Origin: an uncultured Alphaproteobacteria bacterium
GTDB taxonomy: Bacteria > Pseudomonadota > Alphaproteobacteria > Rhodobacterales > Rhodobacteraceae
Direction of reading: 5' to 3'
Assembly: GCA_929200255.1 (NCBI GenBank)
Contig: CAKMYZ010000008.1
Span: forward strand, 62,001 to 126,000
Length of the DNA stretch: 64,000 nt
In this document: in pieces, positions 1-64,000 of the stretch
Layout: each line of letters opens with the position of its first letter
How positions within the stretch are numbered: position 1 is the stretch's first letter
Notes under the pieces: model-generated
The model's database searches: none
What the model saw: only the letters and a program-made list of their open reading frames with translations
What the model was told of the DNA's origin: nothing
Program-made: the position numbers and the translations under genes

Positions 1-136
1 CGCCAAGGCGGGCCTCAAGTGATGAAACATGTTTGGAAACGGCAGATTTGGAGATGCCCATCTTCTTTGCAGCGTCCGTAAACCCACCCTGATCTACAAC
101 CGTTGCAAAGGCCTCCATTTCAGTCAAACGATCCAT
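1..136 (-). CDS. LysR family transcriptional regulator (N-terminal part, cut by window edge)
   Basis: Only the first 45 codons are inside the window. The translation starts MDRLTEMEAFATVVDQGG and continues with FTDAAKKMGISKSAVSKHV, a textbook LysR winged helix-turn-helix in which AAKKMGISKSAVSKHV is the HTH. LysR proteins are DNA-binding activators or repressors with a C-terminal effector-binding domain, which here lies outside the window. The gene is on the same strand as, and downstream of, the dienoyl-CoA reductase gene, but a terminator-like hairpin sits between them, so it probably has its own promoter in the 137-280 interval. The target cannot be inferred. The family call is secure; the full length is unknown. 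Confidence 0.85.
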   Translation of the reverse strand, partial: MDRLTEMEAFATVVDQGGFTDAAKKMGISKSAVSKHVSSLEARLG

Positions 137-280
137 CTAAAAATCCCAATCACATACGTTACTGCTGGCACCTTATGTGATCTTCAATTCGGGCAGGAAT
201 GGGACCAATGCCTGACAATATGGCGGTATGAATCCGCTTTGGTGCTTGTCTGGAAACAGCCACTTACTTAGAATTGCCAA

Positions 281-313
281 AAGAAAAAGGGGCTAGCATG
301 GCCGCTACCCCCT
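281..313 (-). terminator. Rho-independent terminator downstream of fadH
   Basis: Read on the minus strand, a GC-rich stem (GGGGTAGC pairing with GCTAGCCCC, one bulged base) around a short loop is followed by a run of T (TTTTTCTTTT). It lies about 25 bases after the stop codon of the fadH-like gene and before the LysR gene on the same strand. Confidence 0.65.
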
Positions 314-338
314 CATTGTTGCCCTATTTGGATAAATG

Positions 339-2706
<2,368 letters not shown>

Positions 2707-3390
2707 ATGATTGACGCGGCGCCCATCGAAAAAAAACCAAACAGTGGTATCAGCGTGGGTGACGCTCGGCCCCCGCCGCCGCTTTGGGCCGCATATGTTA
2801 CCTGTGTCACGCTGGTCGCGATCACGGCCGCCCACATGCAATTGACAGCCCTATTTGACAACGTTGGGTTTTCCAGCAACAGCGACTTCTACTACGCAAA
2901 ACTGCATCCGGTCCGGGCGAAGCTGCGGATGGCCGCATTTTTTGCTGGGCTATGTGGTGCCGTCGTTTGCCTTTGGCTTTTTAACGGATATCGCCGTGCA
3001 GACTTGGCGCGCGCTGTGCTTTTGATCGCCGCTTTCAGTGCACTTTGGGTTTTCGCCGGGATCGGCATTGTGGGTCTCAGCCTTATCTTTAGCATGCTAC
3101 AGAGCAGTGGGAACCTTGCCGAAGCAGCCTTTGTCGCATTGCAAATCATTCCTGCAGTGCTGGTCTTGCTGACGGTGTGGCGCACCTTTCGATGCATGGG
3201 AGCGGGGCATCCGCTGTCGATGCGATTGGCTAAGATGAGCGCAGCGCTGATGCTTCTCCAGGGGTTTTGGCTGATGCTCGCTGGTGCGATGCTGCTTGTC
3301 ATTGCGATTGCAGCGCTCGTGTCAGGGGGCACAATTGCGCTTTGCACTATCATGTTAGCCGGCGAGGGAGATTTGGCTAAGGGCAAGTAG
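2707..3390 (+). CDS. Hypothetical multi-pass membrane protein (227 aa)
   Basis: I do not recognise the family. The protein has a polar N-terminus (about 25 residues with the proline run PPPP) followed by five or six hydrophobic segments, roughly residues 27-48, 72-92, 100-125, 135-155 and 172-205 (possibly two helices), and a short charged tail (EGDLAKGK). It has no signal peptide and no obvious enzymatic motif. It is a single gene, divergent from fadH, with more than 400 bases of empty sequence downstream. The first ATG is used; codon use looks like that of neighbouring genes, which argues that it is a real gene. Confidence 0.6.
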   Translation: MIDAAPIEKKPNSGISVGDARPPPPLWAAYVTCVTLVAITAAHMQLTALFDNVGFSSNSDFYYAKLHPVRAKLRMAAFFAGLCGAVVCLWLFNGYRRADLARAVLLIAAFSALWVFAGIGIVGLSLIFSMLQSSGNLAEAAFVALQIIPAVLVLLTVWRTFRCMGAGHPLSMRLAKMSAALMLLQGFWLMLAGAMLLVIAIAALVSGGTIALCTIMLAGEGDLAKGK

Positions 3391-3797
3391 GGCATGCGCC
3401 AGCTTCTGATCGCTTTTGAGGCCCCAAACACCGGTGGTGAGACGTTGCGCGGTCACGATAGCCCCACCGAGGTTAAAGTCACTGTCTTAGGACGAAAGCG
3501 AGAACCGTCTTGCAGATTCAACTTGTCGTAGCCTTACCAAGTCAGCGTTTCCATGCAGCAGTTGCCCAATGGATGCCAGATATCTGGCAGTGGCTCTAAC
3601 ACTTTGAGGGCAACGTGTCCGTAAAGATAGGCGAACCAACCTCCTAGTAGCCTCGTGTTCGGCACTGGCAAGGGGTGCTGGAATTAATAAATCCCGTGTT
3701 TTGAAGAGCTTACGTAGAAAGCAATCTTCATCTGTTGTGTTCCACCTATGTGTAACACCAGACATTCAAGTATCTAAGTCATTATTTTTAAGAGATA
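3391..3797. other. Gene-poor interval between a membrane protein gene and tRNA-Ala
   Basis: About 400 bases with no convincing gene. A 92-codon open frame on the minus strand (3487-3765) has a mixed, arginine-rich composition with no hydrophobic core or motif, and I do not call it. Composition is less GC-rich than its surroundings near 3660-3800. The interval also serves as the region downstream of the leftward tRNA gene. Confidence 0.45.
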
Positions 3798-3873
<76 letters not shown>

Positions 3874-3956
3874 ATCCGAGCAGCAATCACTGCGTGCTGC
3901 TCTTTAGGCAGCAGGCGAGGCGAGATCAAGCTAAAAATCGCGCCTGCGCAGATCGC

Positions 3957-4280
3957 TTATTCGTCGTCGTCTTTGGCTACGTCGGCCAGTTCATCAAGCG
4001 AGACTGTATCGTCGTCGTCATCTTCCAGAACATCATCGCCCAGATCAACGTCGTCATCATCGTCGTCGTCATCGAGAACCAGATCTTCGTCTTCTGCCTT
4101 CTCTTTGAGTTTGGTTGTCTGCGCATCCTCGGCATCGGCCGCCATGGTGCGGGTCTTGGATGTATCGACAGCCACCTCATTACCCGTGTACGGGCTGATG
4201 ATCGGCGTGGCGTTCAGGTCGTAAAAGCGTTTGCCGGTTTCGGGGCAAAGGCGCTTTGTGCCCCACTCTTCCTTAGGCAT
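3957..4280 (-). CDS. TIGR02300 family protein (FYDLN acid domain, 107 aa)
   Basis: The N-terminus MPKEEWGTKRLCPETGKRF followed by YDLN and ISPYTG is the signature of the alphaproteobacterial FYDLN_acid family, small proteins of unknown function. The cysteine-containing N-terminal part resembles a degenerate zinc-ribbon half. Beyond residue 50 the chain is almost entirely Asp and Glu, including a run of eight Asp, encoded by a GTC/ATC-rich repetitive stretch (about 4015-4075 on the plus strand). The length is in the normal family range. It stands alone next to tRNA-Ala and is divergent from the metallopeptidase gene. The family call is firm and the function is unknown. Confidence 0.9.
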   Translation of the reverse strand: MPKEEWGTKRLCPETGKRFYDLNATPIISPYTGNEVAVDTSKTRTMAADAEDAQTTKLKEKAEDEDLVLDDDDDDDDVDLGDDVLEDDDDDTVSLDELADVAKDDDE

Positions 4281-4390
4281 AGGCTATCCCTTCAAAAACA
4301 TGTTCGGTCCCTTGCGGGTGATCGGTGCCAACTGCCATAAGCAGTGGGGCATGTCAAAGCCTTTGGCACCTGAAATATGAGTAGTTGGAT

Positions 4391-5080
4391 ATGGGCCGTC
4401 ATACGCTTGAAGGCAACCCCCCGATCGATGTCATTTTGCGCCAGTCAGCACGCGCCAAGCGGTTGTCCTTGCGCGTATCGCGTCTGGATGGCCGTGTTAC
4501 CCTGACGATGCCGCAGCATGCACCGCTGCGCGAGGGAATCGCCTTTCTGCGCAGTAAGGAGGTTTGGCTGCGCGGGAATCTGGCTGATCTGCGCCCGGTT
4601 GCGAAGGCAGATGCAGGTGGCACGGTGCTTTTGCGTGGGGAAGCTGTGCCGATTCTTGCGGGGCCGTGGAGGCGCGCGTCGTTGACAGACGAAGGATTGC
4701 GTGTCGCTGAAGGTACGCCTGCGGGCCCACAGGTAAAGGCCGTCCTGCGGCATCAGGCGCGCGATGTGCTGGTTGCGGCTTCGGATCGATACTCGGCTGC
4801 TTTGGGTCGCAGCTATACCCGGTTGACGATCAGAGATACGCGGTCGCGCTGGGGGTCTTGTTCAGCGCAGGGCGCACTGATGTATTCCTGGCGCTTGATC
4901 ATGGCCCCGCCTGAGGTGCTGGACTACGTTGCCGCCCATGAGGTTGCCCATCTGGTCGAGATGAACCACCAGCCCGCGTTTTGGGCCACTGTGGCCGCGC
5001 TCTACCCTAACTATGCTGCGCCCCGCCAATGGCTGCGCGATCATGGTGATGCGTTGCATCGTGTGAGTTTTGGCGATTGA
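4391..5080 (+). CDS. YgjP-type (DUF45/M48-like) zinc metallopeptidase (229 aa)
   Basis: This is a predicted metal-dependent hydrolase of the YgjP/SprT-like group. The zinc motif HEVAH is at residues 183-187, with a third ligand His193 in MNHQPAFW, and the family hallmark TRSRWGSCSAQG lies at about 150-161. There is no signal peptide, so it is cytoplasmic. The ATG at 4391 (MGRHTLEGNPPIDV) is preferred; a TTG two codons upstream is also possible. It is followed after 31 bases by the GntR-type regulator gene on the same strand, though the operator-like palindrome in that gap suggests the regulator has its own promoter. The substrate is unknown for this family. Confidence 0.88.
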   Translation: MGRHTLEGNPPIDVILRQSARAKRLSLRVSRLDGRVTLTMPQHAPLREGIAFLRSKEVWLRGNLADLRPVAKADAGGTVLLRGEAVPILAGPWRRASLTDEGLRVAEGTPAGPQVKAVLRHQARDVLVAASDRYSAALGRSYTRLTIRDTRSRWGSCSAQGALMYSWRLIMAPPEVLDYVAAHEVAHLVEMNHQPAFWATVAALYPNYAAPRQWLRDHGDALHRVSFGD

Positions 5081-5093
5081 CGCGGCTGCTGTT

Positions 5094-5103
5094 TGTGATC
5101 ACA
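5094..5103. promoter_or_regulatory. TGTGATCACA operator-like palindrome before the GntR/FCD gene
   Basis: A perfect 10-bp palindrome lies 8 bases upstream of the GTG (11 of the ATG) start of the regulator gene, with a further half-site TGTGAT at 5111-5116. The same decamer occurs in pairs upstream of sucC and sdhC in this window. Its position over the translation or transcription start fits autorepression, which is inference. Confidence 0.6.
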
Positions 5104-5111
5104 TTTGACCT

Positions 5112-5762
5112 GTGATGATCCAGCCCCGCTCACAGGATAATACGACCGCCGCACATGAGCGGGTGTATCGCGCGCTTCGCACCCGTATCATGCACGGAGA
5201 GATCCCCCCGGGGGAGGCGCTCACGTTGCGCGGTATCGGCAAGACCTACGATGTTTCCATGACGCCCGCACGCGAGGCAGTGCGCCGTCTGGTGGCAGAA
5301 GGGGCATTGTTCTTATCTTCGTCCGGTCGGGTCTCGACACCTGCACTATCAAATGAGCGTATCGAGGAGCTGGCCACGTTACGTGCCTTGTTGGAACCTG
5401 AACTGGCCTCGCGCGCATTGCCGCGCGCGCATTTCGCCTTGATCGAGCGTCTGGAGACGATCAATCACAGTGTCAGTAAGGGGATCGCACGCCACGATGC
5501 GACAGGTTATATTCGCATGAACCTGGACTTCCACCGCACACTTTATCTTCGGGCCCAGGCCCCTGCGATGCTGGCGATGGCAGAAACAGTATGGTTACAA
5601 CTTGGGCCGACGATGCGCGCACTATATGGGCGACTAAACCGGACGGAGCCGCCTTACAATCACAAGCTCATCCTTGCGGCTCTTAAAGCCGGCGATGAGC
5701 CGGGCTTGCGCCTTGCGGTGCGTACCGATGCCACGCAGGGCCTGCGGATGCTCAAAGGTTAG
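5112..5762 (+). CDS. GntR family transcriptional regulator, FadR/FCD subfamily (216 aa)
   Basis: The N-terminal winged helix spans about residues 12-80 (HERVYRALRTRIMHGEIPPG, then SMTPAREAVRRLVAEGAL), the classical GntR pattern. The C-terminal all-helical FCD effector domain follows (ELATLRALLEPELASRA; FHRTLYLRAQAP; a late HKLILAALKAGD with a conserved His), which in characterised relatives binds a small organic acid, often with a metal. The start is GTG 5112 or the adjacent ATG 5115. A TGTGATCACA palindrome sits directly upstream and recurs before sucC and sdhC, making this the best candidate in the window for a TCA-cycle regulator; that link is inference. The 3' end overlaps the convergent neighbour by 11 bases. 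Confidence 0.88.
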   Translation: MMIQPRSQDNTTAAHERVYRALRTRIMHGEIPPGEALTLRGIGKTYDVSMTPAREAVRRLVAEGALFLSSSGRVSTPALSNERIEELATLRALLEPELASRALPRAHFALIERLETINHSVSKGIARHDATGYIRMNLDFHRTLYLRAQAPAMLAMAETVWLQLGPTMRALYGRLNRTEPPYNHKLILAALKAGDEPGLRLAVRTDATQGLRMLKG

Positions 5763-6594
5763 GTGGGTGGTTATCCAGATCGGCAATGGCGAGGTTCATG
5801 ACCCTGCGAAAGTCTTCGCCGGGCATCCCGATACCGTAGGCCAGGTTTGACAGGAACTCATGCTCTGCCGGCAGGATGCGCCCGCTGGCCAGCGCCACGT
5901 AGAAGGCGCCACGCATCATGGTGTCTTTTTCACTGTCGCGCATGCCTTTGCCAAAGTTGATAAAGTCCTGCGAGGTGAGGTTCATATCAAGATGGTCGGT
6001 GATGCGGATGATATCAGCCGCGAGCACGTTCCGGCGCGTCAGGCGCCGGGCGGTCTGACCAATGAGCGCGATTTCATTTGCGGCGACCATTCCGTCACAT
6101 TTGCCCACATAGCAAAGCACGTCCAGAATCCGCTTTGATGATTTCTTGCGCATCCGCGCGCGCGGATCGAGGCCCAGAATGGACTTAAGACGGCGAATGA
6201 TGACGGCGATCAGACCCAAAGCTAGCGCCAACCAAATCCCGTAGTTCTGGACCGTGCGGCGAATGCCATTCTTGGGTTCGGTGGGGATTGTCGGGTCAAC
6301 AAGGTTTAGCGACTGCGCTGTTTCCATCTGTTCGGCACTAAAAGATCGATCCGGTTCGGAGGCACAGCGATCATCGGCCAGCGCATAACCTACGATATCA
6401 CTGGTTAACGTGAACCCCAAAATTCGGAAGTCTTTTGTGACATAGCACAACGACATCTTGGTGTTGCCGGGACCAGGGATTTGGGTTTGGTCAACAAACT
6501 CAAGGTCTGCGAACATGCCTGTATTTGCCGTAAAGGCATAGGCCGGGCTGCTGAGTAGCAAACTTAGCAGCAAAAGGGTCGTGAACCGCTTCAT
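5752..6594 (-). CDS. Exported/membrane protein with TerB-like cytoplasmic domain (280 aa)
   Basis: A signal peptide (MKRFTTLLLLSLLLSSPAYA) is followed by a short extracytoplasmic part with two cysteines, a transmembrane helix at about residues 118-135 (IWLALALGLIAVIIRR), and a C-terminal helical domain (about 155-275) beginning RILDVLCYVGKCDGMVAANE. The D-G-x-V-x-x-x-E pattern and the later SGRILPAEHEFLSNLA resemble TerB/DjlA-type tellurite-resistance domains. The biochemical role is unknown. It is convergent with the GntR-type gene (11-bp overlap) and upstream of nothing obvious on its strand. The domain call is moderate; the topology is clear. Confidence 0.6.
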   Translation of the reverse strand: MKRFTTLLLLSLLLSSPAYAFTANTGMFADLEFVDQTQIPGPGNTKMSLCYVTKDFRILGFTLTSDIVGYALADDRCASEPDRSFSAEQMETAQSLNLVDPTIPTEPKNGIRRTVQNYGIWLALALGLIAVIIRRLKSILGLDPRARMRKKSSKRILDVLCYVGKCDGMVAANEIALIGQTARRLTRRNVLAADIIRITDHLDMNLTSQDFINFGKGMRDSEKDTMMRGAFYVALASGRILPAEHEFLSNLAYGIGMPGEDFRRVMNLAIADLDNHPPNL

Positions 6595-6800
6595 TTAGAT
6601 TCTCGGTCTATTTTACTCAATATCGCAACAACGAACCGAAAGAATGTGGCGCGCTTATGTCCTTGGGCACAGAAAATACTGAATTTTCAAGCGGCTCTTG
6701 CACCGATGACACAGTTGACAGAGCCGCTATGAAAGCGGCCTATGCGCCCGCCCTGTACGGCCCCATGCGCGGGGCTGCACAGGATGATGTTCGCTAGGTT
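6595..6800. other. Intergenic region downstream of lpdA
   Basis: About 200 bases with no gene. Small hairpins are present (GCCGCT/AGCGGC at 6723-6739 and GCCCC/GGGGC at 6760-6775), the second possibly acting at the end of lpdA transcription, but no T-run follows either. The promoter of the leftward TerB-like gene should lie near 6600-6700. Confidence 0.4.
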
Positions 6801-8189
6801 TTAGGCGTGGATTGCGCCGTCACCGCAGGCCAATGCAGCTTCGCGCACGGCTTCTGAATAGGTCGGGTGCGCATGGCATGTCCGGGCGATATCTTCGGCA
6901 GCTGCACCAAACTCCATCGCCACGCAGATTTCATGGATCAGATCGCCTGCCATGGGGCCGATGATATGTGCGCCCAGTATTCTGTCAGTTGTTGCATCGA
7001 CGAGGATTTTCACAAAACCGTCGCCCGCAAAATTAGCCTTGGCCCGTGCGTTGCCCATGAAGGGGAATTTGCCAACTTTGTACTTACGTCCTTGTTCTTT
7101 CAGGGTTTGTTCTGTCTCGCCCACATTGGCGACTTCCGGGTGCGTGTAGATCACACCGGGGATCACACCGTAGTTCACATGGGGCCGCTGGCCGGCAATC
7201 CCTTCAGCAACCGCCATGCCTTCGTCTTCTGCCTTATGCGCCAGCATCGGCCCGTCAATTGCGTCCCCGATGGCGTAGATGCCCGCCACGTTGGTGGCAT
7301 AGCGGTCATCGGTCTTGATCTGACCGCGCTCTGACATGGCAACGCCCAAAGCCTCCAGACCCAGGCCATCGGTATAGGGTTTGCGGCCTGTGGCGACCAG
7401 AACGGTATCAGCCACGACGCTATGCTCGCTGTCGTCCTTGCGCAACTTGTAGGTGACGGTGGCCTTGCCGCCCTTGACCGTGGCGCCCTGAACGGCGGCA
7501 CCCATCGTGAACTTAAGCCCCTGCTTCTTCAGCATGCGTTGGAACGTCTTGGCGATCTCTGCGTCCATGCCGGGGGTGATGGCATCAAGGAATTCGATCA
7601 CCTCAACCTCTGCCCCCAGGCGGGAATAGACCGACCCCAGTTCAAGCCCGATCACACCTGCACCGATCACGACGAGTTTCTTTGGTACTTTGCCCAATTC
7701 CAGCGCGCCGGTGGAGGTCACAACCGTTTTTTCATCGACCTCAACACCGGGCAGGGATGATGGTTCTGACCCGGATGCGATGATGATGTGTTTGGCGTCA
7801 TGGACGTCATCACCAACCTTGACTTTGCCCGCCTCGGGGATAGAGGCCCAGCCTTTGATCCAGTCTACCTTGTTCTTCTTGAACAGAAATTCGATGCCGC
7901 CGGTGTTCTGGCCAATCGTGTCGGCCTTGTATTGCAGCATCTGCTTCCAGTCCACCGACGGCGCTTTGCCCTTCAGGCCCATGGTGGCAAAATTATGCTC
8001 TGCCTCGTGCAGCATGTGGGTGGCGTGCAGCAGCGCCTTGGAGGGGATGCAGCCGACGTTCAAACAGGTGCCGCCAAGCGTTTCTCGGCCTTCGACGCAG
8101 GCCACTTTCATCCCCAGTTGGGCGCAACGGATCGCGCAGACATAGCCGCCGGGGCCGGAGCCGATTACGATGACATCATAGCTGGACAT
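6801..8189 (-). CDS. lpdA: Dihydrolipoyl dehydrogenase (E3, 462 aa)
   Basis: This flavoprotein reoxidises lipoyl groups of 2-oxoacid dehydrogenase complexes with NAD+. The FAD-binding GxGxxG is at residues 10-15 ([13 protein letters not shown]), the redox-active disulfide is Cys42/Cys47 ([16 protein letters not shown]), a second nucleotide-binding motif [13 protein letters not shown] follows, and the C-terminal catalytic His-Glu pair is in HAHPTYSE. The ATG at 8189 is chosen because AAGGAG precedes it at good spacing; an upstream ATG would add 11 atypical residues. It is the last gene of the sucC...sucB cluster, separated from sucB by two MAPEG genes and a membrane protein gene, so it is most likely the E3 of the 2-oxoglutarate dehydrogenase complex. 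Confidence 0.96.
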
Positions 8190-8264
8190 GGGGTCTCCTT
8201 GAGGGTGCAATACTGCGTACATACGCTGTACAGAACCTGTACGTACAAATGGTAAAGTCGTGGG

Positions 8265-8675
8265 TCATATCAAAGCTGACACTATCATCAGCATGGTTGA
8301 GAGGAACCCCACAAACCAAATCAGCGAACGCCAAGGCGTCCAACCGAAATAGTAGGCAGGGATGTAGAGGATGCGGGCGCCAAGGTAGATCCAGGCGCAG
8401 GCAGCGGTCAGTCCGGTATTCTTGTCGCCAAGGCTGATAACAACCACGGCAAGTGTGAAGAGGATCAGCGCCTCGAAGTGGTTGTTCATGGCGCGGATCA
8501 GACGCCCCGTTCTGTCGCTGACTTGTTCGATAATTGGCTTGCCCATACGAGAGGTGTCGCGGGGCGACATGGTTCTGCCAGGGCCAAGCTCGATGTTGGC
8601 GGGAACGGCCATAAGGCAGAACTGGATGCCTTGGAGGAGGCCTGCGAGAGCGAGGGCGGTGAGTTCGGGGGTCAT
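8265..8675 (-). CDS. MAPEG family membrane protein (136 aa)
   Basis: This is a four-helix membrane protein of the MAPEG group (membrane-associated proteins in eicosanoid and glutathione metabolism). It starts MTPELTALALAGLLQGIQF and contains the typical RTGRLIRAMNNHFEALILF segment (a basic/Asn pattern between helices 1 and 2) and LGARILYIPAYYFG before the last helices. Bacterial members are mostly uncharacterised; some have glutathione transferase or peroxidase activity. It overlaps the upstream gene by 4 bp (ATGA) and lies 75 bases before lpdA, so it is probably cotranscribed. A second MAPEG gene lies two genes upstream. Confidence 0.85.
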   Translation of the reverse strand: MTPELTALALAGLLQGIQFCLMAVPANIELGPGRTMSPRDTSRMGKPIIEQVSDRTGRLIRAMNNHFEALILFTLAVVVISLGDKNTGLTAACAWIYLGARILYIPAYYFGWTPWRSLIWFVGFLSTMLMIVSALI

Positions 8676-9073
8676 GGTATTCTGATCTCGTTTCTACGGA
8701 TGAGATAGGTGAATATGACAGCACCAGCAAGAAGGGCCGCACCGGCGATTGCGACTCCAATCAATGCAGGGGCAGTGTCGTCTATTGATAACAATGATGG
8801 AAGGAGCGTTAAGAAAGTAAACGCCAATTGTAGCCCCAACAGCCAGACCACCGCGCCCGACCGAAGCAGCATAGCGAGGACAGCGGCGGCAAGGCTGACT
8901 GTCCCGTTCATCACGCTTACAAGCGCCGTCCAATAAACGGGGCCTGTGCCGCTGTCGATCATCGGGTGCACTTGGTCATACATGAACTGACCGTGCCGCA
9001 CCGTTCCGAAAATCAACAGCGAAAGGCTGATTCGAAAGACCCAGTTGGATGTTTTGGTGCGCGTGGTGTTCAA
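8672..9073 (-). CDS. Hypothetical four-helix membrane protein (133 aa)
   Basis: No family is recognised. Four hydrophobic segments are visible at about residues 11-30, 45-68, 72-95 and 100-125, with a basic N-terminus (MNTTRTKTSNW) and tail (RRNEIR). It is sandwiched between two MAPEG genes, overlapping the downstream one by 4 bp and following the upstream one by 16 bases, so it is translationally linked to them. Size and helix count are similar to MAPEG proteins, but I do not see the MAPEG Asn/Arg signature. It may be a partner or a diverged relative. Confidence 0.65.
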   Translation of the reverse strand: MNTTRTKTSNWVFRISLSLLIFGTVRHGQFMYDQVHPMIDSGTGPVYWTALVSVMNGTVSLAAAVLAMLLRSGAVVWLLGLQLAFTFLTLLPSLLSIDDTAPALIGVAIAGAALLAGAVIFTYLIRRNEIRIP

Positions 9074-9089
9074 GGGTGATCCGACGTGT

Positions 9090-9476
9090 CTAGAACAGTG
9101 GAACCAGCATCATGGCCAAACCGCCCAGCGAGGCGAACCAGGCAACCGACCGCACCAGCGGGATGCCAGAGGCATAGGCGGGAATATAGGCCACACGCGC
9201 CCAGAACCAGATCGCAGCCCCAAGGGCAGAGGTGGCCGTGCCCATTTCGGTGACGGTCAGGATAAGTGCAAGAGCGGCGAAGGCGGGGAAGGTTTCAAGG
9301 TAGTTGGCAAGTGCGTGTTCGATCCGGGCCGCGGTGACGTTTTGATCGCGGGCTTCGTCTTGCGGGCCGAGCGCCCAGCCGAGGCCTTTGCTGAGGTCGC
9401 TGAAGGTGGCTTGGATGATGACGTGCATGATGAGGAGGATGACGCCGTAGACGAGGTACTGAAGTTCAGGGGTCAT
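9090..9476 (-). CDS. MAPEG family membrane protein, second copy (128 aa)
   Basis: It starts MTPELQYLVYGVILLIMHV, close to the start of the other MAPEG protein, and contains RIEHALANYLETFPAFAAL and FWARVAYIPAYASGIPLVRS, the family's conserved loop and third-helix motifs. Four membrane helices are predicted by eye. The ATG at 9476 is used because AAAGGAAA precedes it; an ATG six codons upstream lies inside that ribosome-binding region. It follows sucB after a perfect palindromic repeat element and is likely the first gene of a MAPEG - membrane protein - MAPEG - lpdA segment of the cluster. Confidence 0.85.
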   Translation of the reverse strand: MTPELQYLVYGVILLIMHVIIQATFSDLSKGLGWALGPQDEARDQNVTAARIEHALANYLETFPAFAALALILTVTEMGTATSALGAAIWFWARVAYIPAYASGIPLVRSVAWFASLGGLAMMLVPLF

Positions 9477-9503
9477 GGGGTTTCCTTTGGTCATTTATGA
9501 TGC

Positions 9504-9547
9504 GCGTGGGTTTCACCCACCCTACGTAGGGTGGGTGAAACCCACGC
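9504..9547. repeat. REP doublet (REPIN-like) perfect inverted repeat
   Basis: A 44-bp perfect palindrome (22-bp arms, centre at 9525/9526) lies in the gap between sucB and the MAPEG gene. Each arm, read outward from the centre, is GTAGGGTGGGTGAAACCCAC: a GTAG tetranucleotide followed by a smaller hairpin (GTGGGT-GAA-ACCCAC). That is the layout of REP elements mobilised by RAYT transposases, here as two units head to head with no spacer. It would form a strong hairpin in mRNA. Confidence 0.75.
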
Positions 9548-9555
9548 ACCATATA

Positions 9556-10746
9556 TCACAAATCCATCAGCAAGCGCCGTGGATCCTCGAGTGCTTCTTT
9601 GACGCGCACAAGGAAGGTCACCGCCCCTTTGCCGTCCACGATCCGGTGGTCGTAGGACAGGGCCAGATACATCATGGGCCGGATCACCACCTGACCGCCA
9701 ATTGCCATGGGCCGATCCTGGATTTTGTGCATGCCGAGGATGCCTGACTGTGGCGGGTTCAGGATGGGTGAGGACATGAGGCTGCCGTAGACCCCACCGT
9801 TGGAGATGGTGAAGGTGCCACCTTGCATTTCGGCCATGCTCAACTTGCCTTCGCGGGCCTTGGCACCTTTTTCTGCAATCGCCTTTTCGATACCGGCGAA
9901 TGACATCTGATCAGCATCGTTGATCACCGGCACGACAAGGCCTGTGGGCGTGCCCGCCGCGATCCCCATGTTGACGTAGTTTTTGTAGACCACGTCAGTG
10001 CCGTCGATTTCGGCGTTTACCTCTGGGACTTCGTTCAGGGCGTGGATGCAGGCCTTGGTGAAGAACGACATGAAGCCGAGCTTCACGCCATGCTTTTTGA
10101 GGAACAGATCTTTGTACTCGGTGCGCAGTGCCATCACCTCGGTCATGTCGACCTCGTTATAGGTGGTCAGCATGGCGGCGGTGTTCTGGCTGTCCTTCAG
10201 GCGCTTGGCGATGGTCTGGCGCAGGCGGGTCATCTTGACCCGTTCCTCACGACCGGCCTGATCAGCAGCGACCGGTGCCCGCGGTGCCGCAGCGGGGGCA
10301 GCGGCCGGGGTGGCGAGGGCGTTCAGCACATCCTCTTTCATCACACGGCCATCTTTGCCGGTGCCAGTGACATCTGTCAGGTTGTTTTCGGCCATCAGTT
10401 TTTTGGCCGATGGGGCGTCTTCGACATCCTTTGCTGCGGGTGCTGCGGCTGGGGCAGGGGCCTCTTGCTTGGGTGCTTCGGCTTTTGCGGCGGGCGCGGG
10501 CGCGGCATCGCCTTCGGCGATTTGTGCCAGCAAGGCATCAACGCCGACGGTTTCGCCTTCGGCGGCGATGATTTCGGACAGGGTGCCAGCAATGGGGCTT
10601 GGCACCTCAACTGTGACCTTGTCAGTTTCCAGTTCGCACAGCATTTCATCTACGGCTACAGCATCGCCAGGTTGCTTGAACCATGTGGCGACGGTTGCCT
10701 CGGTCACGGATTCGCCAAGGGTGGGGACGCGGACTTCGGTGCTCAT
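9556..10746 (-). CDS. sucB: 2-oxoglutarate dehydrogenase E2, dihydrolipoamide succinyltransferase (396 aa)
   Basis: E2 transfers the succinyl group from the E1-bound intermediate to CoA. An N-terminal lipoyl domain has the lipoylated Lys43 in [14 protein letters not shown]; an Ala/Pro-rich linker (about 85-110) follows, then a peripheral subunit-binding domain ([21 protein letters not shown]) and the catalytic domain ending with the HxxxDG motif (HRIVDG, His367 and Asp371). The start at 10746 overlaps the sucA stop by 4 bp (ATGA), so translation is coupled to E1. The Ala/Pro linker produces many spurious open frames on other strands. The succinyl rather than acetyl specificity is inferred from adjacency to sucA. 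Confidence 0.96.
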
Positions 10747-13703
10747 TGCTTTGTTCCTTTGATGGTCAGCGCATCGTCGACGAGGGCTGTTTGTTGTGCT
10801 TTGTGCTGGCTGGCCAGACCTGTGGCTGGGCTGGCCGCCGCGGCGCGCCCGGCATAGACGGGGCGGGTGTGTTTGGCTTTGATACGGGTGAGGACCCATT
10901 CAAGGTTGGGTTCCATGAACGACCATGCGCCCTGGTTTTTGGGTTCTTCCTGGCACCAGACCATTTCGGCGTTCTTAAAGCGGCTCAGCTCGTTCACCGC
11001 AGATTGTGCAGGGAAGGGATAGAACTGTTCATAGCGCATGATGTAGACGTCTTTGATGCCGCGTGCGTCGCGTTCTTCCAGCAGGTCGAAGTAGACTTTG
11101 CCAGAGCACATGACGACCCGTTTGATCTTGCTGTCGGCGACCAGTTTAGTGTCAGAGTTGCCCAGTTGCGCATCGTCCCAGAGGACGCGGTGGAAGGATG
11201 ACCCGGTGGTGAATTCTTCCTTCTTGGAAACCGCCAATTTGTGCCGCAACAGCGACTTGGGTGTCATCAGTATTAGCGGTTTGCGGAAGGTTCGGTGCAG
11301 CTGGCGCCGCAACAGGTGAAAGTAGTTGGCCGGCGTTGTGCAGTTGGCCACGATCCAGTTGTCGCCGCCGCACATGGTCAGGAACCGTTCCAGACGTGCA
11401 GAGGAGTGTTCCGGCCCTTGCCCTTCATACCCATGCGGCAGCAAGCAGACGAGGCCGGACATGCGGAGCCATTTGCTTTCCCCGGAACTGATGAACTGGT
11501 CAAACATGATTTGCGCGCCATTGGCAAAATCGCCGAACTGCGCTTCCCAGAGGGTCAATGCGTTGGGTTCGGCCAGCGAATAACCATATTCGAACCCCAG
11601 CACCGCATATTCTGACAGCATTGAATCGATGACTTCGTACTGTGCTTGCCCCTCGCGGATGTTGTTGAGTGGGTAGTAGCGGTCTTCATTATCCTGATTT
11701 ATCAGACCCGAATGCCGGTGGCTGAATGTGCCGCGCGTACAATCCTGGCCGGACAGGCGCACAGGATAACCTTCGGTGAGCAGTGATCCAAAGGCCAGTG
11801 CTTCGCCGGTCGCCCAATCGATGTTTTCGCCGGTCTCGAACATCTTGGCCTTGTTGTCGATCAGGCGTCCGATGGTTTTGTGCAGTGGGAAGTTTTCAGG
11901 CGCTGTTGACAGCGCTTCACCCACGGCGTTGAAGGTCGCTTCTTCAATCGCAGTCACACCGCGTTGATAATCCTCGTCCTTGCGATCGAGGTGAGACCAC
12001 TTGCCGTCCAGCCAGTCGGCCTTGTTGGGCTTATATGCTTTGCCTGCCTCAAACTCTTCGTTGAGGTAGGCTTGGAAAGCCGCTTTCATGTCCTCGATTT
12101 CGCCTTCGGGGATCAGCCCGTCCTGCACCAGCCGTTCTGTGTAGAGCGTCAGCGTCGTCTTCTGCTTTTTGATCTTCTTGTACATCACCGGGTTGGTGAA
12201 CATCGGCTCGTCGCCTTCGTTATGACCAAAGCGGCGATAGCAGATGATGTCCAGCACCACGTCCTTGTGGAACTTCTGGCGGAATTCGGTAGCCACGCGG
12301 GCGGCATGAACCACGGCCTCTGGGTCGTCACCGTTTACGTGAAAGATCGGCGCCTCAACCATCAGCGCGATATCAGTGGGGTAAGGTGAAGATCGCGAAA
12401 AGTGCGGTGCCGTGGTGAAACCAATCTGGTTGTTCACGACGATGTGCATCGTGCCGCCGGTTTTGTGACCTTTCAGCCCCGACAGGCCAAAGCCCTCTGC
12501 CACAACGCCCTGGCCCGCAAAGGCCGCATCGCCATGCAGCAGGATGCCCATGACGCGGGTGCGGTCTTCGTCGTTCTTTTGGTCCTGCTTGGCACGGACT
12601 TTACCCAGCACAACCGGGTTTACAGCCTCAAGATGGGACGGGTTTGCCGTCAGCGAAAGGTGAACCGAGTTGCCGTCAAAGCTGCGGTCAGATGAGGCGC
12701 CGAGATGGTATTTCACATCGCCCGAACCATCCACATCCTCAGGTTTGAAAGACCCGCCTTGAAACTCGTTAAAGATTGCGCGGTAAGGTTTTTCCATCAC
12801 ATTGGCGAGCACCGAAAGACGGCCCCGGTGCGGCATGCCGATGATAATCTCATCAAGCCCCAGCTGCCCGCCGCGCTTGATGATCTGTTCCATCGCAGGG
12901 ATCAGGGCCTCGCCGCCATCAAGGCCGAAACGCTTCGTGCCCATGTATTTGACGTGCAGGAATTTTTCGAAACCCTCGGCCTGAACCAATGAATTCAGGA
13001 TCGCCTTGCGCCCCTCTTTGGTGAACGCGATTTCCTTGCCGTAACCTTCGATGCGTTCTTTGAGCCAGCCGGCCTCTTCGGGGTTGGAAATATGCATGTA
13101 TTGCAGCGCGAAGGTGCCGCAATATGTCCGCCGCACGATGGCAAGGATGTCGTTCATTGTCGCGACTTCGAGGCCAAGAACGTTGTCGATGAAAATCGGG
13201 CGATCCATGTCAGCAGCGGCAAATCCGTAGGACGCCGGGTCCAGCTCTGGATGCGGTTTTTGATCGCGCATGCCCAGCGGATCAAGATCGGCAATCAGGT
13301 GGCCGCGAATACGGTAGGCGCGGATGATCATCAGCGCGCGGATGCTATCAAGGACAGCGGCGCGGACTTGGCCCTCATCAAGGGTTACGCCTTTCTCGGC
13401 GGCTTTGTCCTTGATCTTTTTACCTGCAGCCTCTGGTTCTGCGGGCCATTGGCCATCCAGCGCTGCGGTCAGATCATCCGCAGGGGCGGGGGGCCAGTCA
13501 TTGCGCGCCCAGGATGGGCCAGCAGCCTCTGCCTTGGCGTCCGTCGGAGCATCATCGAGGGCCTTAAAGAACGCCTGCCAGCTTTCATCCACAGCGCCGG
13601 GGTTATCGGCGTAGCGAGCGTAGAGTTGTTCGACGTATTCGGCGTTATGGCCTTGCAGGAAAGACGAGGCGTGGAAAACGTCGTTGGGGGATTGGTCGTT
13701 CAT
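10743..13703 (-). CDS. sucA: 2-oxoglutarate dehydrogenase E1 component (986 aa)
   Basis: This thiamine-diphosphate enzyme decarboxylates 2-oxoglutarate in the TCA cycle. It starts [20 protein letters not shown] with the E1o N-terminal segment ([20 protein letters not shown]). Active-site signatures include [44 protein letters not shown] with NNQIGFTT (ThDP/Mg region), and FSHRHSG and [16 protein letters not shown] in the transketolase-like C-terminal half. The length is typical of alphaproteobacteria. It overlaps DUF805 upstream and sucB downstream by 4 bp each. Confidence 0.97.
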
Positions 13704-14197
13704 TGGGGGACCTCGTTGGCGTGAGAACTACTGGGCCGTGATAGATTTACGATCAAGCTAACCGTCGGTAGGAAGAAAAAACAGGTGAAGGAAAGGCTAA
13801 ACAGGAAAACTGCAAAAGGGCGCATTGCGTCCCTAATTTCCGCAGCACTACCCGCTAGGTTCGTTGGTGCGCCGACCAGCCAGCCGAGCGCCACAATCAG
13901 CCCAATGCAGGTGCCGACAGCGACTAATCGCAGGAAGGACCAGATGCTTTCTGGGGGGTTTGCATCCCGAAAGCGGCGAATACCAATAGGAACTAAAAGT
14001 AAAGCCAGTCCAAGGAAGATCGCAGATTTTGTCCGGATCATCGTGAAAGTGTTTTCGAGCGGCCCGAGGACCGTACCGCAAAGCGCGACCAATGCGATGA
14101 TCGCGGCTGCAAACCACCAAAACTCAGACCGCGAGGAGCGGCCTTTGAAATGGAACGACTTGGCAAAGCCCGTCTTGATGGCGTCTATCGGTCCCAT
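13700..14197 (-). CDS. DUF805 domain membrane protein (165 aa)
   Basis: The N-terminal MGPIDAIKTGFAKSFHF-KGRSSRSEFWWF segment is the DUF805 hallmark (an amphipathic start, then R-S-R-x-E-F/Y-W), followed by hydrophobic helices and the RRFRDAN motif between helices 2 and 3. Four membrane segments are seen at about residues 30-50, 58-72, 88-108 and 128-155. The function of DUF805 proteins is unknown. Its stop overlaps the sucA start by 4 bp, so it is translated with sucA, and it follows sucD after a 91-bp gap containing a palindromic repeat pair. Its place inside the suc cluster suggests co-expression only. Confidence 0.85.
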   Translation of the reverse strand: MGPIDAIKTGFAKSFHFKGRSSRSEFWWFAAAIIALVALCGTVLGPLENTFTMIRTKSAIFLGLALLLVPIGIRRFRDANPPESIWSFLRLVAVGTCIGLIVALGWLVGAPTNLAGSAAEIRDAMRPFAVFLFSLSFTCFFFLPTVSLIVNLSRPSSSHANEVPQ

Positions 14198-14213
14198 CTT
14201 GGGTCCTGTTTGA

Positions 14214-14278
14214 GGTCCCGGATCAAGTCCGGGACGGCGTTACATTCTGTTGGAAGTCCCGGTCTTGATCTGGGACCC
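14214..14278. repeat. Inverted pair of REP-like hairpins between sucD and DUF805
   Basis: Two imperfect palindromes, 14215-14235 (GTCCCGGA, loop, TCCGGGAC) and 14256-14276 (GTCCCGG, loop, CTGGGAC), are inverted copies of each other with two mismatches over about 22 bases and a 20-base spacer. This is a second, sequence-unrelated REP/REPIN-like family. It lies in the transcribed gap within the suc cluster, where it could act on mRNA stability or partial termination. Confidence 0.65.
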
Positions 14279-14288
14279 CCATGTTTCT

Positions 14289-15170
14289 TTACCCAATCGC
14301 TTCCAGCACAGCCTCACCCAGTGTCGCGGGGCTGTCGGCCACCACGATCCCGGCAGACTTCATTGCTTCGATCTTGCTTTCCGCGTCGCCTTTGCCGCCT
14401 GCCACAATCGCACCGGCGTGACCCATGCGGCGGCCCGGAGGGGCTGTGCGTCCGGCGATGAAACCTGCTGTTGGTTTCCAGCGCCCTTTTTTCTTTTGGG
14501 CGGTCAGGAATTCAGCGGCTTCTTCTTCGGCGGACCCGCCGATTTCGCCGATCATGATCATTGAGTGTGTTTCGTCGTCATCAAGGAACATGTCGAGCAC
14601 GTCGATGTGTTCTGTCCCTTTGATGGGGTCACCGCCGATGCCCACGGCGGTGGACTGGCCCAAACCGCTGTCAGATGTCTGCTTGACCGCCTCATAGGTC
14701 AGCGTGCCGGAGCGGGACACAACGCCGACCGATCCGCGTTTGTGGATGTGGCCGGGCATGATGCCGATCTTGCAGGCGTCGGGTGTGATGACGCCGGGGC
14801 AGTTGGGGCCGATCAGACGCGAGGCAGACCCTTCCAGCGCCTTTTTGACGCGCATCATGTCGAGGACAGGGATGCCTTCGGTGATGCAGATGATCAGTTC
14901 CATCTCGGCGTCAATCGCCTCAAGGATCGAATCCGCCGCGAAGGGCGGGGGCACGTAGATGACAGAGGCGTTCGCCTCGGTCTTGGCCTTCGCTTCGTGG
15001 ACCGAGTTGAAGATCGGCAAGTCCAGATGTGTCTGCCCGCCTTTGCCGGGGGTCACGCCGCCGACCATTTTGGTGCCGTAAGCAATCGCCTGTTCAGAAT
15101 GGAATGTCCCCTGCGAACCGGTAAGGCCCTGACAGATGACTTTTGTGTTTTCGTTTACGAGAATGGCCAT
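14289..15170 (-). CDS. sucD: Succinyl-CoA synthetase (ADP/GDP-forming) alpha subunit (293 aa)
   Basis: It catalyses substrate-level phosphorylation from succinyl-CoA together with SucC. It has an N-terminal CoA-binding Rossmann domain ([28 protein letters not shown]) and a ligase domain with the phosphohistidine His251 in [15 protein letters not shown]. The length is standard. It is separated from sucC by a 161-aa gene with 12- and 7-base gaps, an unusual interruption of a pair normally adjacent. The ATG at 15170 follows an AAGGAG ribosome-binding site. Confidence 0.97.
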
Positions 15171-15182
15171 GGTGTTGGCTCC

Positions 15183-15668
15183 TTAGAAATTCTGTTTTTC
15201 GAGAAGATGTGAGTATATCCGGCGCATCCGCTGGAGCGCTGCTGTCAGCTCGTTGCTTGTGTCAGTGCGAAAACCGTTGATAAGCTTGGCGGGAAACTCG
15301 AAGCTGTTGTTGGGGTCGGAGAGGATCGAGTGAGTAGCCTCTCGGTGCCATGCTTCGACTTCTTCTCGTTGTTTGCGTATCGCTTCCACGCGGTCACCCC
15401 CAATCCAAGGTTCGACTTCATTTGCGGACCAACGACAAAGATTGGAGATCGACTGCATCAACTTGGGTGGGTCAACATCAAAAGTTGGGCAGTTTTGTAG
15501 TGCGCTATACAAGGCATCCCACCTTTGACGTCGAAGTTGCCAAGCAAACTCCATCTCCATTCTTGCCCTGTCACGGCGCAGCCCGAAGAAGTCAGTTGCG
15601 AACACAGTCATCATGGACACGATAACCGTGGCCAAGATCGTCACTACTGATGTATCTTCTAGAGCCAT
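15183..15668 (-). CDS. Small membrane-anchored hypothetical protein inserted between sucC and sucD (161 aa)
   Basis: No family is recognised. One N-terminal transmembrane helix (about residues 8-29, [21 protein letters not shown]) is followed by a highly charged, helix-prone region ([20 protein letters not shown]) and a soluble domain rich in Trp, Arg and Glu. It ends ...HLLEKQNF. The tight spacing (7 bases after sucC, 12 before sucD) means it is cotranscribed with succinyl-CoA synthetase. Codon use is less GC-biased than in sucC and sucD, hinting at a later insertion. Its single-helix plus coiled-coil look resembles small anchored adaptor proteins, but nothing supports a specific function. 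Confidence 0.7.
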
Positions 15669-15675
15669 CGGACAA

Positions 15676-16869
15676 TCACCCCTTCACCGCTTTTACGATC
15701 TTCTGCGCGCCGTCTTTCAGGTCGTCTGCAGCGATCACGTCTACGTCGGAGTTGTTGATGATGTCTTTGCCCTGCTGCACGTTTGTGCCTTCAAGGCGCA
15801 CGACGAGTGGGACTTGCAGGCCGACCTCCTTCACCGCGGCGACAACGCCCTCTGCGATGACGTCGCAACGCATGATGCCGCCGAAGATGTTCACGAGGAT
15901 GCCTTTGACGTTGGGGTCAGAGGTGATGATCTTGAACGCCTCGGTCACTTTTTCCTTGGTCGCACCGCCGCCCACGTCAAGGAAGTTGGCAGGTTCGGCC
16001 CCGTAAAGTTTGATGATGTCCATCGTCGCCATGGCAAGGCCCGCGCCGTTGACCATGCAGCCGATTTCACCATCCAGCGCGATGTAGTTCAGGTCGAACT
16101 TGGAGGCGGCGAGTTCCTTGGGGTCTTCTTCCGTCTCATCCCGGAGGGCGGCCACATCGGCGTGGCGGTAGACGGCATTGCCGTCGAATGCCACCTTGGC
16201 ATCAAGCACTTTGAGGTCGCCGCCGTCGGTGACGATCAGTGGGTTAATCTCAAGCATTTCCATGTCTTTTTCGACGAAGGCTTGGTATAGCTGGCCCATC
16301 AGTTTCACGCATTGTTTGACCTGATTGCCGGTAAGCCCGAGTGCAAAGGCCACGCGGCGGCCATGGAACGGCTGATAGCCGGTGGCCGGATCAATGGTGA
16401 AGTTGAGGATTTTCTCAGGTGTGTTCGCCGCAACTTCTTCGATGTCCATGCCGCCCTCGGTCGAGACAACAAAGCCAATGCGGCTGGTTTGACGATCCAC
16501 GAGTAGGGCGAGGTACATTTCGGTTTCGATGCCAGAGCCGTCTTCGATATAGATCCGGTTAACGACTTTGCCTGCCGGGCCGGTCTGGTGCGTGACCAAT
16601 GTGCGGCCTAGCATCTTCTTGGCTTCCTGGGCGGCTTCCTCGACCGATTTCGCCAGACGCACGCCGCCTGCTTCACCGGCGTCGGCCTCTTTGAATTTGC
16701 CTTTACCGCGTCCGCCTGCGTGGATTTGCGCTTTGACAACCCAAAGCGGGCCGTCCAATTCGCCGGCGGCGGTTTTGGCATCTTCGGCGCGGGTCACGGG
16801 GCGACCGTCAGAGACAGGCGCGCCATAGCTGCGCAACAAAGCTTTGGCCTGATATTCGTGAATGTTCAT
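15676..16869 (-). CDS. sucC: Succinyl-CoA synthetase beta subunit (397 aa)
   Basis: This is the ATP-grasp subunit that pairs with SucD. It starts [19 protein letters not shown] as in the family and contains [12 protein letters not shown] (nucleotide-binding loop), the grasp-domain segment [21 protein letters not shown] (Mg-binding) and the ligase region [17 protein letters not shown] with [15 protein letters not shown]. The start at 16869 is chosen by homology pattern and a GGAA ribosome-binding site; a longer frame upstream runs through the operator region and is not coding. It is the first gene of the suc cluster, with a pair of TGTGATCACA palindromes 99-129 bases upstream. Confidence 0.97.
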
Positions 16870-16967
16870 AAGACAATTCCAATTTGGCTTCGGTTGGCGC
16901 AAGTTAGAACACAACAAAACCCGGGTTTCTAAGTGAAAATTGCGAAAACAGGCAAGATTCGCACATT

Positions 16968-16998
16968 TGTGATCACAGTGGAAAAAAGTGTGATCACA
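16968..16998. promoter_or_regulatory. Paired TGTGATCACA palindromes in the sucC promoter region
   Basis: Two perfect copies at 16968-16977 and 16989-16998 are spaced 21 bp start to start (two helical turns), within the 204-bp divergent gap between sucC (minus) and a glycosyltransferase gene (plus). The same arrangement with the same 21-bp spacing occurs upstream of sdhC. By chance a given 10-mer is expected about 0.06 times per strand in a window this size. The binding protein is unproven; the GntR/FCD protein at 5112 is the candidate. Confidence 0.75.
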
Positions 16999-17073
16999 AA
17001 ACAAGGTGAGGTGGGTCATCCCGCGTATTTTATTCAGTTTTAAAGGATTCGCCGCGATGGTAGCCATGCAGCA

Positions 17074-18087
17074 ATGAGTGACGCGAAACCGACATGGGCC
17101 GTCGTGGCCACCGTGGATGAACCGCCTGCAGTGGTGCAGGCGTTGGTGGCGTGGCATTTGTCACTCGGGGCCGATGCGATCTATCTCTATTTTGATCGGC
17201 CCGACGATCCGGCAGCGGATATCTGTGCCCATCTTGATCAGGTGCGGATAACCCGGTGTGATGCGGCCCATTGGGCTGCCTTTGGGCGCAAACGCCCGCC
17301 GCGTCATGAGTTGCGGCAGGTCAGCAATGCCCGTCATGCCTACGCGGCGGCAACGGCGGATTGGGTGTTACACATTGATGCGGATGAATTTGTCTGGTGT
17401 CGTGGCGATGTGACGTCCTGCCTTGCGGATGTACCTGATGCGTGCGAAGCGGTGACCTTTCCAGTAGCGGAGCGGGTACACACGGGCCCCGCCACAACGG
17501 TTTTTGAAGGTGTATTCCGGTTGCCATTTGCCCAACCCGCCAAGGTCGGGCGTGCGATTTTTGGACCGTCCTATGACCTGACCTATCGTGGCTTGACCGG
17601 TCATGCGCAGGGCAAGGCGTTCAGTCGGGCAGGCCGCAGTTTACGCCTGTCGATCCACCGCCCGCGCCCGCATGAGAGAGAGGCCAAACTAGCTATACAT
17701 CGGTTCCCGGCGGATCGGATGGTCCTTTTACATTTTGAGGGGCTGACGCGGCAGCAATGGATCTTCAAAGTGCTGCGGATGGCCCAAGCGTTAGAACATG
17801 ACGACGGCATGCCGCCTTCGGCACACCGGGCCGGGCAGGCAGCGGCTGTACTGGAGGACCCTGATGCGGCGGGGGTGTTACATGATCTGCTCAAGACGGC
17901 GGATGCGGCGCGTTTGCGAACATTGGCGGCGCATGGGCTGCTGTTGCAGCTGCCATTTGATCCGCTGGACGCAATTGCGCGTTTCTTTCCCGATGCATTT
18001 GCTGATCTGAGCCCCGGTGCGATTGACCGCTGGCTGGCACTGAACAAGGCAGACACACTGTCGTATCTGGAACTGCCGAAAGGCTAA
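17074..18087 (+). CDS. Glycosyltransferase family 2-like protein (337 aa)
   Basis: This is a predicted cytoplasmic glycosyltransferase with a GT-A fold. The start [20 protein letters not shown], the [15 protein letters not shown] pattern and a DxD-type motif in [12 protein letters not shown] (metal and nucleotide-sugar binding, about residue 105) match the group of proteins called glycosyltransferase family 2/92-like. There is no signal peptide or membrane helix. The acceptor is unknown. It is divergent from sucC and shares the intergenic region containing the paired palindromes, so those sites could affect it too. It is convergent with mdh, with a shared terminator hairpin between them. Confidence 0.8.
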
Positions 18088-18090
18088 ACG

Positions 18091-18116
18091 AAAAAGGGCT
18101 GCCGGATGGCAGCCCC
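18091..18116 (-). terminator. Terminator of mdh (hairpin between convergent genes)
   Basis: A perfect 8-bp stem GGGCTGCC/GGCAGCCC with loop GGAT (18096-18115) is followed, on the minus strand, by TTTTT. It lies 24 bases beyond the mdh stop and just after the glycosyltransferase stop, so it may also serve the plus strand, though without a T-run there. Confidence 0.75.
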
Positions 18117-18139
18117 TTCCCAATGGATTATTTGGTTGT

Positions 18140-19228
<1,089 letters not shown>

Positions 19229-19267
19229 CTAACGAAAGACAAATGCAGCGGAAATCTGGGATCAGAT

Positions 19268-20023
19268 GTGATCGAGTTTGGGTGGCAGTTTTTTGTGGTC
19301 GGTATCCCGGCAATCATCTTTGGCGGCATTTCCAAGGGTGGATTCGGTTCTGGTGCCGCATTTGCTGCGGGCGCGATTCTGGCGTTGGTGGTGCCACCGG
19401 GGGCTGCGTTGGGCATTGTTCTGCCGCTCTTTATGCTTGTCGATGCTGCAACGTTAAAACCCTATTGGGGTAAGTGGCACTGGCCCTCTGCCAAAGGTTT
19501 GATGATCGGTGCTGTCCCCGGCTGTATCATTGCCGCTTTTCTTTATGCGGTTGTGGATGCGGACGTGTTCCGCTTGCTGATCGGGTTGATTTGTCTGACC
19601 TTTGTCGCGTTTCAGCTGAGCCGCGCGCTGGGCTGGTTGCAGGTTCGCCAAATACCGTTTTCCGCGCCTTTGGCGTGGTTTGCAGGCACGGTCAGCGGTT
19701 TTACCAGCTTTGTTAGCCACGCCGGAGGCCCGCCATCTGCGGTATTTCTACTGTCACAAGGGCTGAGCAAGACCGCCTATCAGGCGACAACGGTTGTTGT
19801 GTTTTGGGCAGTGAATTGGATGAAGGCAGTCCCTTATGTCTTTCTGGGTATTTTTAACTGGGACACGATGATGGGCAGTCTGATGCTCTCCCCTTTTGCC
19901 TTGCTGGGCGCGTGGATCGGCGTCCGGGCGCATCGTCTGGTCCCGGAGCGCCCGTTTTTTGCGCTGACTTATGTTTTGTTGGTGTTGACAGGCGCCAGGT
20001 TGATCTGGGTGGCGTTGACTTAA
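19268..20023 (+). CDS. TauE/SafE family sulfite exporter-like permease (251 aa)
   Basis: This is a membrane permease of the TauE/SafE (DUF81) family, with about eight hydrophobic segments. The family's glycine-rich half repeats are present: GGISKGGFGSGAAFAAGA near the N-terminus and SGFTSFVSHAGGPPSAVFLL in the second half. The start is uncertain. I favour GTG 19268 (MIEFGWQFFVVGIPAI), which begins just before the first helix; the frame is open from 19130, but that extra sequence is not family-like. Members export sulfite, sulfoacetate or other organic anions, and the substrate here is unknown. It is divergent from mdh. A second, different TauE-type gene is at 40592. Confidence 0.82.
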   Translation: MIEFGWQFFVVGIPAIIFGGISKGGFGSGAAFAAGAILALVVPPGAALGIVLPLFMLVDAATLKPYWGKWHWPSAKGLMIGAVPGCIIAAFLYAVVDADVFRLLIGLICLTFVAFQLSRALGWLQVRQIPFSAPLAWFAGTVSGFTSFVSHAGGPPSAVFLLSQGLSKTAYQATTVVVFWAVNWMKAVPYVFLGIFNWDTMMGSLMLSPFALLGAWIGVRAHRLVPERPFFALTYVLLVLTGARLIWVALT

Positions 20024-20025
20024 GG

Positions 20026-20340
20026 TCAGGTACCGCGATCGAGATTGGCCAGCGGTTCGTTGATGTGCTGATAAGCCTGTCCAACGGCCACAAGGCAGGT
20101 TGGCCCACCCGGTCGTGTTACGGTGATCGTCCAGGAACCAGTGTCCATTGAGGCAAATACCTCGACCACGGAATTGTCGCTGGCCAGACCAATGGTCTGG
20201 CGGCTTTCGCCGTAGCGTTCGGCCAGTCGCTCAACGACCGTAGTGTGATCGGCGCAGCCGTTGCTCTCAGCATAGGACTGCTGGGCGGCCAGCATCATGG
20301 CTCCAACCCCGAAGGACATTAGAAAGAGTGTACGTCGCAT
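20026..20340 (-). CDS. Small secreted hypothetical protein (104 aa)
   Basis: A clear signal peptide (MRRTLFLMSFGVGAMMLAAQ, cleavage probably after SYA) is followed by an 80-residue mature domain with two cysteines (GCADHTTVVERLAERYGE ... GGPTCLVAVGQAY), possibly disulfide-bonded in the periplasm. The sequence ESRQTIGLASDNSVVEVFAS followed by TGSWTITVTRP is typical of small conserved roseobacter exported proteins annotated as hypothetical. It is convergent with the TauE gene (2 bases apart) and divergent from the malyl-CoA thioesterase gene. The function is unknown. Confidence 0.75.
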   Translation of the reverse strand: MRRTLFLMSFGVGAMMLAAQQSYAESNGCADHTTVVERLAERYGESRQTIGLASDNSVVEVFASMDTGSWTITVTRPGGPTCLVAVGQAYQHINEPLANLDRGT

Positions 20341-20482
20341 TATCGTCCCCTTTTTTCAAAGCGGGTCTCACAATAGTGGTCCGGCAGGTGGCGTAATTCT
20401 GTGGGCCAAGATGCGCGAAAATGGTTAATACACCGTAACGGTGCGTAGCCGCTGCGCTGCGGCATTCTCGCCTTGAACAATC

Positions 20483-20520
20483 TGCAAATTTGTGGCGTTC
20501 TTTGCGCAACTTTGTTGCAA
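20483..20520. promoter_or_regulatory. TGCAAA/TTTGC motif cluster upstream of the malyl-CoA thioesterase gene
   Basis: TGCAAATT (20483-20490), TTTGCGCAAC (20501-20510) and TTTGTTGCAA (20511-20520) lie within 50 bases of the start codon. TTTGCAA-type half-sites are bound by ScfR-family regulators (PccR, RamB) that control propionyl-CoA and ethylmalonyl-CoA pathway genes in Rhodobacter and Paracoccus. A similar pair lies upstream of ccrA. Binding here is inference. Confidence 0.45.
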
Positions 20521-20530
20521 GGAAAGTCCA

Positions 20531-21373
20531 ATGCAAGACCACCCGTACCGTTCAGCCCTTTATATTCCCGGCTCCAAGGACCGCGCCCTTGATAAGGCGC
20601 GCGGTCTGCCCGTTGATGTGATCCTCTTTGATCTGGAGGACGCCGTCGCCCCTGATGCCAAGGTCACCGCACGCGGCACGTTGCACGCCGCTTTGGCGGA
20701 TGGTGGATACGGTGCGCGCCTCAAGATTGTGCGAATCAACGGGTTGGATACGGATTGGGGTGCTGACGACGCTGCTGCCGTTGCAACGATGGTCTGTGAT
20801 GCGATCTTATTGCCAAAGGTGAACGGACCAGAGGACGTCGACGCCCTCGCCGCGTTGGTGCCTGATCTGCCGATTTGGGCAATGATGGAAACCCCACAAG
20901 GCATCCTGAATGCCCCGCAAATTGCCGCACATCCGCGCATTGCCGGTTTTGTGCTTGGCACAAATGATCTGGCCAAAGATCTCCATTCGCGTGGGCGCGT
21001 GGCCCTGATGACATCGTTGCAGATGTGCATGCTCGCCGCCAAGGCCGCAGGGATTGTAGCGCTTGATGGGGTCTACAATGCGTTCAAAGATGAGGAAGGG
21101 TTGCGCGCAGAATGTATAGAAGGCCGCAACATGGGCTTTGATGGCAAGACCCTGATACACCCGGCGCAGATTGGCATTGCCAACGCTGCTTTTGGCCCGG
21201 CGGCAGAGGACATTGATCTGGCTCGTCGCCAGATTGCGGCCTTTGAAGAGGCCGAAAAGGAAGGTCAGGGCGTCGCTGTGGTGGATGGCCGCATCGTTGA
21301 GAGCTTGCATATTGCGACTGCGCGCGCGACTTTGGCCAAAGCGGAAGTTATCGCTGCATTGGAGATGGAATGA
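20531..21373 (+). CDS. mcl2: (3S)-malyl-CoA thioesterase, HpcH/HpaI aldolase family (280 aa)
   Basis: The CitE-like TIM barrel starts MQDHPYRSALYIPGSKDRAL and contains VDVILFDLEDAVAPDAK (metal-binding Glu/Asp), IVRINGLDTDWG (conserved Arg), PIWAMMETPQGILNA and GFVLGTNDLAKDL. This pattern follows Mcl2 of Rhodobacter, which hydrolyses (3S)-malyl-CoA to malate and CoA in the last step of acetate assimilation by the ethylmalonyl-CoA pathway, rather than Mcl1 lyases. The ATG at 20531 has AAGGAAAG in front; an upstream in-frame ATG is rejected. It is the first of four tightly linked genes that end with mesaconyl-CoA hydratase, which supports the pathway assignment. Confidence 0.85.
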   Translation: MQDHPYRSALYIPGSKDRALDKARGLPVDVILFDLEDAVAPDAKVTARGTLHAALADGGYGARLKIVRINGLDTDWGADDAAAVATMVCDAILLPKVNGPEDVDALAALVPDLPIWAMMETPQGILNAPQIAAHPRIAGFVLGTNDLAKDLHSRGRVALMTSLQMCMLAAKAAGIVALDGVYNAFKDEEGLRAECIEGRNMGFDGKTLIHPAQIGIANAAFGPAAEDIDLARRQIAAFEEAEKEGQGVAVVDGRIVESLHIATARATLAKAEVIAALEME

Positions 21374-21924
21374 CGTTACTGGTTCTTGGGGTTGCCCTTT
21401 GGTGGGCGGCACATTTGTTCAAAAGATTGGCACCGGGCCGGCGGGCTGCCTTGGGTGCAAAGGGCTACCCAGTGGTGGCCGTCACCATACTGCTGAGCGT
21501 TCTGTTGATGGTGCTGGGCTATCGCGACGCTGGTGGCGCGGTCTACTGGGGCCGCGATCCAATGTGGGTTGGCATCAACAACCTGTTGATGATTGTCGCG
21601 TTCTATTTCTATGCCGCCAGCGCGGCACAGGGTCAGAAGATCTGGCTGGGTACCAAGGTGCGCCACCCGCAACTGACGGGCTTTTCGATCTGGGCCATTG
21701 CGCACCTGCTGGTGAATGGCGATACGCCGTCGTTCATCCTGTTTGGGGGGCTGCTGGCATGGGCCGCGGTTGAGGTTCTTGTGATCAATGCGCAAGACGG
21801 CCCATGGGAGCGGCCGGAGCGCGCGCCCGCTGCCAAGGAATTGGTGTCGATCATCATCACGCTTGGTGTCGTCTTTGTTGTGATGTTCGTCCACTATCTG
21901 CTGGGTGTCACGCCGTGGGGATAG
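21370..21924 (+). CDS. NnrU family membrane protein (184 aa)
   Basis: This integral membrane protein has five or six helices and the NnrU-family pattern: LWWAAHLFKRLAPGRRAALG near the N-terminus, then VGINNLLMIVAF, VRHPQLTGFSIWAIAHLLVNGD (conserved His/Pro/Asn) and LFGGLLAWAAVEVL. NnrU was named in a denitrification context, but relatives such as the 15-cis-zeta-carotene isomerase Z-ISO bind heme at conserved His residues. The gene overlaps the thioesterase stop by 4 bp and so is translationally coupled to a carbon-assimilation enzyme. The role here is unknown. Confidence 0.85.
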   Translation: MTLLVLGVALWWAAHLFKRLAPGRRAALGAKGYPVVAVTILLSVLLMVLGYRDAGGAVYWGRDPMWVGINNLLMIVAFYFYAASAAQGQKIWLGTKVRHPQLTGFSIWAIAHLLVNGDTPSFILFGGLLAWAAVEVLVINAQDGPWERPERAPAAKELVSIIITLGVVFVVMFVHYLLGVTPWG

Positions 21925-21928
21925 GCCG

Positions 21929-22132
21929 ATGAAGATCTATCGCTTGCTAACCGAGGATGACATATCCGCCTTTTGCCACAAGGTATCCGAGGCCCTGTCC
22001 AAGGGCTGGGAACTTTATGGTGACCCGACCTATGCCTATGACCACGCCAATGGTGTGATGCGCTGCGGGCAGGCGGTCACCAAAGAGATCGATCAACCTT
22101 ATTCCTCTGGCATGAAACTGGGTCAGCAATGA
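21929..22132 (+). CDS. DUF1737 domain protein (67 aa)
   Basis: This very small soluble protein starts MKIYRLLTEDDISAFCHKV and contains LSKGWELYGDPTYAYD and a C-terminal MRCGQAVTKEI, the DUF1737 pattern (a short alpha/beta fold of unknown function, often next to metabolic genes). The ATG at 21929 starts the conserved domain 4 bases after the NnrU stop; the frame is open a few codons earlier, but inside the upstream gene. Its stop overlaps the mesaconyl-CoA hydratase start by 4 bp. Confidence 0.85.
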   Translation: MKIYRLLTEDDISAFCHKVSEALSKGWELYGDPTYAYDHANGVMRCGQAVTKEIDQPYSSGMKLGQQ

Positions 22133-23154
22133 GCAAGACCAACCCTGGGCGCTTTTTCGAAGACTACAGCGTAGGAGAGGTCATTACACATGCTGTGCCG
22201 CGCACGGTATCCGGGGGTGAGCGGGCGATGTATCATGCGCTCTATCCCGCACGGGGGGCCGTTTATTCATCTGATGAATTTGCGCGCGCCTGTGGGCTGC
22301 CTGCATCCCCGATTGATGATCTGGCTACTTTTCACACGGTTTTCGGCAAGACTGTGCCGGATGTGTCGCTGAATGCGGTGGCCAATCTGGGCTATGCTGA
22401 AGGGCGCTGGCACTTGCCTGTCTACCCCGGTGATACGCTGACCTCTGCCTCCGAGGTGATCGGGGTCAAGCAAAACTCTAACGGCAGGTCGGGCGTTGTT
22501 TGGGTGCGCACGACAGGGCGCAACCAGCACGGTGATGTTGTGTTGTCATATGTGCGCTGGGTGATGGTGCGCAAACGCGGCGAAGGCGCGGCGCCAGACA
22601 CCGTTATTCCCGAACTGGCAAAAGTGGTTTTGGCAGATGATCTGATGGTTCCAGAGGGGCTGGATTTCTCCGGCTATGATTTTGCGCTGGCCGGTGAGCC
22701 GCATCGCTTGGGCGACTACGCAGTGGGCGAGATCATCGACCATGTTGATGGCGTCACAGTAGAAGAGGCTGAACATATGCTGGCCACCCGCCTTTGGCAG
22801 AACACTGCCAAGGTACATTTTGATGCAACCAACCGGCCTGACGGTAAGCGGTTGATCTATGGTGGCCATGTGATTTCAATGGCGCGTGCGCTGTCTTTCA
22901 ACGGGCTGGCCAATGCCCAGATGATCGTAGCGCTGAATGGAGGCACCCATGCCAGCCCCTGTTTTGCAGGCGATACTGTACGCGCCTGGTCCGAGGTGTT
23001 GGATATCACCGAGACCGGCGCGCCCGGTGTCGGGGCTGTGCGTCTGCGTTTGGTGGCGACCAAAGGGGCGGCGGGTATGCTGCGCGGTGAGGATGGCAAG
23101 TACGACCCTGATGTCCTGCTGGATCTGGACTATTGGGCGCTGATGCCTCTTTGA
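22129..23154 (+). CDS. mch: Mesaconyl-CoA hydratase, MaoC-like double hotdog (341 aa)
   Basis: It hydrates mesaconyl-C1-CoA to beta-methylmalyl-CoA in the ethylmalonyl-CoA pathway. Two MaoC-type hotdog domains are visible: the first half includes FFEDYSVGEVITHAVPRT and HTVFGKTVPDVSLNAVANLGYA, the second YAVGEIIDHVDGVTVEEAEHM with NTAKVHFDATNR and YGGHVISMARALSFNGLANA. These match the Rhodobacter sphaeroides enzyme closely from memory, including length (about 340 aa). It is the last gene of the mcl2-NnrU-DUF1737-mch operon, overlapping DUF1737 by 4 bp. A general MaoC dehydratase is the alternative, but the context makes Mch much more likely. Confidence 0.92.
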   Translation: MSKTNPGRFFEDYSVGEVITHAVPRTVSGGERAMYHALYPARGAVYSSDEFARACGLPASPIDDLATFHTVFGKTVPDVSLNAVANLGYAEGRWHLPVYPGDTLTSASEVIGVKQNSNGRSGVVWVRTTGRNQHGDVVLSYVRWVMVRKRGEGAAPDTVIPELAKVVLADDLMVPEGLDFSGYDFALAGEPHRLGDYAVGEIIDHVDGVTVEEAEHMLATRLWQNTAKVHFDATNRPDGKRLIYGGHVISMARALSFNGLANAQMIVALNGGTHASPCFAGDTVRAWSEVLDITETGAPGVGAVRLRLVATKGAAGMLRGEDGKYDPDVLLDLDYWALMPL

Positions 23155-23203
23155 CGACAACGGCGTGACTTGCAAGAATGCGTGCAACGCGTAGGTTGCG
23201 TGC

Positions 23204-23869
23204 ATGCGTGCATTCGTCCTCTCTAGTCTGCTGTGTCTTGGCGCCCCGGCACAGGGATGCGAAGTGGCGTTGATGCTGGCCGTCGATGTGTCGGGGTCGG
23301 TCAACGCCAATGAGTATCGCATTCAGATGGATGGGCTGGCAGCGGCCTTGGTTGATCGTGCGATTTCGGGTGCCCTGGTTGAGGGGCAAGCCAAGCTCGC
23401 CCTGATGCAGTGGACAGGGTCAGGCCGACAGAGAGTTGTCATCAACTGGACCGATATGACGGATCATGACGCGGTTGAAGGATTCGCTGAGCAGGTGACG
23501 CAGGAGCCGCGCCTGTGGCGCGATTTCTCAACCGCGATTGGCGAGGCCGTTGCCCTTTCGCTGGCCTATTTTGCCCAAGTGCCGGAATGCGAAAGGCATG
23601 TCATTGATATCTCGGGCGACGGCCCGAACAACGAAGGGCTCCCGCCCGCAGCGCTGTGGGACGACTTGGCCGAGGCGCAGGTCACGGTGAACGCGTTGGT
23701 AATCGAGGACAGCGAGCAAGGCCTGACCGACTATTTCGAGGCAGAGGTGATCACGGGCAACGGTGCCTTTGCCGTGACGGCGAACCGGTTTTCAGATTAC
23801 CCCACGCAGATCGCAAGGAAACTTTATCGTGAATTGACCAAGGTCGTCGCTGTGCTGGACCTAGAATAA
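23204..23869 (+). CDS. DUF1194 protein, secreted von Willebrand factor A-like domain (221 aa)
   Basis: A signal peptide (MRAFVLSSLLCLGAPAQG) precedes a single vWA-like domain. The MIDAS-type DxSxS motif is in LMLAVDVSGSVNANEY (about residues 24-31), followed by the DUF1194 features LMQWTGSGRQRVVINW and HVIDISGDGPNNEG (a second metal-coordinating Asp). It is periplasmic or secreted. It lies 49 bases after mch and may be on the same transcript; the function is unknown. The start codon overlaps a set of three TGCGTGCA direct repeats. Confidence 0.88.
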   Translation: MRAFVLSSLLCLGAPAQGCEVALMLAVDVSGSVNANEYRIQMDGLAAALVDRAISGALVEGQAKLALMQWTGSGRQRVVINWTDMTDHDAVEGFAEQVTQEPRLWRDFSTAIGEAVALSLAYFAQVPECERHVIDISGDGPNNEGLPPAALWDDLAEAQVTVNALVIEDSEQGLTDYFEAEVITGNGAFAVTANRFSDYPTQIARKLYRELTKVVAVLDLE

Positions 23870-23877
23870 CCGCGATA

Positions 23878-23908
23878 TGTGATCACAGGAATTTTCGGCG
23901 TGATCACA
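23878..23908. promoter_or_regulatory. Paired TGTGATCACA palindromes upstream of sdhC
   Basis: TGTGATCACA at 23878-23887 (perfect) and CGTGATCACA at 23899-23908 (one mismatch) are spaced 21 bp start to start, the same as the pair upstream of sucC. The pair begins 8 bases after the preceding stop codon and 170 bases before the sdhC start, in the only intergenic interval available for the sdh promoter. Confidence 0.75.
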
Positions 23909-24047
23909 TATCATCCCAATTCCGATATCCTATCACTTTTTCACAGTTTATCGCCGTGCCGTGGCGTGACTCTCTGCTTTGAATGGTGCAGAAAGACGTC
24001 AAAGGCGTCGCCTTGCTAGGCGACATGGGCCAACGAAGGGAACTGAT

Positions 24048-24431
24048 ATGGCTGACGTGAACCGGGGCGATCGCCCGCTTTCACCGCATCTGACGATCTA
24101 TCGTCCGCAATGGACATCGATGACATCGATCTTGGTGCGCATTACGGGCAATGCACTGGTCGTTGCCGCGGTGTTGATCGTGTGGTGGTTTGTCGCTGCG
24201 GCAACCGGGCCGGAAGCATTTGCCACAGCGAATGGATTTTTGACCAGTTGGTTTGGCGATCTGATCATGTTTCTGTCGGTTTTGGGCGTCTGGTATCACC
24301 TGCTGGGGGGGCTGCGCCATCTGGTTTGGGACAGTGGCCGCATGCTGGATGTTGAAAAATCAGAGCTCGCCGGTCAGATGATGATCGTGTTGTCGGTCTT
24401 GCTGACGATTTTCACCGTGGTTGTGGTTTAA
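24048..24431 (+). CDS. sdhC: Succinate dehydrogenase cytochrome b556 subunit (127 aa)
   Basis: This membrane anchor and heme/quinone subunit of complex II has the family signature RPLSPHLTIYRPQWTSMTSI followed by LVRITGNALV near the N-terminus, three transmembrane helices, and the heme-ligand region VWYHLLGGLRHLVWD (His pair). The ATG at 24048 is preceded by GAAGGGA at good spacing; the frame is open earlier but not family-like. It is the first gene of sdhC-sdhD-sdhA, preceded by the paired palindromes. Confidence 0.95.
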   Translation: MADVNRGDRPLSPHLTIYRPQWTSMTSILVRITGNALVVAAVLIVWWFVAAATGPEAFATANGFLTSWFGDLIMFLSVLGVWYHLLGGLRHLVWDSGRMLDVEKSELAGQMMIVLSVLLTIFTVVVV

Positions 24432-24443
24432 GGGGGCAAGACA

Positions 24444-24815
24444 ATGGCATTTCTAACCGATCGTAAGCGCGCTGTTGGCATGGGGTCCGCCAAAACAGGG
24501 ACCGAACATCATTGGCAGATGATGGTGTCATCTGTCGCTCTGCTGTTTCTGATCCCGCTTTTTATCTTCACTTTTGGCGCGATCCTGGGGTCACCTTATG
24601 AAGAGGTGATTGCCTATTATCAGCGTCCGTTCCCGGCTGTAGTGGCCGCGCTGACCATGCTGGTCGGATTCTACCATTTCCGTGGTGGTGTCCAAACCCT
24701 GATTGAGGATTACGTTCATGGCTTCGCCCGCAAGGCCGCTATCATTGCCATGATCTGCCTGTCTTATGCTGCGGCTGGTTTCGCGATCTTCGCGATCATC
24801 CGCATCGCCCTTTAA
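24444..24815 (+). CDS. sdhD: Succinate dehydrogenase hydrophobic membrane anchor (123 aa)
   Basis: It starts [22 protein letters not shown] with the H-W pattern typical of alphaproteobacterial SdhD, has three membrane helices and a conserved [18 protein letters not shown] segment (heme and quinone-site side, D-Y-V-H). It follows sdhC by 12 bases and precedes sdhA by 20, so it is cotranscribed. Together with SdhC it anchors the catalytic dimer to the inner membrane. Confidence 0.94.
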
Positions 24816-24835
24816 TTCCCCGGAGCATCGTCACT

Positions 24836-26641
24836 ATGGCTGCATATGAATATGAAACCCACACCTATGACGCGATTGTCGTCGGCGCTGGTGGGGCAGG
24901 GCTTCGGGCTACACTGGGTCTGGCAGAACAGGGTTTGCGCACCGCCTGTATCACCAAAGTGTTCCCGACACGCTCTCACACTGTCGCGGCCCAAGGTGGT
25001 ATCGCTGCATCGCTGGGCAACATGGGCCCGGATAGCTGGCAATGGCACATGTATGACACCGTGAAAGGCTCAGACTGGCTGGGTGATACTGATGCGATGG
25101 AGTATCTGGCGCGTGAGGCGCCCAAGGCGGTCTATGAGCTGGAGCATTATGGCGTGCCATTCAGCCGGACCGAAGAGGGTAAGATTTATCAGCGTCCCTT
25201 TGGCGGCCATACAACCGAATTTGGCGAAGGCCCCCCGGTGCAGCGCACCTGTGCCGCAGCTGACCGCACCGGCCACGCAATCCTGCACACGCTTTACGGC
25301 CAGTCGCTGAAACAGCAGGCCGAATTCTATATCGAATACTTCGCGCTGGATCTGATTATGTCCGATGATGGCATCTGTCAGGGTGTTATCGCGTGGAAGC
25401 TGGATGACGGCACGATGCACGTCTTCAATGCAAAGACCGTTGTGCTTGCAACAGGTGGTTATGGCCGTGCGTATTTCAGCGCGACCTCTGCCCACACCTG
25501 CACCGGTGACGGCGGTGGCATGGTGGCCCGTCAGGGTTTGCCTTTGCAGGATATGGAATTCGTGCAGTTCCACCCGACCGGTATCTACGGCGCAGGCTGC
25601 CTGATCACCGAAGGCGCGCGCGGCGAGGGTGGTTATCTGACCAACTCTGAGGGTGAACGGTTCATGGAGCGTTATGCGCCCAATTACAAAGACCTCGCAC
25701 CCCGCGACTACGTCAGCCGCTGCATGACGATGGAAATCCGCGAAGGGCGCGGTGTGGGCGCGGGCGGGGATCATATTCACCTGAACCTTAACCACTTGCC
25801 TGCGGACGCTTTGGCTGAACGTCTGCCCGGCATTTCGGAAAGTGCGCGCATCTTTGCAGGTGTCGATGTGACGAAAGAGGCGATCCCGGTTCTGCCAACC
25901 GTGCACTACAACATGGGCGGTATCCCGACGAACTATTATGGTGAGGTCCTAAGCCCCACAAAGAAAGATCCTAACCGCGTCGTGCCGGGCCTGATGGCTG
26001 TGGGCGAGGCGGGTTGTGCCTCTGTTCACGGTGCAAACCGTCTTGGATCAAACAGCCTGATTGATTTGGTCGTGTTCGGCCGCGCCGCTGCGATCCGTGC
26101 GGGCGAGGTTGTCGACCGTGAGGCTCCCAATCCGATGCTGAACCAAGCGTCTGTTGATCAGTGCTTTGACCGCTTTGACGGGTTGCGTCATGCCAAGGGC
26201 ACAGTCGGCACTGCGGAACTCCGGCTTGAGATGCAGAAGGCAATGCAGGCTGATGCAGCCGTGTTCCGCACAGACAAGACACTAGGTGAAGGTGTTAAGA
26301 AAATGACCGCAATTGCGGGCAAGATGGATGATCTGTCCGTCACTGATCGCAGCCTTGTCTGGAACAGCGACCTGATGGAAACGCTTGAATTGACGAACCT
26401 GATGCCAAATGCGCTGGCCACGATTGTCGGGGCTGAGGCGCGCAAGGAAAGCCGTGGCGCCCATGCGCATGAGGACTATGCGACGCGCGATGATGAAAAG
26501 TGGCGTGTCCATACCATTAGCCATGTGAAAGATGCCAAGGTCAAGCTAAGCTATCGCCCAGTGATCACCGAAGGTCTGACAACAGAGGCGCAAGGCGGTA
26601 TTTCCAAAGCGAAGATCGCCCCAAAGGAGCGGACATTCTGA
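24836..26641 (+). CDS. sdhA: Succinate dehydrogenase flavoprotein subunit (601 aa)
   Basis: This catalytic subunit oxidises succinate to fumarate. FAD-binding starts at [20 protein letters not shown], with the covalent flavin site His in [15 protein letters not shown]. Substrate-site motifs are [22 protein letters not shown] and [10 protein letters not shown], and the C-terminal helical domain carries [21 protein letters not shown]. The length is standard. The stop codon overlaps the start of a small lipoprotein gene by one base. Confidence 0.98.
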
Positions 26642-26961
26642 TGCGGTTTATCTTACCTCTTGGCGCGGCTGTGCTGTTGTCGGCCTGCATGAATGACCTT
26701 GGTCCCGCTGGCGGTGTGATTGCCCGAGATGCGGCCAAAGGCGTGGTAAACACTGTGGTGCAAACCCGGTTCCCCGGCGTGAATGCCGCCCCTTTCACCG
26801 ATTGCATTATCGACAACGCCAGCGGTTCTGAGATTGTCACGATCGCCGAGGCGGCTGTCCTTGGGGTCACGCCCAGGACAACCAATCTGATTGTCGATAT
26901 CGCAGGACGGCCCGATACGGTGCGCTGTGCGGTCAACAATTCACTTGGGCTGGGAGTGTAA
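26641..26961 (+). CDS. Small putative lipoprotein downstream of sdhA (106 aa)
   Basis: It has a lipoprotein-type signal ([16 protein letters not shown], lipobox LSAC with Cys16) and a short mature domain with two more cysteines (FTDCIIDNASGSEI ... DTVRCAVNN). It is positioned one base into the sdhA stop and 3 bases before the next gene, so it belongs to the sdh transcript. Proteins of this type are annotated as succinate dehydrogenase-associated hypothetical proteins in roseobacters; no function is established to my knowledge. Confidence 0.8.
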   Translation: MRFILPLGAAVLLSACMNDLGPAGGVIARDAAKGVVNTVVQTRFPGVNAAPFTDCIIDNASGSEIVTIAEAAVLGVTPRTTNLIVDIAGRPDTVRCAVNNSLGLGV

Positions 26962-26964
26962 GCT

Positions 26965-27261
26965 ATGACACGCGCGACCCTTGTTTTACTCTGCCTCGGC
27001 CTTGCTGCCTGTGAGGTGCCGCCGCCGACACCGCAGGAAGCAGCAGACCGCTGCGAAGAACGTGCAAGAGCCGCACAGGCGCCAAGCGTCGGCGTGACAG
27101 TCGGTGCCAACAGCAACACCGGCGGGTTTGGCCGCGCGAGCATTGGCCTATCCGGCGATTTCCTGCGTGGCCGCGACCCGGTTGAAGTCTATGAAAGCTG
27201 CGTGTTCCGGCTGACCGGCGAAACGCCGATCAGGCCGGTACGGTTGCGGTTGTTGTCGTAG
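26965..27261 (+). CDS. Small putative lipoprotein, second gene after sdhA (98 aa)
   Basis: The signal MTRATLVLLCLGLAAC (lipobox LAAC) is followed by PPPTPQEAADRCEERARAA, a glycine-rich middle (GVTVGANSNTGGFGRASIGL) and VYESCVFRLTGE. Two cysteines in the mature part could form a disulfide in the periplasm. The gap of 3 bases after the previous gene indicates cotranscription with sdhCDA. In its usual context sdhB would come next; here an opposite-strand island intervenes. Confidence 0.78.
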   Translation: MTRATLVLLCLGLAACEVPPPTPQEAADRCEERARAAQAPSVGVTVGANSNTGGFGRASIGLSGDFLRGRDPVEVYESCVFRLTGETPIRPVRLRLLS

Positions 27262-27281
27262 CCCATGAGCCAATAGGCGAT

Positions 27282-27835
27282 TTAGAGACCGATCTTGTCG
27301 CGGATCAATTTGTCCGAACGCTCCGCCGAAAACTGCGTTATGGCTCGCGTTCGTGCGTTGTCCCCAAATTCTTGCACCAATGATTCGTCGGTGAGCAATG
27401 CTCTGATCGCATCGGCCATTGCTGTGACATCACGTTCATCCACCAAAAGGCCGGTTCTATCTTCCTCAACAGCTTCGGGTATGCGGCTGTGCCTGGTGGA
27501 GACGACGGCAAGGCCGGTGGACAGTGCCTCCAAGATTGCCACTGGCAATCCTTCGGTGTCTCCGTCTGCGGCGGTGATTGAGTGTTGCAGAAAGATGTTG
27601 GCCGTTGACATCAGATGCCGCACTTGATCGTGAGAGACTACACCATGCAGTGTGACTTTGTTTGCAAGGCATTGGCGGCCACGTAGTCACGACACTCCGC
27701 GAAAAGCGGTCCATCGCTAAAGAAATCAAGATGGGCCTCAGGTTGCTCCTTTGCCGCTGCGGCAAAGGCTGCAATGCTCATACTGTTGTGCGGGGTTTGC
27801 AGTGCAGATAGCATCGGCATGGGGTACGAAACGGT
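27282..27835 (-). pseudogene. Broken glycosyltransferase family 4 gene (N-terminally truncated, frameshifted)
   Basis: Two minus-strand frames together give the C-terminal half of a GT4 (GT-B) glycosyltransferase. The first (from about 27820) reads FAAAAKEQPEAHLDFFSDGP and runs into a stop after ALQTKSHCMV. Shifting one base at about 27660-27665 continues the family pattern as KVTLHGVVSHDQVRHLMSTA, then NIFLQHSITAADGDTEGLPV and AILEALSTGLAVVST (the E-x7-E nucleotide-sugar motif region). About 200 N-terminal residues are missing, with a stop codon at 27836-27838 where the frame should continue. The gene is therefore a remnant in the island between the sdh lipoproteins and sdhB. A sequencing error could explain the frameshift but not the missing N-terminus. 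Confidence 0.75.
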
Positions 27836-28138
27836 CTATCTTATTGGCGTCGACCTAGATTCGACGCAAGCGAGACTCTTTTTATGATGCCTCTAAACGC
27901 GAGAAAATTGCAAGCCGGGTACTGTCCGCCGCGAGAGGGTCGAGGGTGCGCGCTGGCATTGCTTACTTGGCCGATTGAGCAGCAACAAAGGGTGTAAATG
28001 TCGCCAACCTGTCCCCGAAAGAAAGCTTGCCACTTGTGTCCAAGAAACCCTTTGAGGTCGTTTTCCCGAAACGCGAAAACACCTAAGAAATAAGTGCCGT
28101 ATCGCTGAATGCAAATGCAGTTGTCCTGTTCACTTCTC
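27836..28138. other. Non-coding interval in the glycosylation island
   Basis: About 300 bases with no supportable gene. A 102-codon minus-strand frame spans most of it (27841-28149), but its product is cysteine-rich without order and shows no domain. It is probably decayed sequence between the truncated glycosyltransferase and the FkbM-type gene, consistent with a past deletion or recombination. Confidence 0.45.
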
Positions 28139-28933
28139 TTACAAATCAAACCGCCCGCTGTCCAACCGCGCGAAGATCACATCGCAGTCGGCCGCTTCGG
28201 GACGTATTGGGCGTAGGAACTCCAATATTTCAAACCCGTTCCTTGCCATGGCTGCAACAAGATCAGAAAAGCGATAGCCGCCTTTGTAGCGCGCCTTGAC
28301 CGACGCCTCAGCGATAACGAATTCGGTTTGCTTGAGTGTTTTTGTTGCCCCTTTGATCACATCCAGTTCAGCGCCCTCTGCATCAATCTTGATGCCGAAA
28401 GCGCCATCTAGCCCTTTCGAAAGACTATCTAGCCGCACCATCGGAACCCTTCGCTTTTCAACTGACGCAAAGATGTCGTTATACCCATCCTCGAACTCGT
28501 GGACTGACGCCCTGCTGTGCCGGACTTTGGCTTCTGTCGATGGCACATTCAGGGTAATGTCACCGGCCTTTGCGCCGACCGCACAGCAATGAAAGTCGTA
28601 GTCAATCTGGCTCGCCCATGCTGCGACCTTTGCTTCGCTCTCGGCGACCGGGTCAACCAGAATGAACTTACTGTCGGAAAAGGCTGTGTAGAGCTCGGGT
28701 GTGCCAAAATCGACCCCGATATCGAATACAACATCAGGGCGAAATCCATAAGCCTTCAAGGCGTCGGCATGCAGGCCTGTTTGCTCAACACGGAAGCCTT
28801 GCCGTTCAAGCTTGCGGAATAACCTCTTTGGGCGTGTGGCAAGGCCACCGTCTTCTACGCCGGATGTGGATGTGAGGCCAACACCGGCCTTGTTTAGGGA
28901 CCGCACAAATTCAAATGGGTTTGCCCGTGCCAT
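28139..28933 (-). CDS. FkbM family methyltransferase (264 aa)
   Basis: This is a SAM-dependent methyltransferase of the FkbM group. VVFDIGVDFGTPELYTAF corresponds to motif I (SAM binding), KFILVDPVAESEAKVAAW to motif II, and the family hallmark IKIDAEGAELDVIKGA is at about residues 186-201. FkbM-type enzymes O-methylate sugars or polyketides, and in this context (between glycosyltransferases) a sugar of a surface polysaccharide is the likeliest target; that is inference. It is on the minus strand, opposite to the sdh genes. Confidence 0.85.
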   Translation of the reverse strand: MARANPFEFVRSLNKAGVGLTSTSGVEDGGLATRPKRLFRKLERQGFRVEQTGLHADALKAYGFRPDVVFDIGVDFGTPELYTAFSDSKFILVDPVAESEAKVAAWASQIDYDFHCCAVGAKAGDITLNVPSTEAKVRHSRASVHEFEDGYNDIFASVEKRRVPMVRLDSLSKGLDGAFGIKIDAEGAELDVIKGATKTLKQTEFVIAEASVKARYKGGYRFSDLVAAMARNGFEILEFLRPIRPEAADCDVIFARLDSGRFDL

Positions 28934-28997
28934 TAAAGTTCCCTTTCGGTTCTGCTGCGAGGGAATTGCGGTCCCAACTCTGCAAGTGTTGCCGTAT

Positions 28998-30035
28998 CTA
29001 GCTGTTGATCGCCAGTATTTTTCTCAAGTCTTGGCTTGCCTGATCCGGGGACCGTTCTTGTGCAAAGCGCAGACACGCCTGTCGGATCTCCAACAAAGTT
29101 GCATCGGCCATTTCTGTGAGTTGCAGCATGCTCCTGATCAAACCCCGCGGTGAGGCTGGGTCGTAGAAGAGAGAATGGCAGGCGTCCGGTGTCGTCTCAC
29201 GCAGCTCGCGAATGTTGGGGCCGATGATGGGTAGTCCGAAGGTCAACGCCAGCATCACTGAGCCTGACGTAAAAAGGGTATCGTAAGGGGCGAGAAAAAC
29301 CTGTGCGTTGCCAAAAATCTCTGCCAGTTCTTTATCAGGAATACGGTCGGTACGCAGATCCACATTCGGGTTGGCCTCAAGAAGCCGCAGCAGCCTTGCT
29401 TGTGATGCGAATGCTTTGCCGTACATTTTCAAGTGGAAGGGGGCTTGCCGTTTTGTCAGTTTGGCTGCGGTCTCTCTTATCTTGTGGATTCCTTTTGAGC
29501 CGCGAAACATCCCAAAAAACAAAAAACTACGGCAGTCGGCTTTCGGCAAGTCACGGTTGAGGGTGATCTCTTCCGGTTCATATTCGCCGAGGTAACTTGG
29601 ATGTGGTACAATATGGATTTTGTCAGGTTGCGTTCCGTAAACCTCGATCAGGTGATCTTTGGCATGAGGGGCGTGGACGTGGATCGTGTCCGCGATGTTG
29701 CACAATGCCTTTCGCCCCACCTGAAAGCCCTCCAGGTTTGTTACCTTGTGCGGTGCCCGATTGTGCACGGTCCAGATGACCTGCCCGCCCCGTGCCTGAA
29801 AGGTTGAAATCTGGGCGATGATATTCTGCCGTGTTTCGGCCTCAGCGATCTGATCGGGGTTCCTGCCGAACAGTCGGTCATCCCAATGAAGATGAAGTAT
29901 CGTGATATCAGGATCTGACAGATGCCGGAGGCCGCCGGGGCCAGCATAGATGATCGGTACATCGCCTGCGATGTTGGTATACATGAGCTGCTGGTAGGGG
30001 TTTCCAGGGGCAGAAGGCAGGCAAAGAAGTTTCAT
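28998..30035 (-). CDS. Glycosyltransferase family 4-type protein (346 aa)
   Basis: This is a predicted GT-B glycosyltransferase. The N-terminal half has [20 protein letters not shown] and [13 protein letters not shown] (an acceptor-side domain with the conserved T-x-H-N). The C-terminal half begins [17 protein letters not shown] and carries [20 protein letters not shown] and [12 protein letters not shown], equivalent to the donor-binding loop. It starts at ATG 30035 ([20 protein letters not shown]); a longer basic N-terminal extension is possible from 30098. It is the only intact glycosyltransferase of the island and is divergent from sdhB. Confidence 0.82.
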
Positions 30036-30222
30036 CTCTGCGCTTTGTAAGGGAACAACTGCGGCATTTCGTTTCTTTTTCCTTCTTTTGCCGCGCACTT
30101 ACTGTTCATTGTACCTTAGTTCGTTATTATGGTGCAGTGAAGTCTTCCTATACGCCGGTGCCACACGCTCGCAAGAACGTCTGTGCGGCGTCTTGGTGGG
30201 CAATTCAAGAACCGGTGAGAAA

Positions 30223-31002
30223 ATGGTACAACTGACACTTCCCAAGAATTCCCGCATGAAGGTGGGCAAGACCTGGCCCAAACCGGAAGGGGCCACCAAT
30301 CTGCGCAAGGTCCAGGTCTATCGCTGGAACCCTGATGATGGGAAGAACCCGCAGCTGGATACATATTTCATTGATATGGACACCTGTGGGCCGATGGTTC
30401 TGGATGCCCTGATCAAGATCAAGAATGAGATCGACCCAACCCTGACCTTCCGCCGGTCCTGCCGTGAGGGCATCTGTGGGTCTTGTGCGATGAATATCGA
30501 CGGGATCAACACTCTGGCCTGCATTTATGGGATGGATGACGTCAAGGGTGACGTGAAGATCTATCCGCTGCCCCACATGCCGGTGATCAAGGACCTGATT
30601 CCTGATCTGACTCACTTCTATGCCCAGCATGCCAGCATCATGCCCTGGCTGGAAACCAAGACAAACCGCCCCGCGAAAGAATGGAAGCAGTCCATCGAGG
30701 ACCGCAAGAAGCTCGACGGTCTTTATGAATGCGTGATGTGCGCGTCATGTTCGACCTCATGCCCGTCATACTGGTGGAACGGTGATCGCTATCTCGGGCC
30801 AGCAGCGTTGCTGCACGCCTACCGCTGGATCATCGACAGCCGGGATGAGGCGACAGGCGAGCGGTTGGATCAGCTTGAGGACCCGTTCAAGCTGTATCGC
30901 TGCCATACAATCATGAACTGTGCCAAGACCTGTCCCAAAGGGCTGAACCCCGCCAAGGCGATTGCGCATATCAAAGGCATGATGGTTGAACGGGTCGTCT
31001 AG
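30223..31002 (+). CDS. sdhB: Succinate dehydrogenase iron-sulfur subunit (259 aa)
   Basis: This electron-transfer subunit carries the 2Fe-2S cluster (Cys80, 85, 88 and 100 in [10 protein letters not shown] and NTLAC), the 4Fe-4S cluster ([11 protein letters not shown]) and the 3Fe-4S cluster ([14 protein letters not shown]). The ATG at 30223 has GGTGAGA at the right distance. It is physically separated from sdhCDA by a 3-kb island on the other strand, so it must be transcribed from its own promoter in 30036-30222; no TGTGATCACA site is found there. Confidence 0.97.
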
Positions 31003-31053
31003 CCACCCGGCTTGGTCACGAAAGGCTGCATGTATGTAAGTGGGCAGGGCCTC

Positions 31054-31767
31054 TTACGAGGCCTCAGCAAATGCTGCGGTCAGCGCAATCTCAACCATGT
31101 CACCAAAGGACCGTTCCCGGTCTTCGGCTGGTAAGGCTTCATGCGTGATCAGATGGTCGCTGACCGTCAGTACGGCCAAGGCCCGCCGTCCGTGGCGGGC
31201 GGCAAGATTGTAAAGTTCTGCCGCTTCCATTTCGACCCCCAGAATGCCATGCCGAACCATCTGTTCGTTCAGGTCGGGGCGTTCATCATAAAAAACATCG
31301 GACGAATAGATGCCGCCCACATGCGTTGGTACATTCTTGGCTTTCGCCGCGTCATGTGCTGCGGCAAGCAGCCCATAATCTGCGCAGGGCGCAAAATTCA
31401 GTTCTTTAAAAATGCCGCTTGATGGGGTGGAAAGGGTTGATGCTGTCATCGCCAGAATCACATCGCGGATACCAACATGTTTCTGCATCCCGCCGCATGA
31501 CCCAATGCGGATCAGTGTTTGCACGTCATAGTCCGCAATCAATTCATTGGTGTAGATAGAAAGCGACGGCATTCCCATGCCGGACCCCTGGATTGTAACC
31601 GGATGGCCGTTCCACGTACCGGTAAAGCCTAGCATGCCGCGCACATCATTGATGCAGCGGGCATCCTGCAGGAATGTTTCGGCCGCCCATTTCGCGCGAT
31701 AGGGGTCGCCGGGCATCAGAACGGTGGGTGCGATATCGCCTTTATTAGCGCCGATATGGATTGTCAT
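31054..31767 (-). CDS. deoD: Purine-nucleoside phosphorylase, DeoD type (237 aa)
   Basis: This hexameric PNP of the NP-I family cleaves purine nucleosides with phosphate. Markers are the start [20 protein letters not shown], phosphate-site [37 protein letters not shown], and [17 protein letters not shown] with the later TVSDHLI (catalytic Asp). It is convergent with sdhB. A second, trimeric-type PNP is encoded in the nucleoside transporter operon at 41649, so two unrelated PNP types occur within 11 kb. Confidence 0.95.
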
Positions 31768-31824
31768 GCGGAGCCTCCTGTTGGTTGGAGGCCCAGCTTA
31801 TAGTTGCCTGTGGACGGTGGAAAG

Positions 31825-32163
31825 CTAGATTTCCATTGCGTCCGGCGTTGTCCCACCGGCGATTGCCTTCTTGAACCAATCCGGTTGCCGACCCTTGCCG
31901 GTCCAGGTTTGCGACGGATCGCTTGGGTTCTTGTATCTGGGTGCAGAGACCGTCTTTGGTCCTTTTTTGGCGCGACGCTTTGTCGGCGCTTCGACACCGC
32001 CGGCAATCTCAGCCAGCGAGAAGCCATGCGCAGCAGCAGCCTTTTCAGCAGCTGCCAGTGCGGCTTTTCTGTCTTTCGCCGCTAGCCGTTCTAGCGCCTT
32101 TTCAATATTCGCTTTGAGTTTCTCCAGCTCTTTGCGTGTCATTGATTTTAAATCAGGTTTCAT
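31825..32163 (-). CDS. H-NS family nucleoid-associated regulator (HvrA-like, 112 aa)
   Basis: This is a small DNA-bridging chromatin protein. An N-terminal coiled-coil oligomerisation segment (MKPDLKSMTRKELEKLKANI through EKALERLAAKDRKAALAAAE) is joined by a basic linker (KRRAKKGPKT) to the H-NS DNA-binding domain containing RYKNPSDPSQTWTGKGRQP, with the family core T-W-x-G-x-G-R. Start ATG 32163 has a perfect AAGGAG. Rhodobacter HvrA is a relative that affects photosynthesis and nitrogen genes; the local role is unknown. It lies between deoD and ecm on the same strand. Confidence 0.93.
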   Translation of the reverse strand: MKPDLKSMTRKELEKLKANIEKALERLAAKDRKAALAAAEKAAAAHGFSLAEIAGGVEAPTKRRAKKGPKTVSAPRYKNPSDPSQTWTGKGRQPDWFKKAIAGGTTPDAMEI

Positions 32164-32262
32164 TTGGTTGGCTCCTTTTTTCTGACTAGGGATAACGCCA
32201 ATTACGCTAAAGATCACCTCAAAAGGGTGCTGCCCTATACTAAAGCACACTGATTATTGGGG

Positions 32263-34230
32263 TCATTCGGCCGCCACCGACCGAGGATCGACCAAGTCTA
32301 CGATATCACCCATGATTTTGTTCAATTCAAAATCTTTTGGTGTGTAGACTTTTGCGACACCCATGGCCCGCAATTTATCGGCGTCACTATCTGGGATAAT
32401 TCCGCCGGCAATAACCGGAATATGCGCAATACCCGCGGTATTCATCCGTGCGATCACGTCGTGCAATAACGGGATATGTGAACCCGATAGGATAGACAAG
32501 CCGATAACATGCACATCGCCATTTTTTGCGGCGACTACCAACTCCTCGGGTGTCAGGCGAATACCGTCGTAGTCAATATCCATGCCGCAATCACGCGCGC
32601 GTGTGGCGATTTGTTCAGCCCCGTTTGAATGCCCGTCCAGCCCCGGTTTCCCAACAAGGAATTTCAACCGGCGGCCCAAGGCGGCACTGACCAGATCAAC
32701 CCGTTCGCGCAATTCATCCAAGCCCTCAGTGCGGTTGGATGGGTTGCTGCTAACCCCAGTGGGCGCGCGGTATTGCCCAAACACACTGCGAATGACATCG
32801 GCCCATTCCCCGGTAGTCACGCCAGCACGGGCGCAGGCGACAGAGGGGATCATGATATTGCTGCCATCCCTGGCTACAGCACGCAAATCGGCGAGGGTGG
32901 ATTTGACGGCCGCTGCATCGCGGTCGGTTTTCCACTGTGTCAGGCGGTGCAGTTGATCCGCTTCCGCTTCTGGATCGGCGATCATAATGGCGTCGTCGCC
33001 AGCGGTAAGCGGGGATGGTTCGCCTGTTTGCCATTTGTTCACGCCAACAACGGTTGTGTCACCCTTTTCAATTCCGCCAATACGGGCAGCATTGCTCTCG
33101 ACCAACCGTGATTTCATATAGCCGATAGCCCCCACGGCACCGCCCATCCCGTCAATTTGCGCCAATTCGGCGCGCGCGCCTTTTTTGAGTTCGCCGACTT
33201 TGCGGTCAATCGCCGGGTTGCCGTCGAATAGATCATCAAATTCCAAAAGGTCCGTTTCATAGGCCAATATCTGTTGCATCCGCAACGACCATTGCTGATC
33301 CCACGGACGCGGCAGGCCGAGCGCTTCGTTCCATGCGGGCAATTGCACAGCGCGTGCGCGGGCGTTTTTTGAAAGCGTCACAGCCAGCGTTTCCAGCAGA
33401 ATGCGGTAGACGTTATTTTCTGGCTGCTGTTCAGTCAGTCCCAGCGAATTGACCTGCACGCCGTAACGGAAACGGCGGTATTTGGCGTCTTCCACGCCAT
33501 AGCGTGTCGCGCAAATCTCATCCCATAATTCGACAAAAGCCCGCATTTTACACAGCTCGGTCACAAACCGAATGCCGGCATTCACGAAAAACGAAATGCG
33601 CCCGACCATTGCCGGGAAATGTTCGGCGGGAACTTTGCCTTTTAGGTCGTCCAAAACGGCGGTGGCAGTTGCCAGCGCAAATGCCAGTTCCTCCTCTGGC
33701 GTCGCTCCAGCTTCTTGCAGGTGATAGGAACAGACGTTCATCGGGTTCCATTTGGGCAGGTGTTCGCGCGTATATGCGGCGACATCAGTGATCATCCGCA
33801 GGGATGGTTCAGGCGGGCAGATGTATGTGCCGCGTGAGAGATATTCCTTGATGATGTCGTTCTGAACTGTGCCTTGCAGGGAGCTGATATCTGCGCCCTG
33901 TTCTTCGGCCACAGCGATATAGAGCGCCAGAAGCCAGGGCGCCGTGGCATTGATCGTCATCGACGTGTTCATTTGATCCAACGGGATACCGTCGAAAAGC
34001 GCGCGCATGTCGCCAAGATGGCTGACCGGTACGCCGACCTTGCCGACCTCGCCCTTTGCTAGCACGTGATCGCTGTCATAGCCGGTCTGTGTTGGCAGAT
34101 CGAAGGCAACCGAAAGACCGGTCTGCCCTTTGGCAAGGTTCCCACGATAAAGCGCGTTGGACGCCACAGCGGTTGAATGCCCGGCATAGGTGCGGAACAG
34201 CCAGGGGCGGTCTTTCTGCGTTTGCGACAT
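32263..34230 (-). CDS. ecm: Ethylmalonyl-CoA mutase (MeaA/Ecm, B12-dependent, 655 aa)
   Basis: It converts (2R)-ethylmalonyl-CoA to (2S)-methylsuccinyl-CoA with adenosylcobalamin, in the ethylmalonyl-CoA pathway. The start MSQTQKDRPWLFRTYAGHST and NLAKGQTGLSVAFDLPTQTG are typical of MeaA. The C-terminal cobalamin domain has the base-off motif DxHxxG in KPGLDGHSNGAEQIA plus the later LSILSGSH and AGGIIP. The ATG at 34230 has AGGAGA upstream; an in-frame upstream start is rejected. It is divergent from the acyltransferase-ccrA pair, and ccrA two genes away encodes the preceding enzyme step, which makes Ecm rather than methylmalonyl-CoA mutase the right call. Confidence 0.93.
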   Translation of the reverse strand: MSQTQKDRPWLFRTYAGHSTAVASNALYRGNLAKGQTGLSVAFDLPTQTGYDSDHVLAKGEVGKVGVPVSHLGDMRALFDGIPLDQMNTSMTINATAPWLLALYIAVAEEQGADISSLQGTVQNDIIKEYLSRGTYICPPEPSLRMITDVAAYTREHLPKWNPMNVCSYHLQEAGATPEEELAFALATATAVLDDLKGKVPAEHFPAMVGRISFFVNAGIRFVTELCKMRAFVELWDEICATRYGVEDAKYRRFRYGVQVNSLGLTEQQPENNVYRILLETLAVTLSKNARARAVQLPAWNEALGLPRPWDQQWSLRMQQILAYETDLLEFDDLFDGNPAIDRKVGELKKGARAELAQIDGMGGAVGAIGYMKSRLVESNAARIGGIEKGDTTVVGVNKWQTGEPSPLTAGDDAIMIADPEAEADQLHRLTQWKTDRDAAAVKSTLADLRAVARDGSNIMIPSVACARAGVTTGEWADVIRSVFGQYRAPTGVSSNPSNRTEGLDELRERVDLVSAALGRRLKFLVGKPGLDGHSNGAEQIATRARDCGMDIDYDGIRLTPEELVVAAKNGDVHVIGLSILSGSHIPLLHDVIARMNTAGIAHIPVIAGGIIPDSDADKLRAMGVAKVYTPKDFELNKIMGDIVDLVDPRSVAAE

Positions 34231-34367
34231 GGGTGAGTCTCCTGAATCACGAAGCGCAATTAAATTACGCGCTATGGTCATTATCGGACATTTTGTGGCT
34301 CTGTCAATTCGCTGCATTGCGGCATGACGGGATTTACGCCGCCTCTGTTCCCTGTCACGGTCTGCAT

Positions 34368-35765
34368 ATGACGCAAACCGTTTCCATGCCCGTTTGGGTC
34401 TTTGTTCTGATCATTCTTTTTGCAGGGGTGACCTTTGCCTCGCATTTCCTGTTTCCATCTGTCCGGTGGTTTTTCCGCAAACGGGCGGAGCGTGTGATTG
34501 CGCGCGTCAACGAACGCCTTCAGCGCCCGATCGAGCCGTTCAAGCTGGCCCGCCGCTATGACATGATCCAGCGCCTGATCTATGATCCAGAGGTGACAGC
34601 GGCGATCGTCGAACACGCCCGCAAGGAAAAGATCCCCGAGAATGTGGCCTTTGAAAAGGCGCGGCGCTACGCGCGTGAAATTGTGCCATCGTTTTCCGCC
34701 ACGGCCTATTTCAGCATTGGTATCCGTCTGGCGCGTTGGCTGTCGAAATCGCTTTACCGGATCAAGTTGGGCGCATTTGACCGCAAGAAGCTGTCAGAGA
34801 TCGACCCCGACGCGACCGTGATCTTTGTGATCAATCACCGCAGCAACATGGACTATGTGTTGGTCACCTATCTGGCCGCGAATGCCGGTGCGCTGTCCTA
34901 TGCCGTCGGAGAATGGGCACGCGTCTGGCCCTTGTCTGCAATTATCCGGTCGATGGGTGCTTACTTTATCCGGCGTAAGTCGCGGGGGGCCCTGTACCGT
35001 AAGGTTTTGGCGCGATACGTGCAGATGGCTACACGCGGCGGTGTCAGCCAAGCGGTGTTTCCCGAAGGCGGGTTGAGCCTGAATGGCATGTTAGCGCGGC
35101 CACGTATGGGATTGCTCAACTACGTGGTCGAGGATTTCGACCCCGAAGCGCGCGAAGTAATCTTTGTGCCTGTCGCCCTGAACTATGATCGTGTGCTGGA
35201 AGATACGATCCTGATCAAAGCAGACAGAGCGGGAAACCGGAAGTTCAGGCCGCCACTGTTTCCTGTGCTGGGGCGCATCGCGCGCCATATCTGGTTTCGG
35301 GTCACGCGGCGGTTCAATAAATTCGGCACCGCTTCGGTCAGTTTCGGCGAACCGCTGGAGCTTTCAAAATACCATGCCACCGAGGACACGGATTTGACCG
35401 CCGCCATTGCGACGGAACTGATGGATCGGATCGCGAAAGTAACCCCGGTGCTGGGTGTGCCCTTGGTGGCAAGGCATCTGTTGGCGCAGGGGCCGATGCC
35501 GCAAGCTGATCTTGAGCAGGCTGTCGCACAGTCAATCGCCAGTTTGAATGACAAGCAATTGCCGTATCCGCGTCGCAAGCCGGATGAGTTGGTGGCTGAC
35601 GCGGTGATGCATCTGGCAGACCGTAGACTGATCGCAAGCATCGGTGACAAACTGACGGTCACAGAACTGGGTGGCCCTATTTTGACTTTCTACGCAAACT
35701 CGATAGCCCATCATTTCAGTGCAGATGCAGCGGTGGAAGGAGATTATGCTGCGCTGGCGAGGTAA
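34368..35765 (+). CDS. PlsB/PlsC-type glycerophosphate acyltransferase (465 aa)
   Basis: An N-terminal membrane helix (about residues 8-28, VFVLIILFAGVTFASHFLF) precedes a cytoplasmic acyltransferase domain. The catalytic HxxxxD motif is in VINHRSNMDYVLVTYLA, the second block is GAYFIRRKS, and the phosphate-binding block is VFPEGGLSLNG. It has a longer C-terminal extension than PlsC (a helical region after about residue 340), which resembles PlsB/GPAT. The start is ATG 34368 (MTQTVSMPVW); the open frame begins about 300 bases earlier, inside ecm antisense, and that part is not coding. It lies between ecm (divergent) and ccrA (same strand, 120 bases downstream). A role in phospholipid synthesis is likely; the link to C4/C5 acyl-CoA metabolism is only positional. 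Confidence 0.82.
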   Translation: MTQTVSMPVWVFVLIILFAGVTFASHFLFPSVRWFFRKRAERVIARVNERLQRPIEPFKLARRYDMIQRLIYDPEVTAAIVEHARKEKIPENVAFEKARRYAREIVPSFSATAYFSIGIRLARWLSKSLYRIKLGAFDRKKLSEIDPDATVIFVINHRSNMDYVLVTYLAANAGALSYAVGEWARVWPLSAIIRSMGAYFIRRKSRGALYRKVLARYVQMATRGGVSQAVFPEGGLSLNGMLARPRMGLLNYVVEDFDPEAREVIFVPVALNYDRVLEDTILIKADRAGNRKFRPPLFPVLGRIARHIWFRVTRRFNKFGTASVSFGEPLELSKYHATEDTDLTAAIATELMDRIAKVTPVLGVPLVARHLLAQGPMPQADLEQAVAQSIASLNDKQLPYPRRKPDELVADAVMHLADRRLIASIGDKLTVTELGGPILTFYANSIAHHFSADAAVEGDYAALAR

Positions 35766-35782
35766 TTTAATTACTATGCAAG

Positions 35783-35800
35783 TGCAAATTTAGTTGCAAA
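35783..35800. promoter_or_regulatory. TGCAAA direct repeats upstream of ccrA
   Basis: TGCAAATTTAGTTGCAAA: two TGCAAA half-sites 12 bp apart, 86 bases before the ccrA start. ScfR-family regulators (PccR, RamB) recognise TTTGCAAA-like sites, and RamB controls ccr in Paracoccus denitrificans. A related cluster precedes the malyl-CoA thioesterase gene at 20483. Binding is inference. Confidence 0.5.
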
Positions 35801-35885
35801 GTTACTCACGCGTCCAGTATCCAGTCTGCGACGCCGCCGATTCTGCGGCGCGGCAATGCAATGGACCGATGTGATGGAGACTGAG

Positions 35886-37178
35886 ATGGCCCTCGACGAA
35901 TCTGCCCACGAGGCAACCTACAACGCACCCCAAAAAGATTTGTATGAGGTTGGTGAAATGCCGCCCCTTGGCCACGCCCCCGCTCAAATGCATGCATGGA
36001 CCATCCGCCGTGAGCGTCATGGTGAACCGGAACAGGCCTTTCAACAGGAGGTTGTGACATGTCCGCAACCCGACAGCCATGAGGTGCTGGTTCTCGTCAT
36101 GGCCGCTGGCGTGAACTATAACGGCGTCTGGGCTGGCCTTGGTCAACCGATCAGCCCCTTTGATGTGCATAAGGCAGAATATCATATCGCTGGTTCCGAC
36201 GCGGCGGGCATCGTCTGGGCGGTTGGTGATAAGGTCAAACGCTGGCAGGTGGGCGATGAAGTTGTCATCCACTGCAACCAGGACGACGGGGATGACGAAC
36301 ACTGCAATGGCGGCGATCCGATGTTTTCGGAAAGCCAGCGGATTTGGGGCTATGAGACGCCAGATGGATCATTCGCGCAGTTCACTTGCGTGCAGTCGCA
36401 GCAACTTATGCCCCGCCCACGGCATCTAACCTGGGAAGAAAGCGCTTGCTATACTCTCACACTGGCAACCGCTTACCGGATGTTGTTCGGTCACGAACCG
36501 CACGACCTCAAGCCAGGTCAGAACGTGCTTGTTTGGGGGGCGTCCGGTGGTCTGGGGTCTTATGCAATCCAGTTGATCAACACCGCCGGTGCCAACGCTA
36601 TCGGCGTGATCAGCGATGAGAGCAAGCGTGCGTTCGTGACGTCGCTGGGCGCAAAGGGCGTCATTAATCGCAATGACTTCAATTGCTGGGGTCAACTGCC
36701 GACGGTCAATACGCCTGAATATAGCGCATGGCTGAAAGAAGCGCGCAAGTTCGGCAAGGCGATCTGGGACATTACCGGCAAAGGCGTGAACGTGGATATG
36801 GTCTTTGAACACCCCGGTGAGGCGACGTTCCCTGTGTCATCTCTCGTTTGCAAGAAGGGCGGCATGGTTGTGATCTGCGCCGGCACCACCGGATTTAACT
36901 GCACGTTTGACGTGCGTTACATGTGGATGCACCAAAAGCGTTTGCAAGGCAGTCATTTTGCCCACCTCAAGCAGGCGAGTGCGGCCAACAACCTGATGGT
37001 CGAGCAGCGTCTGGATCCTTGCATGTCTGAATGCTTTGGCTGGGCTGAGATCCCTGCCGCCCACACCAAGATGCGCCGCAACGAGCATAAACCCGGCAAT
37101 ATGTCCGTACTGGTGCAAGCGCCCAAGATGGGGCTGCGCACTTTTGATGAAACGGTGATCGCCTCACAAGATCGCTAA
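35886..37178 (+). CDS. ccrA: Crotonyl-CoA carboxylase/reductase (430 aa)
   Basis: This is the key enzyme of the ethylmalonyl-CoA pathway, reductively carboxylating crotonyl-CoA to (2S)-ethylmalonyl-CoA with NADPH. The medium-chain dehydrogenase fold begins after MALDESAHEATYNAPQKDLY. Diagnostic segments are MAAGVNYNGVWAGLGQP, HCNQDDGDDEHCNGGDPMF, the NADPH motif VWGASGGLGSYAIQL, and NVDMVFEHPGEATFPVS with CAGTTGFNCTFDVRYMWMHQ (CO2-site Asn/Glu/His environment). The start at 35886 matches the Rhodobacter protein and has GGAG upstream; earlier ATGs at 35856 and 35874 are possible. A strong terminator follows. Confidence 0.97.
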   Translation: MALDESAHEATYNAPQKDLYEVGEMPPLGHAPAQMHAWTIRRERHGEPEQAFQQEVVTCPQPDSHEVLVLVMAAGVNYNGVWAGLGQPISPFDVHKAEYHIAGSDAAGIVWAVGDKVKRWQVGDEVVIHCNQDDGDDEHCNGGDPMFSESQRIWGYETPDGSFAQFTCVQSQQLMPRPRHLTWEESACYTLTLATAYRMLFGHEPHDLKPGQNVLVWGASGGLGSYAIQLINTAGANAIGVISDESKRAFVTSLGAKGVINRNDFNCWGQLPTVNTPEYSAWLKEARKFGKAIWDITGKGVNVDMVFEHPGEATFPVSSLVCKKGGMVVICAGTTGFNCTFDVRYMWMHQKRLQGSHFAHLKQASAANNLMVEQRLDPCMSECFGWAEIPAAHTKMRRNEHKPGNMSVLVQAPKMGLRTFDETVIASQDR

Positions 37179-37202
37179 GCCATACCCCCGGGTTCTTGAA
37201 AT

Positions 37203-37237
37203 GGGGTGTTGCTGGCATGGCAGCACCCCCTTTTTTT
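37203..37237 (+). terminator. Rho-independent terminator of ccrA
   Basis: A GC-rich hairpin (GGGGTGTTGCT pairing with GGCAGCACCCC through two G-U pairs, loop GGCAT) is followed directly by TTTTTTT at 37231-37237, about 25 bases after the ccrA stop. Confidence 0.85.
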
Positions 37238-37344
37238 GTGGATGTTTATGACAATTCAACCTTTGCCCCAAGATATTTGGCAAACTCGGCAATACACCCT
37301 AGGGTTGTTAAGCATTCGTTAATCATTCCTCGCGAGGTTGCCTT

Positions 37345-37551
37345 ATGGGACATGATTGGATCATCGACGTTCTGGCGGACCTGCGATCATTTGCGCGACA
37401 GAATGATATGCCGCTGCTGGGCGAACAATTGGAAGAAGCGGCTCTTGTGGCGTCGGTTGAAATCGCATCGCGCATTGATGTGACACAACAGCCGATCGCG
37501 GGCGATGTGAACGAGACGCAGCATTTCCCACCAGAGCAAGACATCGGCTAA
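37345..37551 (+). CDS. Small hypothetical protein (68 aa)
   Basis: It starts MGHDWIIDVLADLRSFARQN and continues DMPLLGEQLEEAALVASVEI, an amphipathic helical protein with no cysteine or membrane segment. A GAGG ribosome-binding site lies at good spacing upstream. Similar short reading frames beginning M-x-x-D-W-I-I-D-V-L-x-D-L occur in other Rhodobacterales, as far as I recall, which supports it being real. No function is known. It lies between the ccrA terminator and the helicase gene, 61 bases upstream of the latter. Confidence 0.6.
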   Translation: MGHDWIIDVLADLRSFARQNDMPLLGEQLEEAALVASVEIASRIDVTQQPIAGDVNETQHFPPEQDIG

Positions 37552-37612
37552 AGCAGGCTGGCCGTACCCAATTGGGCTGGCAGCGCCGCGGGCCACCCGA
37601 TAGTGTTCAGCC

Positions 37613-39139
37613 ATGAACGCACCTCTCATCACATTTTCCGAAGATCAGGCCGAAGCCTGGGACAATGTCGCCGTGGCGCTGCGGCAATCGGGCATTGATC
37701 TGGATGACAGTCTTCTACAGCCGCCACAGTCTGACACGACGTCTGTTCTTGCTGTTGTCGGCAAGGCCGGATCTGGCAAGACCATGCTACTTGCCAAGCT
37801 CTACCACGCACTCGATGATGCGGGCATCGATGTAATTTCCGGCGATTGGGAGGGGCGCAAACGCAAGGACCGCCGCACCTTGGCGATCCTCGCCCCGACT
37901 AACAAGGCGGCAAGCGTCCTGCGCAATCATGGCGTGCCTGCCACGACGATCCACCGCATTCTGTATACGCCAGTCTATGACCCGGAATACGAGAAGGTTG
38001 CCGAATGGCTGGCCGGACAAGGCGAGAAACCCGAGATAGAAGGGCTGACGGAAGTTGCCCTTGATCGCGCATTTGCATCCTATCAGATCAACAAATCTGT
38101 GCCTGCTGCCTTGGCCGCCGCCGGACTGCGCGGCAGTGATTTCATCACCGGGTGGAAGCGCCGGGAAGAGCCGTTGGATATCGGCTTTGTTGATGAAAGC
38201 TCGATGCTGGATGAAAAGCAGTTTGAAGATCTCAAAGAGATATTTCCGACGTTGCTTTTATTTGGCGATCCCGCACAGCTACCACCGGTTCAATCGTCGG
38301 GTGGGATGGTGTTTGAGACCTTGCCGGAACAGCGTGTTCTTACGCTCAATCGCATTCACCGGCAGGATGCGGGCAACCCGATCCTTGATCTGGCCCATGC
38401 GCTGGCCGATCCGCAGCTGGATTTCTACGGCTTTGAGCGCATGGTTGAAGAGGCGGCCAAAACCGACGAACGCGTGGTGATGGCCCAAAGGGTCGAGGCG
38501 GATTTGATGGCGCGTTCCCCCTGTCTGGTTTGGCGCAACGCGACGCGCATTCGCTTGATCCACGCCTTTCGCGCCGCGTTTGACGCGCCAGCGGATGAAC
38601 TGCTGGCGGGGGAACCGCTGATTTGTGATGGGATTGAGCTACCGCTGAAGCATCGCAAACGCCGACTTGATCTTGAGGCCAAGGGGCTGATCAAAGGTGC
38701 GCAGGTCATCTATTTGGGGCCGGGCAAGCGTCCCGGTTTTTCAAAACTTCATGTTATGGGTGCGGAAGATCCCCGTGTTGGGGTGGCCAGCATCGTGAAG
38801 ATTGAACAAGAATGCGAGGAAGAACCCTTTATCCCCTTCGCTGCCCGCATGGGCGCGACCTTCTTACATGGCGCGGCGGTGACCATCCATAAGGCCCAAG
38901 GGTCGCAGTGGGACACGGTGCAGGTGTTTGCCCCCGACATCTACGCCGCGTCGCGCATGGGCCGGGTTGAGGCCGGTCAACCGCTTTGGAAACGTCTGGC
39001 CTATGTGGCGATCACGCGTGCAGAGACACAGTTGCGTTGGGTGGTTCGCAACCGCCTTGCCCGCCCACAAGGTGTCTTGCGCGTTGATGACTTAGAGGTC
39101 CCCGCAGCACCCTTGGAATTGAAGAGTGAAGAGATATGA
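37613..39139 (+). CDS. RecD-like ATP-dependent DNA helicase (508 aa)
   Basis: This is a superfamily 1B helicase core: Walker A GKAGSGKTMLLAK (about residue 51), motif Ia LAPTNKAASVLRNHG with TTIHRIL, Walker B DESSMLDEKQ, motif III LFGDPAQLPPVQSSGG, motif IV around VLTLNRIHRQ, and motifs V/VI HKAQGSQWDTVQVF and YVAITRAETQLRW. It lacks the N-terminal region of RecBCD RecD and is of the short, stand-alone type annotated as AAA-family ATPase or exonuclease V alpha-like. It probably acts in DNA repair or recombination. It overlaps the following SDR gene by 4 bp. Confidence 0.88.
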   Translation: MNAPLITFSEDQAEAWDNVAVALRQSGIDLDDSLLQPPQSDTTSVLAVVGKAGSGKTMLLAKLYHALDDAGIDVISGDWEGRKRKDRRTLAILAPTNKAASVLRNHGVPATTIHRILYTPVYDPEYEKVAEWLAGQGEKPEIEGLTEVALDRAFASYQINKSVPAALAAAGLRGSDFITGWKRREEPLDIGFVDESSMLDEKQFEDLKEIFPTLLLFGDPAQLPPVQSSGGMVFETLPEQRVLTLNRIHRQDAGNPILDLAHALADPQLDFYGFERMVEEAAKTDERVVMAQRVEADLMARSPCLVWRNATRIRLIHAFRAAFDAPADELLAGEPLICDGIELPLKHRKRRLDLEAKGLIKGAQVIYLGPGKRPGFSKLHVMGAEDPRVGVASIVKIEQECEEEPFIPFAARMGATFLHGAAVTIHKAQGSQWDTVQVFAPDIYAASRMGRVEAGQPLWKRLAYVAITRAETQLRWVVRNRLARPQGVLRVDDLEVPAAPLELKSEEI

Positions 39140-39846
39140 AATCGATCATTGTCACAGGCGCGAGCCGCGGAATTGGTCGTGAGACGGCTGAGTATTTTCT
39201 GGCGCAGGGCTGGCGTGTGGGGTTGATTGCCCGTCGCGCGGATGTGCTTGTCGAGGTTGACCATCCCAATGCGGTGCGGATGTCTTGCGATGTGACGCAA
39301 GAGGCGGCTGTGGACGCAGCCTTTGCAGATTTTGGCCACCTTGATGTCCTGTTCAACAACGCGGGCATGTTTGGACCGCAGGCGACGATTGATGAGATCG
39401 CGCTAGATGACTGGAAGCGGGTTGTCGATGTTAATCTGACGGGCATGTTTCTTTGTGCCCGCGCCGCGTTTCGCCAGATGCGCAAGCAGACACCGCAAGG
39501 CGGGCGGATCATCAACAATGGGTCTATCTCTGCGCATACGCCGCGCGAGGGTTCGGTCTGCTATACCACAACGAAACACGGCGTTAGTGGGTTGACCAAG
39601 ACGCTGACCATTGACGGCCGCGCCTTCAACATCGCCTGCGGGCAGATCGATATCGGCAACGCTCGCACCGATTTGGTCGTGAACCTGGAAAAGACACGTG
39701 CCGCCCAAGGGCTGGACCCTTTGCCTAGCATGGATGTGACAGATGTGGCGCGGTCCGTGTTCCATATGGCGTCGCTGCCTGCAGAGGCCAATGTTCAGAC
39801 GATGATGGTGATGGCGTCAAAAATGCCGCATATCGGGCGCGGTTAG
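39136..39846 (+). CDS. SDR family oxidoreductase (236 aa)
   Basis: This is a classical short-chain dehydrogenase. The NAD(P)-binding TGxxxGIG motif is in SIIVTGASRGIGRETAEYFL, NNAG in VLFNNAGMFGPQ, the catalytic Ser in NGSISAHTP, and the YxxxK motif in CYTTTKHGVSGLTKTL. Residues following the G motif (RRADV) favour NADP, weakly. Its ATGA overlap with the helicase gene indicates co-expression without an obvious functional link. The substrate is unknown. It is convergent with the TIGR02186 gene (4-bp overlap). Confidence 0.9.
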   Translation: MKSIIVTGASRGIGRETAEYFLAQGWRVGLIARRADVLVEVDHPNAVRMSCDVTQEAAVDAAFADFGHLDVLFNNAGMFGPQATIDEIALDDWKRVVDVNLTGMFLCARAAFRQMRKQTPQGGRIINNGSISAHTPREGSVCYTTTKHGVSGLTKTLTIDGRAFNIACGQIDIGNARTDLVVNLEKTRAAQGLDPLPSMDVTDVARSVFHMASLPAEANVQTMMVMASKMPHIGRG

Positions 39847-40592
39847 CGCCGGAACAACGTGAAGACAGCAGAAGCGCCCCAACCCGCGGCAATGGCGATA
39901 GACAGCGACATCAGCCCATACCAGAAGGCGTGTTCATGGGCGAGGTTGTAGAGCCAGCGCTCCAGCCCAACCTTCTTTACCGGAATCGATGTGGCATAAA
40001 AATCGACAATTTGCTTGTCGCGGGTCAGGTAAATTTCGGCCTTGTAGTCACCCTCGGTCAGGTTGGCAGGCAGCGGAATGAGGGTGCGGAAAAGCGCTTC
40101 TTCTTCAACCCACACCCCTTCTGGCAATGTCTGATACAGGCCTTGTCCGGTGCGGATGCGGATCAACGCTTGTGTAAATCGTTCGGCACCTTCGACGGTT
40201 GCCCCAACAGAGCGGATCGCGCGTTGGGTGCTGATGCGCGTGTTCAGGTCTTCGGTAAAGGTCAGGATCTCTTCGAGCGGGCGGTTTGTGGCAACAGCGT
40301 AAAAGGTTGGTGCGACGTCCACTTCGACGGACTCAGTATTGACCCAAATACCAAAGCGGCGATCCTTCTTGCGTACGATTACGGGCTGATCGGGTCCGGC
40401 GACCGTAACAATTACCCCTAGGTCACCCTCAATCGGTGCTGCGTCATCACGTTTGATGGCGCCAAAGATCAAAATCTCAGAGCCTTCGAATGTTGCGGTG
40501 ATTGCCACCTCATCACGGCTGAGGCCAAGCACGATTTCTTCGGCCTTGGCCGGCATGGCGAAGATCATGAGAAGTGCAACAAGACGGATCAT
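39843..40592 (-). CDS. TIGR02186 family membrane-anchored protein (249 aa)
   Basis: A signal peptide (MIRLVALLMIFAMPAKA) is followed by a large periplasmic domain (EEIVLGLSRDEVAITATFEG ...) and one C-terminal transmembrane helix (about residues 218-240, WYGLMSLSIAIAAGWGASAV) with a short cytoplasmic tail, so it is a type I membrane protein. This is the TIGR02186 family, which almost always sits next to a TauE/SafE permease, as here (start and stop codons share one base). A role as the periplasmic partner of that transporter is plausible. The family has no established biochemical function. Confidence 0.88.
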   Translation of the reverse strand: MIRLVALLMIFAMPAKAEEIVLGLSRDEVAITATFEGSEILIFGAIKRDDAAPIEGDLGVIVTVAGPDQPVIVRKKDRRFGIWVNTESVEVDVAPTFYAVATNRPLEEILTFTEDLNTRISTQRAIRSVGATVEGAERFTQALIRIRTGQGLYQTLPEGVWVEEEALFRTLIPLPANLTEGDYKAEIYLTRDKQIVDFYATSIPVKKVGLERWLYNLAHEHAFWYGLMSLSIAIAAGWGASAVFTLFRR

Positions 40593-41512
40593 CAGTGCCC
40601 CCCAGTGCCGAGCGAATAGAACTCGCTGGGGGTAACCAAAAGGTCAAAGGCAAGTTTACCGCATACAGCCAGAACCATGATCGCGAGCCAGATGCGCAAT
40701 TGCTCTGCCTTCATCCTGACGCCGATGCGTGTGCCGATTTGTGCGCCGACGACACCACCGACCAACAAGAGCACCGCCAGAACCACATCAACCGTAAAGT
40801 TGGTCGTTGCGTGCAGCATTGTGGTGAAGGCGGTCACGAAGATGATCTGAAACAATGAGGTGCCGACAACCACCTTTGTGGGCATACCCAGCAGATAAAT
40901 CATCGCTGGCACCATGATGAAACCGCCGCCAACACCCATAATGGCCGCCAATACGCCAACAAGCACACCCACCAGCAGCGGTGGAACGACAGAGATGTAG
41001 AGCCCCGAGACGCGGAACTTCATTTTGAACGGCAGGTTGTGAACCCAATTGTGCTTGCGCCGTTTGGGAACGCTTACGCCGCCGCTTTTGTTGGCCTGAC
41101 GGATCGCCTTGAGGCTTTCAATGAACATCAGCGTGCCAATCATGCCAAGAAAGACGACATAGCAAAGCTGCACCAGGAGTTCGACCTGACCCAGTGATTT
41201 GAGGTAGTTGAACAGGATAATACCAAGGCCGGATCCGATCAGGCCGCCTATCAACAGCACTGTCCCCATTCGGAGATCCACTGTCTTTCGTTTCAGGTGT
41301 GCAAGCACGCCGGAGAAAGATGACGCAACGATCTGGTTCGCCTCAGTTGCGACCGCTACGGCAGGTGGAATGCCGATAAAAAACAACAGTGGCGTCATCA
41401 GGAATCCGCCACCAACCCCAAACATGCCCGACAGAATGCCCACAATGCCGCCCAGCCCAAGTAAAAGGAAGGCGTTCACCGAAACCTCGGCGATAGGAAG
41501 ATAAATCTGCAT
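40592..41512 (-). CDS. TauE/SafE family permease paired with TIGR02186 (306 aa)
   Basis: This inner-membrane permease has about eight helices. Signature glycine-rich repeats are present in both halves: GGIVGILSGMFGVGGGFLMT (about residues 20-39) and GVLVGVLAAIMGVGGGFIMV. The region between, LAHLKRKTVDLRMG, is cytoplasmic. The start at 41512 (MQIYLPIAEVSVNAFLLLGL) is where the usual protein begins; the frame is open 21 codons further upstream. It is cotranscribed with TIGR02186, the usual pair in alphaproteobacteria, probably exporting a sulfur-containing or other anion. It is distinct in sequence from the TauE-type gene at 19268. Confidence 0.88.
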   Translation of the reverse strand: MQIYLPIAEVSVNAFLLLGLGGIVGILSGMFGVGGGFLMTPLLFFIGIPPAVAVATEANQIVASSFSGVLAHLKRKTVDLRMGTVLLIGGLIGSGLGIILFNYLKSLGQVELLVQLCYVVFLGMIGTLMFIESLKAIRQANKSGGVSVPKRRKHNWVHNLPFKMKFRVSGLYISVVPPLLVGVLVGVLAAIMGVGGGFIMVPAMIYLLGMPTKVVVGTSLFQIIFVTAFTTMLHATTNFTVDVVLAVLLLVGGVVGAQIGTRIGVRMKAEQLRIWLAIMVLAVCGKLAFDLLVTPSEFYSLGTGGH

Positions 41513-41648
41513 GAACTGATCCGGGGCGCTTGTGCCGCTGGGAAGCAACAAAAACCTTTGTGGCGCATCTGTCAAATGGTGTCGGGCGATTCATGCTGCG
41601 ATTGCAGCATTTCCGCCACGTGGACTTATCGGTGAAATGAAAGTGGAC

Positions 41649-42455
41649 CTATAAGAGACCGCGGAGATACCCGCGCAGAACTGTCTCAAGCTTGGCAGCG
41701 CCAAGGGGCGCCATCGCCTTGGTGTGTTCGTGACTGATCGCTTCGTTGCTCATCCCGGCGGCCATATTGGTGATGGTCGAGATAGCAGCGGCCCTGAGGC
41801 CAAGAAAACGCGCGAGGATCACCTCGGGCACGGTCGACATGCCAACGGCATCGGCCCCCAGCATTCCGATTGCTTTGATTTCGGCGGGTGTTTCAAAGGA
41901 AGGGCCGGAATACCATGCGTAGACACCATCGGCCATCTCGACCCCGGCGGCAGTGGCGGCGGCGCGTAGGCCTTTGCGGATGTCGGGGTCATAGGCATCT
42001 TTCATCGGCACAAAGCGCGCGTCTGTGGGTTCACCGATCAGCGGGTTCAGGCCAGAAAAATTGATATGATCCGACAGGCACATGATCGATCCGGTTGGCA
42101 TGTCATCGCGCATGGACCCTGCTGCGTTGGTTGCCAGCATCATGTCGGCGCCCAACGCCTTGAGCACCTCCAATGGGAGCCGCATCGCATCGCCACGACC
42201 GCTTTCGTAATAGTGCGCCCGACCACCAAAGACGGCCACACGCACGCCTTCAAAATCGCCGATCACAAGGTTGGCGTTATGGCCTGATACACCTGTGTGC
42301 GGAAAGCCGGGCAAGTCACCATAGGGGATCGCCACACCGTCCACCTCGTTCGCGATATGCCCAAGGCCAGAGCCAAGGATCAGACCAAGACGCACCGGCG
42401 CTTCACCTGCCGCCCCTTTGATTTGGGCAGCAAGTGCCTCAGCGTTCTTTGACAT
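41649..42455 (-). CDS. Purine-nucleoside phosphorylase, trimeric type (268 aa)
   Basis: This is a class I (human-type) PNP. RLGLILGSGLGHIANEVDG carries the phosphate-binding G-S-G-L-G, followed by YGDLPGFPHTGVSGH, FGGRAHYYESGRGDAMRLP, LMLATNAAGSMRDDMPTGS and DGVYAWYSGPSFETPAEIKA, with the base-binding Asn/Glu late in the chain. It is the last gene of the BmpA-type nucleoside transporter operon and overlaps the permease gene by 17 bp, so imported nucleosides are probably cleaved directly. The start is ATG 42455 (MSKNAEALAAQIKGA). Confidence 0.92.
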   Translation of the reverse strand: MSKNAEALAAQIKGAAGEAPVRLGLILGSGLGHIANEVDGVAIPYGDLPGFPHTGVSGHNANLVIGDFEGVRVAVFGGRAHYYESGRGDAMRLPLEVLKALGADMMLATNAAGSMRDDMPTGSIMCLSDHINFSGLNPLIGEPTDARFVPMKDAYDPDIRKGLRAAATAAGVEMADGVYAWYSGPSFETPAEIKAIGMLGADAVGMSTVPEVILARFLGLRAAAISTITNMAAGMSNEAISHEHTKAMAPLGAAKLETVLRGYLRGLL

Positions 42456-43407
42456 AGGGCTCGCCCCCGGCGCGTGGCGGGATCGCCTTGCCGACGAAAC
42501 CGGCAAGGATGACCACGGTCAGGATATAGGGCAGCACGTCAAGGAATTGACCGTTCACCTGGAAGCTGAGCACACGTTCAATCACGTCGGGGCGCAGAGA
42601 CATCGCCTGCAGGAAGCCAAACAGCAGGCAGGCATAAAGCGCATACCAGGGCCGCCATTTGGCAAAAATCAGCGCGGCCAGCGCGATAAAGCCGCGACCA
42701 GCGCTCATGTCTTTGACAAAGCCGGCCTGTAACGCTGTGGCGAGATAGGCCCCGGCGATACCACAAAGAATGCCGCAAATGCCAACGGCGGCAAAGCGCA
42801 GCCAGATGACAGATACACCAGCTGTATCAACGGCGGCAGGGTTTTCGCCCACCGCCCGCAAGCGCAGACCAAAGCGGGTGCGGAACAGGATCCACCATGT
42901 CAGGGGCACCATCAGCAGTGCGACATAGACAAGGATCGTGTGTCCGGAAATGAGTTCATAGTAAATTGGCCCGATGACGGGCACGTTTTGCAAGGCCTCT
43001 GCAAAAGGCAAATCAATCGGGTTAAAGCGGGCATCGCCGGTCAGCTGCGGCGTCCGCCCGCCTTGGGCAAACCAGCTTTGCGCGATCACCACCGTCAGAC
43101 CGGCTGCAAGGAAGTTGATAGCAACCCCCGATATCAACTGGTTCCCGCGAAACGTAATTGAGGCCAGCCCGTGTACGGCGGACAGGACCATAGAGGCACC
43201 AATACCCGCCAGAAGCCCAAACCAGACATTGCCGGTTACCGCAGCGATGGCGGCCGATAGGAACGCTGCTGCCAGCATTTTTCCCTCAAGCCCGATATCA
43301 AAGATACCGGCCCGCTCGGAATAAAGCCCAGCCAGACAGGCCAGAAGAAGCGGGGTTGCCAGACGCAAGGTTGCGTCCAGCATCTGCAAAAGGGTCGCAA
43401 AGTCCAT
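42439..43407 (-). CDS. Nucleoside-type ABC transporter permease, second subunit (322 aa)
   Basis: This membrane permease of the BmpA/RbsC-like (BPD_transp_2) family has 8-10 hydrophobic segments. Typical features are GLYSERAGIFDIGLEGKMLA near the N-terminus and FRTRFGLRLRAVGENPAAVD with AGVSVIWLRFAAVGICGI in the middle, the latter being the coupling-helix region facing the ATPase. It ends in PYVKER. It forms a heterodimer with the permease at 43830. It lies 3 bases after the 140-aa gene and overlaps pnp. Nucleoside specificity is inferred from the BMP-type binding protein and the linked PNP. Confidence 0.92.
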   Translation of the reverse strand: MDFATLLQMLDATLRLATPLLLACLAGLYSERAGIFDIGLEGKMLAAAFLSAAIAAVTGNVWFGLLAGIGASMVLSAVHGLASITFRGNQLISGVAINFLAAGLTVVIAQSWFAQGGRTPQLTGDARFNPIDLPFAEALQNVPVIGPIYYELISGHTILVYVALLMVPLTWWILFRTRFGLRLRAVGENPAAVDTAGVSVIWLRFAAVGICGILCGIAGAYLATALQAGFVKDMSAGRGFIALAALIFAKWRPWYALYACLLFGFLQAMSLRPDVIERVLSFQVNGQFLDVLPYILTVVILAGFVGKAIPPRAGGEPYVKER

Positions 43408-43410
43408 GGC

Positions 43411-43833
43411 TTAAGCCGCTTTCTCCATCAGGAACGGGAAGAGGGCGAAGAAACGATCGGCCACTTCTGGGTTGTTGCGCAATGCGGTCTCGGCCTCTGC
43501 CTGGCTGATATCAACCGCTTGTGTGCGGTCTTTGCGCAAGAAAAACTGTAGCCCAAGCATCGCGTCAAACCGCTCGTCCGTGATGAACGGGTCATGCGGC
43601 ACACGGGGCATCACGGATTTACTGGGCATCAGCACGCTTGTCGGTTTTTGCAGCGACAAGAGCGCCACCAGATGCGGTGGCACCTCGCTTGCGGGTGTCT
43701 GGTCGATCACATGGTGAACCCACTGGTGGAGCTCTTCCATAGAAATCATGCCTAGCGCCAAACAGCTGAGCACAAAGCCCAGATCGGCGCCGGTGTCGTC
43801 TTCGACACCGATTTTGAATGGTCCTGTCATCAT
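43411..43833 (-). CDS. Hypothetical soluble protein between the two ABC permease genes (140 aa)
   Basis: No family is recognised. The protein is soluble and acidic, and begins MMTGPFKIGVEDDTGADLGF (or at the second Met), then CLALGMISMEELHQWVHHVI, a helical region, and ends in FFALFPFLMEKAA. It overlaps the upstream permease by 4 bp (ATGA) and precedes the second permease by 3 bases, so it is fully embedded in the transporter operon. It has no signal peptide, so it would act in the cytoplasm. It could be a transporter-associated regulator or a passenger gene. Codon use matches the operon. Confidence 0.75.
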   Translation of the reverse strand: MMTGPFKIGVEDDTGADLGFVLSCLALGMISMEELHQWVHHVIDQTPASEVPPHLVALLSLQKPTSVLMPSKSVMPRVPHDPFITDERFDAMLGLQFFLRKDRTQAVDISQAEAETALRNNPEVADRFFALFPFLMEKAA

Positions 43834-44924
43834 GTTTTTGCTCTCCTCAATGATAGGAATAGCCGCTCGAGCGGCATGCGCACTAGCTGATCTAGTGCAC
43901 CAGTGAAAAGGATGATCAGTGCCTGAATTACTTCAATCATCTCACTGGGGATCGACATCCATAGGGCGATCTCTCCGCCGCCTTGATATAGAAAGCCGAA
44001 AAGAAGGGCCGCAAGCAATATCCCGAAGGGATGGTTCCGCCCCATAAGTGCAACAGCGATGCCAATAAAGCCTGCGCCTGCCACGTTGTCCAAGACCAGC
44101 CGTTCGGCCTCGCCTTGTACGTTGTTGATGGCCATCATGCCGGCAAGAGCGCCTGAGATAAGCATGGCAACCATGATAATTTTGGTCGGGCTGATGCCCG
44201 CATACTTGGCCGCTGTCTCCGAGTGACCAAGCGAGCGGATTTCGTATCCCAAACGGGTGTGCCAAATCAACCACCATACCGCAAAGCAAGCCGCGATTGC
44301 GATAAAGAATGTCACGTTCGCAGGCGCCGCGCGGAACAATGATGTTTCCCCAAAGCTGAACAATTCTTCGAATGTTGGCAGATGGGTCGGTTCTGGAAAC
44401 TTTGCAGTTGCAAGCTCCATTGATCCTGGAACTTTAATTGGTCCATTCAGCAGGTAGTTCAGCAAACCTGCGGCGATAAAGTTGAACATGATTGTTGTAA
44501 TAACAATGTGGCTACCGCGTTTTGCCTGCAAAATAGCAGGGATAAAGGCCCATGCGGCACCGAATAGTGCTGCTGCTGTAGCTGAGCCCAAAACGGCCAC
44601 TGTCCAATGGGGCCACGGAACGTACAAACAGGCCAAAGCAACGCCGAGCCCACCCAAGACAGCCTGCCCCTCACCTCCAATGTTAAACAACCTCGCATGA
44701 AAGGCGACAGAAACTGCTAAGCCAGTAAAGATGAAGTTAGTAGTGTAGTATAGAGTATAACCCCAAGAATAACTTGATCCGAAGGACCCCTCAACCATCA
44801 TAACAATTGCGTCCCAAGGGTTTTGCCCCATCGAAAGCAACAGAAACGCCGACAGAATTGCAGCCAGCAGGATCGAGATCAGGGGGATCAGGATCACATC
44901 TGCCCATTTTGGCATCACGTCCAT
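43830..44924 (-). CDS. Nucleoside-type ABC transporter permease, first subunit (364 aa)
   Basis: This is a permease of the BmpA-associated family. The N-terminal SILLAAILSAFLLLSMGQNP is followed by VEGSFGSSYSWGYTLYYTTN, GLAVSVAFHARLFNIGGEGQ and the cytoplasmic motif WHTRLGYEIRSLGHSETAAK (EAA-like loop for the ATPase). About ten hydrophobic segments are present. The segment coding for residues 35-90 (about 44650-44820) uses more A/T-ending codons than the rest of the gene. Start ATG shares one base with the ATPase stop (TAATG). Confidence 0.93.
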   Translation of the reverse strand: MDVMPKWADVILIPLISILLAAILSAFLLLSMGQNPWDAIVMMVEGSFGSSYSWGYTLYYTTNFIFTGLAVSVAFHARLFNIGGEGQAVLGGLGVALACLYVPWPHWTVAVLGSATAAALFGAAWAFIPAILQAKRGSHIVITTIMFNFIAAGLLNYLLNGPIKVPGSMELATAKFPEPTHLPTFEELFSFGETSLFRAAPANVTFFIAIAACFAVWWLIWHTRLGYEIRSLGHSETAAKYAGISPTKIIMVAMLISGALAGMMAINNVQGEAERLVLDNVAGAGFIGIAVALMGRNHPFGILLAALLFGFLYQGGGEIALWMSIPSEMIEVIQALIILFTGALDQLVRMPLERLFLSLRRAKT

Positions 44925-46462
44925 TACGCAGCTTCTCCGCTCATGCCTGCCATCAGCAGTCCGAGTTCTTTTTCATCTGTTTTATCAGGCATCCGCTCGC
45001 CCATCATTTTTCCGTCGAACATAACGGCAATGCGGTCAGACAGCGACAAAATTTCCTCTAACTCCACAGAAACCAACAAAATTGCTTTGCCCTGATCCCT
45101 AAGTGCAACAATCTGCTGGTGGATGAATTCGATGGCACCAATGTCCACACCGCGTGTCGGTTGCCCGATCAGCAGCAGGTCTGGGTTCTGTTCAATCTCG
45201 CGGGCGAGCACGATTTTCTGCTGGTTTCCGCCGGAAAAACTCTTTGCTGCAAGGTTCGGATCAGGAGGGCGGACGTCGAAACGCGCCATCTTTTCTTCGG
45301 TGTCTTTGCGGATCGCCGCATTGTTCATAAAAAGCTTGGACCGCTGGTACGCTGCATCATGGTGATAGCCAAAGGCCGTGTTCTCCCATGCGTGGAAGTC
45401 CATGATCAGGCCTTCGCGCTGGCGATCCTCTGGCACATGGCTGATACCGCGCTTGCGGCGGCTTTGCCCGTCTGATTTCGCACCGGTCAAGTCAATCTCT
45501 TCGCCGTTGATGTGGATCGTACCGGTTGCTTTCTCATATCCGCCAAGCACTTCAAGCAATTCGGATTGACCGTTGCCAGCCACACCGGCGATCCCGAGGA
45601 TTTCGCCTGCGTGGACGTCGAAACTGACGCCTTTGACCCGATGCACACCCTTATCGTCAGTCACGTTAAGGTCTTTGACCTCAAGGATTTTGCGACCGAT
45701 CTCTGCGGGTTTCTTGTCAACCCGCAGCAGAACCTTGCGGCCAACCATCAACTCGGCCAGTTCGGGTGGGCTGGTCTCAGGCGTCTTGACCGTTGCTGTC
45801 ATCTCACCGCGTCGCATCACGCTGACGGTGTCGGTGATATCCATGATCTCGCGCAGTTTGTGCGTGATCAGGATGATCGTTTTGCCCTCGCGCTTGAGGT
45901 TTTCGAGGATGCGGAACAGGTGGTCTGCCTCTGCCGGGGTCAGCACGCCGGTGGGTTCATCAAGGATCAGAATATCAGCCTTGCGATAGAGCGCTTTGAG
46001 GATTTCGACCCGTTGCTGCATGCCCACGCCGACCTCTTCGATCAGCGCGTCTGGGTCGACGTTCAGTTCATATTCTTCGGCAAGGCTTTTGAGTTCGCGC
46101 CGCGCGCGCGCCAGTGAAGGGCGCAGCAGGCCGCTGTCTTCTGCGCCAAGAACCACGTTCTCAAGTACAGTGAAATTTTCAACCAGTTTAAAGTGCTGGA
46201 ACACCATTCCGATGCCTGCGGCGATGGCCGCCTGGCTATCTGGAATTGCAGTTTTCCGACCAGAAATGAAGATTTCGCCAGCGTCAGCCTTATAAAACCC
46301 ATATAGAATCGACATCAGCGTCGATTTGCCCGCCCCATTTTCGCCGATGATCCCGTGGATTGTGCCGGGCATCACCCGGATCGAGATATCTTTGTTTGCT
46401 TGAACCGGCCCAAAGGCTTTTGAAATACCCTTGAGTTCGATGGCTGGGGCGATGTCGCTCAT
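44924..46462 (-). CDS. Nucleoside-type ABC transporter ATP-binding protein (512 aa)
   Basis: It has two tandem ABC domains. The first has Walker A GENGAGKSTLMSIL (about residue 38), a VGMQQRVEILKAL signature region and Walker B ILILDEPTGVLTP. The second has a modified Walker A (GVAGNGQSELLEVL), the signature FSGGNQQKIVLARE and LLLIGQPTRGVDIGA. This degenerate second P-loop is normal for the RbsA/YufO group of sugar and nucleoside importers. It overlaps the NTF2-like gene by 4 bp upstream and the permease by one base downstream. Confidence 0.95.
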   Translation of the reverse strand: MSDIAPAIELKGISKAFGPVQANKDISIRVMPGTIHGIIGENGAGKSTLMSILYGFYKADAGEIFISGRKTAIPDSQAAIAAGIGMVFQHFKLVENFTVLENVVLGAEDSGLLRPSLARARRELKSLAEEYELNVDPDALIEEVGVGMQQRVEILKALYRKADILILDEPTGVLTPAEADHLFRILENLKREGKTIILITHKLREIMDITDTVSVMRRGEMTATVKTPETSPPELAELMVGRKVLLRVDKKPAEIGRKILEVKDLNVTDDKGVHRVKGVSFDVHAGEILGIAGVAGNGQSELLEVLGGYEKATGTIHINGEEIDLTGAKSDGQSRRKRGISHVPEDRQREGLIMDFHAWENTAFGYHHDAAYQRSKLFMNNAAIRKDTEEKMARFDVRPPDPNLAAKSFSGGNQQKIVLAREIEQNPDLLLIGQPTRGVDIGAIEFIHQQIVALRDQGKAILLVSVELEEILSLSDRIAVMFDGKMMGERMPDKTDEKELGLLMAGMSGEAA

Positions 46463-46815
46463 TCTGGCGCTCCTGTTCCAACAAATCCAACCATGCGGTT
46501 GATTTGCCCATCTTGCCCCATTTCGGCGAAGTATTGGCCCAATTGCTGCATCCCGTTTGGCATTTTGAATGCGATTGTTGCACGGGTGACGCCATCACGG
46601 GTGTCCGAAGCTGTGACTTCGGCGACAGCGCCAGGGGCCTGGGCTGAAAACATACCGACGTATTCGGCGACGGCATCTGGCCCGGTCAGGGGCGCATCAG
46701 TGCGGGGGTCTGCATAGGTCGCTGTTGAGGAGAATGATTTCTGAATGGCAGCGCGACGTGCATCGGCGTCCGCCATCCCCCATGCATCAAAGAATGTAGT
46801 GATTGCGTCGGTCAT
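46459..46815 (-). CDS. NTF2-like / SnoaL-type small protein (118 aa)
   Basis: This is a cone-fold protein of the nuclear transport factor 2 superfamily: ITTFFDAWGMADADARRAAI with FSSTATYADPRTDAPLTGPD is the usual N-terminal pattern, followed by beta strands ending QINRMVGFVGTGAPE. Such proteins can be enzymes (isomerases, cyclases) or ligand-binding domains, and no catalytic motif allows a choice. It overlaps the ABC ATPase gene by 4 bp and follows the terminator hairpin after the binding-protein gene. Its place at the head of the transporter segment suggests co-expression with nucleoside uptake. Confidence 0.8.
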   Translation of the reverse strand: MTDAITTFFDAWGMADADARRAAIQKSFSSTATYADPRTDAPLTGPDAVAEYVGMFSAQAPGAVAEVTASDTRDGVTRATIAFKMPNGMQQLGQYFAEMGQDGQINRMVGFVGTGAPE

Positions 46816-46835
46816 GGTGTGCCTCTCATTTCAGT

Positions 46836-46870
46836 CAAAAAAGGGCCGCGCAGTTGATATGCGCGGCCCT
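46836..46870 (-). terminator. Strong hairpin terminator/attenuator after the BMP gene
   Basis: An 11-bp perfect stem (AGGGCCGCGCA/TGCGCGGCCCT, 46842-46852 with 46860-46870, 7-base loop) is followed by TTTTTT on the minus strand. It sits between the binding-protein gene and the NTF2-like/ATPase/permease genes, so it should reduce transcription of the latter relative to the binding protein, or end the binding-protein transcript. Confidence 0.85.
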
Positions 46871-46894
46871 CGAATTTTTGGCCTTGGCGTTGAC

Positions 46895-47890
46895 TTAGAA
46901 GTCGAGCGCTGGGCAGCTTTCGTCAGATGTGTAGTCATGAACGGAAAGCTCGCCTGATGCCATGTCAGCCGCAGCGCCATATGCGGCTTCCAGCATGTCG
47001 TAGGACACAATCGGCTCATTGTTGGCGTCCATTGCGAAACCGACACCACGGTTTGCGACGCTCATTACGTTGAAACCTGTTTCGAGGTCTGCACCGGCGG
47101 TCATCGCGTCATAGACGGCGTTATCAACACGCTTGAGCATGGACGTCAGAACCTCACCAGGGTGCAGGTAGTTTTGGTTGGCGTCTACACCGATTGAGAG
47201 GATATCTTCGTCTGCAGCTGTTTGCAGAACGCCAACGCCAGTGCCGCCAGCGGCCGCAAACACGACATCAGAGCCTTGGCTGATCTGTGCCAGTGTCAGT
47301 TCGGACCCTTTGACCGGATCATTCCATGCCGCAGGTGTTGTACCTGTCATGTTGGCGATCACTGTGATGTCGGGGTTCACGGCGGCAGCACCCTGTGCGA
47401 AGCCACATGCGAATTTGCGAATCAGAGGGATATCCATCCCGCCAACGAAGGACACTGTGCCAGTCTCAGACGCCATCGCAGCCATCATGCCCACAAGGTA
47501 AGAACCTTCATGCTCGTTGAAGACAACAGAGCGGACGTTTGGCGCATCAACAACCATGTCGATGATTGCAAATTTCGTGTCAGGATAGTCGGCGGCCACT
47601 TCAGCCAATGGTGTGGCCCAGGAAAAGCCAGCCATGACGATCGGGTTTGCACCGGACTCTGCAAAACGGCGGATCGCCTGTTCGCGCTGTGCGTCGGATT
47701 GGATTTCAACTTCGGCGTATGAACCGCCGGTTTCGGCTGCCCAACGCTCGGCACCGTTATAGGCGCTTTCGTTGAAAGATTTGTCGAACTTGCCACCAAG
47801 ATCGAAAAGGATGGCCGGATCAGCGGCGGCAGTGCCGGCTGTCAATGCCAGCGCAGCAGATGCGCCAAGAAATTTCTGCATAAGGGTCAT
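46895..47890 (-). CDS. BMP family ABC transporter substrate-binding protein (331 aa)
   Basis: This periplasmic binding protein belongs to the PnrA/BmpA family, which typically binds nucleosides. A signal peptide (MTLMQKFLGASAALALTAGT, cleavage after AAA) has no lipobox, unlike many relatives. Mature-domain motifs are ILFDLGGKFDKSFNESAYNG (ligand-side Asp/Lys and Asn), VVFNEHEGSYLVGMMAAM, VGGMDIPLIRKFACGFAQGA and AAAGGTGVGVLQTA with SIGVDANQNYL. The GGGAG ribosome-binding site supports the start at 47890. The associated ATPase, permeases and PNP make this a nucleoside importer. Confidence 0.94.
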   Translation of the reverse strand: MTLMQKFLGASAALALTAGTAAADPAILFDLGGKFDKSFNESAYNGAERWAAETGGSYAEVEIQSDAQREQAIRRFAESGANPIVMAGFSWATPLAEVAADYPDTKFAIIDMVVDAPNVRSVVFNEHEGSYLVGMMAAMASETGTVSFVGGMDIPLIRKFACGFAQGAAAVNPDITVIANMTGTTPAAWNDPVKGSELTLAQISQGSDVVFAAAGGTGVGVLQTAADEDILSIGVDANQNYLHPGEVLTSMLKRVDNAVYDAMTAGADLETGFNVMSVANRGVGFAMDANNEPIVSYDMLEAAYGAAADMASGELSVHDYTSDESCPALDF

Positions 47891-48071
47891 TGGTTGTCTC
47901 CCAGGTCGTTACGCGAGGTGTGTTGTGGGCGGATACGCGCCCCCTCTGTGAAAAGCCACGCCATTGTCCTGACGGGTCATCGTAAGATAAGGCCCCGCTT
48001 GGCTGGGAAGATCAACTGCTTTTTGCTTCTGGAACCGCAAGTTTCCCGCTGAATCGCGCGTTTACGTAGGG

Positions 48072-48491
48072 TTAGAAGGATTTCAGGCCTTTGCGCAGCA
48101 CAAGTGCTGCCACCGCAGCGCCGTCCTTGGGGATGTAATACCCGGGCCTGCGCCCGACCGGGACGTAGCCTGCCGCCGCATAAAGGGCGCGTGCGGCAGT
48201 GTTGTCTTCTGCAACCTCAAGGAAAATCGTTGTCGCACCGCGCTTTTCCGCCGCTGCTTCGCCGGTTCTGAGCGCCGCGCGTGCCAGTCCTTGGCGGCGC
48301 CTTGCAGGATCAGTGGCCAGCGTCAGCACTTCTGCTTCGTCCGCGACAACGCGCAAGAGCACAAAGCTTGCGTCGGTATCCACCAGGATTGCTCCCGGAT
48401 GGCGCAACAGGTCGCTGAATTCCTGCGCCGTCCAAGCGCGTGTCGCGCTGAAGGCCAGCGCATGCAAATCGGCAAGTGCTTGTGGCGTCAT
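48072..48491 (-). CDS. rimI: GNAT N-acetyltransferase, RimI-like (139 aa)
   Basis: A compact GNAT fold: DEAEVLTLATDPARRRQGLA contains the acetyl-CoA-binding R-x-x-G-x-A motif, followed by AAEKRGATTIFLEVAEDNTA and ARALYAAAGYVPVGRRPGYY, which is the RimI pattern (N-x-x-A-x-x-L-Y). RimI acetylates the N-terminus of ribosomal protein S18 and in many bacteria is encoded next to tsaB, as here (4-bp ATGA overlap). The exact target is inferred. Confidence 0.87.
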   Translation of the reverse strand: MTPQALADLHALAFSATRAWTAQEFSDLLRHPGAILVDTDASFVLLRVVADEAEVLTLATDPARRRQGLARAALRTGEAAAEKRGATTIFLEVAEDNTAARALYAAAGYVPVGRRPGYYIPKDGAAVAALVLRKGLKSF

Positions 48492-49066
48492 GACAAGATT
48501 GTGGGTGCCGGGTCACGCGGTGGGGCGGCATCGGCGCTGCGCACATAAAGCGGGGTAGGGCGCGGGGCATTGGTATCCAGACGTGCGGCAGCAATCTGGG
48601 CGGCGGCGGCGATCAGGGTCTCTGCGGGTTTTTGCTGTGCTGCCTCCGCATCGACCTGCGCGGGCGCGGATGTCGTTCCATCGGCTGCGAAAACCTGAAC
48701 ATAGCTTTGCCTACGTGGTGCGGGGATTGCCGCCTGATATGGTCGATCCTCATGATGGGCGCGGGTTTCGAAGCCGTTGACCCCGATGGCGGGCTTGCCC
48801 AGCCCCAGTGCCAGCCCACGCGCAGCCGAAACGGAAATACGGATGCCGGTGAAGTTCCCCGGACCGACGCCAACGCCAATGCCATCAAGATCACGCCAGT
48901 TCAGGCTTTCAGCTTTCAGCAGCTCTTCCAGCATGGGGATCAGGTGTTCGGCTTGTCCTTTGGCCATTTCATCGACGCGGGTCACAATCCGGTCACCCAA
49001 TAGCAAAGCGGCGGCGCAATGCGCCGCCGATGTGTCAAATGCCAGAATGATGGGTTTAGGCTGCAA
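48488..49066 (-). CDS. tsaB: tRNA threonylcarbamoyladenosine biosynthesis protein TsaB (192 aa)
   Basis: This inactive ASKHA-fold partner of TsaD is needed for the t6A37 modification of tRNA. N-terminal ILAFDTSAAHCAAALLL, then AEHLIPMLEELLKAESLNWR and DGIGVGVGPGNFTGIRISVS are diagnostic. The start appears to be TTG at 49066 (LQPKP read as Met), with GAGGT at good spacing; this puts the start 11 bp inside the NfuA-like gene. The C-terminal half is shorter than in enterics, as usual in alphaproteobacteria. Confidence 0.9.
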   Translation of the reverse strand: MQPKPIILAFDTSAAHCAAALLLGDRIVTRVDEMAKGQAEHLIPMLEELLKAESLNWRDLDGIGVGVGPGNFTGIRISVSAARGLALGLGKPAIGVNGFETRAHHEDRPYQAAIPAPRRQSYVQVFAADGTTSAPAQVDAEAAQQKPAETLIAAAAQIAAARLDTNAPRPTPLYVRSADAAPPRDPAPTILS

Positions 49067-49619
49067 CCGGCCGCACCTCGACCACTTCGGGGATGTAGTG
49101 GCGCAGCAGATTTTCGATCCCCATTTTTAACGTCAACGTCGAAGAGGGGCAACCGGCGCAGGCGCCCTGCATATGCAGATAGACGATGCCGCGCTCAAAT
49201 CCGTGGAACGTAATGTCGCCGCCATCCTGCGCCACAGCAGGGCGTACCCGTGTGTCCAGCAATTCCTTGATCTGACCCACGATTTCGGCATCTTCGCCAG
49301 TATGCTCTGCATGGCCGCTGGCGGGCTTGTGGTCGTCGTCCATCACTGATTGGCCGGACTGATAATGCTCCATGATCGCGCCGAGGATACCGGGCTTGAT
49401 ATGGTCCCATTCGACATCATCGGCCTTTGTGACTGTGACAAAATCGATCCCAAAAAACACGCCAGCGATATTGCCGGTCGCGAATATACGCTTGGCAAGC
49501 GGAGAGCCTTCCGCGGCTTCAATGCTTGGGAAATCGGCGGTACCCATCTCAAGCACATTCTGACCGGGCAGAAACTTGAGTGTTGCGGGATTCGGAGTTG
49601 ATTCAGTCTGGATGAACAT
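49056..49619 (-). CDS. NifU/NfuA-type Fe-S cluster carrier protein (187 aa)
   Basis: An N-terminal Nfu domain (MFIQTESTPNPATLKFLPGQ, typical of alphaproteobacterial and mitochondrial Nfu) is joined to a C-terminal NifU domain with the cluster-binding CxxC motif in MQGACAGCPSSTLTLKMGIE. It delivers 4Fe-4S clusters to client enzymes. It is the first gene of nfu-tsaB-rimI on the minus strand. An acidic linker with His residues (about 95-110) separates the domains. Confidence 0.92.
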   Translation of the reverse strand: MFIQTESTPNPATLKFLPGQNVLEMGTADFPSIEAAEGSPLAKRIFATGNIAGVFFGIDFVTVTKADDVEWDHIKPGILGAIMEHYQSGQSVMDDDHKPASGHAEHTGEDAEIVGQIKELLDTRVRPAVAQDGGDITFHGFERGIVYLHMQGACAGCPSSTLTLKMGIENLLRHYIPEVVEVRPVAA

Positions 49620-49700
49620 CGGGCCAACCTTTTTTGTCAGGCTTTAGATATGCGCACCAGCAGCGGGAGAGTCAAGGTTTGGAATGATTCTAAGTCGACG

Positions 49701-50324
49701 TCAAAAAGCTTTCGGGTAGTTCTTAACGGCCAGTTCGGTGAAGGCAAAGATGTTCAGACTGATATGGCACAGGATGCCAAAACCGATTGCGCCGGTTTGC
49801 ATCCGTGCCCATGTCCACAATAGCCCCGCAGCTGCTGCCCCGCCCAGCAAGGCCAGCGGCCCGCCTGTCAGGACAATGCCCGATGCGGTAAGCAAGGCAA
49901 CATGCCAGCCGGTAAAAAGGACGAGTTGCCCGGCCTGCGCACCCGGCGTGGCGTCGTTGTGCAAAAGCGTGCCGCGCCAGAAAAGCTCTTCCAACGTGCC
50001 ATTGATCAGGGCGGCCGTCAGGACGGCCCCGATAATACCCACGGGCAGCGGGTTTTGTGCAAAGGCGAGTATCGCAACCGCAGCGACAACAGCGATTGGC
50101 AGCAGGTTTAGGATCATCAGCGGCAGTGATGGCAGAACGACCCCGCACCGCGCCTTTCGAAACCCGCCACGCCAGATGATCAGCGGCACCAGCACGGCAA
50201 ACCAGTAAAAGGCCATCGCCATGCCGTAGCCCCAGAACGGCGACAACTTGCGCGTACCAACATAGAATGCCAGGGCAAGCAGCGGAAATGCAGCGATGAT
50301 CCCCTTGGCCGCAAGGCGATCCAT
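49701..50324 (-). CDS. CPBP family intramembrane metalloprotease (207 aa)
   Basis: This multi-pass membrane protein has the CPBP (Abi/Rce1-like) motifs: EExxxR in TLEELFWRGTLLHND (about residues 112-117), FxxxH in LFTGWHVALLTASG, and HxxxN in GILCHISLNIFAF. About seven hydrophobic segments are present. Members process prenylated proteins or bacteriocin-related peptides, or act as maturation and immunity factors; the substrate here is unknown. Start and stop codons share one base with the upstream Usp gene. Confidence 0.85.
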   Translation of the reverse strand: MDRLAAKGIIAAFPLLALAFYVGTRKLSPFWGYGMAMAFYWFAVLVPLIIWRGGFRKARCGVVLPSLPLMILNLLPIAVVAAVAILAFAQNPLPVGIIGAVLTAALINGTLEELFWRGTLLHNDATPGAQAGQLVLFTGWHVALLTASGIVLTGGPLALLGGAAAAGLLWTWARMQTGAIGFGILCHISLNIFAFTELAVKNYPKAF

Positions 50325-50779
50325 CAGGTGATTGCCTCGAGCCGTTCTTTGGAAATATCGCCCGGAACGATGGTCAGGGGGATCGGCAGGCTACCCGCCT
50401 GACGGCTCATATGTGTGACCAACGGGCCGGGACCCTTATTGTCGGTTCCCGCACCAAGAACGAGCACACCAATGTCAGGGTCTTCGTTGATCTGCGCCAT
50501 GATTTCGACCAGCGGCTCGCCCTCACGGATGATCAGTTCGGGGTGCACATTCTGTTTGTCGCGCATCCATTTGGCAAAAACTTCGTAATGCACTTCGATC
50601 CGCTCGCGGGCCTCGGCACGCATGATCTCGCCCACGCCGATCCAGTGATTGAATTCGTCAGGCGGGATGACGGATAGAATCGCAACGCCGCCACCGGTAT
50701 GCGCAGCCCGCATGGCCGCAAAGCGCATGGCATTCAGGCACTCGCGGCTATCATCCAGCACAACCAAGAACTTACGCAT
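50324..50779 (-). CDS. Universal stress protein family (151 aa)
   Basis: It starts MRKFLVVLDDSRECLNAMRF, an alpha/beta nucleotide-binding fold. The usual ATP-binding loop GxxGxxGx(9)GS is replaced by a variant in LVLGAGTDNKGPGPLVTHMS, keeping the first Gly residues but not the typical Ser ending, so ATP binding is uncertain. The ATG at 50779 follows GAGGAAG; the frame is open upstream but not family-like. It is linked with the CPBP protease gene and lies downstream of ilvE. Confidence 0.85.
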   Translation of the reverse strand: MRKFLVVLDDSRECLNAMRFAAMRAAHTGGGVAILSVIPPDEFNHWIGVGEIMRAEARERIEVHYEVFAKWMRDKQNVHPELIIREGEPLVEIMAQINEDPDIGVLVLGAGTDNKGPGPLVTHMSRQAGSLPIPLTIVPGDISKERLEAIT

Positions 50780-50838
50780 CGTAAACTTCCTCTTCCTGCG
50801 CAACTGTGGCGTATCCTTGCGGGCGTGGCAACGGCGCT

Positions 50839-51702
50839 TTACGCTGTGCTTGCGGCCCAATCCCAATACATGTCGCGGGTTTTGCGCGTGACAGGGCCGA
50901 TCTGATACTGACGATCCTCAAATGCTGTGACCGGTGTGACCTTTGTCATATTGCCGGACAGGAAAACCTCGTCCGCCTCGCGGAAGTCGTCAAAGCTCAG
51001 CACGGTTTCATGAACCTGAACCCCATCGGCGCGCAGGTTTGACATGTGCCGTGCCCGCGTGATCCCGGCAAGGAACGTCCCGTTTGCGATAGGCGTAAAG
51101 ACCTCTCCGTCTTTGACCATGAAGACGTTTGCGGTCGCCGTTTCGGCAACATTGCCCATGGCGTCAGCGACCAAGGCATTGCCAAATCCGCGCGCGCGGA
51201 CTTCTGCCAACATGCGGGCATTGTTGGGGTAAAGGCATCCTGCTTTAGCGTTGACCACGGCACTATCAATCATCGGCCTGCGAAACCGGGTCAGCCCTAA
51301 CGTCGTCGCGGAGGATGGGTCCGCAAAGGGGATTTCCTCAAGGCAAATGGCAAAACCGGTTTCCTCATCGCTTGGCACAATCGCGGTGGGATCACCGTGA
51401 ATACCCCAATACATTGGGCGGATATAGACAGCCGCGCCGGGGGGGTATTTGGTCAGGCCCTCCTTGACGATCGCAATCATGTCCTCGGTGCTGACGGTAG
51501 GCGTAAGCATCAGCGCCTTGGCCGAGTGATTAATGCGCGCGCAGTGCAGGTCCAGATCGGGCATCAGGCCATTCACAAACCGCGCCCCGTCAAAGACAGT
51601 TGTGCCCAGCCAAGAGCCGTGATCGGCAGCCCGCATGATTGGCACGTCCTCGTCATGCCAGCTGCCGTTGAAATAAGTTCGGATATTCTGCCCAACCGCC
51701 AT
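50839..51702 (-). CDS. ilvE: Branched-chain amino acid aminotransferase (287 aa)
   Basis: This class IV PLP-dependent aminotransferase acts on Leu, Ile and Val. Features are TYFNGSWHDEDVPIMRAADH, GTTVFDGARFVNG, the PLP lysine in AVVNAKAGCLYPNNAR, and ETATANVFMVKDGEVFTP with GITRARHM near the cofactor phosphate. D-amino acid aminotransferase and aminodeoxychorismate lyase are fold relatives; the Y-x-R-P-M-Y-W segment (AVYIRPMYWG) favours IlvE. It is followed by the Usp gene 59 bases downstream. Confidence 0.88.
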   Translation of the reverse strand: MAVGQNIRTYFNGSWHDEDVPIMRAADHGSWLGTTVFDGARFVNGLMPDLDLHCARINHSAKALMLTPTVSTEDMIAIVKEGLTKYPPGAAVYIRPMYWGIHGDPTAIVPSDEETGFAICLEEIPFADPSSATTLGLTRFRRPMIDSAVVNAKAGCLYPNNARMLAEVRARGFGNALVADAMGNVAETATANVFMVKDGEVFTPIANGTFLAGITRARHMSNLRADGVQVHETVLSFDDFREADEVFLSGNMTKVTPVTAFEDRQYQIGPVTRKTRDMYWDWAASTA

Positions 51703-52011
51703 AGCGCACCTCCTGTTTGGCCAAACCCTAGGCCGCAGAGTAGCAGAGGTAAAGGTGCGGGTGGCGTCCGATGCCGGGGGACATCAGACGCCAATGTTGG
51801 CGAGGGTGTGAAGCGGGTGGGCAGCACCTAGCCAAAGCGGGCAGAGCAAATCCATGCCGCGCTATACGGAGTGTGGCCTGCTTCGGATTCAGTTTTGTGA
51901 CACTCCGTCTGCCAGCACCAGAATGCCCGCATACAAATCAATGGCACCGGCAACTGAGGTGTCAGCATCAATCCACAAAAGCCCATGCGCGCATGGGGCC
52001 CGCCACTTGGC
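51703..52011. other. Intergenic region between trpS and ilvE
   Basis: About 310 bases between two genes on the minus strand. Short open frames exist but give low-complexity products with no motif. The ilvE promoter should be here (51720-51850). I see no clear terminator or operator palindrome. Confidence 0.4.
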
Positions 52012-53028
52012 CTAGCTGCGCAGCATACCCACGATATCATAGGTATCGCGCAGGATCGGATCGGCGATCGCGCGCGCCTTGGCTGCACCGTCAGCCAGAA
52101 TGCGGTCAATCTCGGCGGGGTCATCCATGAAACGTGACATCTCGGCTGACATCGGGGCGAGTTTTTCGACCGCCAGATCGGCGAGGGCCGGTTTGAACTT
52201 GCCCCAGCCTGCTCCGGGGTATTCGGCGATCACGGCCTCTGGTGTCACGTCGTTGAGGGCGGCGTAGATATCGACCAAATTGCGCGCCTCGGGCCGGTCC
52301 TTGAGGCCATCTACGGTTTCGGGCAGCGGCTCTGGGTCGGTTTTGGCTTTCTTGAATTTCTTGGCGATCTTGTCGGCATCGTCGGTCATGTTAATGCGTT
52401 CCATATCGCTTTCACCGGATTTTGACATTTTCTTGGTCCCGTCACGCAGGTTCATGATCCGCATGGCGGGGCCTTCGATGACCGGCTCGGTGAGCGGGAA
52501 GAAATCCCGGCCAAAGTCGTGGTTAAACTTGGCGGCGATGTCGCGGGTCAGTTCCACGTGCTGTTTCTGGTCGTCACCGACAGGCACATGGGTTGCATGA
52601 TAAAGTAGAATGTCCGCCGCCATCAGCGCAGGGTAGGCATAAAGGCCCAGCGATTGTTTTTCCGCGTTGCTGCCCGCTTTGTCTTTGAACTGCGTCATGC
52701 GGTTCATCCAGCCAACCCGCGCGACACAGTTAAAGATCCAGCCCAGTTCGGCATGCGCCGACACCTGACTTTGATTGAACAGAATGGATCGCGTGGGATC
52801 AAGTCCAGCGGCCAGGTAGCCGGCGGCCACCTCGCGCGTCATATTGGACAGCTCCTTGGGGTCCTGCCAGACCGTGATCGCGTGCATGTCAACGACGCAA
52901 TAGACCGTTTCCATCTGCCCTTGCATCCCGACAAAGCGTTTGATCGCGCCCAGATAATTGCCCAGCGTCAATCCGCCAGAGGGTTTGACCCCGGAAAAGA
53001 CACGAGGGGTGAAATTGGTGTTGGTCAT
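52012..53028 (-). CDS. trpS: Tryptophanyl-tRNA synthetase (338 aa)
   Basis: This class I synthetase charges tRNA-Trp. The HIGH-equivalent is in [20 protein letters not shown] and the KMSKS motif in [34 protein letters not shown] marks the Trp/ATP pocket. It has the typical bacterial length. It is divergent from the rhomboid-like gene, with a 90-base gap between starts. Confidence 0.97.
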
Positions 53029-53118
53029 GGTGCAACTGTCCGGGCTGGATTTCGGGGCAGGGGTCGCATACCCATGCCAGAGAGACCCGTCAACTTCAAC
53101 CGATCAGGATATCTGCCC

Positions 53119-53835
53119 ATGCAGCCAGAGAGAGAGACCAAGCCGGAAAGCCTGTTTCACACGCTTCCACCTCTGATCATTGCCTTGGCCTTGCTGATCC
53201 TCGGGATCGAAGTGGTGTTTCAACTGGCCGAAGTCGGGATGCTTGGCGGGGCGCAGGGCGTGGGCTGGCGGTTGACTGCTATTGACCAATACGGGTTTTC
53301 GCCCAACGTGCTCGACCGTATTTTGGTGGCTGGTGACTATTCCTTTGATATGCTGATCCGCTTTGCTGCGTATCCCTTCATTAATGTGCATCTGACACAG
53401 GTCGCCTTTTGTGCGGCTTTGACGCTGGCCTTGGGGAAATTCACGGCCGAGTATTATGGCAGTATCAAGGTTGCAGCGCTGTATCTGCTAACGGCCGTTG
53501 TCGGTGCGCTTGCCTATGGGCTGCTTTATGATGGTGGTTATCCGCTTTTGGGTGGGTTCACGCCGGTTTATGGTCTGATCGGGGCCTATACCTATGCGCT
53601 TTGGCTGCGTCTGGGGCAGGCTGGCGAAAACCAGTTGCTGGCGTTTCGGTTGATCGGATTCCTGCTTTTGATCCAGCTCATTTTTGGCGTGATGTCAGGT
53701 TTTTTGTATCAAACACCCCCGCCGCCCACATGGATCGCTGAATTGAGCGGCTTTTTCGCAGGGTTCGGTCTGTCGGTCCTGCTTGCCCCCGGCGGGTGGA
53801 GCAAATTCGTCGCGCGCATGCGCGACCGGTCCTAG
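53119..53835 (+). CDS. Rhomboid-like membrane protein, probably catalytically inactive (238 aa)
   Basis: Six or more hydrophobic segments and the rhomboid layout are visible: an early FAAYPFINVHLTQVAF (about 82-97, the usual H-x-x-x-H/N segment), then GGFTPVYGLIGAYTY at 145-159, aligned with the GxSG active-site helix, and WIAELSGFFAGFGLSV, aligned with the H-x-x-G-F-x-x-G helix. The catalytic Ser position holds Phe147 (Thr148 next to it) and the catalytic His position holds Glu208, so proteolysis by the usual Ser/His dyad is not expected. The ATG at 53119 is preferred; 53074 is an alternative. It is divergent from trpS and convergent with murJ (4-bp overlap). Confidence 0.78.
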   Translation: MQPERETKPESLFHTLPPLIIALALLILGIEVVFQLAEVGMLGGAQGVGWRLTAIDQYGFSPNVLDRILVAGDYSFDMLIRFAAYPFINVHLTQVAFCAALTLALGKFTAEYYGSIKVAALYLLTAVVGALAYGLLYDGGYPLLGGFTPVYGLIGAYTYALWLRLGQAGENQLLAFRLIGFLLLIQLIFGVMSGFLYQTPPPPTWIAELSGFFAGFGLSVLLAPGGWSKFVARMRDRS

Positions 53836-55400
53836 CCCCGCAGGTTCCTGCGGAACTCCGACAGTTGAAATGCACCCAGCAGTTGGCCCAGGCCAAAATA
53901 GCTGATGATGCCGATCAGCACGAGCAGCAGCAATGCGCCATAGCGCAGGGTTGGGACGTCAAAGAACGAATTCATCAGGGTTGCTGCGAGGAACAGGATC
54001 ACGCCCATACCAACGGCCGCCAGAACGATGCGCCACAGCCGCCGCTTTAGCCGCGCATCAAGACGTGCCGCCCCGTTCATGGTGCGGGTTCCGACCGCAA
54101 GCATCACCACCATCGCCCAGCCGGTGAGGGTTGTTCCCACTGCCGCTGCGGCAAAGCCGATCACCGGCGACAACCCAATGGCCAGCGCGGCGTTCAGCAC
54201 CATCGCTGCCAATGCGTAATAGAAGGGTCGTTTGGTGTCTTCGCGCGCAAAAAACAGCGGTTGGAGCGTCTTTTGCAGTACAAAAGCCGGCAGGCCAAGG
54301 CCGTAGATTGCAACGGCAACCGCGGTGGCGGCGGTATCGTCACTGGTGAAGGCCCCGCGTTCAAAGAGCACGCTGACAAGCGGTAGCGGGATAACCATCA
54401 GGGCAACCGCTGCAGGAATGGTCAGGGCCAGACTGATTTCGGAGGCGCGGTTGAACGCATCACGCCCGCCGTCTGTGTCGCCCGCACGCAGCCTGCGTGA
54501 CAGGTCCGGCAAAAGCACAACACCTACGGCGATCCCCACAACCCCAAGCGGCAGTTGATAAAGCCTGTCGGCATAGTTGAGCCAGGCCACCGCACCATCA
54601 AAGTAGCTGGCGACCTGCCGCCCGACCAGCAGGTTGATCTGCACCACGCCACCCGCAAGGGCCGCAGGGGCGGCGATAACGGCGAGGCGCTTGAGTTCCG
54701 GCGTGATCTTGGGCCAGCCGATGTGTAGCGTGTAACCTGCCCTCGTGGCTGCAAACCAGACCAGTGCAAGCTGGGCGATGCCCGCGACGGGCACAGCATA
54801 GGCCAATGCTGACCCCAAATAGCTTTGGCCCGCAATGCCGGTGCAGTCGCAACTTATCCCTGCAACCACGAGTGTCACGACAAAGACAATGTTGAGCAAG
54901 ACCGGCGCCGCCGCCGCCGCTGTGAAGCGCCCCGTCGCGTTCAGAACGCCAGACAGCAATGCTGAGAGTGAAATGAACAGAATATAGGGAAATGCGATAC
55001 GACCGTAGTAAACCGCCAGATGGAACCGTTCGGTGCCCAAATACCCACTGGCCATTAATGTCACCAGTGCGGGCATGAAAATGACACCGATGACGGTAAA
55101 GACTGTCAGAATGCTGCCCAGCCCGACAAAGGCATCTTGCGCAAAGCGTTGCGGGTCTTCGCCGCCTTCCAGTTTTTTGGAAAACATCGGCACAAAGGCC
55201 ATGTTGAATGCCCCTTCCGCGAAGAAACGCCGAAAGAGGTTGGGTAGCGAGAAAGCGACCAGAAACGCCTCTGCCACCGGGCCGGTACCAAGATAGGCGG
55301 CAATCATGATATCGCGCACAAACCCCATGACCCGACTAAGCAGGGTCCAGATGCCAACGGTGAAGAACCCGGTCACAAGACGAATTGGTTTCATGGTCAC
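53832..55400 (-). CDS. murJ: Lipid II flippase MurJ (522 aa)
   Basis: This MOP-family flippase exports lipid II for peptidoglycan synthesis. It starts MTMKPIRLVTGFFTVGIWTL and contains the MurJ signature FVRDIMIAAYLGTGPVAEAF-LVAF, then LPNLFRRFFAEGAFNMAFVP, and about 14 membrane helices, including the conserved PLPLVSVLFERGAFT region. It overlaps glnD by 4 bp, a common glnD-murJ arrangement in alphaproteobacteria. Confidence 0.95.
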   Translation of the reverse strand: MTMKPIRLVTGFFTVGIWTLLSRVMGFVRDIMIAAYLGTGPVAEAFLVAFSLPNLFRRFFAEGAFNMAFVPMFSKKLEGGEDPQRFAQDAFVGLGSILTVFTVIGVIFMPALVTLMASGYLGTERFHLAVYYGRIAFPYILFISLSALLSGVLNATGRFTAAAAAPVLLNIVFVVTLVVAGISCDCTGIAGQSYLGSALAYAVPVAGIAQLALVWFAATRAGYTLHIGWPKITPELKRLAVIAAPAALAGGVVQINLLVGRQVASYFDGAVAWLNYADRLYQLPLGVVGIAVGVVLLPDLSRRLRAGDTDGGRDAFNRASEISLALTIPAAVALMVIPLPLVSVLFERGAFTSDDTAATAVAVAIYGLGLPAFVLQKTLQPLFFAREDTKRPFYYALAAMVLNAALAIGLSPVIGFAAAAVGTTLTGWAMVVMLAVGTRTMNGAARLDARLKRRLWRIVLAAVGMGVILFLAATLMNSFFDVPTLRYGALLLLVLIGIISYFGLGQLLGAFQLSEFRRNLRG

Positions 55401-58189
55401 ACTTTCGCCGCCCGTTCGGCCCCGGCGGCTATTGCCGCAAGCAGTTTACGTTCAAGCGCGGCGCGGCGCGGTTCCGAATACAGCTTTAGCCCCACGATGT
55501 CCTTGGCATAGAAGGTATCCACAACCTGCTCTCCGTATGTGGCAATGACCGCAGAAGAGATAGAGACATGATTGTCCGTAAGAGTGCGTGTCAAATCGTG
55601 CAGAAGTCCGGGGCGGTCGCGGGTGTCGACTTCGATGATCGTATAAATCTCAGAGCCTTCATTGTCGAAACTAATTGTCGTGGGTACACGAAACGCACGT
55701 TCGCGTTTCTTGATCTTATCTTTGCTGCGCAGCTCTTCCTTGGCAACCAATTCGCCCCGCAAGGTGCGGTCAATCATCTTGCGCAGCCGTGGAAGGCGGT
55801 CGGCTTCATAGGGGTTGCCGTCATTGTCCTGCATCCAGAAAACGCCTGTATAATATCCATCCTTGGTTGTCAGGCTGCGTGCATCGACGATATTGGCCCC
55901 CACTAACGCAAGCGCCCCGGTGATCCGGCTAAGTAGGCCCGCGTGATCAACCATCGCAAAACACACACGTGTCGCATCCCGCTCATCGTCAGGCATCAGA
56001 TCAACTTTAAAATCGCCCTCATCGATGTCCTTGAGCATTTCTGCAAAGACGAGTTGTGCCGACAGTGGCACACCCTGCCAATAGGGCCCGTAGTGGCGGC
56101 TGATCTCGGCCTTAATGTCTTTACTGTCCCAGTCGCGAAGTTCTGCCCGCAGGGCGCGTTTCGCCTCGGCTTGCTGCGTTTCGCGATTGAGGTCCTCAAG
56201 CCCGGTCTGCAAGGCGGTCTTGGTGGCGCGGTAAAGGTTGCGGATCAGCACGGCTTTCCAATTATTCCATGTGTCCGGTCCAACCCCACGAATATCACAG
56301 ACCGTCAGCACCGTAAGCAGATCAAGCCGCTCGACCGATTTGACCGCATTGGCAAACCCTCTGACCGTCCGTGGTTCCGAGATATCGCGCTTTTGGGCGA
56401 CGTCGGACATCAGTAAATGGTAGCGGATCAGCCATTCTACCGTCTCACAGTCCTTTTTGCTCAGCCCTAGGCGCGGGCAGATTTTTCGGGCGATCTGCGC
56501 GCCAAGGATCGAATGATCCTCATCCCGGCCCTTGCCGATATCGTGTAGCAAGAGCGCGACATAGATGACCTTGCGCGCCACCCCGCGTTCCAGAATGCCG
56601 GATACGACGGGCAGTTCCTCGATCAACTCCTTACGCTCAATCTGGGCGAGGTTGCTGATACATTGGATGATATGCTCGTCCACGGTGTAGTGGTGATACA
56701 TATTGAACTGCATCATCGCCACGATCGGTGCAAATTCAGGGATAAACGCCCCCAGCACACCTAATTCATTCATGCGGCGCAGGGCGCGTTCCGGGTTGCC
56801 GTGTTTGAGAAGCAGATCAATGAAAATGCGCCGTGCTTCCTTGTTTTCGCGCATACCTGTGTCGATCAGATCAAGATTGGCCGCAATCAGGCGCATCGCA
56901 TCAGGATGTAACAGGGTGCCGGTGCGCAGGGCCTCTTCAAAGATCCGCAGCATGTTAAGGTTGTCGGCAAAGAAGGCCGCCTCGTCGGCGATGGTCAGGC
57001 GGTTCTGCTTGATCGTATAGGGTGCCTTTGCCCGTTTGCGCCGCCCAAGCAAGCGCAGCAGCATCGGTTCTGACTTCACATGGTTAGTTTCAAGTGCCGT
57101 CAGAAAGACACGCGTCAACTCACCTACATTGGTGGCCTGACGAAAGTAGGCCTGCATGAAATGTTCGACCCCGCGGCGCCCGCCATGATCGGTATACCCC
57201 ATGGCAGCGGCCACCTCGACCTGCAGATCAAAGGTCAGTTGATCCATCGCTCGCCCAGCGATTAGATGCAGGTGACAGCGCACGGCCCAAAGAAAATCCT
57301 CGGCTGTTACGAAGGTTTCGAATTCCTCTGGCGTGAAGACCTTGAGCGACACCAGATCGGCGACATCTTTGACACCATTGATGTATTTGTTAATCCAGAA
57401 CAGTGACTGCAGGTCGCGCAGACCGCCTTTGCCTTCTTTAACATTGGGCTCTACCACATAGCGCTGCCCGCCTTGCTTGCGGTGCCGTTCGGCCCGCTCT
57501 TCAAGCTTTGCCTCGATGAATTCGCTGGCGGTGGATTGGAACAGATCGGTCCAGAGCCGCTCTCCCAGCTCATCGGCCAGGGCAGCGTCACCGGCAAGGT
57601 AGCGGTATTCGACCAGTGAGGTGCGGATTGTATAGTCGTCCCTGGCCAGTCGCAGACAGTCTTTGACGGTCCGACTGGCGTGTCCGACCTTCAGTTTCAG
57701 ATCCCACAGCATATAGAGCATCGATTCAATGACACTCTCGGCCCAGGGCGTGATCTTGTAGGGGGTCAGAAACAGCAGGTCGACGTCCGAGAAGGGGGCC
57801 ATTTCGCCACGTCCACAGCCGCCAACGGCAATCAGAGACAGGCGCTCTGCCTCGGTAGGATTTGGCAGGGGGTGCAGGGCCGCCTGCGCCACGTGCAAGA
57901 TGATTGCGATGATCTGATCGGTCAGCCAACTGTAGGATGCAGTGACCTGGCGCGCCGCAAAAGGTTGTTTGGCAAAGGCCGCCGCAATCGTGGCCATACC
58001 GCGTTTGCGCGCCTGGCTGAGCACCGCGACGGTCGCCGCCCGGATTTCCTTTTCAGATCCTGCATTGGCGATCTTTTCAGCAATCTCGGCTGTGATGGCG
58101 GTACTGTCAAAAATAGTGGACGCCGGGCAGATGAACCTGTCCGGCGTGTCCTGTTGCGACGGCTGAACGGGTTTAGAAGCCCGCGCCAC
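55397..58189 (-). CDS. glnD: [Protein-PII] uridylyltransferase / uridylyl-removing enzyme (930 aa)
   Basis: This is a nitrogen sensor that uridylylates PII under nitrogen limitation. The nucleotidyltransferase domain has SLIAVGGCGRGEMAPFSDVD (GG...DxD metal site), the middle HD domain has MYHHYTVDEHIIQCI and LLHDIGKGRDEDHS, and two C-terminal ACT domains follow (CFAMVDHAGLLSRITGALAL and VDTRDRPGLLHDLTRTLTDN), which sense glutamine. The start is probably GTG 58189 (VARASKPVQPSQQD) after AAGAAG; the upstream frame runs into the convergent-phase end of the LpoA-like gene. It overlaps that gene by 17 bp and murJ by 4 bp. Confidence 0.95.
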   Translation of the reverse strand: MARASKPVQPSQQDTPDRFICPASTIFDSTAITAEIAEKIANAGSEKEIRAATVAVLSQARKRGMATIAAAFAKQPFAARQVTASYSWLTDQIIAIILHVAQAALHPLPNPTEAERLSLIAVGGCGRGEMAPFSDVDLLFLTPYKITPWAESVIESMLYMLWDLKLKVGHASRTVKDCLRLARDDYTIRTSLVEYRYLAGDAALADELGERLWTDLFQSTASEFIEAKLEERAERHRKQGGQRYVVEPNVKEGKGGLRDLQSLFWINKYINGVKDVADLVSLKVFTPEEFETFVTAEDFLWAVRCHLHLIAGRAMDQLTFDLQVEVAAAMGYTDHGGRRGVEHFMQAYFRQATNVGELTRVFLTALETNHVKSEPMLLRLLGRRKRAKAPYTIKQNRLTIADEAAFFADNLNMLRIFEEALRTGTLLHPDAMRLIAANLDLIDTGMRENKEARRIFIDLLLKHGNPERALRRMNELGVLGAFIPEFAPIVAMMQFNMYHHYTVDEHIIQCISNLAQIERKELIEELPVVSGILERGVARKVIYVALLLHDIGKGRDEDHSILGAQIARKICPRLGLSKKDCETVEWLIRYHLLMSDVAQKRDISEPRTVRGFANAVKSVERLDLLTVLTVCDIRGVGPDTWNNWKAVLIRNLYRATKTALQTGLEDLNRETQQAEAKRALRAELRDWDSKDIKAEISRHYGPYWQGVPLSAQLVFAEMLKDIDEGDFKVDLMPDDERDATRVCFAMVDHAGLLSRITGALALVGANIVDARSLTTKDGYYTGVFWMQDNDGNPYEADRLPRLRKMIDRTLRGELVAKEELRSKDKIKKRERAFRVPTTISFDNEGSEIYTIIEVDTRDRPGLLHDLTRTLTDNHVSISSAVIATYGEQVVDTFYAKDIVGLKLYSEPRRAALERKLLAAIAAGAERAAKV

Positions 58190-59357
58190 CAAAACTTCTT
58201 GGCGCTTGTTCAAGGATAACGACCTGATTGTTTTGGATGGTTGCAATAGCCAGCCCACGTTGGTTAAGGCCGTTTGGCAGCAGGCGGAAGACACCTGCCG
58301 TACCACGAAAGCCCTGCGGTTGGGTCAGGGCCCCTTTGGTGAGCGCGTCACTATTGCCTGCGGCGGCAAGTGCGCCAATGGCGGCAATCCCATCATAGGC
58401 AAGCCCTGCCAGTGGGTGGGGTGCATCGCCATACGTGGCCGAATACCGGTTCGCGAAAAGCTCTGACGGCCCCGCATCGGGAAGCGCGAACAAGCCGCCT
58501 TCAAGCCCGGGGAGCGCGACAAGTTGCGGCAAGGTATCCCAGCGGGTCAACCCGATAAATGGGCTGCGTTGGGTGTTCATGCCTGCGTCAGGCAGGGCCG
58601 TTGCGATAATCGGCAGGTCCGCGTTTGCGCCGGCGGTTGTGAAAACGGCCTGCGCGCCTGATCCGTTGACGTTTGACACAATGCGCCGCGTCGAGGTGAA
58701 GATGCCCTGCTGCGAAAGCGGATAACTTTCCACACCAACGATTTCACCCCCATTGTTCTGCACAGCCGAGGTGATGGCGTCGCGGCCCACGCGGCCGGGC
58801 AGATCGTCGCCGTGCAACACCATATAGCGGTTGATCCCCAGCCGCTGCCCAAAGCTGACCAGCCGTGAAGCTGTGTTGTCAAATGTGGCGCCCAGAATGA
58901 AGACATTGCCGCCAGCAAAGGCCGTGTTGTTGGAGAAGGCCAGCACATTCACGTCGCGACCAGCAATGGCAACGCCTGCGGCATTTGCAGCTTCACCATA
59001 GAGCGGCCCGATAATAATCTTGGCGCCATCGTTGACGGCCTGCGTTGCAGAGGCCGCGGCCTGTTGTGGATTGCCGCCTGCGGTGTTGTAGACACGCAGA
59101 TCAATCGTTGCGCCCTCTAGATCGGCGATCGCCAAACGGGCCGCATTTTCAAAGTTTTGGGCAAGCTGATTGTCCGTTTCCTGCGCAGAGGCACCGGGCA
59201 CAAGCAACGCCACCTGAATAGGTGCGGATGTATCAATTGACTGACCGACATTTGCGTTTGGGTCCAAGGTGACATCGCAGGCTGCCAGCCAAAGCAGCGA
59301 CGTGAGTGCAAAAAACTGGGCGATGCGCTTGCGGGCGCTGTGGAAACGGGCAAACAT
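58173..59357 (-). CDS. Penicillin-binding protein activator, LpoA-like lipoprotein (394 aa)
   Basis: An outer-membrane-type lipoprotein signal (FFALTSLLWLAACDV, lipobox LAAC) is followed by a periplasmic-binding-protein-like fold: IQVALLVPGASAQETDNQLA, KIIIGPLYGEAANAAGVAIA and VLAFSNNTAFAGGNVFILGA are typical of the LppC/LpoA C-terminal domain and Leu/Ile/Val-binding proteins. LpoA activates PBP1a in enterics; alphaproteobacterial relatives are annotated by homology only. The ATG at 59357 follows AGGAGG; 38 additional upstream codons are not signal-like. It is divergent from rsmI. Confidence 0.88.
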   Translation of the reverse strand: MFARFHSARKRIAQFFALTSLLWLAACDVTLDPNANVGQSIDTSAPIQVALLVPGASAQETDNQLAQNFENAARLAIADLEGATIDLRVYNTAGGNPQQAAASATQAVNDGAKIIIGPLYGEAANAAGVAIAGRDVNVLAFSNNTAFAGGNVFILGATFDNTASRLVSFGQRLGINRYMVLHGDDLPGRVGRDAITSAVQNNGGEIVGVESYPLSQQGIFTSTRRIVSNVNGSGAQAVFTTAGANADLPIIATALPDAGMNTQRSPFIGLTRWDTLPQLVALPGLEGGLFALPDAGPSELFANRYSATYGDAPHPLAGLAYDGIAAIGALAAAGNSDALTKGALTQPQGFRGTAGVFRLLPNGLNQRGLAIATIQNNQVVILEQAPRSFGGAGF

Positions 59358-59449
59358 GGCGGCTATTCCTCCTGAAACGTGCGACAGTATCGTGCAGAAC
59401 TCGCCGCGAATTGGGGCTATCATAAAGCAGGGGGCAGTCGGGTCCAGAG

Positions 59450-60310
59450 ATGAATCATGAAAGCAAGCCACTCACTGCCGGATTGTATTTCGTGGCGACC
59501 CCCATCGGGACCGCACGCGACATTACATTGCGCGGTTTGGACATTTTGGCCTCTGCCGATCTGATTGCGGCAGAAGATACGCGAACGGCAAGAAAACTGA
59601 TGGAAATTCATGGTGTTGGGTTGAATGGACGCAAGGTCGTCGCGTTTCATGATCATAGCGGCGAAGGCGCTGTGGCCCGATTGGTGCAGGACATCAAGAA
59701 CGGAAGATCCGTGGCTTATGTTTCAGAGGCAGGCACGCCGCTTGTGGCTGATCCAGGCTATGAGTTGGGCCGCGCCGCTATCGCAGAAGGTCTGCCCGTC
59801 ACCTCTGCGCCGGGCGCATCGGCCGTGCTGGCGGCGCTGACGGTTTCGGGGCTGCCAACCGACCGGTTTGCCTTTGTCGGGTTCCTGCCTGCGTCGAAAC
59901 AACAACGCGAGACCGAGATTGCAGGGTTGCGGGATGTGCCGTTTACGCTGGTCTTCTATGAAAGCCCGAAGCGCGTTGGGGAAATGTTAGGCAATTTGCG
60001 GGATGTTCTGGGAGGGGATCGGGAGGCGGCTGTCTGTCGGGAGCTGACAAAGAAATTTGAAGAGGTGGTGCGCGGCACTCTCGCCACGCTAGCCGATCAA
60101 TTCGCTGATCGTACGGTGAAAGGTGAAGTGGTGGTTCTGGTTGGGCGCGCAGGCGCGCGCGCGGTGGATGATCAGGATGTAAGTGTTGCGCTGCGTGAGG
60201 CGATGAAAACCATGCGGGTAAAGGATGCCGCAACTGTTGTTGCAGGGGCATTGGGTCTGCCACGGCGTCAGGTCTACCAAATCGCGCTGACTTTGGGAGA
60301 TGAGACATGA
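59450..60310 (+). CDS. rsmI: 16S rRNA (cytidine1402-2'-O)-methyltransferase (286 aa)
   Basis: This is a tetrapyrrole-methylase-fold SAM enzyme acting on 16S rRNA. It starts with GLYFVATPIGTARDITLRGL and contains LIAAEDTRTARKLM, VAYVSEAGTPLVADPGYEL (SAM site), ITSAPGASAVL-type SAPGASAVLAALTVSGLPTD and FVGFLPASKQQRETEI. It is divergent from the LpoA-like gene (93 bases between starts), an arrangement conserved in many proteobacteria, and overlaps yraN by 4 bp. Confidence 0.96.
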   Translation: MNHESKPLTAGLYFVATPIGTARDITLRGLDILASADLIAAEDTRTARKLMEIHGVGLNGRKVVAFHDHSGEGAVARLVQDIKNGRSVAYVSEAGTPLVADPGYELGRAAIAEGLPVTSAPGASAVLAALTVSGLPTDRFAFVGFLPASKQQRETEIAGLRDVPFTLVFYESPKRVGEMLGNLRDVLGGDREAAVCRELTKKFEEVVRGTLATLADQFADRTVKGEVVVLVGRAGARAVDDQDVSVALREAMKTMRVKDAATVVAGALGLPRRQVYQIALTLGDET

Positions 60311-60663
60311 CAGGATCAGTGGGATATCATGCGGGACGGGTGGCAGAGGATGTTGTCGCCAGCGACTATGTGCGCCGCAATCACCTGATTGCAGCACGGC
60401 GCTGGCGTGGTCAGGCCGGAGAGATCGACCTGATTGCGCGTGATGGTGACACAGTTGTCTTTGTTGAGGTCAAGAAAAGCAGGAGTTTTGCGCATGCGGC
60501 CACGCGACTCGCGCGACGGCAGATGGACCGTATCTGTGCTGCGGCCTCCGAATTCCTGATGCAAGAGCCGCGCGGTCAACTGACAGACGTACGATTTGAT
60601 CTGGCGCTCGTAAGCGGTACCGGTGCCGTACGCGTGATCGAAAACGCCTTCATGGAAGCCTGA
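60307..60663 (+). CDS. yraN: YraN family (UPF0102) predicted endonuclease (118 aa)
   Basis: This is a small PD-(D/E)xK-fold protein. ARRWRGQAGEIDLIARDGDT and VVFVEVKKSRSF supply the E...D...ExK residues of the nuclease-like core, and MTGSVGYHAGRVAEDVVASD gives the N-terminal G-x-x-x-E motif of the family. The cellular role is unsettled. It is coupled to rsmI by a 4-bp overlap, as in many bacteria, and precedes gshB by 67 bases. Confidence 0.92.
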   Translation: MTGSVGYHAGRVAEDVVASDYVRRNHLIAARRWRGQAGEIDLIARDGDTVVFVEVKKSRSFAHAATRLARRQMDRICAAASEFLMQEPRGQLTDVRFDLALVSGTGAVRVIENAFMEA

Positions 60664-60730
60664 CGCCCCATTGCACATCACGCAGCCCTGCGCCATCTAG
60701 AGGCTATCGCACAAGACAAAGGCTGGCCCG

Positions 60731-61669
60731 ATGACACTTAAGATCGCTTTCCAGATGGACCCGATTGGGCCGATTGATATTGATGCTGACAGCACCTTTC
60801 GCATTGCCGAAGAAGCGCAGGCACGTGGTCACAGCCTTTTCTATTACACACCGGATAAGCTTGCTTATGACACCGGCAAGGTCACGGCCAAAGGCTGGCC
60901 GCTGACGGTCCAGCGGGTCAAGGGTGACCACTTCGCTTTGGGTGAGGAGCAGACAATCGACCTTGCCGAGATGGATGTCGTCTGGCTGCGTCAGGATCCC
61001 CCTTTTGATATGGGCTATATCACCACAACGCATCTTCTCGATATGGTTCACCCAGACACTTTGGTCGTGAATGATCCATTTTGGGTGCGCAATTGCCCAG
61101 AGAAGCTCTTGGTGCTCGATTTCCCTGATCTGACCCCGCCCACGATGATCGCGCGGGATCTCGAAACGCTCAAGGCGTTCCGCGCCCGTCATGGCGATGT
61201 GATCCTCAAGCCGCTTTATGGCAATGGGGGGGCGGGGGTGTTCAAACTCATGGCCGACGACCGCAATCTGGCGTCGCTGCACGAGCTTTTTGCGGGCATC
61301 AATCGGGAACCTCTGATCATGCAGCAGTTCCTGCCAGCCGTTGCCAAGGGCGACAAGCGGGTGATCCTGATTGACGGGGAACCGGTTGGCGCGATCAACC
61401 GTGTGCCTGCGGCTGGCGAGACACGGTCGAACATGCATGTGGGCGGGCGTCCCGAGAAGGTCGCGCTGACAGATCGCGACCGCGAGATTTGCGCCCGGAT
61501 CGGCCCGCTTTTGCGTGAGAAGGGCCAGATATTCGTGGGCATTGATGTGATCGGTGATTGGTTGACAGAGATCAATGTGACCTCGCCAACGGGCATTCAG
61601 GAGCTTGAGCGCTTCGATGGCGTCAGTATCGCCGAGAAGATATGGCTGGCGATTGAGGCGAAGTGCTAG
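60731..61669 (+). CDS. gshB: Glutathione synthetase (312 aa)
   Basis: This ATP-grasp enzyme joins gamma-glutamylcysteine and glycine. Markers are [40 protein letters not shown], the ATP-grasp lysine segment [38 protein letters not shown] and [19 protein letters not shown] (Mg-binding Glu/Asn). It is convergent with the comM-like gene (4-bp overlap). A GST gene lies 1.5 kb downstream on the other strand. Confidence 0.97.
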
Positions 61670-63180
61670 GTTTCCGTTAGCGTGGTGACCCGAAAGCTGA
61701 CCGCCTCTGCCACATGTGCCCGTTGCACGCGGTCGGCACCTTCAAGATCCGCGATGGTGCGCGCCACCCGCAGTATCCGGTGATAGCCGCGCGCGGACAG
61801 ACCAAAACGCTCGGCTACCTTCACGAGGAGTGCGCGCCCATCGTTGTCCGGCGTTGCGATCTCATCCAGCAGATGCCCTTCCGCATCCGCATTGACACGC
61901 ACCGCTGCATGCCCATTAAACCGTTGCTCCTGTTTGGCGCGGGCCACAGCGACCCGTGCTGCGACCTCTGCGGATGTGTCGCCACCTTCGGGCAAATCGA
62001 GATCAGTGAATGCGACAGGTGGCACTTCGATGCGCAGATCAAACCGATCCATCAGTGGCCCCGAGATGCGCCCCAGATAATCCTCTCCGCAGTGTGGGAC
62101 CCGTGCGCAGGCGCGTGCAGGGTCTGACAGGTAGCCGCATTTGCAGGGGTTTGCGGCCGCGACAAGCATAAAGCGGCAAGGGTAGCGGACGTGGGCGTTT
62201 GCCCGGGCGACCACCACTTCGCCGGTTTCGATGGGTTGGCGCAGTGTTTCCAGAACAGTGCGTGGGAATTCGGGGAACTCATCCATGAAAAGCACGCCGT
62301 TATGGGCCAGGCTGATCTCTCCGGGTTTCGCCCCCCGCCCGCCCCCCACGATCGCAGCCATGGAGGCCGTGTGGTGCGGCTCTCTGAAAGGGCGTTCGCG
62401 GTTGATGCCACCTTCGTCCAGCAATCCAGACAGCGAGTGGATCATTGAGGTTTCAAGCGCTTCTTCAGGGCTGAGCGGTGGCAGGATCCCCGGAATGCGT
62501 GCCGCCAGCATTGACTTGCCCGACCCAGGCGAGCCGATCAGCAACAGGTGGTGCCGACCGGCTGCGGCAATCTCTAACGCGCGTTTTGCCCGTTCTTGTC
62601 CCTTGACCTCAGACAGGTCCTGCATTCCGGTCTGCCCGTTAACCTCGCCCGGCTCAGCGGGCGGCAGGATGGCCTGTCCGGTGAAGTGTCGGACGACATC
62701 CGACAAGCTGCGTGGAGCAATGACCTTTGCTGCCCCCACCCATGCGGCCTCTGATCCGCAGGCCTGCGGGCAGAGCAACGTGCGCTCTTCCGCCGCTGCG
62801 GCCATCGCCGCAGGCAATGCGCCGATGACGGGTACCAAAGTGCCGTTCAGCGACAGTTCCCCCAAGGCGACCGTTTGGGCGGCGTCATCCAAGGGCACGA
62901 TTTCCAGGGCCGCCAGCAGCGCCAGCGCGATGGGCAGGTCAAAGTGCGAACCTTCCTTGGGCAGATCCGCGGGCGACAGGTTTACCGTGATCCGTTTCGA
63001 CGGCAGGGCAATCGCCATGGCCGTCAGCGCCGCGCGGACCCGTTCACGGGCCTCTGACACGGCCTTGTCCGGCAGTCCGACGATTGAAAACGCAGGAATC
63101 CCAGGCGTGATGGCGCATTGCACCTCAACCAACCGTGCCTCAATCCCTTCAAATGCTACCGTGTAGGCCAGCGCGACCAT
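61666..63180 (-). CDS. comM: YifB/ComM family Mg-chelatase-like AAA+ ATPase (504 aa)
   Basis: The N-terminal ChlI domain ([40 protein letters not shown] with [20 protein letters not shown]) is followed by an AAA+ core with Walker [20 protein letters not shown] and Walker [11 protein letters not shown], a Cys-rich segment ([20 protein letters not shown], likely zinc-binding), and the Mg-chelatase C-terminal helical domain. ComM is a branch-migration helicase used in natural transformation in some bacteria. It is monocistronic, downstream of nothing obvious on its strand. Confidence 0.93.
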
Positions 63181-63231
63181 CGCAACCCTCCGTTATTGGT
63201 TAACGGCTAGGTGCCCGAAGTTTAAGAAAGG

Positions 63232-63921
63232 TTAATGCGCCTCGCCGGGCCAGGGCTTGCAGGGCAGGTCCTTCGGGTATGGCCAGGGTTCATAGCTGTC
63301 TTCCATCGCCGCTTCGCGCCAGGCGAGGAACGCAGGGTCGCGCACATGAGCCTGCACATATGCCGATGCCGCATCACTGACTGGCAAGCCGTACCCGACA
63401 AAACGCATCGCGATTGGCGCATAAAATGCATCAGCGAGTGTGTATGCTCCAAAAAGCCACGGCCCGTCCGCGCCGTACCGTTCCCGTGCCAAAGACCAAA
63501 GGTATTCAATTCGCGTGATGTCGGCGCTCACGCGATCCGATATCTGAAACCCATCCCAGCAAAATGCCAGTTGCATCGGGCAGGCGTCGCGCAGCGCGCC
63601 AAAACCACTGTGCATTTCAGCCGTGATGGACCGCGCGAATGCGCGTGCGCCGGGGTCACGCGGGTAAAAATCAACATCAGGATGGTTTTCCACAAGCGTT
63701 TCCGCCATCGCAAGGCTATCTGTCACCACGTGCCCTGCGGGCGTCTGCATAGCAGGCACCGTGCGCGCCGGGGCGAGACCGGCAAGATCGGCCCGCATGG
63801 TGCCTGCGTAAAGCCCAACCATGTTGGTATTGAAATCCAGTCCGAATTTCTCGAACATCAACCAGCCGCGCAGCGACCAGCTACTGAAGGTGCGATCACC
63901 GATGTAGAGTTCATATGTCAT
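63232..63921 (-). CDS. Glutathione S-transferase family protein (229 aa)
   Basis: The N-terminal thioredoxin-like domain starts MTYELYIGDRTFSSWSLRGW, with the likely catalytic Ser in the S-S-W-S segment, followed by RTVPAMQTPAGHVVTDSLAM (cis-Pro and glutathione-binding Ser). The C-terminal helical domain contains GADGPWLFGAYTLADAFYAP with the GST N-capping motif (T-L-A-D-A). The ATG at 63921 follows AAGG; an upstream in-frame ATG (63948) is less likely. The substrate is unknown. Confidence 0.88.
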   Translation of the reverse strand: MTYELYIGDRTFSSWSLRGWLMFEKFGLDFNTNMVGLYAGTMRADLAGLAPARTVPAMQTPAGHVVTDSLAMAETLVENHPDVDFYPRDPGARAFARSITAEMHSGFGALRDACPMQLAFCWDGFQISDRVSADITRIEYLWSLARERYGADGPWLFGAYTLADAFYAPIAMRFVGYGLPVSDAASAYVQAHVRDPAFLAWREAAMEDSYEPWPYPKDLPCKPWPGEAH

Positions 63922-64000
63922 ACCAGTGACCTTAGCCGCCGCGATCATGTGTTGGCGAGCGATGTTCTGTGACCCATTGCATCATGGATTGTGATTGATT

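Follow-up and report, generated by a model that had tools for sequence, protein, structure and literature searches.

The 64,000-nt stretch analysed here (from here: the window) belongs to an uncultured member of the Rhodobacteraceae and carries genes for succinyl-CoA ligase, 2-oxoglutarate dehydrogenase and succinate dehydrogenase, together with a candidate regulator gene (Table 1). The gene sucC is the first in a run of same-strand ORFs that includes sucD and sucA. Pairs of short palindromes are located upstream of sucC and of sdhC, and a single copy precedes a gene whose product matches the Pfam models GntR (1.7e-13) and FCD (2.1e-17) and hence belongs to the GntR family; this gene is called candidate akgR in the following. 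A divergent glycosyltransferase-like ORF at 17074 (+ strand) also faces the sucC sites.

Table 1. Genes, palindromic sites and putative promoter boxes in the window
Feature	Position	Strand	Remark
YgjP-like gene	4385-5080		upstream of akgR; stop codon overlapped by TTGAC box
TTGAC box	5077..5081	+	candidate akgR -35; putative promoter role
Site TGTGATCACA	5094..5103	.	single copy, akgR promoter; ends 8 bp before GTG start
Candidate akgR	5112..5762	+	GntR helix-turn-helix + FCD regulator, 216 aa
sucA	10743..13703	-	2-oxoglutarate dehydrogenase E1; NCBIfam NF006914
sucD	14289..15170	-	named by reading the translation
sucC	15676..16869	-	succinyl-CoA ligase beta subunit; NCBIfam NF001913
Site TGTGATCACA, sucC-proximal	16968..16977	.	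sucC itself on - strand
Site TGTGATCACA, sucC-distal	16989..16998	.	21 bp from sucC-proximal site
Site TGTGATCACA, sdhC-distal	23878..23887	.
Site CGTGATCACA, sdhC-proximal	23899..23908	.	21 bp from sdhC-distal site
GTGACT box	23966..23971	+	candidate sdhC -35; 58 bp after proximal octamer; box recurs in relatives
sdhC	24048..24431	+	succinate dehydrogenase cytochrome b556 subunit; NCBIfam TIGR02970; Pfam Sdh_cyt

Occurrence of the sites in the window and the host genome

The exact decamer TGTGATCACA occurs four times in the window, compared to a mean of 0.07 copies expected, and none of 100 dinucleotide shuffles contained four or more. The 29-bp pattern GTGATCAC-N13-GTGATCAC was found at two places in the window when up to two mismatches were allowed and was absent from every shuffle. 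In the host genome (3.61 Mb), nine exact decamers were counted, four of them within the window, versus none for the reversed control. The preliminary description of this DNA had located the decamer at 5094, 16968, 16989 and 23878 and CGTGATCACA at 23899, all of which is correct. It had also called the decamer improbable by chance in the window, in agreement with the shuffles, and had raised background frequency in the genome as a possible objection, which the nine copies against none in the control answer. Its remark that the other copy, at 5094, lies before a regulator gene proved key, with a GntR/FCD gene starting at 5112.

Four of the five decamers outside the window fall within ORFs with Pfam matches (DUF3179, Amdase, Amidohydro_1 and adh_short); the decamer L008 lies outside every ORF of at least 110 aa and is overlapped by a 98-aa ORF. 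In the host genome, three pairs of exact octamers are separated by 0–30 bp, those at sucC and sdhC and one elsewhere with a spacing of 38 bp, so that the only exact 21-bp pairs are those preceding sucC and sdhC. When up to three mismatches were tolerated, 57 places with a 21-bp pair were obtained; none had a single mismatch, and the next-best places carried two. Near matches considered as further targets, AGTGATCACA at C2:60907 and C2:60967 and CGTGATCACA at C2:121720, were rejected, all being situated within ORFs.

Decamers with one mismatch are common in this genome (189 versus 17 for the reversed control), and isolated loose matches therefore carry little meaning. This abundance might suggest that the sites are chance words in GATCAC-rich DNA. 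Yet no pair arose in the shuffles and the same genes lie downstream of the pairs across relatives; this conservation refutes chance, a reading to which we assign practically no probability. TGTGA and TCACA resemble CRP half-sites, and in sites of the CRP/FNR type an N6 gap separates such half-sites. In the palindromes considered here the two half-sites directly adjoin each other, lack the 6-bp gap and thus do not conform to TGTGA-N6-TCACA. A CRP/FNR-type site is very improbable also because, according to the available part of PMC4344238, no CRP-analogous proteins are predicted in R. sphaeroides.

Paired sites across the family

Conservation was assessed in a family set of 198 genomes, each from a different genus, with a pair defined as two exact octamers separated by a gap of 0–30 bp. 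At least one pair was present in 175 of them, whereas the reversed control gave none in all 198. The spacing among the 75 pairs listed was 21 bp in 62 cases and 20 bp in six, and the other seven ranged between 13 and 31 bp. Three sites following each other at a 21-bp pitch were observed in two genomes (G135 and G191).

The neighbouring genes were read for 76 family pairs of 20–21 bp, often two per genome. Downstream of these pairs lay sucC (39), sdhC (35), sucA (one, L035) and a Lyase_1 gene read as fumC (one, L213). Further pairs of 20–21 bp from hand-chosen genomes were all situated upstream of sucC or sdhC (14/14), and a 21-bp pair was present at each of the nine named loci where the sucC start is readable and preceded by 200 bp of sequence. 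The glycosyltransferase-like gene divergent from sucC adjoins only few pairs in relatives, which makes sucC the likelier target of the sites between the two genes. Upstream of sucC, the consensus reads TTTGTGATCACA-N11-TGTGATCACAAA; the spacer is not conserved and leans towards A/T.

In a scan of 385 genomes of the class (spacer 11–14), the pair was found in all five family members and in five of the 380 other genomes (L215, L216, L217, L222 and L223), of which L215, L216 and L223 were examined. The paired sites are a real and strongly conserved regulatory element.

The candidate regulator gene and the probable AkgR regulon

Matches to the protein encoded at 5112 were found at E ≤ 1e-30 in 182 of the 198 family genomes. 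Gene and pair occurred together in 174 genomes, the gene alone in eight, the pair alone in one and neither in 15 (Fisher p 6e-16, relatedness uncorrected). If weak matches (E above 1e-60) are counted as absent, these numbers become 171, 4, 4 and 19, respectively. Genomes that lack the pair usually lack the regulator as well. G040, scored as gene-only, proved on inspection to have a 21-bp pair with one mismatch upstream of sucC. In G147, G155 and G166 (73, 92 and 71% complete), which possess akgR and lack an exact pair, sucC was not found or was represented only by a paralog of ~50% identity. The pair is kept in G096 (77% complete), which has no akgR match, and in G019, G033 and G114 (91, 74 and 100% complete), which have weak matches. 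In the 14 pairless genomes where sucC was found and akgR gave a weak match or none, no exact octamer occurs within 350 bp upstream of sucC, and two of these carry a single one-mismatch octamer before it. Within a hand-chosen set, the mean number of exact decamers per genome was 6.3 in 15 genomes with akgR versus 1.2 in 15 genomes without it or with a weak match. The octamer GTGATCAC both precedes candidate akgR and co-occurs with akgR across genomes.

At the class level, akgR matches (E ≤ 1e-30) were present in all five family members and in 18 of 380 others, the latter with 31–42% identity among the matches listed. A 21-bp pair lies upstream of a 29%-identical GntR/FCD protein in L216, and the motif may be shared with other GntR/FCD proteins. 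The regulon of E. coli McbR differs from that of AkgR; this protein is the nearest, though distant, solved sequence (PDB 4p9f, aligned residues 18–204, E 2.6e-18).

AkgR is reportedly identical to RSP_0981 and a direct activator of TCA genes, as Imam, Noguera and Donohue are said to have described in mBio in 2015. The available part of PMC4344238 presents RSP_0981 as a GntR-family protein predicted to control succinyl-CoA synthetase, succinate dehydrogenase and 2-oxoglutarate dehydrogenase in Rhodobacter sphaeroides, and that of PMC6365646 calls AkgR an activator and has GTGATCAC among the AkgR sites. With this regulon the system in the window shares the GntR-family regulator, the GTGATCAC palindrome and the same three target operons, sucCD, sdh and sucAB (its sites precede sucC and sdhC, and sucA follows sucC on the same strand); it differs in belonging to another organism. 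As these sources tie both the palindrome and the operons to AkgR, the regulator, its motif and its regulon can be considered already described. The preliminary description had proposed a shared, spacing-constrained control element of the TCA cycle, and this is upheld by the 175 of 198 genomes and by the promoters of relatives (sucC or sdhC downstream of 74 of the 76 pairs; nine of nine named sucC loci). It also knew of no described regulator and suggested an undescribed TCA regulon, a suggestion that is not supported in view of RSP_0981/AkgR, for which the same operons and palindrome are named in the available texts.

Other described regulators are less similar. A PS417_07240-type GntR regulator from Pseudomonas simiae, 32% identical to AkgR, has the same GTGATCAC upstream of its own gene but differs in its targets (deoxyribonate genes), and the available part of PMC6365646 does not mention pairing. 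CceR (RSP_1663), a regulator of central carbon metabolism in R. sphaeroides, shares the predicted targets mdh and sdh but, unlike AkgR, is of the LacI family with the motif GTT-N6-8-AAC, as given in the available text of PMC4344238. AkgR is cited in PMC8557541 and is not named in the accessible portion of PMC5343134. Literature on GntR with sucC, sdhC or Rhodobacterales, or on TCA and palindrome, yielded nothing more on AkgR among the matches listed, and literature containing GTGATCAC yielded no title on AkgR or the regulon among the matches listed.

In several genomes a second protein also matches candidate AkgR at E ≤ 1e-30, as might be expected if an undescribed regulator other than AkgR bound the pairs. 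We consider this improbable, since the presence of the gene next to the 5094 site follows that of the pair from genus to genus, since the site occupies a fixed place in the gene's own promoter, and since the available parts of PMC6365646 and PMC4344238 link the palindrome and the same operons to AkgR. Orthology of the candidate with RSP_0981 is probable, as judged from family, targets, motif and co-occurrence; an R. sphaeroides record is absent from the 80 named comparison loci. The host system most likely corresponds to the known AkgR and its regulon, and its geometry is unusually clean. The sites in the window are very probably bound by the putative AkgR ortholog whose gene spans 5112-5762, with paired activation and likely autorepression as outlined below.

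Promoter geometry and a possible mode of action

At 25 of 35 sdhC loci, a GTGAC[ATC] box lies 57–60 bp downstream of the proximal octamer; a box at any position is present in 29 of the 35, versus a shuffled mean of 3.1. In relatives, a TAnnA consensus follows 16 bp after this box, while the corresponding -10 position in the window itself reads GCAGAA, a poor match. A sigma-70 promoter scan of 23860-24100 found nothing, and the assignment of the sdhC boxes hence relies on the comparison of relatives. If they are the -35 and -10 elements, the palindromes would be centred near -97 and -118, a position appropriate for an activator rather than for a blocker of transcription. For the sucC core promoter no such box emerged, GTGACH being present in two of 39 loci versus a shuffled mean of 2.65. 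Transcription start-site data for R. sphaeroides are available (PMC7471390).

The arrangement at akgR is different. One full octamer is located upstream of the gene in 91 of 109 akgR loci of relatives, some species being represented twice, and 18 of the 109 are without it; TTGAC starts exactly 18 bp before the octamer in 86 of the 91. Since this box overlaps the stop codon of the YgjP-like gene in the window, its conservation may be partly due to coding. The fixed 18-bp distance nevertheless fits a -35 box, with a dimer that would lie between the two promoter elements; such an arrangement predicts autorepression of akgR.

We propose that AkgR would recognise TTTGTGATCACAAA-like palindromes with one dimer per palindrome. 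Upstream of sucC and sdhC, two dimers would sit on one helix face, two turns apart, possibly binding cooperatively as the preliminary description had suggested, and these pairs would switch on the suc and sdh TCA operons, at sdhC from about -97/-118. A single dimer 18 bp after TTGAC would most likely repress akgR. Activation draws on the printed word 'activator' and on the position of the sites, and a spacing of 20 bp exists as well (six among the 75 pairs listed). It is thus conceivable, though rather unlikely, that AkgR binds as a repressor or without cooperativity, with the 21-bp pitch reflecting same-face placement toward RNA polymerase. Against this, the sites at 25 of 35 loci do not cover the conserved sdhC box but stand ~58 bp before it, and the triple sites at a 21-bp pitch in two genomes suggest side-by-side contact. 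Returning to paired activation, we tentatively suggest, at somewhat less than even confidence, that the effect of AkgR depends on how many sites there are and where they lie, with paired dimers activating the TCA operons and a lone dimer repressing akgR, which would make AkgR a self-limiting activator with a family-conserved paired geometry not yet described. Neither the 21-bp pairing nor the akgR promoter site nor the joint loss was found in the available parts of the AkgR literature searched; Imam et al. 2015 may contain them.

The paired geometry is a modest addition to the known AkgR regulon. It provides an easily scanned DNA signature tied to a described TCA-cycle activator throughout the family, where 182 of 198 genomes have an akgR-like gene and 175 have the pair, so that AkgR regulons can be called from sequence and lineages that have lost the switch can be spotted. 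The 21-bp spacing also offers a handle on whether activation by a GntR/FCD protein involves two dimers acting cooperatively.

Conserved residues of the candidate regulator

In AkgR, the GntR/FCD regulator that is the putative binder of the paired sites, residues N136, H140, H183 and D205 are each at least 98% conserved (n = 110 sequences), at positions that we take to be reminiscent of the metal site of FCD domains.

Genes and site arrangements in the family

At locus L035 of one relative (G177:C4), the pair is flanked by mdh and sucA and a sucC match is absent from the locus; the pair stands ahead of the first suc gene, whichever one this is. A third pair with 21-bp spacing was found in one relative ~125 bp upstream of a Lyase_1 gene, which reads like fumC and would encode a further TCA enzyme. 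Upstream of sdhC in the window, a gene for a DUF1194/VWA-like protein ends 8 bp short of the sites; in several relatives, the sdhC pair is likewise preceded by a homolog. Two genomes possess GTGATCAC three times in tandem at a pitch of 21 bp.

Coordinates of the genes and sites discussed
Feature	Location	Coordinates
DUF1194/VWA-like gene	window	23204-23869
AkgR gene (+)	window	5112-5762
Region of pair and Lyase_1 gene	L213 (G042:C16)	1001-2029
Triple site	G135:C8	374318-374367
Triple site	G191:C11	327609-327658
Region of pair and GntR/FCD gene	L216	992-1903

A pair outside the family

In a different family of the same class, a 21-bp pair precedes a GntR/FCD gene whose product shares 29% identity with AkgR. 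The facing ORF appears to encode a TonB-dependent receptor. A wider GntR subgroup may be the common owner of motif and spacing.
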